This document shows positions 1 through 28,958 of a stretch of 28,958 nucleotides of DNA, one piece after another (positions within the stretch are counted from its first letter, which is position 1; each line of letters opens with the position of its first letter). The translations under genes and the position numbers were made by a program. The notes under the pieces were generated by a model. That model made no database searches. It saw only the letters and a list, made by a program, of their open reading frames with translations, and was not told the origin of the DNA. The stretch lies in IMG/VR virus record IMGVR_UViG_3300012944_000048, positions 1-28,958 of that record; one strand, written 5' to 3'. This stretch comes from a virus.

Positions 1-1469
1 ACGCCATCCATCAGGTCCTTGCCTGGGTTCGCGTGCTGCTGCTCCGCTACGTTCGAGAGGAACTGCTCGAACCATCCCTGCGTGAGCTCGGTTGGCGTCT
101 CGATCGCGAGGCCGTGCATCGCCTCCTTGAAGCGCGTCATGCCCGAGCCGCCGCGCGTCATCACCTTCGCGACCTGGGAGCCGACGTAGCCATCGAAGCC
201 TGCGCCGAGGAGCGCGGTAGCCGCGCCGACCTGCCACAGGGTTTGGATGCCGGCGGAGTTCGAGATCTCGGCGCGCGCCTTCGCGCGGTCGCCGTGGGAC
301 TTCACGAGCGCAGCCTGGTACTCCGGAGCCTGCTCGAGCACGCTCTCCGGGAGCTTCGCGATGGAGTCCTCGACCTGCTGCCCCTGCTGGCCGCCGGCGA
401 TCAGGCCCTCGCCCGCGCCCCCGAGTGCGATGGCGCTGTACGTCGCAGCCTTGATCGCCGCCTTCTCTGCGGCTGCCCTCGCTGCGAGGGCCGACAGGCC
501 CAACGTCTGCGACTTCGCGAGGGACGTGCGGAAGGCGACCGTTGCGGCGAACTTCGCGCCGACGCCCGCCACCGGGAGCGTAGCCAACGTGGACGGCAGC
601 GAGTTGACGATGCCAGAGTAGTACGCGCGCGGATCTGACCACGCCTCTCCGAAGGTCTCGCCCTTCTGGCTCGAGATCCATTCTTTCTGCGACGCGTCGC
701 GCATGTCCGGCGACAGCTTGTCCCCGTAGTAGTCGGAGACGTCCTGCATGATGCCAGACAGGCTACGGCCAAGATGCTCTTCCGAGAGCCGGTTGATCTC
801 GCCGCCGCTCACCTTGTCGGCGGCGTATGAGAGCCCCTGCACGGCCTGCGCTGACCCCTGGCCGAGCAGGTTCAGGGTGTCAGAAATAATGCCCGGTTTT
901 TCTGACGGAGCAGCCTTGACTGGCTCCTCCGGGTCCGCTACGAAGTCGGTGAACGCGCCGGACTGCGCCGGCCCGGCGATGTTGCGGTTGACGCCGGCGA
1001 CGTACTGCGGCACAGAAACGCCGTTGCCGTCGCGGATGTGCCCCATGCGGCTCACGTCGCCGCCGTACTGGTCGATCAGCTTGGGGTCGGTGAAGTAGGC
1101 GGCCGTCTGCGCGTCGGGGTTGCTCGGGTAGCGGTCGGCGTTCTGCTTGATCAGCTTCGCGGCGGCGCGCGCGTTGTCGTTCGGGTCGTCGATGTTGCCG
1201 TCGGGCATGAGGCCGCCGAACGTGGCGGGCATGACCTGGAAGCCGCCGCGTGCGCCGTTGACGCTCGTGCGCGGGTTGCGCCCGCTCGAGCTCTCCATCT
1301 GCCAGTGCGCGAGGACGCGCTGAGGATCTGCGCCCTCTTCCTTCGCGATGCGGATTACGTCATCGCGCGTGATGCTCGTGGGGGTCTGAGCCTGCGATAC
1401 GGGGGAAGAGACCGGCGCGTCGGGCGAGCCTGGGACGTTCTCGACGAAATCGGTGAAGCCGGTTGACAT
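1..1469 (-). CDS. N-terminal part of large ejection protein with SLT lytic transglycosylase domain (runs off left edge)
   Basis: The reading frame is open from an ATG at 1469 to the window edge (489 codons, no stop), so the gene is partial at its 3' end. Residues about 33-140 look like a soluble lytic transglycosylase (goose-lysozyme-like) domain: the likely catalytic glutamate is E59 in HWQMESSSGRNP, followed by GARGGFQVMPATF (72-84), the usual G-x-x-G-x-x-Q-x-M-P motif. Such domains in podovirus internal virion proteins cleave host peptidoglycan during DNA ejection. Residues about 280-360 and 410-430 are Ala/Gly-rich and hydrophobic, as in ejection proteins that insert in membranes. A short motif is duplicated: GFTDFVENVP near residue 4 and AFTDFVADPE near residue 172. 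The start has a GGGAG Shine-Dalgarno nine bases upstream. In Bcep22-like phages the equivalent protein can be several thousand residues; whether that holds here lies outside the window. Confidence 0.85.
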   Translation of the reverse strand, partial: MSTGFTDFVENVPGSPDAPVSSPVSQAQTPTSITRDDVIRIAKEEGADPQRVLAHWQMESSSGRNPRTSVNGARGGFQVMPATFGGLMPDGNIDDPNDNARAAAKLIKQNADRYPSNPDAQTAAYFTDPKLIDQYGGDVSRMGHIRDGNGVSVPQYVAGVNRNIAGPAQSGAFTDFVADPEEPVKAAPSEKPGIISDTLNLLGQGSAQAVQGLSYAADKVSGGEINRLSEEHLGRSLSGIMQDVSDYYGDKLSPDMRDASQKEWISSQKGETFGEAWSDPRAYYSGIVNSLPSTLATLPVAGVGAKFAATVAFRTSLAKSQTLGLSALAARAAAEKAAIKAATYSAIALGGAGEGLIAGGQQGQQVEDSIAKLPESVLEQAPEYQAALVKSHGDRAKARAEISNSAGIQTLWQVGAATALLGAGFDGYVGSQVAKVMTRGGSGMTRFKEAMHGLAIETPTELTQGWFEQFLSNVAEQQHANPGKDLMDG

Positions 1470-1517
1470 CTTGTTCTTCTCCCGGCCTGCGCTGCGCAAA
1501 GGCGCGCGCCGTCACCG

Positions 1518-1542
1518 CGGTAGTTGATCTTCCACTCTACCG
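1518..1542. repeat. Inverted repeat in the 94-bp gap before the SLT ejection gene
   Basis: CGGTAG and CTACCG form a 6-bp stem with a 13-base loop, and the perfect palindrome GGCGCGCGCC lies beside it at 1501-1510. The gap (1470-1563) is among the longest within the leftward operon. There is no T-tract, so it is not an intrinsic terminator. It may be a leader structure or RNA processing site, but no function is shown. Confidence 0.35.
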
Positions 1543-1563
1543 GGCGACGCAGTGTTACCTAAA

Positions 1564-3345
1564 TCAGGGTTTCAGAGCCCTCTCGCGCACTGCCTCTTGA
1601 TTCACGAGGCCGGAATACCTCTCCATGGCTGCCTTGTGGGCTGCCTGGAGTTTCGCGATCTCGGCGCGAACACGTGCGGCGCCGGCATAGTCGTACTTCA
1701 GCGCGCTGTTGTTGATGTCATGCAGCTTGCCATTGGCCTCAGAGATAGATTTCCGCAGGCTATCAACTTCCTGCCCTGCTGCCTCTGCCTCTTTAGGCGA
1801 CGCCACGCGAGGCGGCGGCGGCTTCGGCAGGCTGGCCTGGACTGGCGCCGGAGCTGCCGCTGGTGTTGCGGCCGGCGCCGGTGCGCGCGCTGCCGCGGGG
1901 GGCGCTGCGGGGCCGGGCTGCGGAGCTGCCACGGCCGGCTTGGCGACGGGGCTGATTCCGTACACGACCTCGTTGCGGCCCTTCCCGTAGCGCACGGCGT
2001 TCCACTGCTGGCCGTTCAGCATCGCGACGCCGACCTTCGCGTCCGGGTCGCCGTCCTGGATGGCCTCGGCGATCTTGACGGCCTCCGGAGCGTTCTTCCC
2101 TAGCGCGTCGTTGTTGATGAAGAGCGACTGCGCGACGCCGGCGGTCTTGGATTGGTCGTAGGGCTTCACTTCCTTGCCGAGAGCTGCTTCGTTCTGACGC
2201 GCCGTAGCGTTGCGCCCGACGAGCGTCATGATCTGCGAGATACCCTTCGTCTGCTCTTGCGACATGCGTCCTTCGCGCCCTCCGGCGCTCTTGACATTTG
2301 TCTCGCCGGTCTTGAGGTTCGTGGTCACGATGTCGCCATTGCGATTCATCGAGGTCGAGTACCGGTTGCCCTCCTGGAGTTTGTTGACCGTGCCGGTCGG
2401 GCCGATCTGGTACACGTCCTCGTCCGTCTTGAACGCCTTGATTCCGGGCGGCGCAATGACGCCAAGCGCCATAGCAGCGTGGAGCATGTCGAAGCCCTGG
2501 AACGGGCGCTGCGAGCCATCCGGCATCACTGAGAGCCCGCTGTACTTCCCTGCGCCGTCGTAGCGCAGGCTGCCCGGGGCGACGCGCCATGTCCCGTTGG
2601 CGTTCGCGATCTCCTCGAGCTTTCTGGTGTTCGTTGGGTCCATCATCGCCTGGTGCGCGAGCTGGCCGAACCCCTCCTTCTCCAGCATGTCCTTCGTCTG
2701 TATGATCTGCTGCGCGCGCCCGGCGTCTCCGCGCTGGTTCGCTTTCTGCGCGAGGACGTCGAGTAGCCCTGCACGCCCACCAGCCGGTTGGCCGGGGGCG
2801 GCGGGCGCCGCCGCCGCAGGCATGGATGGCCGCGGCGGGGTGGGGAGAGCTGTACCTGGCTGGCCGGCGACCGGCGCGGCCACGGAGGCGTCAGGCTTGG
2901 GTGCCTGTGGCGCCGGCGCGGCAGGGATGGGTGCTGGCGATGCCTGGAGGGTCACCCCGGGCACTGCGCTCGGGGGCATGGGTTGCGCGGGAGCTGGCGC
3001 CGGAACTGCTGGAGCCGCGGCAGGAGCGCCTTCCGGCGCGGCCTCCGGGGCAGCGACAGGCGCGGCGGCTGCTGGCGCAGCCTGGGGCTGCTGGAAGCCA
3101 GGGTAGCCCGGCGCCGCGGCCTTGTAGTAATCCGCCGTCGCGCCACGTTCCTCTGCCTCAGCGGCACGTTGCCGCTGGAGCTGGTCGGCCTGGTCGCGTC
3201 CGATGTCGAGCCGCTGGCGCGCAGCGGCGACGTCCGCCTGACGACCTTCCTGCTCGGTATCGAAGCGCTCCTCCTCCTGCCGGTAGTCGCGCGCCGACTT
3301 CAGCGCATGACCGGCGTAGGAGAGCCCGCTGAGGCTGAGACCCAT
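1564..3345 (-). CDS. Internal virion (ejection-type) protein with Ala/Pro-rich linkers
   Basis: A 593-residue protein. Residues 1-70 are helical and charged (RDYRQEEERFDTEQEGRQ), a probable coiled coil. Residues about 80-200 are a long, probably unstructured Ala/Pro-rich linker. About 200-460 is a folded-looking segment of unknown family, and about 465-520 is a second Ala/Pro linker leading to a C-terminal coiled coil (about 525-585). There is no signal peptide or transmembrane segment. It lies between a basic Gly-rich protein and the transglycosylase protein, the usual place for podovirus internal virion proteins. Its ATG shares one base with the stop of the upstream gene (TAATG at 3343-3347), implying translational coupling. 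I do not recognise a named family; the virion role is inferred from position and architecture. Confidence 0.75.
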   Translation of the reverse strand: MGLSLSGLSYAGHALKSARDYRQEEERFDTEQEGRQADVAAARQRLDIGRDQADQLQRQRAAEAEERGATADYYKAAAPGYPGFQQPQAAPAAAAPVAAPEAAPEGAPAAAPAVPAPAPAQPMPPSAVPGVTLQASPAPIPAAPAPQAPKPDASVAAPVAGQPGTALPTPPRPSMPAAAAPAAPGQPAGGRAGLLDVLAQKANQRGDAGRAQQIIQTKDMLEKEGFGQLAHQAMMDPTNTRKLEEIANANGTWRVAPGSLRYDGAGKYSGLSVMPDGSQRPFQGFDMLHAAMALGVIAPPGIKAFKTDEDVYQIGPTGTVNKLQEGNRYSTSMNRNGDIVTTNLKTGETNVKSAGGREGRMSQEQTKGISQIMTLVGRNATARQNEAALGKEVKPYDQSKTAGVAQSLFINNDALGKNAPEAVKIAEAIQDGDPDAKVGVAMLNGQQWNAVRYGKGRNEVVYGISPVAKPAVAAPQPGPAAPPAAARAPAPAATPAAAPAPVQASLPKPPPPRVASPKEAEAAGQEVDSLRKSISEANGKLHDINNSALKYDYAGAARVRAEIAKLQAAHKAAMERYSGLVNQEAVRERALKP

Positions 3346-4268
3346 TACGCCGCCCTACGAGGCCGGGAGAACGACGGGAGCTTCCCACGCCGCGCTACAG
3401 GCGCGGTACGCAGGTTGTTGGCAGGCTTGCCGTCCAGACCGTTGCCGGCGGTGTCCTGACCCGCGAAGGACGGGACCATGCGACCGCTTGAGGTGACTCC
3501 GGTTGAAGGGACGCCGCCTGGCTGCGAGAGCGGGATTGGCGCGTTGCCACCGAGCAGGCCGCCGTTTCCGCCGTTGGCCGGCGCGGACGTGTTGGCCTCG
3601 TTCCCGAGCGGCTTGACGACGCGGCCTTTGTCCGAGCCGTGACGATTCACTTTGCCGCCGGACGCATACCCGTTTTCTTGCGCCATGCCGCCGGTCACCG
3701 CGCCGCCAGACTTCAGGCCGCCCTCGAAGCGCAGACCAAGCCGCGCGCGCGAGCCGGCTTTGCCTGGCGAGTCCTTGTGCTGCTCCATGTACGCGTGCGT
3801 CGATTCGCCATCTGCCTTCGCAGCAGCCTTCTCCACGCCCGGGTGCTTGACCGCTCCCTGGATCCACTTGTCGCCGCCGACTTGACCGCCCTTGGCGTAC
3901 CGGCGCCCGACGTCCATCTTGTTCTGCTCGACGTCTGACATGGCCTTGCCTGCGGACGTGCTCATGTTCCCGCGGGGAGCACCACCTGTGGCTGCGACGC
4001 CCACCGTCATCGGGGTGCCCTTGATGATCTTCCCCTGCTTCGGGGCAGCGGAGCTGCGCGGCGTCTCGCTCGCGTAGCCTGCTTTCCCCTCCTGCCCGGC
4101 TGGCGGAGTTCCGGCGCGGATGCCCTTCATCGGCGTGATCTCCTTGGTGTTCTGCTTGGGGGCTGCGCCGGAGGTCGTGACCGCGCGATGCGGTGCGGAC
4201 GGCATGGCGACGCCGCGAAGAGGCGGAACGTGGCCGTCGGTCTGGTCTGGTTTTGAGTGCTTCTTCAT
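3345..4268 (-). CDS. Basic, Gly/Ser-rich low-complexity virion protein
   Basis: A 307-residue protein, rich in Lys, Arg, Gly, Ser and Pro, with no hydrophobic core segment. Short motifs of the form YAKGGQVGG, LKSGGAVTGG and YASGGKVNR recur at about 120-210, and a similar KKGGRV/LKGGSV pattern occurs in the neighbouring virion protein at 5227-6531. This suggests both belong to the same internal assembly. The start is well supported by CAAGGAGAAGCAC directly before the ATG. The stop overlaps the next start (TAATG). The family is not recognised. Its positive charge would suit contact with packaged DNA, but that is inference. Confidence 0.7.
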   Translation of the reverse strand: MKKHSKPDQTDGHVPPLRGVAMPSAPHRAVTTSGAAPKQNTKEITPMKGIRAGTPPAGQEGKAGYASETPRSSAAPKQGKIIKGTPMTVGVAATGGAPRGNMSTSAGKAMSDVEQNKMDVGRRYAKGGQVGGDKWIQGAVKHPGVEKAAAKADGESTHAYMEQHKDSPGKAGSRARLGLRFEGGLKSGGAVTGGMAQENGYASGGKVNRHGSDKGRVVKPLGNEANTSAPANGGNGGLLGGNAPIPLSQPGGVPSTGVTSSGRMVPSFAGQDTAGNGLDGKPANNLRTAPVARRGKLPSFSRPRRAA

Positions 4269-4281
4269 GTGCTTCTCCTTG
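4269..4281 (-). promoter_or_regulatory. Ribosome-binding cassette CAAGGAGAAGCAC
   Basis: Shine-Dalgarno AAGGAG ending seven bases before the ATG at 4268. The same cassette, CAAGGAGA-nn-CAC, precedes genes at 17228, 27455 and 28687, and close variants occur at 11225, 16058 and 18542. Confidence 0.8.
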
Positions 4282-4284
4282 AAA

Positions 4285-4668
4285 TTAGTTGCCCGTGTTC
4301 TTCTCGATCACGAGCTCGTCCTCGAGCGCTTCCTTCGGCAAGCCGTGCGTGTTGTGGATGCAGTACATCACCGTGTTGTCCTCGAGTGCGACGAACTTGT
4401 GGAAGCATCCGGCCAGGATCTTGATCCCGGTCGGCGCCACGAAGTCTCCGATAAACTTGTCGTCGCGCCACGCGCGCACTGCGCCGGTCGCGAGCATCGA
4501 CGTATGGTCGTAGGTGTGCTTGTGCCCTGGCACGCCGTAGCCTTGCTTCTTGAGCTGGATCTGGCGGATGTAGATGCCGTCCGCATCGTCGTAGATCTCC
4601 ACGAGCTCGGGCTGCTCAGCGACGGGGAGCGCTTCGGACATATCGGGTGCTGCGATCTCAGAACGCAT
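4285..4668 (-). CDS. Cupin-fold protein
   Basis: About 127 residues from the ATG at 4668, which overlaps the stop of the hydroxylase-like gene by 11 bases. An ATG at 4641 (MSEALPV) is an alternative without a better ribosome site, and the frame also stays open upstream to 4740. The middle carries a cupin-like signature: GHKHTYDHTSMLATG gives H-x-H and a third His at the position usually held by Glu. It is followed by APTGIKILAGCFHKF, resembling cupin motif 2 (P-x-G then a His ligand). Cupins are small beta-barrels that often bind a metal through these histidines; substrates cannot be read from sequence. Immediate overlap with a 2-oxoglutarate oxygenase-like gene suggests a shared process. It could instead be a structural jelly-roll. 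Confidence 0.7.
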   Translation of the reverse strand: MRSEIAAPDMSEALPVAEQPELVEIYDDADGIYIRQIQLKKQGYGVPGHKHTYDHTSMLATGAVRAWRDDKFIGDFVAPTGIKILAGCFHKFVALEDNTVMYCIHNTHGLPKEALEDELVIEKNTGN

Positions 4669-5227
4669 TGCCCACCCCGCGCGTCTTGATGTCGGCGACC
4701 AGGTGAACGCGCGGCGTAGCTCCGCGGTTGTGCACCTCATGCTCCTTCGTGTAGTCCACCCACCATACCTCGCCGCTCTTCATGTTCACGCTCTCGTCGC
4801 CGCAGATGAACTCCGACTTGTCGTTGCTCGCGAGGACGAGGTGGAACCTGTCGTAGTACGCCGCAGATCCGCCGGTGTCGCTGTGCCGGTCGATCTTTCC
4901 GCCGGCCGCCAGCTTGTTGATCATCACGCGCCCAAGCCGCTCGCCCTCGACCTCATGCATCAGGTCGAAGATAACAGGGCGGATTTCGTGCCCCAAGCTG
5001 TTCATCGCTGGCTCGTCGAAGCACTCGAACGGATCGGCCTCCGGTACGCGCGTGTCGAGCCAGGGACGCTTGTCCGGGAAGCGAAGGTAGATCGTGTCCA
5101 CGTCACCGAACTTGGTGTTCGGGTAATTCTTCCAGAACGTGTCGAGTTCGAACAGCTCCGGCTGATCCTTGAGGGCGGCCATGATGCGGCCCGCGGGAGC
5201 GTGGAATGGGAGGCGCTTGATGTTCAT
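4658..5227 (-). CDS. Aspartyl/asparaginyl beta-hydroxylase-like 2-oxoglutarate/Fe(II) oxygenase
   Basis: A 189-residue protein. KIDRHSDTGGSAAYYDRFHL carries the H115-x-D117 metal pair. KEHEVHNRGATPRVHLVADI carries distal ligand H163 and R173 ten residues later, the usual spacing for the arginine that binds 2-oxoglutarate. The block EHEV...R..L..D closely resembles the C-terminal block of the AspH/LpxO-type hydroxylase family (Asp_Arg_Hydrox). Members hydroxylate Asp/Asn side chains or lipid A acyl chains using O2 and 2-oxoglutarate. All four residues expected for activity are present. The start shares one base with the upstream stop (TAATG at 5225-5229). Sitting within a row of virion genes, the target may be a virion protein or a host-surface component; that is inference. 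Confidence 0.85.
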   Translation of the reverse strand: MNIKRLPFHAPAGRIMAALKDQPELFELDTFWKNYPNTKFGDVDTIYLRFPDKRPWLDTRVPEADPFECFDEPAMNSLGHEIRPVIFDLMHEVEGERLGRVMINKLAAGGKIDRHSDTGGSAAYYDRFHLVLASNDKSEFICGDESVNMKSGEVWWVDYTKEHEVHNRGATPRVHLVADIKTRGVGNAF

Positions 5228-6531
5228 TAGTCCCTCACTCCGCCCTGCGGGACGTTGAATCGGTTCGCGTCCGGGCGACGCAGAATCAGCTGGCGAAGCT
5301 GCTCCTTCTGAGCCGGCGACATGGGACGCTGCGCGGTCATCCCCTGGCTCGTGCGCTCGGGCTGAGCCTCGGGCGCGCGTGGCACCGAGTTCGGGTCATC
5401 CTCGTCGTCGAGGCGCTTGATGGCCACCTGCGTTTGCGCGCTGATTCCGCCGCTGGCGAGCTTCGTGGTCGGCTCGACGTGCACGCCGTTCTTCATCTTG
5501 CTGCCCTTCGGCAGACCGCCGAGGTTCATGCGGTCGAGCTTCTTCAGGCCGATCTTCTTGGTCGCCTTCGCGTTCATGACGTACTCTCCATTGGAGAGCG
5601 CGCCCGGCCTGCCCGCGATGCTCACGGGAATAGAATCACTGGTGCCTGTACCTGGGCCTTTCACACTGCCGCCCTTGAGGTAGTCGTGCGTTCGGCTCGG
5701 CGGACGGGGCAGCCGCACACGCCCCCCCTTCTTGTACGCTCCGGACCCCGAGTAGTCCGCGTACACAGTGTTCGCGTCGTTGACGGCGCCGGTGTACACG
5801 TTGGGGTCGATGTTCCCCGATCCGACTCCGGAATTCGCCGGACTCGAGAACGACGGGAGCGAGACACCTTTCGAGAGAGAGCCCACCGCGCCGGCGAGCT
5901 GCCCGACGCCTGCGGCTTCGTTCGCCAGGATGTCAGACGAGCGCGCCGCGTTCGCGCCGGCAATTCCGGCCGCGCTCGCCGCGCCGTTCTCGGCGCTTAC
6001 AGCCGTACCCGGAAGGCCCTTACCTACGTCTGCCGCGGCGATTTTGGCGTTCAGCCCATACGCGCGCTCCGCTTCGCGCGCGGTATTCGCCGCGCCCGCG
6101 ACGGAGCCAGCTTTGGCGATGGAGTTCATGCGCTCCTGCTCCTGCGCATTCCCCGAGTCGGGTCGGATCCCCAACTGGTCGTTCTGAAGCTGACGCGCCT
6201 TGTCGGCGTTGTCGTAGGCAGCGCCTACGGTCGAGCCGGCCTCTGCGGCCTTCTGTTCCTGCATCGCAGGAGAGCCAGCCTGCTGAGCGTCGTTGACGAG
6301 GCTCGACTCAAGAGGGCGATAGGTGCTCTTGTAGTAATCGAAAAGGTCCTGGGAATTCTTCGTCTGCGCGTCCGAAGCCCGAGCCGCAGCTTCGGAAGCA
6401 TCGTTCTCCTGAGCAGACGGACCGCCGCTCTTCCCGCCAATAAGTCCCGTCTCCTTGGCGGCGATGAGCGCAGTCGAGCCTGCCGCTACCCACCCGGCAA
6501 ATCCACGCTGAAACCGAAGGCTCCTTACCAT
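5227..6531 (-). CDS. Internal virion protein, Ala/Gly-rich
   Basis: About 434 residues. The ATG at 6531 (MVRSLRF) is preferred because GGGGAAAGAG lies just upstream. An in-frame ATG at 6549 has no ribosome-binding site. Residues about 10-30 form a hydrophobic Ala/Gly helix (GWVAAGSTALIAA). About 40-220 is an Ala-rich helical region, then KKGGRV and LKGGSV motifs. A conserved phage-type motif follows, GPGTGTSDSIPVSIAG then LSNGEYVMNAKATKKIG (about 300-340), seen in many phage structural proteins near the tail or ejection genes. The C-terminus is charged and disordered. I infer a virion-internal or tail-associated protein; no enzymatic motif is visible. Confidence 0.75.
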   Translation of the reverse strand: MVRSLRFQRGFAGWVAAGSTALIAAKETGLIGGKSGGPSAQENDASEAAARASDAQTKNSQDLFDYYKSTYRPLESSLVNDAQQAGSPAMQEQKAAEAGSTVGAAYDNADKARQLQNDQLGIRPDSGNAQEQERMNSIAKAGSVAGAANTAREAERAYGLNAKIAAADVGKGLPGTAVSAENGAASAAGIAGANAARSSDILANEAAGVGQLAGAVGSLSKGVSLPSFSSPANSGVGSGNIDPNVYTGAVNDANTVYADYSGSGAYKKGGRVRLPRPPSRTHDYLKGGSVKGPGTGTSDSIPVSIAGRPGALSNGEYVMNAKATKKIGLKKLDRMNLGGLPKGSKMKNGVHVEPTTKLASGGISAQTQVAIKRLDDEDDPNSVPRAPEAQPERTSQGMTAQRPMSPAQKEQLRQLILRRPDANRFNVPQGGVRD

Positions 6532-6583
6532 GCGCTCTTTCCCCATCATTTCTTATACGCCAAGGGGCAAAGTGCGGCAAAAA

Positions 6584-6847
6584 CTACGGAGTATTCATTC
6601 GAGCAATCAAGGTATTGAGCGTGCGCTCGATGTCGCCCACGCGGGCAATGAGCTGATTCAGTTCCACTGTCGTTGCGACATTGGTCCCGGTCCCGGCCGC
6701 GACGTCGATCCCAACCGACGGGCTAGGCACGCCCTTCGTGAGCGCGATCGCTCCCCCGACGCGTCCGGAGAAGATTTCGATGTTCTCCTTCAGGGCCTTG
6801 AGGATGGACGGGATTGGCAGCTGCGTGTCGATTCCAGGCTTCTTCAT
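6584..6847 (-). CDS. Small virion-associated protein, downstream member of a tandem paralogous pair
   Basis: 87 residues, clearly related along its whole length to the preceding gene product (6851-7258). Shared blocks include GRxGG, SPSVGIDVA, GTNVA, ELxQLI and the helical VxDIERxLNxLI. It lacks the about 45-residue C-terminal extension of its partner. SD GAGG lies inside the end of the upstream gene, whose stop is three bases before this ATG. The N-terminal helix (ILKALKENIEIFSGR) and C-terminal heptad-like segment suggest a small oligomeric structural protein. No named family is recognised; position next to the nozzle-like protein suggests a tail or tail-proximal part. Confidence 0.7.
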   Translation of the reverse strand: MKKPGIDTQLPIPSILKALKENIEIFSGRVGGAIALTKGVPSPSVGIDVAAGTGTNVATTVELNQLIARVGDIERTLNTLIARMNTP

Positions 6848-6850
6848 GAC

Positions 6851-7258
6851 CTACCTCAGAAGGCTTCCTCCGACGGGGATCTCACCGAAGTACCACGCCC
6901 CGTATTCACCGTGGTCAGCCTGGTGCGAGAGAAGGAGTGCGTTGAACGCCTGATTTACGGTGATCGGAGCTACATTCGATGCCGCCGGCGATGGCGTCCC
7001 TGCGTTGAGCCTCGTGATCAGCGCGTTGAGCGCGCGCTCGATGTCCGCAACGCGACGGATAAGTTGAGTCAGCTCCGAGGTCTTGGCTACATTCGTGCCA
7101 GTTGCGCTCGCGACGTCGATTCCTACAGACGGAGACTTGAGCCCTTTGGTGGAGGAAATCTTCCCGCCGAGCCGCCCGGTCAAAATATCGACGGTCTCCT
7201 TCATGGCTCGAAGCACCACAAGAATAGGGCGCGAAAGGTCGATGTCTTGTTTCCGCAC
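6851..7258 (-). CDS. Small virion-associated protein, upstream member of a tandem paralogous pair
   Basis: 135 residues. Residues 1-90 parallel the 87-residue neighbour: an amphipathic helix with LRAMKETVDILTGRLGG, then SPSVGIDVASATGTNVA, then a helix VADIERALNALITRL. Residues 91-135 are unique and include ITVNQAFNALLLSHQ and aromatic DHGEYGAWYFGE. The gene begins six bases after the stop of the nozzle-like gene. Both copies have diverged well in DNA, so the duplication is old or both are under selection. Function is unknown; a virion role is inferred from location. Confidence 0.7.
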   Translation of the reverse strand: MRKQDIDLSRPILVVLRAMKETVDILTGRLGGKISSTKGLKSPSVGIDVASATGTNVAKTSELTQLIRRVADIERALNALITRLNAGTPSPAASNVAPITVNQAFNALLLSHQADHGEYGAWYFGEIPVGGSLLR

Positions 7259-7264
7259 GGCTCA

Positions 7265-9076
7265 TTACTGCTGGTCCATGGCCTTCGCGTTCTCCCCGAG
7301 CTGCACAGAGAATACGTCCACGTTGCCGAACACCTCGATTTCGTACATGTCCGACTTGTAGCCGCTGGTCATCTTGTGCACGTTTCGGTCTGTGAAGGAG
7401 CGGCCGTAACGCAGCTTGCCGTCCGCGTACACGTTGACGTTGACGAACCTCGTGGCGAGGGTGAGCGGAGAGCCCACCAGCCTGCTGCCGGCGAATGTAA
7501 TCTCGCCATACGCGTCCCTGCCGATCTGACCACCTTCCTTGTTGGTGCTGAGAATGGTAGCGTTCGTCGCCTGGTTCTGCGCCAGGACAGCTTGCTGAGC
7601 AGCGCCAGCCTGCATAGCAGGGTAGTCTGCATCCACGCGGATCGCGCCGTAGTTCAGAGGCTTCTTCTCGAGGAGGATCTTCGACTTCCAGTCGAAGCCT
7701 ACGTTGTTGTTCGGGTCAGAATCGAACTGCACGATGTCGCCGTTCACGATCAGATAGAGAAGGCCGGTCGTTGGGTCGAGCCATCGCCCGGTCGCGAAGT
7801 CAGTGAGTTGCCGAAGTCCGAAGTCTCCAGCCCGGTCAGTGACCAGGCCGGCTCCAGTCTGAACGCCGTTCAAGATGAACTTATTGAACCCGTGATAGAG
7901 CCCCTGGTAGATAGCGGCGAAAATTGTGTCGGGGAAGAATGTCGGCTTCCAGTTCTTTGCTAGGACGGTGGAGGACGTGACGATCTCCGCGGTGTCGGAG
8001 AGCGCGTTCGCAAGCCCGTTCGGCGAGGCGTACATGACACCCCATCCAACGTCAACGACGCTGCGCTTCGAGAGGCAAGGCTCCGGAACGCGCGCCTTGT
8101 TCGGCGCCATGGCGGATGGATTGCTCCCTGTGAACACGTATGGATTGGCGGTCGTGCACACGGCAATAGAGCTGCCGTTCGCGGCCATGCCAACGATGGG
8201 GAAGTCCACGCTGTAGCGGTTGCCGATCGGCCACGCGTGCGGCTGGAATGGCTCGGAAATGCACAGCTGGTTGTTGACGAAGCCGGCCATGGAGCCGTTC
8301 GGGAGCGCGATCAGACCTTGCATCCCTGACGGAGGCATCGACCAGGTGGTGCTCGGGAGCACCGTGCCGCCGATCAACGTGACGTCGAGCGCCGCGTCGG
8401 CGAAGCTCGCGGTAGCGAGCGTGATACCGCTCGCCACAAGCAAGAACGACGAGGTGCCGTCGGTACCGGTGACGGTGCGGTAGAGGTTCTTCGTAGCGAT
8501 CTGGAATGTACCGCCGCCAGGTTGCGTCACCTGCGGCAGGTTAACGTTCCAGGTCGCGTCCGACTTGCCAGTCCCGAGGACAGGGGCGCTAGGGGCGCCC
8601 TCCTCCCCCCACAGACTGACCAGCGTGTACACGTAGGCGCGGGTCTGATTCACCGCAACACCGCCGGTGATAGTGCCGATGGTGGGCGCTGTCGGGACGG
8701 GAACGCCGAGAGTGAACGACGCCAACGGGTAGTTCGTCCCGATCCCCTGGGTCGCGTTGACGTCGTTCGTGACCTTGGGCTCGCTGTCGCCAGTGTAGTA
8801 ATACCTGTTGAAAGCGTCGTTCGCGAGCTGGCTCTTCACGACGTCAACGTCGGTGATCCAGTGCAGCCAGTAATCGACGCTGAGGTAGTTGATCCGGTAC
8901 ATCGAGATCTTCGTACCGGCCTTGGAAGGCGTGATGACCTTCAGCGGCTTGCGGTAGGGCGAGATCACTCCGTTCGTAGCGCGGCAGCCCTGGGCCTTCT
9001 GGCCGAGCTGCTGAGGAAGCAGGTGCGCGTCGAGCGCCGGCTTAATGCCCCCGAAAACGTTGAGCAGGATCCCCAT
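7265..9076 (-). CDS. Tail nozzle / tubular-B-like or P22 gp10-like tail stabilisation protein
   Basis: 603 residues, beta-rich throughout. The N-terminus (MGILLNVFGGIKPALDAHLLP) resembles the opening of podovirus tail hub/needle-shaft proteins that begin with a short strand then a loop. The middle has propeller-like repeats with small-residue turns: GMQGLIALPNGSMAGFVNNQLCIS, ANPYVFTGSNPSAM, VVDVGWGVMYASPNGL. The C-terminal part has the typical arrangement of DIVQFD, FDWKSKI, then VNVYADGKLRYGRSFTDRN and YEIEVFGNVDVFSVQLGE. T7 gp12 and P22 gp10 families have similar size and place, between adaptor/fibre and ejection genes. A weak SD precedes the ATG. Assignment is by architecture, not alignment. 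Confidence 0.65.
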   Translation of the reverse strand: MGILLNVFGGIKPALDAHLLPQQLGQKAQGCRATNGVISPYRKPLKVITPSKAGTKISMYRINYLSVDYWLHWITDVDVVKSQLANDAFNRYYYTGDSEPKVTNDVNATQGIGTNYPLASFTLGVPVPTAPTIGTITGGVAVNQTRAYVYTLVSLWGEEGAPSAPVLGTGKSDATWNVNLPQVTQPGGGTFQIATKNLYRTVTGTDGTSSFLLVASGITLATASFADAALDVTLIGGTVLPSTTWSMPPSGMQGLIALPNGSMAGFVNNQLCISEPFQPHAWPIGNRYSVDFPIVGMAANGSSIAVCTTANPYVFTGSNPSAMAPNKARVPEPCLSKRSVVDVGWGVMYASPNGLANALSDTAEIVTSSTVLAKNWKPTFFPDTIFAAIYQGLYHGFNKFILNGVQTGAGLVTDRAGDFGLRQLTDFATGRWLDPTTGLLYLIVNGDIVQFDSDPNNNVGFDWKSKILLEKKPLNYGAIRVDADYPAMQAGAAQQAVLAQNQATNATILSTNKEGGQIGRDAYGEITFAGSRLVGSPLTLATRFVNVNVYADGKLRYGRSFTDRNVHKMTSGYKSDMYEIEVFGNVDVFSVQLGENAKAMDQQ

Positions 9077-9087
9077 AGGTCACGACT

Positions 9088-10131
9088 CTATGGGGCTACT
9101 CTATCTGCCCGCAGGAACCCACCCTTATTGAGTCGGGTAATGATTGCTGAAACGATACCCGGAGCCCACGTGAATGTGAGGTTACCTGGCGTCGCTCCGT
9201 TGACAACGTTCAAACGGAGTTCGAACGCAGGATTGATCGACTGCGCGCTACCTCCGCCGGTTGCAATAATAACAGGGTTCGCAGGGCTCGCCTGGCTCTT
9301 AAAGGTGCAAGCAGCAGCCGATGAATTTCCTAGAACAAAACCCCATGCGCGACCACCGGCACCTGCTGGAATCGTAACTCCAACTTGGAGACCACACCCG
9401 CTCGAGCTCTGTGTGTCGAAGTCTACGAAGATAGAGACAACCCATTCCTCGTTAGCTGCCATCGGGAATTGAAGATCTGTCTCAGTCTGAGTTGCGTTTG
9501 TGCTTGCGACTGAATGATCAGCTGTCAGTCTCTTAACGAAGGACGTCGGAGCTGACTTTGGAATCGCATTCAGCAATACGAAGTTCGTGCCGTCGTACTT
9601 GAACATCGCCTCCTTCGGAATCTGACCAGCGAGCAACGCGGCTCCGCCGTTGAGCACGATCGTTGTCGCGCCCAATCCGTTCAGGTTTAGGGTCGGCGCG
9701 GCGACCGTGTTCGTGTTCGCCAGGGTGACGTGGTACACGATTCCGGTCACATACCCGCGAAGGACCGGCGAGTAAGTGCCGGTGTAGGTGTCGGTTCCCG
9801 AGCCCGTGACCGATACGTTTGCTTCCTGTTGGAACTGCTGTAGAGACTCCCTGATCAGCACGCAGCGCACCGTGTCGCCGTTCGAGTAGGCGAATGCGGT
9901 GGATCCGCCAACGCCTCTTCCGCCGGCCGGGATGACGAGGTTGCTCCCCGAGACGCCCGTGCAGATGAAGAACTCGAGCTGGTTCGAGGCGTTGACGATC
10001 GCCCCGTAGAGGTAGTCGCCAGCAGCCATTCCTGGGACCGCGGCCACGCTCGCTACCGGAAGCAGCAGGTCGGTAGCGAGGATGTTAGAGGTCAGGGTGG
10101 TGACGTAGTTGTTCGCGATTTTTTGGGCCAT
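9088..10131 (-). CDS. Tail fibre / receptor-binding protein
   Basis: 347 residues. Residues about 1-90 form an N-terminal attachment-like domain (AQKIANNYVTTLTSNILATD, then GDYLYGAIVNA). About 110-190 contain the repeat-like fibre module common in phage tail fibres: TYSPVLRGYVTGIVYHVTLANTNT, then APTLNLNGLGATTIVLNGG and AMFKYDGTNFVLLNA. The C-terminal 150 residues are a separate beta-sandwich-like domain with fewer G/C codons than neighbouring genes, as expected of an exchangeable receptor-binding tip. The ATG follows AGGGG with no spacer, so it has no properly placed Shine-Dalgarno; a promoter-like sequence lies immediately upstream (10137-10165). It is the first gene after the terminator. 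Confidence 0.75.
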   Translation of the reverse strand: MAQKIANNYVTTLTSNILATDLLLPVASVAAVPGMAAGDYLYGAIVNASNQLEFFICTGVSGSNLVIPAGGRGVGGSTAFAYSNGDTVRCVLIRESLQQFQQEANVSVTGSGTDTYTGTYSPVLRGYVTGIVYHVTLANTNTVAAPTLNLNGLGATTIVLNGGAALLAGQIPKEAMFKYDGTNFVLLNAIPKSAPTSFVKRLTADHSVASTNATQTETDLQFPMAANEEWVVSIFVDFDTQSSSGCGLQVGVTIPAGAGGRAWGFVLGNSSAAACTFKSQASPANPVIIATGGGSAQSINPAFELRLNVVNGATPGNLTFTWAPGIVSAIITRLNKGGFLRADRVAP

Positions 10132-10136
10132 CCCCT

Positions 10137-10165
10137 GTTATACAACTTTGTATAGGGTGCGGCAA
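10137..10165 (-). promoter_or_regulatory. Candidate sigma70-like promoter with overlapping palindrome, upstream of the tail fibre gene
   Basis: On the minus strand TTGCCG (-35) and TATAAC (-10) are separated by 17 bases. The -10 overlaps a perfect inverted repeat, TATACAA-AG-TTGTATA (10139-10154). The -10 ends five bases before the fibre ATG, so initiation would give a leaderless or near-leaderless message. It lies just after the terminator hairpin of the lysis operon, a sensible place to restart transcription. Unproven. Confidence 0.4.
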
Positions 10166-10191
10166 AAAAAGGCCCGCTCTCGGCGGGCCTT
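10164..10191 (-). terminator. Rho-independent terminator of the lysis operon
   Basis: Minus-strand hairpin: AAGGCCCGCC-type stem with GGCCCGC (10171-10177) pairing with GCGGGCC (10183-10189) around a five-base loop, extended by A/T pairs, then seven Ts (10170-10164). It lies 27 bases past the holin stop and in front of the tail fibre gene. It is the clearest intrinsic terminator in the window. Confidence 0.9.
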
Positions 10192-10217
10192 AACGCATTG
10201 AACGGCCGGTGGTTCTT

Positions 10218-10802
10218 CTACTGCGTGCCCCCTGCCCTTGCTTCGAAAATGTCCCTGATCAGCGGCGCGACGTTCTTGATGGCCCGCTCACCGAACAGCA
10301 CGACGAACACCAGCACGCTGGCCGTCATGAGGAGGCGGCTCTGCATTTCGGTCATGGCCCCGAGGCCGCCGGTCAGCCACAGGTAGTCCATGAACGCTGT
10401 CCCGTAGCCGATGATGATGCGCTGCGCCCCGCGCAAGAACAGCATGATCGGCCCGAGTACCGGGATGCCCTTCAGGTCGGAGGCGGTGCCCTCCAGCTCG
10501 GCGATGCGGTCCGTGAGCGCCTTGTCGGCGTCCAGGTCGGCCTGGGCATCGTCCTTGGCCCGCTGCGCCGCGACCTGCTCGAGCTGGACCTTGCTGTCCA
10601 TGACCGCCTTCCTGAACTGTAGGGCGAGATTCGGGTCGGCGTTGATAGCTGACATCGCATCGTCCGACGTCGCCTTGCCGGTGATGGCCTTTGCGATCTT
10701 GCATACGTCGTCCGCTACGGCACCTTTGGAAACGTCTCCGCCGATGAACAGATGCGTGATCTCGGGGATTACTGACAGAATTGCGGGAATCAGGGCGAGC
10801 AT
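10218..10802 (-). CDS. GTA-type 3TM holin
   Basis: 194 residues. The N-terminus is a hydrophobic/amphipathic segment (LALIPAILSVIPEITHLFIGG). A central charged helix (about 65-110, QLEQVAAQRAKDDAQADLDADK) follows. Two strongly hydrophobic segments lie at about 114-136 (LGPIMLFLRGAQRIIIGYG) and 158-175 (LLMTASVLVFVVLFG). This order and size fit the holin family first described from gene transfer agents (three transmembrane segments), which permeabilises the inner membrane for release. The gene starts three bases after the endolysin stop with a GGAGG ribosome-binding site, and ends just before a terminator. No spanin genes are recognised next to it. Confidence 0.8.
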   Translation of the reverse strand: MLALIPAILSVIPEITHLFIGGDVSKGAVADDVCKIAKAITGKATSDDAMSAINADPNLALQFRKAVMDSKVQLEQVAAQRAKDDAQADLDADKALTDRIAELEGTASDLKGIPVLGPIMLFLRGAQRIIIGYGTAFMDYLWLTGGLGAMTEMQSRLLMTASVLVFVVLFGERAIKNVAPLIRDIFEARAGGTQ

Positions 10803-10805
10803 GTC

Positions 10806-11225
10806 CTATGCCTCCGGGTTTTGAAAGTGCGGCATTTCCTTGAACGGTGCGCTCGGCGCGCCGTACCACTTCAGACCCACGGCCATGCCGTGCTGGCCGA
10901 TGATCTGCCAAACCGGGTGGTCCTCCCACACCAGTTTGCCGTTTTCGAGGATGGCGAGGTCGTAGGCTTCGGCGCAGGGCTGCGCGGCCTTGTCCATCGC
11001 GTTGTGCTTCGACTGTCCGCCCTTCGCGTTCGTGACGATCGGGCCGGGCTTCGAGCGCCCCTGCGCGTACAGCGCGTCCTGCTCGCTCGGGCTGCGGTAG
11101 GTGCACGTCAGGAACACGTGCACGCTTCGCTCGCGCAGCTCGTCGTTGTTCGCGAGCGCCGCCATGTGCTTGTAGTACAACTCCCGCACTGCGGGCGAAA
11201 GGTCCAATGGATCTCGTGATGCCAT
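10806..11225 (-). CDS. Endolysin, M15-family (VanY/L-Ala-D-Glu type) peptidase
   Basis: 139 residues. Motifs of zinc peptidase family M15: TYRSPSEQDALYAQGR (42-57), then SKH with H74, D89 in EAYDLAI, and the terminal ligand H133 in MPHFQ, preceded by GMAVGLKWYG (113-122), the usual A-x-GLxWGG-like block. It would cut peptide cross-links of host peptidoglycan at lysis. The spacing from H74 to D89 (15 residues) is longer than the commonest S-x-H-x6-D arrangement because of a small insertion (KAAQPCAEA). There is no signal peptide, so it needs the holin encoded next. The ATG is preceded by TAGGAGACGCAC; the SD overlaps the stop of the upstream phosphoesterase gene. Confidence 0.9.
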   Translation of the reverse strand: MASRDPLDLSPAVRELYYKHMAALANNDELRERSVHVFLTCTYRSPSEQDALYAQGRSKPGPIVTNAKGGQSKHNAMDKAAQPCAEAYDLAILENGKLVWEDHPVWQIIGQHGMAVGLKWYGAPSAPFKEMPHFQNPEA

Positions 11226-11234
11226 GTGCGTCTC

Positions 11235-12812
11235 CTACGCTTTGTAGCGTCCGTCGATGATGTTGATGAGGGTTCTCTTGCCATTCTTGTAAAGCAGGCC
11301 GTGGGTATGGAGCCACGAGCTCGGTCCGCGGTTGTACGAGAGGCGCAGGCGCGAGCTGGTGCCGACCTGGTACACGCCGTCCTCGATGCCCGGGCTATGG
11401 GCGTGCCCGATGAAGGTCTTGACGCCGATCTTCCCGAACGCCTTGCGCGTGCCGCGCGCTCCATTCGGCCCCACGTGCCCGTGGAATCCCATTTCCACCC
11501 CGAGCATGAAGAAGCTCTCGTCCTGGTGGAGGAACACGGTGTCCTGGTGCTTGAGCCACTGCTTTCCCCAATACGAGAAGATGTCGAGGGTGCTCGCGCC
11601 GCCGGTGCCCATCCTCGAGAGCTGGCACATGGCCACGTAGCTCTGCGCCCAAAAGATCGCGTTCTCTGGGTCCTTCTTCGGGTCGGTGTCGTTCACCCAC
11701 CGCCACAGGTGGTCGTTCGGGTGGTTGGACGGAACCACCACGTTCTTCGTGTGTGCCGGCGTGTGCTCGTCCATGAAAGTGAAGCACTCCATCAGCTCGC
11801 GCGACACGTTGCCGGCGCCCGAGTGGTGCTTCACGTAGTTGATGACCGCCTTGTCGCGGTCGTGGTGGCTGCCGGAGTAGCAGTCGAAAACGTCGTGCCA
11901 CACCAGAACCTCCGGCTTCAGGCTGTCTATGATGCCGCCATTGCCGAAGGTGGCCTTCACCACCTGCGGGTCCACGAACTTGACGTGCGTGTCGCCCATG
12001 ACAAGCGCTGCTGCGCGCGGGACGCGCTTGTAGTCGTCTCCGCTGTACTCCCACTCCATGTCCATGAAGCTGCCGTTCCTGATGGCGTTGATCTGGCGCA
12101 TGTGGAACAGCTCGCCCTCCTGCTCGAGGACGCACGCGCCGAACGTGTGGTGGTGCTCGCCTTTCTTCCCGGCCTTCGTCTGGAGGTAGTTCATCACCGT
12201 CACAGCGCCGGTGGTGGTGATGATCTTTGGCAGCTTGTGGCCGGGCGTCGCGACCGTCTTGAGCTCCAGCTTCGGGTGCCCGATGATGGCGCTCCTGCTC
12301 CCGCTGATCGTCTCGAACCCCTGGAGCGGGCTGCTCGCTGTCGGCTGCGTCTTGATGTCGCCGAGCACGACGAGGTGCCGGTTGATCTCCCATCGCTGGT
12401 CGAGGATGTACGGAGCCAGCTCGGGCGCCCACCAGTCGTCGCTATTCGCCTTCTTCGACCAGATCGCCGTCGGGTTCTTGTACCGGTACGGGATGACGAC
12501 GAGCTGCGCGTTCTTGTGCTTGCAGTAGGTCAGCAGCGACGCGAAGAACGCCTTGTTGATCGGGGTCGCGTTCTGCGCCGAGGTGATGACGTAGCGCTTG
12601 ACGTCCCTCTTGTCGAACTTCAGCTTGCGGTGCAGCTTTTTCACCGTGGCGGTGTCGATGCCCTTCGCCTCGGCAGACTCGACTCCGACAGGGTTGTGCC
12701 CGTTCCAGCAGTACGTCCCGTTTCTTTTGTGCCCGCAACTCCAGCGCTGCTCTCCAGCTCTGCCGGTGCCGCGCTTCACGACGGGTTTCCCACACTTGGG
12801 ACAGCTAGGCAC
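11235..12812 (-). CDS. Zinc-ribbon calcineurin-like metallophosphoesterase, resembling phage T5 A1
   Basis: About 525 residues from a GTG at 12812. In-frame GTGs at 12821 and 12845 are also possible; the latter would overlap the upstream gene by 41 bases and has no SD. Counting from the 12845 start, CPKC at 15-18 and C37/C46 form a zinc-ribbon-like head (WSCGHKRNGTYC). The phosphoesterase signature is complete: GDTHVKF (D285, H287), HDVFD (D318, D321), SNH (N374, H375), FHGHVG (455-457) and IGHAHS (480-483). These residues hold a two-metal site. T5 A1, needed for second-step DNA transfer, is of similar length and superfamily; equivalence is inference. Placement between an Ntn hydrolase and the endolysin is unusual. 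Confidence 0.75.
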   Translation of the reverse strand: MPSCPKCGKPVVKRGTGRAGEQRWSCGHKRNGTYCWNGHNPVGVESAEAKGIDTATVKKLHRKLKFDKRDVKRYVITSAQNATPINKAFFASLLTYCKHKNAQLVVIPYRYKNPTAIWSKKANSDDWWAPELAPYILDQRWEINRHLVVLGDIKTQPTASSPLQGFETISGSRSAIIGHPKLELKTVATPGHKLPKIITTTGAVTVMNYLQTKAGKKGEHHHTFGACVLEQEGELFHMRQINAIRNGSFMDMEWEYSGDDYKRVPRAAALVMGDTHVKFVDPQVVKATFGNGGIIDSLKPEVLVWHDVFDCYSGSHHDRDKAVINYVKHHSGAGNVSRELMECFTFMDEHTPAHTKNVVVPSNHPNDHLWRWVNDTDPKKDPENAIFWAQSYVAMCQLSRMGTGGASTLDIFSYWGKQWLKHQDTVFLHQDESFFMLGVEMGFHGHVGPNGARGTRKAFGKIGVKTFIGHAHSPGIEDGVYQVGTSSRLRLSYNRGPSSWLHTHGLLYKNGKRTLINIIDGRYKA

Positions 12813-13284
12813 GCTTCCCACCCTTGGCTTTCCAAACCGTGACACGGCCGTTCAGATCCATCGAGTAGAAAGGCCCCGCGGTGTTCTCGTCGATCTTCGA
12901 GGCGGCCACGACCGCCTCCAGTGGGCTCAAGCCGAGGAACTTCATCGCGTACATCGCGACATCGCGCCCCGAGCCGATCGCCATGAATTTGTCCTTCAGA
13001 GGGAAGCGGAATAGCGCCTGGTCCAGCAGGAACATGCCTTTCGCAGTCAGCTCGAGCACCACGAAGTCCTCGCCCTCCTTCTTGGAGAACGCAGGTTCGT
13101 CCGTTGGCGTAGCGCCGCGCGAGAGCCACTTGATCACCTTGCTGGATCCTGTGCCACCGGCCTCGCCGTAGATGGACTCGCCGAAGTGGTGCAGCTTGTT
13201 CGACAGGAAGGCGAAGCTCCCGTCGTCTGAGGAGCATTTCGAGTCGGCCGCGATCTCGCGTCCGTTGCAGGCGACAGTAGTCAT
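12805..13284 (-). CDS. Proteasome beta/HslV-like Ntn hydrolase
   Basis: 159 residues. After removal of Met1 the N-terminus is Thr-Thr-Val, as in HslV and proteasome beta subunits. The supporting residues fall in the expected places: AADSK (D14) and SNKLHHF (K30), matching Asp17 and Lys33 of proteasomes. AIGSGRDVAMYAM (102-114) matches the G-S-G element and following helix, and SPLEAVVAASKID (120-132) the next helix. Length is close to HslV (about 175). A peptidase acting as an oligomeric ring is expected; the substrate may be scaffold, other virion precursors or a host protein. No HslU-like ATPase is visible in the window. The ATG has no Shine-Dalgarno; a palindrome-containing promoter-like site lies directly upstream. 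Confidence 0.85.
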   Translation of the reverse strand: MTTVACNGREIAADSKCSSDDGSFAFLSNKLHHFGESIYGEAGGTGSSKVIKWLSRGATPTDEPAFSKKEGEDFVVLELTAKGMFLLDQALFRFPLKDKFMAIGSGRDVAMYAMKFLGLSPLEAVVAASKIDENTAGPFYSMDLNGRVTVWKAKGGKRA

Positions 13285-13292
13285 CGGTTGAG

Positions 13293-13322
13293 ATTATGCA
13301 TCATTGCATAACCCACCGTAAA
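13293..13322 (-). promoter_or_regulatory. Candidate promoter/operator before the Ntn hydrolase gene
   Basis: Minus strand: TTTACG (-35-like) and CATAAT (-10-like, five of six matches to TATAAT) are 18 bases apart. A perfect inverted repeat, TTATGCA-4 bases-TGCATAA (13294-13311), covers the -10 and most of the spacer, an arrangement typical of a repressor operator. The -10 ends eight bases before the ATG at 13284, so a transcript would be leaderless, consistent with the absence of an SD. Confidence 0.45.
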
Positions 13323-13332
13323 GGGGGAAATG

Positions 13333-13545
13333 CTAATGCCGGATTACTGCTTGAACGCCGTGGTACGCAGCCGTGCCGGCCGCGGAGACCAGGGTGACCC
13401 ATTTCGCGACGGCGCCGACGATCTTGAAGCTGCGCACCATGGCGTGAATGTCCAGCGTCAGCTCGGTGTTCTTCTTGACCTCGGCTTTGAGCTCTTCGAA
13501 CTCGGTGCGGGTCACCGGCGCCCCGCCTGCTCGCCTTTCTTCCAT
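13333..13545 (-). CDS. Small coiled-coil protein with one C-terminal membrane segment
   Basis: 70 residues. Residues 13-38 are a heptad-type coiled coil (EFEELKAEVKKNTELTLDIH). About 40-66 is hydrophobic with small residues (FKIVGAVAKWVTLVSAAGTAAY), a probable single transmembrane helix. The arrangement resembles small phage membrane proteins of the XhlA/accessory-holin kind, and the gene sits just upstream of the lysis-containing cassette, so it may be a second holin or antiholin. No family can be named securely. A strong GGGAGG ribosome-binding site starts in the stop codon of the upstream adaptor gene. Confidence 0.65.
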   Translation of the reverse strand: MEERRAGGAPVTRTEFEELKAEVKKNTELTLDIHAMVRSFKIVGAVAKWVTLVSAAGTAAYHGVQAVIRH

Positions 13546-13555
13546 GACAACCTCC

Positions 13556-14227
13556 CTACCACCGAGCTACGCCGTGCGCGCGGTTGCGCAGGGCTGCCCG
13601 GGTGAATGATTTCGAGGACTCGACGCGGGCAACTGCGATCCCGTCGTCGAACAGCTTCTTGTGCGCGAGAGCGGCGTTGCCGTTGCTCCACGGCTGGCCA
13701 GTGATCATCTGCATGCGCGAGATCGCGCCGTGGCTGATCACCTCCAGGTAGCGCTCGAACGACCAATCCGGCACGCCAGCTGTCTGCGCCCTGGTCGGCT
13801 TTTGGGCGATGTAGAAAAAGAGCGCATTGACGTTCCCTACGGGAACCGACGCCACGCTAGGAATAGGGAGCAGAAGTACCGTGTAGTCTCCCCTTCCGAT
13901 GAACCTACATGGCCTCGTGCCTGTTTGGGTGAGCCAGAGCGGGTAGTCACGGAAAGCGTCCGCGCGCGTGATCGGGTGGATTTCCATGTTGTTGTACACG
14001 CCGTAGAGGACCTTCGCGATGGCGAAATTCGGGTCTACAGAGGTGAGCTGATACGCCTGCGTGTTCGCGATCAGCGCGAGAGGTGCTGACTGGTGAATGT
14101 CCACCCACGAGCGGTCGAAGAACTCGATCGCTGCGTCGCGAATCGCGTTGATGACCTGAAGCTCTGGCGCGCCCTGGACGTGCGGCATGACCTCCGGCAG
14201 GAACGCCTGGTAAGTGACGTTGGCCAT
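13556..14227 (-). CDS. Neck/tail adaptor protein 2
   Basis: 223 residues, mixed helix/strand. The N-terminus (VTYQAFLPEVMPHVQGAPELQVINAIRDAAIEFFDRSW) is an adaptor-like helical pair; these bundles bind below the portal ring in podoviruses and siphoviruses. A central beta region (LLLPIPSVASVP, ALFFYIAQKPT) is followed by a helical C-terminus (about 155-215). The preceding gene encodes a protein of similar size and architecture, and the two overlap in TAATG (14225-14229), so they probably form successive connector rings. Assignment is from architecture and position between capsid and tail genes. Confidence 0.65.
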   Translation of the reverse strand: MANVTYQAFLPEVMPHVQGAPELQVINAIRDAAIEFFDRSWVDIHQSAPLALIANTQAYQLTSVDPNFAIAKVLYGVYNNMEIHPITRADAFRDYPLWLTQTGTRPCRFIGRGDYTVLLLPIPSVASVPVGNVNALFFYIAQKPTRAQTAGVPDWSFERYLEVISHGAISRMQMITGQPWSNGNAALAHKKLFDDGIAVARVESSKSFTRAALRNRAHGVARW

Positions 14228-14943
14228 TAGTAGGAGTCCGCGCTACCGATCGCTTGCGCCTGGCTCGCGGTCGGGTTGACTGGTGGAACGACCTTGGGCG
14301 AGGATCCCGCGCGCGATGGCGCGTCGCTGTCCGTCGTCGTCTTGGTCTTGGCGGACACGCCGAGGCTCGCGTTGAACGCCTCGAGGAAGAGGACCGCCCG
14401 CGGCGAGCTCACGAACTCGTCATCGCGCGACTCCGCGCGCCAGACCATGTAGTCCTCGATCACCGGCTTGTACACGTCGGCGATCGGGATCTGATCCGTC
14501 GTGATCGCCAGAGCCGTTGGACTCTTCGCCCATTGGCCGGTGAGGATTGTGGCCCCGGGCGCCTGCGGGTACACGTAGAAGGCCACCGGGTCGCGCGGAT
14601 GGCGCATCCAGTTCTGCGAGACGTCGGCGGTGTCGAGGTGCCAGTTGACGTTGAAGGAGTCGAAGTCGTCCGGGTCGGCTTCCTTCACCGCCCTGCCCCC
14701 CTTGACGCGGACGATCTGCATCAGGCGGATAGCGCCGGAGGGGAGCTTCTGGAACGTTTCGCCAGCGGTGAGAGGGATGTCGCCGAAGAACGAGAAAAGG
14801 TCTGGCCGGCGGAGCGCGACCTCGTAGAGGGCGTCGTTCGCGTAGTCGATCAGGTCGGCGTCGGCGTAGCGCAGCGCGGTGACGTCGGTGTCCTGGAGGA
14901 CGCCCCGCACGCCGGTCAAAAGCTGGCCTAGCGTGACAGCCAT
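14227..14943 (-). CDS. Neck/tail adaptor protein 1
   Basis: 238 residues. The segment LRYADADLIDYANDALYEVALRRPDLFS (24-51) is the typical adaptor helix pair of phage neck proteins (the family grouped with SU10-like adaptors). It is followed by a beta domain (ETFQKLPSGAIRLMQIVRVKGG; PVAFYVYPQAPGATILTGQWAKSP) and a helix-rich part (KPVIEDYMVWRAESRDDEF). The C-terminal 45 residues are Ser/Thr/Pro-rich and probably disordered. It would join the portal to the tail nozzle after DNA packaging. It follows the small head-associated gene after a six-base gap and is coupled to the second adaptor by TAATG. Confidence 0.7.
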   Translation of the reverse strand: MAVTLGQLLTGVRGVLQDTDVTALRYADADLIDYANDALYEVALRRPDLFSFFGDIPLTAGETFQKLPSGAIRLMQIVRVKGGRAVKEADPDDFDSFNVNWHLDTADVSQNWMRHPRDPVAFYVYPQAPGATILTGQWAKSPTALAITTDQIPIADVYKPVIEDYMVWRAESRDDEFVSSPRAVLFLEAFNASLGVSAKTKTTTDSDAPSRAGSSPKVVPPVNPTASQAQAIGSADSY

Positions 14944-14949
14944 GGCCGC

Positions 14950-15360
14950 TTACCCCGCTTGCTTTTGGGCGAGGCCCTTGAGGTAGTTTCGGACCTGCAC
15001 TTCGTCGTGCGTCGGGTCCAGCTTGACGTTCGCCTGCTTCGCGAAGGACTCGAGGCCCTTCATGTCGAGCTCGTCGAGGAACGCGAGCGGGTCCGCGTTC
15101 TTCTCCTCTTCGGCTACGGCTGGCGCCGAGGCGTCGGCGACGACCTGCGCGAGCAGAGCGCGGGACGCGTCGTCGTAGGGCTCGTAGGCCGAGTCGATCG
15201 CGAGCAACGTGCGGGCGTCGCCCTCGTCGGCCACGTCGGCGACGTGCTTGCTTGACGTCGCTGTCGGCTGGAAGTTGTACTCCCGGTAGTCAGGCTTCCC
15301 GGGGTAGGAGAACGTAACGAGCGACCCGCCGGGCCGCTCGTACTTGCATCGGATCAACAT
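14950..15360 (-). CDS. Small head-associated protein with HeH-like C-terminus
   Basis: 136 residues. The N-terminal half (MLIRCKYERPGGSLVTFSYPGKPDYREYNF) is beta-like and of unknown family. After an acidic Ala-rich linker (70-90), residues about 93-132 (DELDMKGLESFAKQANVKLD, then DEVQVRNYLKGLA) resemble a helix-extended-helix/SAP-like or Rho-N-like motif, which in other phage head proteins can bind nucleic acid or partner proteins. It lies between decoration protein and adaptor. SD AGGAG lies nine bases upstream of the ATG. The function is not established. Confidence 0.6.
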   Translation of the reverse strand: MLIRCKYERPGGSLVTFSYPGKPDYREYNFQPTATSSKHVADVADEGDARTLLAIDSAYEPYDDASRALLAQVVADASAPAVAEEEKNADPLAFLDELDMKGLESFAKQANVKLDPTHDEVQVRNYLKGLAQKQAG

Positions 15361-15386
15361 GCCAGACTCCTGTCAGGCGACGCTGC

Positions 15387-16058
15387 TTACGCGCCGAAAA
15401 CTTGGTTGCGGTAGCGCGCGGTGAGGCCCACGACGATGGAAATGCAGGTCCAGGTCAGGCCGTTGTCGGCCGTGGTCTGCGCGGTCGTGGTGTTCCACTC
15501 CGGCTGCGACGCGATCGGCGAGCTGACTGTGCCGCCGCCGCCCGTGACCTTGAACATGGAGCCGTTGGCCAGGGTGATGGTGTCGCCGGTCTGGTACACG
15601 GTGCTCGGCTGCCAGGCGCCCTTCAGGGCTCCCGAGGCGGTCGGTGTGGTTGCCGTTGCCGGGCCGGTTTGCGCCAGGACCAGGAGGAATCGGTCGTAGG
15701 GCTTCGAGGTCAGGCGCGGTGTGTCCACGCCGGTCGGGCGGAACTCGCCGCCGGCCTTCGACTGCGCGCCGGTCGTCGCCAGAAGGACCGGTCCGAGAAG
15801 TGCCGTTCCGGCTGCGTTCGCGATGCCCACCTGGAGCACGGCGGTAGGAGCCGCGTTCGAGTCCAGCGAGTCCAGGTCGAGGATCAGGTCCTCGAGCACC
15901 GTGTTCGCCGGCAGCTTGACCATCTGGAAGGTGTCGTTCAGCACCAGGGCGCCCACGAGGGCGATAGGCGCGCGAACCGACACTGCTTGACCGGCCTGTG
16001 AAAGGCTGACCGGCGGACGTGCCCCTTGGGATTGGGGGCTCTTGTAGGCTGTGGACAT
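15387..16058 (-). CDS. Capsid decoration-type protein with an inserted carbohydrate-binding-like domain
   Basis: 223 residues, directly downstream of the major capsid gene. Residues about 27-130 and 208-223 form a beta-rich head-surface type fold (PIALVGALVLNDTFQMVKLPANTVLEDLILD; VVGLTARYRNQVFGA). Between them (about 147-207) lies a compact module GAWQPSTVYQTGDTITLANG ... PEWNTTTAQTTADNGLTWTCI. The pattern W-x-x-x-x-x-Y-x-x-G-D-x-v ... P-x-W ... D-x-G-x-x-W is typical of the small CBM5/12-like domains found on many phage head and tail proteins. The host protein reads well without the module, so it looks like an insertion. SD AGGAGAAAGCAAC precedes the ATG. Confidence 0.7.
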   Translation of the reverse strand: MSTAYKSPQSQGARPPVSLSQAGQAVSVRAPIALVGALVLNDTFQMVKLPANTVLEDLILDLDSLDSNAAPTAVLQVGIANAAGTALLGPVLLATTGAQSKAGGEFRPTGVDTPRLTSKPYDRFLLVLAQTGPATATTPTASGALKGAWQPSTVYQTGDTITLANGSMFKVTGGGGTVSSPIASQPEWNTTTAQTTADNGLTWTCISIVVGLTARYRNQVFGA

Positions 16059-16103
16059 GTTGCTTTCTCCTGAAAAATGGTCTCGTCGTCGCTACGGCTC
16101 GGA

Positions 16104-17228
16104 TTACGGAGCCACCGCGGCCACGTCGTTCGCGATCACGCCGAAGTCGTTCTGGCCGTTCGCGGTCGTGAACGTGCACTTCTTGATGCCGAAGATCGTG
16201 TTGGTGCTGATCACGATTTCGTTCCCGTTGTCACGGGTCTCCTCGTGCCAGTCGAACCGCAGGCCGGTGCCCGGCGAGCCGAAGGCGCACACTGCCGCCT
16301 GCGAGCCGAGGAAGAGGCCACGCACGGCGGAGACGTTTGCGCCCGCGCCGTAGTTGTTGAACTGGATGAGCGCCTTGTGGCTCTGGAGCACGACGTTGTT
16401 GTACATGCCCAGGGCGCCGTTGAAGATCGGGTTCTTGCGACCCTCGGCAGCAGCCGCAGCCTTCTGGATGTCGAGCCACTGGCCGGCGGAGCTGTTCGTC
16501 CGCAGGTCGAACTCCATCCAGGGGTTCATCAGGTAGACGAAGTGGTCCTCGCCGTCGATCTTGATCGGCTGGATCTGCGGGATCTGCGTGGTGCCCCCGC
16601 CCATCATGTAGGCAGTTGCGAGCAGCCGGTCGATGACCGTCAGGTTCAGCTTGTCGGCCGCGACCATCGCGTTCGCCGCGGTTGGTGCGCCGGCGGCGTT
16701 GTACTGTTTCAGGTGGTTCGTGTCGGGCGACGTCAGCGGGTTGTTTGCGAACCCGGTGTAGGTCGTCGCGAACACGTAGTCGGTGTTGACTCCGCGCGCG
16801 CCCGAGAGGTACATGAAAAACAGTTCGTCGAACACCCGCGCCCACCAGTCGGCCTGGCGCTTCTTGCTGATCTGCCGGATGTCGTGGAGCGTGCGCTTGC
16901 GCGTCATACGGCCACCGCCGTTGACACCGCCGCGCATTTGGTCCACGTACACGTTGTCCGTGTAGAACTTCAGGTCCTCTTCGAGACCTTCGAGGGTGTT
17001 GTCGCCCTCGACTGGCTGCATCGCCAGCTGCATGTTCAGGTCGTACACGATCTGCTCGCCAGCGTCCGACTCGAGGTCGGTGAGCATGTGGACAGGCGCC
17101 GACGCGTCCGCGCCGTAGCCCATCATCTTCTTGTTGAAGTAGCTGGTGCGGCCGATGTCCACGGCGAGCGCCGCGGAATACTTCTTGACCGCTTTCGGAT
17201 CGTTGAGGCCGACGATTGTCTTTGACAC
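16104..17228 (-). CDS. Major capsid protein, N4-gp56 family
   Basis: 374 residues from a GTG at 17228 (VSKTIVGLND), preceded by CAAGGAGACGCAC and two more bases; an upstream ATG at 17264 would lie before this ribosome-binding site and is unlikely. The sequence fits the N4-gp56-type HK97-fold capsid family: YNKK-like SYFNKKMMG, then DLESDAGEQIVYDLNMQL (helix and P-loop region), GGRMTRKRTLHDIRQISKKRQADWWARVFDELFFMYLSG, and VYLMNPWMEFDLR. The C-terminus is ALGMYNNVVLQSH followed by strand-rich FFG-type repeats. It forms the icosahedral shell over the scaffold encoded upstream. A stable hairpin sits in its 119-base leader. Confidence 0.92.
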   Translation of the reverse strand: MSKTIVGLNDPKAVKKYSAALAVDIGRTSYFNKKMMGYGADASAPVHMLTDLESDAGEQIVYDLNMQLAMQPVEGDNTLEGLEEDLKFYTDNVYVDQMRGGVNGGGRMTRKRTLHDIRQISKKRQADWWARVFDELFFMYLSGARGVNTDYVFATTYTGFANNPLTSPDTNHLKQYNAAGAPTAANAMVAADKLNLTVIDRLLATAYMMGGGTTQIPQIQPIKIDGEDHFVYLMNPWMEFDLRTNSSAGQWLDIQKAAAAAEGRKNPIFNGALGMYNNVVLQSHKALIQFNNYGAGANVSAVRGLFLGSQAAVCAFGSPGTGLRFDWHEETRDNGNEIVISTNTIFGIKKCTFTTANGQNDFGVIANDVAAVAP

Positions 17229-17243
17229 GGGTGCGTCTCCTTG
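17229..17243 (-). promoter_or_regulatory. Ribosome-binding cassette deciding the GTG start of the capsid gene
   Basis: CAAGGAGACGCAC lies just before GTG at 17228. It supports initiation at GTG and rejects the longer frame from 17264. The CAAGGA core equals the C-A-R-G-G-A core of known CsrA sites, of possible interest because a CsrA-like peptide is encoded immediately upstream. Confidence 0.75.
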
Positions 17244-17290
17244 AATTTTCCAAGGTGGTCGCACTCATGCGCTTCCGATCCTTGCTGCGT

Positions 17291-17310
17291 GGCGCCCTTT
17301 CGAGAGCGCC
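17291..17310 (-). other. RNA hairpin in the capsid gene leader
   Basis: Minus strand GGCGCTCT-CGAA-AGGGCGCC: an eight-base-pair stem with one wobble and a CGAA tetraloop, about 60 bases before the capsid GTG. No T-tract follows, so it is not a terminator. It could stabilise or mark processing of the abundant capsid mRNA. Confidence 0.5.
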
Positions 17311-17347
17311 GGTTACCATTGAAGCCTACCCTAACGGGCAGAGTTCC

Positions 17348-17536
17348 CTAAATCTTGCTGCGGTCCTGCTTGTTCGGCGGAGTCAGCTTCACGCTATGCG
17401 GCGCCGTCACTACGATTCGAGCTCCAGAACCCCCACGCTTTTTCCCGAGCGCGATGTGAATCTCGCACCCTTCGGAAGATGGCGGGACCGTCGCGACGAC
17501 GGCCTCGCCAACCTTCAGGTCGCAGGACATGCCCAT
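17348..17536 (-). CDS. CsrA-like small protein
   Basis: 62 residues, the length of CsrA/RsmA (about 61). LKVGEAVV (7-14) matches the first CsrA strand (R-x-VGE), and ARIVVTAPHSVKL (39-51) matches the conserved V-R-I-G-x-x-AP-x-x-V strand. The loop between strands carries a small insertion. The usual H-R-E-E-I end, with the arginine that contacts RNA, is replaced by LTPPNKQDRSKI, and the first-strand leucine/arginine positions also differ, so RNA binding may be altered. The gene starts four bases after the scaffold stop, has no obvious SD, and is probably read by coupling. A phage head protein with accidental similarity is the alternative. Confidence 0.5.
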   Translation of the reverse strand: MGMSCDLKVGEAVVATVPPSSEGCEIHIALGKKRGGSGARIVVTAPHSVKLTPPNKQDRSKI

Positions 17537-17540
17537 GGCA

Positions 17541-18542
17541 CTATTGCGCCAGGTACCGCGCGCGCTGATCTGCTGTCAGGCGCGCGATGGCATTTTCGTA
17601 CTCCATGCCCTCGAGCTCGTCGATCTTCGCGAACTCGTTCTTCGTGTCGATGTTGTCCGCAGCCGCCGGCTTGCCAGCCAGCGTCTCGGGAAGATCCACG
17701 CTCGCGATCTGCGGCGCGGGCTTGCCGGGCTTCGCCTCGGTCGCGTTTGCCACTGGCGCTCCGATGCCGAACAGCTTGCGCACTTCGCGGCCGGCGGCGT
17801 TCAAGAACTGCATGTCGCCGTAGTCCTTGAACTGCGGGTCGGAGTACATCGTCTCGAGCTGCGCCTGCATTGCGGCCCACACGCGCGGGTCATCGCGGAT
17901 GATCTCGTTCCCTGGCGTCCTGAAGAACGATTCCTGGCGCGCGGCCCACGCTGCCTCCTCGTTCGCCACGGTGTTCTGCTGAGCCATGTCGCTCTGGAGT
18001 TTCGAGCGCGACAGCTTGTCGTTCTCGATCATGAACTCCGCGGTCTTGACCTCGCCGTCCTCGAAGCGCTTGGCGAGCGCAGCTTGCGCTGCGGCGTGCT
18101 CTTCGTCGGTGACCGTCTTGGCGCTCACCTTCGCGAGCGTGGGGTTCGGGTCCTGTGCATCCGGAATCCCGTCGTCGGCGCCTTGCGCCGGCGCAACAGC
18201 AGCGGGCTTCGCAGCCTCTCCTGGTTTCGCCGCAGCGGCGGCTTCGGCGGCCTTTGCAGCGTCCGCAGCCTTCGCGGCCTCTGCCGCCTTCGCTGCGTCC
18301 GCCGCTTTCGCCGCCTCCGCGGCTTCGGCCGTCTCTTTCGCGCGCGCTGCTTCAGCAGCAGCTTTCAGGTCCGTGTCTACGAACTCGGACGGCCCTTTGT
18401 CGTCCAGCTCGGCGCCGATCGCTTCGCGCTCGGCCGGGCTCATCATAGCGAGTTCCGCCTCGGTGTAACCGGCCGGTGCCTCGACAACGGTTTCGTTCTC
18501 TTCTTCCTGCGCAGCTTTCGCCGCGGCTCCTGTCGCGCTCAT
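17541..18542 (-). CDS. Scaffolding protein
   Basis: 333 residues, acidic and almost wholly helical. Residues about 60-115 are an Ala-rich repeat of the units AAKAAEAAKAADAAK. About 140-215 are charged helices (DEEHAAAQAALAKRFEDGEVK; NDKLSRSKLQSDMAQQNTVANEE), and the C-terminus is small and charged (ELEGMEYENAIARLTADQRARYLAQ), suitable for binding the inside of the capsid shell. Place (between portal and capsid genes), composition and length match podovirus scaffolds, which are removed before or during packaging. SD GAGGAC precedes the ATG. The nearby Ntn hydrolase might process it, but no cut site can be seen. Confidence 0.8.
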   Translation of the reverse strand: MSATGAAAKAAQEEENETVVEAPAGYTEAELAMMSPAEREAIGAELDDKGPSEFVDTDLKAAAEAARAKETAEAAEAAKAADAAKAAEAAKAADAAKAAEAAAAAKPGEAAKPAAVAPAQGADDGIPDAQDPNPTLAKVSAKTVTDEEHAAAQAALAKRFEDGEVKTAEFMIENDKLSRSKLQSDMAQQNTVANEEAAWAARQESFFRTPGNEIIRDDPRVWAAMQAQLETMYSDPQFKDYGDMQFLNAAGREVRKLFGIGAPVANATEAKPGKPAPQIASVDLPETLAGKPAAADNIDTKNEFAKIDELEGMEYENAIARLTADQRARYLAQ

Positions 18543-18558
18543 GTGCTTGTCCTCATGG

Positions 18559-18975
18559 TCAATAATCGTCCTCGATTAAACGAAGAACCAGGGCTACCAG
18601 TTCGTCATCGTCAAGTTCCATTGATACAGGATCATCCAAAGTGACGGAAATCCCAGGGAACTCGACCTGCACGCGCCCCGGCGCGATGTGCCGCACGACG
18701 CCAGAGGGCAAAAACTCGCGCTTTTTGCGCTGTTTCTTGCGCTTTCCAGGCGTCCCGCCGCCAGTTGGCCCGGGCGGCAGCTGAAACACCGACGGTGGCG
18801 GCGTGACGTCGATCGGGAGCGCGCCGTCGCCCTGCGGGCTGAAATAGCGCGGCCCGTAGTAGAACTCGGCGAAAAACCGGTGGCCGAAGTAGCCGCCACC
18901 GGTCGCATCCTGGCCGACGCCGCCGAAGTAGCGCGGCCCGTAGTAGACCGCGCCGAAAAAGGCGCGCCCGAACAC
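18559..18975 (-). CDS. Small virion protein with aromatic tandem repeats
   Basis: 138 residues. The N-terminal 45 residues hold two copies of FxxxYYGPRYF separated by GGGYFGHRFF; at DNA level a 19-base direct repeat underlies them (18845-18863 and 18929-18947). Next comes a Pro/Gly linker and the very basic patch GKRKKQRKKR (about 77-86), then a small beta-like domain ending in acidic MELDDDELVALVLRLIEDDY. Aromatic-Gly repeats of this sort occur in phage head and tail accessory proteins. No family can be named. It starts two bases after the stop of the upstream virion gene. Confidence 0.6.
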   Translation of the reverse strand: MFGRAFFGAVYYGPRYFGGVGQDATGGGYFGHRFFAEFYYGPRYFSPQGDGALPIDVTPPPSVFQLPPGPTGGGTPGKRKKQRKKREFLPSGVVRHIAPGRVQVEFPGISVTLDDPVSMELDDDELVALVLRLIEDDY

Positions 18976-18976
18976 G

Positions 18977-20563
18977 TTACGTCACGTCTGTAGTGACCGC
19001 GGAGCGGTTTCCGCTAGCGTCCACGGTCGCGGTGATGCGGTTCTTCGTGTCCGCGAGGTCGCGGAAGTGGACCGTGGTGGTCGCCATGCCGTCAGCCTTA
19101 CCGGCGAGGGCGGAATTCCACAGGCGCGCGGCCTGACGCGCGGTGAACGTGCCATCCACCACCTCGTCCCAAACGGCGTGGACCGCTCCGACGGTGAGCG
19201 CCATGGCATCGCCGGTCGCAGCCGGTGCCGCAGGCAGATTCGTGGTCTTGGAGTTGATTGCCGCGATGTCCGCCGCCAGCGAGGCGCCAGCCGGCGCTCC
19301 GAGACGGGTGTAGATAGCGCCCGCGCCCGTGTTCACGTCCGTCAGAATGGTGCCCGTGTCGGACTTGATCGCCGCGATGTCTGCGGAGACCGAAGCTCCC
19401 GCCGGCGCGCCCAGGCGAACGAAGGCATCGCCGGTGATGAAGTCGGTAAGGCGCTTGCCGATGCTGCCTGCGGTCGTCAGCGCGCTGGTCAGCGCGTCCC
19501 AAATGGCTTGGACACCGGCACCAGACAGAGCGTAGCCGGTCTTGTCGTTGTTCGTCCCTACCGTGACCGCTCCTCCCGAAAGCGTAATCGACGCGGACGC
19601 CAGGCGAGAGCTCACCGTGGCGTTGAGGTTGTTGCCGACGATGTTTCCTGCCGAGCCAGCACCGTATGCTCCAGGGAGCGCGGTCAACCATGGGTCGCCA
19701 GCGGACCCGGCGCCGTTCAGCGCCGCGCCGGTCGTCCCTGCGGTCAGGTGACCCGAGAGAACAGCGTCCCAAACGGCGTTGGTCACTGCCGCGGACGTGA
19801 GGTCGTTGAAGCCGGTGATGTTCGTGGTCTTGGCCAGCACCAGCGGGGTCGAGGTGGCGTTGAAGTCCTGCCCCGAGCCTGCCTTCACGAGGGTCAGGCC
19901 GTTCCCGTTGCCGCTCCCGTTGACCTTCATCCCGTCGTTGCCGGACACCGTGGTCGTGCCGCCCGCGGTGATGTTCGCACCCTCGGCAGCTCCGTTCGTG
20001 GTCGCCGCGCCGGCGCCGCCGGTCGCTTTGATCGCCGCGGCAGCGGTACCGCCGCCCGTGGTTGAGGCTGCTCCGCCAGCCAGCGTCAGCGCCGCGGTCG
20101 CTGCCGCAGCTCCAGCTGCGGCCGTGCCGTTGATGGTGACCGCCGCGTTCGTTCCGGCGATGAACACCCCGCCGGCTGCGCCCGGGGTCGCGTTCGGCAG
20201 CGCCGTGAGGCCCGCGCGCACGCTGTCCGAGAGGTCAACTGCGTGCTCGGCGCTCGCGTTGCCGTAGGTCTCGATGATGAACATCTGGTCCTCGACCGCC
20301 TTCGTCGCGGAATCGACCACCGTGATCATGACCTGTGCGGCCTGCATTTCGGTCGCGGTAAGGCTGAAGTCCCACATCGCGCCATTACCCATAGTAATAG
20401 CGGTCGGCAGGTTGGTGACGTTCGCAGCGGCGCCGCCGTCCTTGGAGATCTTCACGTCGCCAGCGGCCGGCGTCCAGTCCGCGCTCACGGCGAAGTCCAC
20501 CACCGCGCGCTTGATGACCGGTACATAGATATGGCGTGCGACGCCGTATTTGGAAAGGAACAT
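18977..20563 (-). CDS. Virion appendage protein with repeated modules (head- or collar-fibre-like)
   Basis: 528 residues. Residues 1-110 form a beta domain (VVDFAVSADWTPAAGDVKIS; MQAAQVMITVVDSATKAVEDQMFI) often found at the start of phage collar/appendage proteins. About 145-240 are Gly/Ala/Thr-rich with a regular spacing of hydrophobic residues, perhaps a beta-helix (ALTLAGGAAST; AIKATGGAGAAT; GLTLVKAG). Three repeats follow of VWDAVLSGHLTAGTTGAAL type (also IWDALTSAL and VWDEVVDGTF) and two copies of RLGAPAGAS-SADIAAI. The C-terminus is HFRDLADTKNRITATVDASGN. A surface fibre or collar role is inferred from these repeats; its place between portal and scaffold is unusual for a tail part. Confidence 0.6.
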   Translation of the reverse strand: MFLSKYGVARHIYVPVIKRAVVDFAVSADWTPAAGDVKISKDGGAAANVTNLPTAITMGNGAMWDFSLTATEMQAAQVMITVVDSATKAVEDQMFIIETYGNASAEHAVDLSDSVRAGLTALPNATPGAAGGVFIAGTNAAVTINGTAAAGAAAATAALTLAGGAASTTGGGTAAAAIKATGGAGAATTNGAAEGANITAGGTTTVSGNDGMKVNGSGNGNGLTLVKAGSGQDFNATSTPLVLAKTTNITGFNDLTSAAVTNAVWDAVLSGHLTAGTTGAALNGAGSAGDPWLTALPGAYGAGSAGNIVGNNLNATVSSRLASASITLSGGAVTVGTNNDKTGYALSGAGVQAIWDALTSALTTAGSIGKRLTDFITGDAFVRLGAPAGASVSADIAAIKSDTGTILTDVNTGAGAIYTRLGAPAGASLAADIAAINSKTTNLPAAPAATGDAMALTVGAVHAVWDEVVDGTFTARQAARLWNSALAGKADGMATTTVHFRDLADTKNRITATVDASGNRSAVTTDVT

Positions 20564-20564
20564 G

Positions 20565-21287
20565 TCAGTGCCTCATGTGCGAAAGGACGCCGCGACACAC
20601 GCCGCGAACGTTGCGCTCGAGCTCCGGGTACGTGATGGTGGGACCGCCGCCCGAGCCGGCTTCCTTGTACGTGGCAATGAACGCGATGGAGTCGGTAACG
20701 CTTCCGGTAACGGTGATGCTCGTTGCCGTAGTGAGCGTGGACGTCACCAGGCGAGTGCCCATGGCGCCCGTCATGAAGTTAGCTCCGTCCTGCTGCTCGC
20801 GCTGGAGCGTGAACGTGTTGCCGAACGTGTGCACGATCGTTCCGCTGGAATCCTCGCAGCTGAAACCGATCAGAAGCTCGTTGGTGACCGTGGTCGTGAT
20901 GCTCGGCGACGTGTACGGACTCGTCGAGTCCACGTTGCCGCCGCTTTGGTCCAGCGGAGCTGTCGTGTCCGCGCCGGTGATCTCGACACCGAAGATCGTC
21001 GCGTAGGTGGCGGAGCTAAGGTTGATGGTCTGCGTGTGGCTCGCCCCGCCCGTCCCGTTGATCTTCTGGTCCTGCCTGCCGTCGGAGCCCGCTCCCGATG
21101 TCTGCGTCGTCCCGATCTGCGCGTAGGTGTTCCCTTTGGCGTCGCTCCAGCTCGAGAACTTGCCGGTGCCGAAGGCACCGCCCAACCAGAACGTGCTTCC
21201 GCTAACCTGAGTCGTGACTCCGGGAGTCGTTACGAAAGTAGCGGAGCCAGTCGAGGCAGTTGCCGTCGAGCCGATCGCGATGGCCAT
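20565..21287 (-). CDS. Beta-rich virion protein, probable appendage or decoration component
   Basis: 240 residues, rich in Thr, Ser and Gly with alternating hydrophobic strands (TFVTTPGVTTQVSGSTFWLGG; TSITVTGSVTDSIAFIATYKE). The segment SSWSDAKGNTYAQIG with later FGVEITGAD and NELLIGFSCED follows the S-D-x-x-G-N-x-Y jelly-roll-like pattern common in phage surface proteins. The last 20 residues (ELERNVRGVCRGVLSHMRH) are an unusually basic tail. It lies one base before the start of the 528-residue appendage gene and one base after a further virion gene, so the three probably form one unit. No named family. Confidence 0.55.
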   Translation of the reverse strand: MAIAIGSTATASTGSATFVTTPGVTTQVSGSTFWLGGAFGTGKFSSWSDAKGNTYAQIGTTQTSGAGSDGRQDQKINGTGGASHTQTINLSSATYATIFGVEITGADTTAPLDQSGGNVDSTSPYTSPSITTTVTNELLIGFSCEDSSGTIVHTFGNTFTLQREQQDGANFMTGAMGTRLVTSTLTTATSITVTGSVTDSIAFIATYKEAGSGGGPTITYPELERNVRGVCRGVLSHMRH

Positions 21288-21288
21288 G

Positions 21289-21666
21289 TCACACCAGCGT
21301 CAGCGTGCCGCTCGCGATCTGGAGCGGTTGCGGATTGTCGAAACGAACCTTGAACAGAGCACCCTGCGGAACGAACGGCGTGCCGTCGCCCGTCTGTACG
21401 GACGCCTTGAAGAACCAGTTGCGCGTCGGGTTCCCGGCCTTGTCGAACAGGCCGGGGCCGATCCCCGCCGCGCCGAATTGGTCGAAGGTGGCTCCGCCGT
21501 CGCGGCTGATCCACTGCGAGAACACGAAAGTCGCGTTCGCCGGGAACGCGGAGAACGTGACCTGGAGCCCGAGCTCGCTGAAGGCGACCGGAGCCTGGCG
21601 CGCAGGGGTCTCGAAGCTCCCGACGGGGATGCTGGTCTGCGGGATCTGGAAGGAGTTGGCGGCCAT
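21289..21666 (-). CDS. Small beta-rich virion protein next to the portal
   Basis: 125 residues. Strand-rich with FELGL-like segments (FSELGLQVTFSAFPANATFVFSQWISRDGGATF) and a C-terminal region KVRFDNPQPLQIASGTLTLV. The Ig-like spacing suggests a capsid or portal-proximal accessory protein. Its ATG shares a base with the portal stop (TAATG at 21664-21668), so its translation is tied to that of the portal. Function not recognised. Confidence 0.6.
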   Translation of the reverse strand: MAANSFQIPQTSIPVGSFETPARQAPVAFSELGLQVTFSAFPANATFVFSQWISRDGGATFDQFGAAGIGPGLFDKAGNPTRNWFFKASVQTGDGTPFVPQGALFKVRFDNPQPLQIASGTLTLV

Positions 21667-24437
21667 TACTTCTTCTCCGCAGGCTTCCCATCGCCTTCGT
21701 GGTTCACCTCGAACTCGATGTTGCCGGTCTGCTTGTTCTTCACGATCTTGCCCGTGCGGCGCCCGCTACCGCCCTGCGGATGGACGTGCACGGCGATGTT
21801 GAGCGGCTGGCCCGAGGCGCCCGTCTGCTCTTTCGATGCCTGCTCCTGCTTCGCCTGCTGGTCCTTCAGCTCCTTGGCGTGCTTGTCCTGGAGAGCCTTG
21901 CTCTCCTTGTCGGCCTTATCCTTCGCCGCCGTCTCGTCCTTCACGCGCTTTTCCTCCGATGCCTGCTTTTCCTTAGCCTGCTTGTCGGCGAGCGCCGCCT
22001 GGTCCTTGCGCGCTGCCTCGTCCTGTTGGCGCTGCTTCTCCGCGTCCTTCGTCGTGCGGTCGCGCTCGCCCTTGTGGAAGTCAACCTGCGACTGGAGGGC
22101 CGCGAGCTGGTCGGCGGTCTCGCCGGCGGCAGCCGTCGCCTCGATGTTCGCGCCGGCTTGGATGCGCGCGACCTCGATCTCGGAGGCGCCCTTGTCGGCT
22201 GCGCCCTTCGTCTCCGCTGCCGCCTTGATCTCGGCGACCTTGATCTCGGTCTCGGCCTTCTTGTCGATCTCGTAGCGCCGGTTCTGAATTTCCTGACGGT
22301 TCTTGTTGATCTCCTCGTTGAGGGTGGCCTGGTCGATGCGCGCCTTGTCCTCGACCGCGCGCAGCTTCGCTTCCATTTCGCCTCGGACCTTGCCGTCCAC
22401 GCCCAGGGTCGGGATCTCCGCGCGGATGCGCTCGGCCTCCGCCGTCGTCTTGTCGATCTTCGATTGCTTCTCTGCGAACTCGAGCTGGATGGCCTTCTGC
22501 GCGACGGCCGCTTTCTGCTGGTCGGCCTGCGCCTGCTCCGTCGCGCGCTGCTTGTCGGCTGGCGTCATCTGCTCGGGCGGTGGCATTTCGCCGTTGATCT
22601 TGCGGATGCGCGCGACCAGCTCGTTCTTGCCCGGGAAGTCGGACAGGTCCACCACCGCGTCGAGCAGCTTGATGGAGATCTGTGGGTCCATCTTCGACAC
22701 GGCGTCCATGAGCGATTCGTACATGGCCTGCTTCATCGTGTCGCGGAAGTCCTGCTCCGAGACGATGTAGTCCATCTGCGTCGCCGTGATGTCGTTGAGG
22801 CCGCCCTCCTGGTTGATGTCGTGCCACTGGATCGCGCCGCGGTCGCCCGTGATGCGGATCGCCATCGGCTGATCAATGAACTGCTCGGCAACGGACAAAA
22901 GGATCTCGCCAGCGTGCTGCCGCGCCTGGCGGATGTTGTCGAACAGCTCGGCCGAGACGACCGAGCCCTGCGTCTGCTTGGCCAGCACCGCGCGGCCCGA
23001 GATCGCATTGGTGTCGCGCCCAAGATTCTCGGACGTGACCCCTGAAATTTCCTGAATGTGCAGCCCGTCGTGCTCGACCAGCTTGACCTGCTCTTCGGCG
23101 AGCGCAGTCTCCGTGTGGATGTCGAAGCGCGCCTTCGGCGTGTCGAGAAGCAGCTGAGCATCCGGCCGTGCCACTTCATCGCGCATGGATTCCCAATCCT
23201 GGACCGCGTTGCGGTCGGCGATAATGCGGGTCGAGGACAGCAGGAACAGCGCCTTCGAGTAGCGCTTGTTCAAATCCTCCTGCGGGTCGCGGCAGTTGCG
23301 CACCACGCCGTATGGCTCGTGGAACTTGCCCTTGCGGTACGCCCAAAGCGGGATGAACGGGAACCGGTTGTGGTGGTACGGCGAGCACATGTTCTGCAAC
23401 AGCGTGTTCTCGCAGAACACCGCGCAGTAGACCTGCATGACCACAGCGTCGTAGACCGAGGCGACGCCGTCGCTGATCTCGTTGTTCAGCTCGAACATCA
23501 TCCGCTGGTTCTTCAGGTTCACGATGCGGCCGTGGTGCCTGCCGCCGCTCACCTTCTGCCCCTTCGTCGGGAGTCGGTACCAGCATTCGACCAGGCGGAC
23601 GCGCTCGCGCCGGTTGTTGACCTGCGTGCTCACGAAATCGGTGTAGCTCGGGATGCCGAGAGCGTTCCCGTGCCGGTCGCGGTGCGAGAAGCGCTGCCCG
23701 AGGTAGAACTCGTCGTCGTCGTTGGTCGTGAGGTCCGTACTCACGCTCGTCGCGCAGGTCTTGAGCTCCATCGCGCGGTTCGGGAACATCGCTTGCCCGA
23801 TGTCGAGGTCGATCCACTTTGACCGGAACACGTAGCGCCAGTCGGAGGTGTCCTTCTTCGTGCCCAGGGCGTCGTACCACATGTTCCGCCACGACTCCTG
23901 GCCGAGGTAGATCGGCATTTCCTGGTTGTCGCCGCGGACTCCGACCTCGATCCAGCCCAGGCCGGAGATAAACGCCTCGCGTGAGGCGTCGGAGAAGGCG
24001 AATTGACCCTTGGAGACGTCGTTGATGTACTTCATGACGTCTTTCTTCATCTGCGCGCTTGCTTCCTGCCCCTTCTTGCGCGGCAGCACGTTGAAATCGA
24101 CGCGCGTGCGCCGCTCCGTGCCGATCAGCCAGTCGATGACGGGCTTGGTCTTGTTGAAAACGAGCGCGGCCTGCCCTACGTCCTCGAGTGCGCGCCTGTC
24201 CTCCGCGGTGAACTGGTCGCCGTGGTAGAAGCACTCGTCAATGTCCATATCCAGGCGCACGAGGGACTGCGCCTCGCGTGCTTGGACCCACCACTCCAGG
24301 ATCTTGCGGAAGATCTCCTGGTTCTGCTCCGACTCCATCGGGTTCTTGGCCGGCCCGGTGTTCGAAGTGCGCTCGGCGATGAGCGGCTTCGCGGTCTTGG
24401 ACCAGTCGGGATAGCGAGTGCGGGTAGCGGACGACAT
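21666..24437 (-). CDS. Portal protein, P22 type, with very long C-terminal coiled-coil extension
   Basis: 923 residues. The N-terminal 600 residues match the P22-type portal: ILEWWVQAREAQSLVRLDMDIDECFYHGDQF, then VFNKTKPVIDWLIGTERR, YIEVGVRG-like GLGWIEVGVRGDN, NRFPFIPLWAYRKGKFHEPYGVVR, DPQEDLNKRYSKALFLLSS and TSENLGRDTNAISGRAVLAKQTQGS. Residues about 625-870 are one long charged helix (Lys/Glu/Asp/Ala/Gln), a coiled coil that would form an internal barrel or stick into the capsid. A small C-terminal domain (about 870-923) carries HVHPQGGSGRRTGKIVKNKQ. P22 portal is about 725 residues, so the extension is about 200 longer. The protein is the dodecameric entry for DNA and binds terminase and adaptors. 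Confidence 0.9.
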   Translation of the reverse strand: MSSATRTRYPDWSKTAKPLIAERTSNTGPAKNPMESEQNQEIFRKILEWWVQAREAQSLVRLDMDIDECFYHGDQFTAEDRRALEDVGQAALVFNKTKPVIDWLIGTERRTRVDFNVLPRKKGQEASAQMKKDVMKYINDVSKGQFAFSDASREAFISGLGWIEVGVRGDNQEMPIYLGQESWRNMWYDALGTKKDTSDWRYVFRSKWIDLDIGQAMFPNRAMELKTCATSVSTDLTTNDDDEFYLGQRFSHRDRHGNALGIPSYTDFVSTQVNNRRERVRLVECWYRLPTKGQKVSGGRHHGRIVNLKNQRMMFELNNEISDGVASVYDAVVMQVYCAVFCENTLLQNMCSPYHHNRFPFIPLWAYRKGKFHEPYGVVRNCRDPQEDLNKRYSKALFLLSSTRIIADRNAVQDWESMRDEVARPDAQLLLDTPKARFDIHTETALAEEQVKLVEHDGLHIQEISGVTSENLGRDTNAISGRAVLAKQTQGSVVSAELFDNIRQARQHAGEILLSVAEQFIDQPMAIRITGDRGAIQWHDINQEGGLNDITATQMDYIVSEQDFRDTMKQAMYESLMDAVSKMDPQISIKLLDAVVDLSDFPGKNELVARIRKINGEMPPPEQMTPADKQRATEQAQADQQKAAVAQKAIQLEFAEKQSKIDKTTAEAERIRAEIPTLGVDGKVRGEMEAKLRAVEDKARIDQATLNEEINKNRQEIQNRRYEIDKKAETEIKVAEIKAAAETKGAADKGASEIEVARIQAGANIEATAAAGETADQLAALQSQVDFHKGERDRTTKDAEKQRQQDEAARKDQAALADKQAKEKQASEEKRVKDETAAKDKADKESKALQDKHAKELKDQQAKQEQASKEQTGASGQPLNIAVHVHPQGGSGRRTGKIVKNKQTGNIEFEVNHEGDGKPAEKK

Positions 24438-24445
24438 TTCCGCTC

Positions 24446-24823
24446 CTAGTGCAGCGTGATCAGGCGCTTGCCGTGGTCAAACTCGGCTTGGAGAGGCGCG
24501 CCCAGGCGCTCGAGCTCGGCTTCGGAGGGCTCGGGGGCCATCTTCACCAGGTCCTCAAGGCACTCGAGGATCACGTCGGCGATGTTCTTGGCCGCCTGGC
24601 GCTCGTTGTGCATGCCGAAGTGGTCCGCGATGCGCGCAGACTGCGCGACAAGGAACGGGATCTCGGCGTACTTCCACGCGGCCGACAGGCAGATGACGAA
24701 CGCGGACTTCGTTCCGAGGTGCTGGCGCAGCAGGCACATGGCAGGCTCGCCATTCACCCACTGGAAGGAGACGATGAAGCCCTTGAGTTGCCGCGTTTTC
24801 GCGATGAATTTGCGGCTGAGCAT
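24446..24823 (-). CDS. Conserved-looking small protein between large terminase and portal
   Basis: 125 residues. Two halves: a beta-like first part with VSFQWVNGEPAMCLLRQHLGTKSAFVICLSAAWKYAE, then a helical part (AAKNIADVILECLEDLVKMAPEPSEAELERL). No membrane segment, signal peptide or catalytic motif. The ATG follows AGGGG without spacer; a GAGG lies eleven bases upstream, so initiation may be weak. I do not recognise the family. Its place between the two packaging-motor genes suggests a head-assembly or packaging accessory. Confidence 0.65.
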   Translation of the reverse strand: MLSRKFIAKTRQLKGFIVSFQWVNGEPAMCLLRQHLGTKSAFVICLSAAWKYAEIPFLVAQSARIADHFGMHNERQAAKNIADVILECLEDLVKMAPEPSEAELERLGAPLQAEFDHGKRLITLH

Positions 24824-24854
24824 CCCCTATTGAACCTCGCGCGGCCAATGTGCC

Positions 24855-26276
24855 CTAAACCGTTCGCCAGTTCCGCCGGGACGGGAGACCGGAGCGCTGC
24901 GCCGGTTGGTAGGCGGCGATCTGCATCCCGGTCAGCACGAAGTAGCGCATGCAGTCCATCAGGTGATCGCGCTTCTTGACAATCAGCCCCTTCTCGTCGC
25001 GGTGGTACAGCGGGAACTCCTGCTGCCAGTTCGGGCACGCCTTGCGGAACACCTTGATACGTCCAGTCGAGAGCCGGCTCCAGGTCTCGTGGATGCCGGC
25101 GTCCACCGCGTTGTTGGCGTTCACGAGGTTCATGCCCTCGCCCTGGTAGACGGTCATCAGCTGCTCGCCGTCCTTCTGGCTCCGGCCGTTCGCGCTCGGG
25201 TCGATGCAGCCCGGGATCCACACCCCGCGCGCCTTGACCGCGCTCGCGTGCAGCGGCGGCTCCTTCTGGCCCTCGTAATACTCGGAGTAGAAGTAGATCG
25301 TGTCCGACTCCTGGTCGATCGCGCCCCACAGCGCCGCGGTTTTCTTCCAGCCAACGTCGAAGGCGAACGCCTTGCGCCAGGCGCGCGGGACCGGGAAGTC
25401 GTCCACCAGGACCTCGTCCATGATGACCGGGAAGATGCGGCCCGACCCGATCACCGGGATGCCCTTCGAGCGCGCGTCGCGCTCCGCCGGCGTGTATGAC
25501 TTCCACATTTCGTCCTTCATACGCTCGGTCAGGTGCGGCACGTCGTCCCACGTGATGCCGAGAAGGAACTTGTGGTCAGGCAGCGGCTTCTCCATGAACG
25601 CGAAGATGACATCCCCGATGCCGCGAAGTGGCGTGAACGTGCACATGATCATGCCGTTCACCGTCATGGTCCGAGTCAAGCACTCCGAGTAGATGTCCTG
25701 CGGCGGCTCTTCGTCCAACCAGATCAAGTCCTGCTCTGTGCCCTGGAAGGACTCGCGCTTCTGGTCGTAGGACTTGAAGGTCAGGTACGAGAGACCCCCG
25801 GAGACGTGGCGCACGACCACCTGGTCAACGGCCTCCGCGACGTTCCGCTTGGGCGTGTACCGGACAATGTGCTCCGCGCGAATGAGCCCGGTACCGAAGC
25901 TGCCCCACTCGCCAAGGAGCTTCTTCTGCAAGATGTCGCGCACGGTTAGGGATGTGTCGCCCGCGCACCACGCCTTGATCGGGCGCTTGAACACGCGCCC
26001 GGGCCACCACTTCGGGTAGACGCCGGTCAGGTGGCACGCGGTCTCGTAGCCGCCGATGCCCTCGGTCTTGCCGACGCGGTTGGCCGCCATGGCCATGCGC
26101 TCGAGCTTCGAGGTGCCAGCGGTGAAGAACTCCAGCGACTTCGGGTAGAGCTCCCGGCGCAGCGGTCCCTCGTCCGGGTAGTACCAGTCGATGCGGTTGG
26201 TCTTGCGGCGCCGGATGGCCTCCTGCAAAAACAGGGCCTCCTGCGCCTTCGGCGAAAGGTCTGCGATCAGGCTCAT
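24855..26276 (-). CDS. terL: Terminase large subunit (packaging ATPase/nuclease)
   Basis: 473 residues. ATPase domain: Walker A AANRVGKT (64-71), Walker B LIWLDEE (184-190) with the catalytic Glu, and a coupling motif CTFTPLRG (212-219). Nuclease domain: first acidic residue D307 in FAFDVGW, second D359 in GCIDPSANG, third near D437/D441 in DHLMDCMRYF. All three are of the RNase H-like fold that cuts the concatemer. The protein drives headful or site-specific cutting and DNA translocation into the prohead with the portal. It starts one base after the stop of the small zinc-motif gene, and the stop is followed by a 31-base gap. Confidence 0.95.
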   Translation of the reverse strand: MSLIADLSPKAQEALFLQEAIRRRKTNRIDWYYPDEGPLRRELYPKSLEFFTAGTSKLERMAMAANRVGKTEGIGGYETACHLTGVYPKWWPGRVFKRPIKAWCAGDTSLTVRDILQKKLLGEWGSFGTGLIRAEHIVRYTPKRNVAEAVDQVVVRHVSGGLSYLTFKSYDQKRESFQGTEQDLIWLDEEPPQDIYSECLTRTMTVNGMIMCTFTPLRGIGDVIFAFMEKPLPDHKFLLGITWDDVPHLTERMKDEMWKSYTPAERDARSKGIPVIGSGRIFPVIMDEVLVDDFPVPRAWRKAFAFDVGWKKTAALWGAIDQESDTIYFYSEYYEGQKEPPLHASAVKARGVWIPGCIDPSANGRSQKDGEQLMTVYQGEGMNLVNANNAVDAGIHETWSRLSTGRIKVFRKACPNWQQEFPLYHRDEKGLIVKKRDHLMDCMRYFVLTGMQIAAYQPAQRSGLPSRRNWRTV

Positions 26277-26277
26277 G

Positions 26278-26463
26278 TCAGTGGAGGAGCGGGTCCTCGT
26301 CGAGCTCGCCGAAGAGCGGGACCGGATCGTTTGCGTCGGTGTCGAGCCAGGAGATCACCCCGCACTCGCTCGGGTGCTGGTTGCAGCTCTTCCCGAGCTC
26401 GAGCAGGTCGCTGAAGCTGTTGCAGGTCTCCCCGCACTGGTCGCACTTGCAGGGGAATTTCAT
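26278..26463 (-). CDS. Small zinc-finger-like protein
   Basis: 61 residues: CKCDQCGETC (5-14), then C27 and C34 with H30 between. These cysteines are suited to one or two zinc ions. The remainder is acidic (ISWLDTDANDPVPLFGELDEDPLL). The true ATG is at 26463, in a TGATG overlap with the metallopeptidase-like gene; the longer in-frame extension upstream to 26982 is a shadow of other genes. It directly precedes the large terminase, so a packaging accessory or regulatory role is possible but not shown. Confidence 0.7.
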   Translation of the reverse strand: MKFPCKCDQCGETCNSFSDLLELGKSCNQHPSECGVISWLDTDANDPVPLFGELDEDPLLH

Positions 26464-26891
26464 CAGCCCTGCCCCAGGCTCAAGGCGAGCGTTGTCGGCT
26501 TGTGGAGGATCGCGTCGCGCGCGCCGCTCATGGAAATCATCTTTCCGTATAGCGGCGAGCACAGCCGCCCGGCGACGGCGTTCAGGAACCTCGCGCGGGC
26601 GTTGCGATCTATGTTCCGCCTGCAAAACGCCTGATACTCGGCGCGGTGCGCTGGAATCTCTTCGGCGAGACGGAAATTCGGGTCCGCGATGTAGCGGCGC
26701 CACCAGATAGTCGGCTCCCCGCGCTGGCGCCATCCGTGCACTTTCTCGTGAGCCATCAGGTCGAGCGAAATATCCGCGTCCTCGGGGTTGTAGATCGTGT
26801 CGTCCCAAGCGAAGATGACCGGCTGCCCGGCAACGTGGAACTCGGCGTCGATCTCCTTCCACAGTGGGGGCCTGGCGATGACGATCTTCAT
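26463..26891 (-). CDS. HExxH zincin-like protein (putative metallopeptidase)
   Basis: 142 residues from an ATG at 26891. LMAHEKVHGWRQRG contains HEKVH (48-52), the zincin HExxH motif. A possible third ligand, E77/E78, lies in FRLAEEIPAHRAEYQAF. This small family, often called putative metallopeptidase, is common in phages. The start is chosen because the ATG overlaps the stop of the 57-residue gene (TGATG at 26889-26893); the frame extends upstream to 27038 only in unrelated sequence. It may be a host-modifying or head-processing enzyme. Alternatively it is an inactive structural protein; activity is not shown. Confidence 0.7.
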   Translation of the reverse strand: MKIVIARPPLWKEIDAEFHVAGQPVIFAWDDTIYNPEDADISLDLMAHEKVHGWRQRGEPTIWWRRYIADPNFRLAEEIPAHRAEYQAFCRRNIDRNARARFLNAVAGRLCSPLYGKMISMSGARDAILHKPTTLALSLGQG

Positions 26892-27064
26892 CAGCGGTCC
26901 AGGAAGGTGATCCAATAGCCGTGGCTGAGCAGGTCGTGCCGGTTGACCTGGCCACTGTCGTTTTCGACAAGCGCCTCGCCATTGAAAATGGCGAGGCACA
27001 CTCCTTCGTAGCCCCACGAGCTCGACTGGATCTTGCACGGGCGCGGGAATGGAATGGCGTTCAT
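26891..27064 (-). CDS. 57-residue protein of unknown function
   Basis: Short frame starting MNAIPFPRPCKIQ and ending HGYWITFLDR. Its compact mixture of aromatic and charged residues reads like a small folded beta protein rather than noise. Its stop shares a base with the next ATG (TGATG). Upstream, its ATG at 27064 overlaps the stop of a 12-codon frame (27061-27099), itself overlapping the stop of the 119-residue membrane-protein gene (ATGA), so translation could pass along the chain. No family recognised. Confidence 0.6.
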   Translation of the reverse strand: MNAIPFPRPCKIQSSSWGYEGVCLAIFNGEALVENDSGQVNRHDLLSHGYWITFLDR

Positions 27065-27095
27065 TCGTCGGCCCCGTCCATGCGGCGTCCGGTGT

Positions 27096-27455
27096 TCATA
27101 TCAGGTAGATCGGAGCGAGGACACCGAAGCAGGTGAACGCAGCCCCGGTCCAGTCCTGCTCCGCGCCCTTGGGGTCGGGGCCTGCGTTCCAGAGGAAGTA
27201 GCCGATGAACATCGGCACCGGAAGCCAGAACCACGCGCCGTAGGCGACCATGACCGCGGCGGTGACGCCCTGGCACCCGACGGCCGCGACGTGCCCGGCA
27301 GTCTCCTTCGTGTTCGGGTCCCGGACCGGAGCCGTGTACGGCGTCTCGAGTACGGGGTGGTCCTGGAAGCCCGGATGCATCGTGTCGTTCGCCGCGCGCG
27401 CGGGCAGCACGAAGAGCAGCAGAGCTACGACGAGGCTAGTGCAAAGAGCCCTCAT
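27096..27455 (-). CDS. Membrane protein with cleavable signal peptide
   Basis: 119 residues. Residues 1-22 are a signal peptide (MRALCTSLVVALLLFVLPARA) with ARA just before AND. After a short polar stretch, VAAVGCQGVTAAVMVAYGAWFWLPVPMFIGYFLWN (about 57-92) spans one or two membrane segments, and AAFTCFGVLAPIYLI (105-119) forms another at the C-terminus. It starts inside the 3' end of the small terminase gene (20-base overlap), with CAAGGAGAAACAC directly before ATG. The role is unknown; exclusion of superinfecting phage or a lysis accessory are possibilities suggested only by topology. Confidence 0.7.
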   Translation of the reverse strand: MRALCTSLVVALLLFVLPARAANDTMHPGFQDHPVLETPYTAPVRDPNTKETAGHVAAVGCQGVTAAVMVAYGAWFWLPVPMFIGYFLWNAGPDPKGAEQDWTGAAFTCFGVLAPIYLI

Positions 27456-28056
27456 GTGTTTCTCCTTGTTGTTGTTTTTCTGCGGAGACTTTCTCGGGCA
27501 GCGCGAACACGCCGTCCGGTCCCGGGATGAGGTCGATGGACGCCCGCTCGTCGATGAGCCGCTTGATGCGGTTGTCCAGCTCCTCGTTGGTGAGGCCCTT
27601 CAGCTCGTGCTCGATGGTGATGCGCTTCTCGTCGGTGAACATGGCGTGCCGGCGGCCCAGGAGCTCGAGGGCCTTGTTCGCGCCCTGCGCGTTGAACTCC
27701 CACTCCCCTGTCGGCATGTTCTCGACCTTACCGGTCTCGGGATTCAGGCGCCGCTCGAACACAGGCTCCTTCTGCATGCACCGCTCGACCACCTCGACCA
27801 GGCGCTCCTCGACGTACTTGGCGCTTGAGACCGCGCGCCGGGACAGCTCGGCGAGCCGCGTGTCGATCGCCGTGGCGATCTCCGGGACGCGGAGCATGCG
27901 CGCCCCGACCGTGCTGGCGGTCTCCTCGCTCCAGGTGCCGACGCGCCGCACTGCCGCCGCGGCGTCGAGGTCAACGGTGTACTCCTCGACGAAGCGCAGC
28001 TCCTTGTCCGTGAGGACCCGCTGAAATCCGGTGGTCAGGTCGCCGGGTTTAGGCAC
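27436..28056 (-). CDS. terS: Terminase small subunit (Terminase_2-like)
   Basis: 206 residues from a GTG at 28056 (VPKPGDLT), chosen because GGAGGGG lies eight bases upstream. The frame is open to 28137 but that part is rich in Phe/Gly from oligo-T tracts and unlikely to be coding. LTDKELRFVEEYTVDLDAAAAVRRVGTWSEETASTVGARMLRVPEI is the usual DNA-binding helix-turn-helix of the family (LTxKQxxFvxEY, then A-x-x-AGY-like region). A central helical oligomerisation region and a C-terminal tail (GETHEGSLH) follow. It recognises the packaging site and directs the large subunit. Tandem T-tracts and a G-rich element lie just upstream of the start. Confidence 0.85.
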   Translation of the reverse strand: MPKPGDLTTGFQRVLTDKELRFVEEYTVDLDAAAAVRRVGTWSEETASTVGARMLRVPEIATAIDTRLAELSRRAVSSAKYVEERLVEVVERCMQKEPVFERRLNPETGKVENMPTGEWEFNAQGANKALELLGRRHAMFTDEKRITIEHELKGLTNEELDNRIKRLIDERASIDLIPGPDGVFALPEKVSAEKQQQGETHEGSLH

Positions 28057-28071
28057 GCGGAACCCCTCCGG

Positions 28072-28113
28072 AAAAAAGCCGCCGGAAAAAAGAGACGACC
28101 CGCCGAAAAAAAA
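28072..28113 (-). repeat. Three oligo-T tracts in the small terminase leader
   Basis: On the plus strand there are A6 at 28072-28077, A6 at 28086-28091 and A8 at 28106-28113, the first two following CCGG. On the minus strand a five-base-pair stem (GTCCC/GGGAT with ACGC loop) precedes the eight Ts, a weak terminator/attenuator-like element. Confidence 0.6.
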
Positions 28114-28130
28114 TCCCGCGTGGGACTGAC

Positions 28131-28145
28131 ACCCCATCGTGGGGT
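28131..28145. repeat. ACCCCA-TCG-TGGGGT hairpin
   Basis: Perfect six-base arms with a three-base loop, placed between the G-rich element and the T-tracts in the terminase leader. Confidence 0.6.
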
Positions 28146-28169
28146 ACCCGGAGAGATTTTCCCTTCAGA

Positions 28170-28201
28170 CCCCTAGCCCCCACCCCCCACCCACCCCGCC
28201 C
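28170..28201 (-). other. G-quadruplex-forming motif
   Basis: On the minus strand six G-runs of 3-6 bases (GGG, GGGG, GGG, GGGGGG, GGGGG, GGGG) are separated by loops of 1, 1, 1, 1 and 3 bases. This fits the strongest class of parallel quadruplex. It is in the sense strand of the terminase leader, about 115 bases before the GTG. Confidence 0.75.
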
Positions 28202-28277
28202 TCGCTCTTGACCGCGCGCGCGCTCGGGCAGTAGGAAACCTGCGAGCCGGAGCTGCGTGCGTGCCTCGGGCTGTCGA

Positions 28278-28288
28278 GTTGTAGATTT
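28278..28288 (+). promoter_or_regulatory. Variant operator half-site GTTGTAGATTT
   Basis: Shares GTTGTAGA with the palindrome arm found exactly 90 bases downstream (28368). May be a weaker site for the same regulator. Confidence 0.35.
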
Positions 28289-28367
28289 CGATGTCGGCAT
28301 ACGTTTCAACAAGTCTTTCGGCAAGGCTCTCCCGGCACCGCGCGCAAGTCGTTGACCTGCATCGCGT

Positions 28368-28393
28368 GTTGTAGAAATACACATTTCTACAAC
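28368..28393. promoter_or_regulatory. Perfect palindrome, candidate repressor operator
   Basis: Arms GTTGTAGAAAT and ATTTCTACAAC, eleven bases each, with a four-base centre (ACAC). Size and symmetry are typical of a dimeric helix-turn-helix regulator site. The arm sequence recurs at 28617-28626 inside a promoter-like spacer and, with changes, at 28278-28288. Confidence 0.65.
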
Positions 28394-28612
28394 TTGAGGC
28401 CGAATAGTCACTTTTGCACCACTTTGGGGCATCCAGAACACGCTAGGCGCCTCGATCCCACCTCGGTTGATACCCCGGCACGAGGCACCTATGCATAGAA
28501 GTCGCACATCCAGACGCACGCGGAGGCGAGGCAGGAGCGACCTAAAACCGTCAGTTTCATAGGCCGAGCGTGGCAGAGTTGGCAGGGTGACGCAATTTAT
28601 TTCAATCCACTA

Positions 28613-28638
28613 TTGCATTTCTACAAGTCATTGGTATA
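28613..28638 (+). promoter_or_regulatory. Candidate sigma70-like promoter of the rightward operon
   Basis: TTGCAT (28613-28618) and a TATCAT/TATATC -10 region near 28635-28642 are about 16-18 bases apart. The half-site ATTTCTACAA (28617-28626) sits in the spacer, so a bound repressor would block it. The first gene starts about 45 bases downstream. Confidence 0.4.
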
Positions 28639-28673
28639 TCATTTTCGCATAGGCCGAGCCATCCACCACTGCA

Positions 28674-28686
28674 CAAGGAGACGCAC
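28674..28686 (+). promoter_or_regulatory. Ribosome-binding cassette CAAGGAGACGCAC
   Basis: Directly precedes ATG at 28687 and is identical to the cassette before the capsid GTG on the other strand, which supports the short gene as real. Confidence 0.75.
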
Positions 28687-28824
28687 ATGAAAGACACGAT
28701 CTGGCTGGACACGGACGGGCAAGACGAGCGTGATGATCTGCATAGCGCGCGAGGCATCATCAACGCGCTCGCCGTTAGCGTGGTCTTGTGGTTGCTGATG
28801 TACGCACTCACGGCGTTGCACTGA
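28687..28824 (+). CDS. 45-residue single-pass membrane peptide, first gene of rightward operon
   Basis: MKDTIWLDTDGQDERDDLHS forms an acidic N-terminal part; residues about 24-43 (INALAVSVVLWLLMYALTAL) are a clear transmembrane helix with a short C-terminal end. The cassette CAAGGAGACGCAC gives a strong start. No family is recognised. Small acidic membrane peptides at the head of early operons can act in host takeover or exclusion; that is only a possibility here. Confidence 0.65.
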   Translation: MKDTIWLDTDGQDERDDLHSARGIINALAVSVVLWLLMYALTALH

Positions 28825-28833
28825 GAGCGCGCC

Positions 28834-28958
28834 ATGGCAATGCTCACACACTTGCGCGCACGTGGTTTCGATCTCTCGAAGCACGTGCCATTCACGAAAC
28901 TCTACAACGTGCGCTGCTCCTCCTGCGTCGCGATGGTCATCAACAGCACCGCGACGCA
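28834..28958 (+). CDS. Small zinc-motif phage protein, cut by right window edge
   Basis: Open from ATG at 28834 (or MLTHL at 28840) to the end of the window, 41 codons visible. The sequence FTKLYNVRCSSCVAMVINSTAT matches the widespread small phage protein with pattern V-R-C-S-x-C-x-A-x-V-I-N-G-x-x-x-H-E-x-G-C, expected to be completed by further zinc ligands beyond the edge. Function of that family is unknown. A GAGAG six bases before the ATG could act as ribosome site. It starts ten bases after the membrane peptide stop. Confidence 0.65.
   Translation, partial: MAMLTHLRARGFDLSKHVPFTKLYNVRCSSCVAMVINSTAT

Follow-up and report, generated by a model that had tools for sequence, protein, structure and literature searches.

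A hydroxylase gene paired with a GNAT or, in one phage, a four-histidine cupin beside the ejection genes of short-tailed phages

The stretch of DNA analysed here (the window) is the 28,958-base virus record IMGVR_UViG_3300012944_000048, which belongs to a short-tailed phage with a major capsid protein of the N4-gp56 type. A sister contig of the same phage, IMGVR_UViG_3300015245_000719 (61,949 bases), matches it at 99.9–100% DNA identity across the entire window and holds the full length of the gene for a 4,540-residue protein, inside which the window record ends. Within the window, overlapping genes for an Fe(II)/2-oxoglutarate hydroxylase and a cupin are flanked by genes for ejection or virion proteins (Table 1), so that both the coupling of the pair and its place inside an ejection-protein block, as proposed earlier from the sequence alone, are confirmed. 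The start of the hydroxylase gene shares one base with the stop of the preceding gene (TAATG), whose product also matches the virion structural protein family phrog_8003. The cupin frame runs from an ATG at 4668 to a stop at 4285, with GGGGTGGG immediately 5' of the ATG. Both frames are far beyond chance, because both have homologues with conserved active sites.

Table 1. Features of the hydroxylase–cupin locus and its surroundings in the window
Feature	Position	Strand	Basis
N-terminal part of 4,540-aa ejection/polyvalent protein	3..1499	-	SLT transglycosylase domain, DarB-like region
593-aa ejection-block protein	1564..3345	-	no convincing family match
307-aa ejection-block protein, directly 3' of cupin	3345..4268	-	no family match
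Four-histidine cupin, 127 aa	4285..4668	-	alignment (n = 36), cupin fold, ligand spacing
Cupin histidines	H49 4522-4524, H51 4516-4518, H55 4504-4506, H90 4399-4401	-	alignment (n = 36)
Hydroxylase/cupin overlap, 11 bases	4658..4668	-	sequence
Fe(II)/2-oxoglutarate hydroxylase (PF05118), 189 aa	4658..5227	-	Pfam, alignment, fold
Hydroxylase Fe ligands	H115 4883-4885, D117 4877-4879, H163 4739-4741	-	HxD...H
Hydroxylase R173	4709-4711	-	active-site arginine, 2-oxoglutarate
Ejection/virion protein 1, 440 aa	5227..6549	-	clusters with phrog_598 'DNA ejection' family of related loci
603-aa virion protein (phrog_511), upstream	7265..9076	-	family of the gene 5' of the hydroxylase–GNAT pair in loci L015–L017

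Upstream of the ejection block, 6584–6847 and 6851–7258 encode small tandem paralogous proteins (87 and 135 residues) with no family match. Further away, in the lysis-gene region, an open reading frame at 12805–13284 begins MTTVACNGREIAADSKCS and resembles the start of an Ntn-hydrolase/HslV-type protease; it adjoins the frame at 11235–12845 (536 residues, N-terminal zinc-ribbon match).

The window hydroxylase passes the Pfam model PF05118 (Asp_Arg_Hydrox) with an E value of 1.5e-16 and a score of 61.1 bits (cut-off 22.6). Its iron ligands H115, D117 and H163 and its active-site arginine R173 are unchanged in all 73 distinct relatives aligned, bearing out the complete set of Fe and 2-oxoglutarate residues read from the sequence at the outset, and R127/H129, a second pair on the 2-oxoglutarate side, is conserved in 72 of the 73. 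An AlphaFold model built from 49 sequences (pLDDT 91) finds the L-proline cis-4-hydroxylase 4p7w as its top fold match (E = 2.7e-10), with a nucleoside-antibiotic hydroxylase and AspH among the other solved structures. The protein has in common with the PF05118 oxygenases (AspH, LpxO, 4p7w and the proline 3-hydroxylase 1e5r) the double-stranded beta-helix fold, and with the family the HxD...H triad followed by an arginine ten residues beyond the distal histidine. In the alignments the iron is held by HxD...H as in proline hydroxylases, whereas AspH itself has HxG...H. Of the AspH/LpxO type given in the original prediction, the family assignment stands; equivalence to either enzyme does not. 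AspH was rejected on the short protein length (189 residues), the lack of a TPR match and the HxD site, and LpxO on an NCBIfam equivalog score of 21.1 bits against a cut-off of 500. Unlike both, the window protein has no TPR or membrane part and is a phage gene within a virion operon. The gene looks intact, and catalysis is predicted from the conservation of the active site.

A role for the oxygenase as an LpxO- or proline-hydroxylase-like envelope or metabolic accessory, with lipid A or a small molecule as its substrate, is quite improbable. An enzyme for free L-proline is indeed the top fold match and the LpxO profile does match weakly, but its 21 bits stand against a cut-off of 500, and such an activity would leave the acetyltransferase-family (GNAT) partner and the ejection neighbourhood described below unexplained.

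In the cupin, residues H49, H51, H55, H90, C103 and H105 are identical in 36 of 36 phage relatives, in agreement with the three early histidines and the motif-2 histidine that had been noticed. No Pfam model, Cupin_2 included, matches the window protein, and a relative in locus L092 gives a weak Cupin_2 score of 22.3 bits (cut-off 27.2). The barrel of its AlphaFold model (pLDDT 80) matches solved cupins at E of about 1e-6. TM1459, a four-histidine Mn cupin with ligands H52/H54/H58/H92 (PMC5031596), shows the same HxHx3H...H spacing to within one residue (49/51/55/90 in the window protein), and both TM1459/KdgF-type cupins and the window cupin carry a cysteine 13–14 residues past the last histidine. 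The window protein differs from these at about 14–18% identity, and in being a phage gene product with an invariant CIH motif. Judged from its residues, the cupin is of the metal type, with a predicted TM1459-like four-histidine site. Its weak PHROG matches carry the labels 'short tail fiber protein' and 'tail fiber adhesin', which look like misannotations.

To place the hydroxylase in context, related loci were fetched on the hydroxylase alone, GNAT being no search criterion. From at least 521 relatives confirmed in IMG/VR, the 80 that ranked highest in similarity to the window hydroxylase were used; a genome search added 19 loci, mainly from Burkholderiales, and three named phages were included. 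Genes in the related loci were called by a simple composition score, and many of the contigs are fragmentary. A six-frame check placed a GNAT within 900 bases downstream of the hydroxylase in 98 of 101 phage and prophage loci and in 35 of 38 clusters formed at 80% identity. The loci without a nearby GNAT (L010, L158 and L163) are ctXG1253 and two genomic loci. Among 84 tabulated entries, the immediate next gene is a GNAT in 79, and ejection family 2 (phrog_598) stands at +2 from the hydroxylase in 69. The partner belongs to phrog_1249 and PF00583, with a median length of 151 residues, and short overlaps link the genes, as between hydroxylase and GNAT in L012 (6537/6534). Besides metagenomic phages, an isolated one, PfAn1, has the arrangement, as do prophage-like loci from Burkholderiales and Acinetobacter. 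The conserved unit is therefore hydroxylase plus GNAT, rather than hydroxylase plus cupin.

These counts overturn the earlier expectation that enzymes do not belong between internal virion proteins, as the GNAT is generally followed by ejection genes and in Zobellviridae occupies that place by itself. They also make it very improbable that these are morons, accessory genes that came by chance to lie in a permissive gap: the exact hydroxylase–cupin pair is private to this phage, as a moron might be, but hydroxylase and GNAT are kept together across nearly all loci and divergent clusters. AspH-like oxygenases have already been noted as auxiliary genes in Limnohabitans phage DC33, pelagimyophages and cyanophages, and the available excerpts of those accounts mention neither a GNAT partner nor a site beside ejection genes. 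DC33 is itself one of the hydroxylase–GNAT loci, its pair lying between TerL and portal, away from recognisable ejection genes. This phage (L009, PQ492659.1) is filed as Inoviridae despite a length of 39 kb and terminase- and portal-like genes, and is probably misclassified.

In the window, the hydroxylase still lies within the ejection block, the GNAT is absent after it, and the cupin occupies that place. A scan of the 61.9-kb sister contig found no GNAT, while the positive controls L012 and L131 were detected. By position, the cupin is a substitute partner, standing where the GNAT is otherwise found. In a tree rooted on ctXG1253, the window hydroxylase is nested within lineages linked to a GNAT (support values 82 and 84), which favours replacement of the GNAT, although the root is uncertain. 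Co-occurrence of hydroxylase and cupin in other phages had been set beforehand as a check on the pair as a modification module, and a lack of it as one half of the refuting condition; apart from the sister contig, no fetched locus contains both, so that this half holds in the loci fetched, and the pair was rejected as a recurring module. What survives of the original interpretation is thus a real oxygenase and a metal-type cupin, coupled in the ejection block; the surprise at finding an enzyme there and the pair as a module do not. The leading idea is still that a protein of the virion or of the host is modified.

Other phages fill the same position, between tail or head-closure genes and ejection genes (the slot), with one of these folds at a time. 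In the Zobellviridae VpV262, GP100, 1.253.O and 1.208.B it holds a GNAT alone, and in ctXG1253 a hydroxylase alone. In L092, nothing but the gene of a four-histidine cupin, 39% identical to that of the window, separates a tail-type gene from ejection family 2; the genes around it are of the families found around the slot in GNAT phages, and a scan of this 29-kb record found neither hydroxylase nor GNAT. Vibrio phage 1.211.A and the Zobellviridae member T4S1-k141_470236 have degenerate cupin-like proteins in the slot, both with the motif-2 histidine lost. Directly 5' of ejection genes in L164 (5908–6468) and L166 (5926–6369) lie proteins that look like degenerate cupins (phrog_12032/24280); their short tail fibre and adhesin labels are likely misannotation.

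The same place, a small gene between tail or head-closure genes and the first ejection gene, is taken by gp13 in T7 (138 residues; probable scaffold protein in Pfam) and by gp14 in P22 (151 residues; annotated as a virion stability factor or for head morphogenesis). This positional likeness, the similar GNAT median length and the loss of a ligand histidine in 1.211.A and T4S1 would fit non-catalytic assembly factors or minor virion parts that borrowed enzyme folds as counterparts of gp13 and gp14. We consider this unlikely, though a serious rival, since the Fe and 2-oxoglutarate residues of the hydroxylase are invariant in 73/73 relatives and the cupin histidines in 36/36. No sequence relation could be detected between gp13 or gp14 and the hydroxylase, the GNAT or the cupin, and a profile comparison found no similarity between the GNAT and either protein (the P22 profile being thin, with three sequences only).

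A hydroxylase with a partner at a constant site suggests an overlooked slot for enzymes that serve the ejection proteins or the entered host. Our preferred reading, to which we give a probability of roughly 0.4, is that the slot of these short-tailed phages holds enzymes which are expressed late, serve the ejection proteins and probably modify one of them. The slot enzymes would be made late, together with the structural proteins, and would act during assembly on one of the ejection proteins: the oxygenase would hydroxylate it, the GNAT, elsewhere, would acylate it, and the cupin would carry out some metal-dependent reaction. Such a step, most likely a protein modification and possibly a transient one, might tune how the proteins are packaged, how they unfold on passing the portal, or the conduit across the host envelope. 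More doubtful is the narrower proposal of a dedicated slot for ejection-protein modification, in which hydroxylase, GNAT and four-histidine cupin would all chemically modify proteins that are first packed into the virion and later injected, the chemistries being interchangeable and the window pair representing one exchange. When ejection family 2 from phages with the hydroxylase was aligned with that from phages lacking it, no Asp, Asn or His was conserved in the hydroxylase phages, so this family gave no substrate evidence for the Asp/Asn hydroxylation originally envisaged; the single invariant proline is also present where the hydroxylase is absent. This outcome counts against the preferred reading, as do the site of the pair in DC33 and the location of most cupin loci outside the slot.

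Alternatively, the target of hydroxylase, GNAT and cupin might be a protein of the host, such as its RNA polymerase, a ribosomal protein or an envelope protein, the late operon providing the timing or the proteins being delivered along with the ejection proteins. We regard such host takeover as somewhat unlikely, yet a serious rival. Host-takeover genes usually act early, which counts against it, and a constant place beside ejection genes across families is not required of a takeover gene. On the other side, the ejection families vary (6, 30, 86; 9, 87) while hydroxylase and GNAT are constant, which fits a target outside the virion, and predictions for the GNATs of jumbo phages name host proteins as the targets of modification (PMC7824862). 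In the available excerpt on phiKMV-type phages (PMC7552054), the GNAT Rac brings about cleavage of the alpha subunit of the host's RNA polymerase, and the gene for Rac overlaps the first structural gene, placing a phage GNAT at the structural gene cluster as in the slot. Rac differs, according to the same excerpt, in being sited elsewhere, behind the phage RNA polymerase gene, and in having no oxygenase partner reported; the window itself is without a GNAT.

The hydroxylase–GNAT slot module is not described in the open-licence literature that we searched, and other papers may annotate such genes. If the narrower proposal of a dedicated modification slot is true, the slot would represent a class of phage protein maturation absent from that literature. 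How podophage ejection proteins stay compact in the head and then thread through the portal into a conduit is an open question, which a conserved enzyme pair beside the ejection genes makes directly testable in the cultured phage PfAn1. It would also give a new meaning to genes that at present carry labels such as hypothetical protein, auxiliary metabolic gene or tail fibre protein.

Four-histidine cupins also occur away from the slot. Of 31 distinct cupin loci, the majority lie in tail-fibre or lysis regions; 14 hold another 2-oxoglutarate oxygenase, five of them within two genes, a proportion that has no baseline for comparison. A tblastn search with the window cupin against named phages returned none at E 1e-3, and at E up to 10 mostly chance matches, two of which sit in the slot and are backed by a profile search. 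In L093, L095, L105 and other phage contigs, several 2-oxoglutarate oxygenase genes cluster by glycine-rich tail proteins and a cupin. Phage ctjtQ328 (L165, MW202879.1) has an unannotated four-histidine cupin frame, HEHTFAH...WHEIEALEDGTV, at about 5930–6210, near a holin gene.
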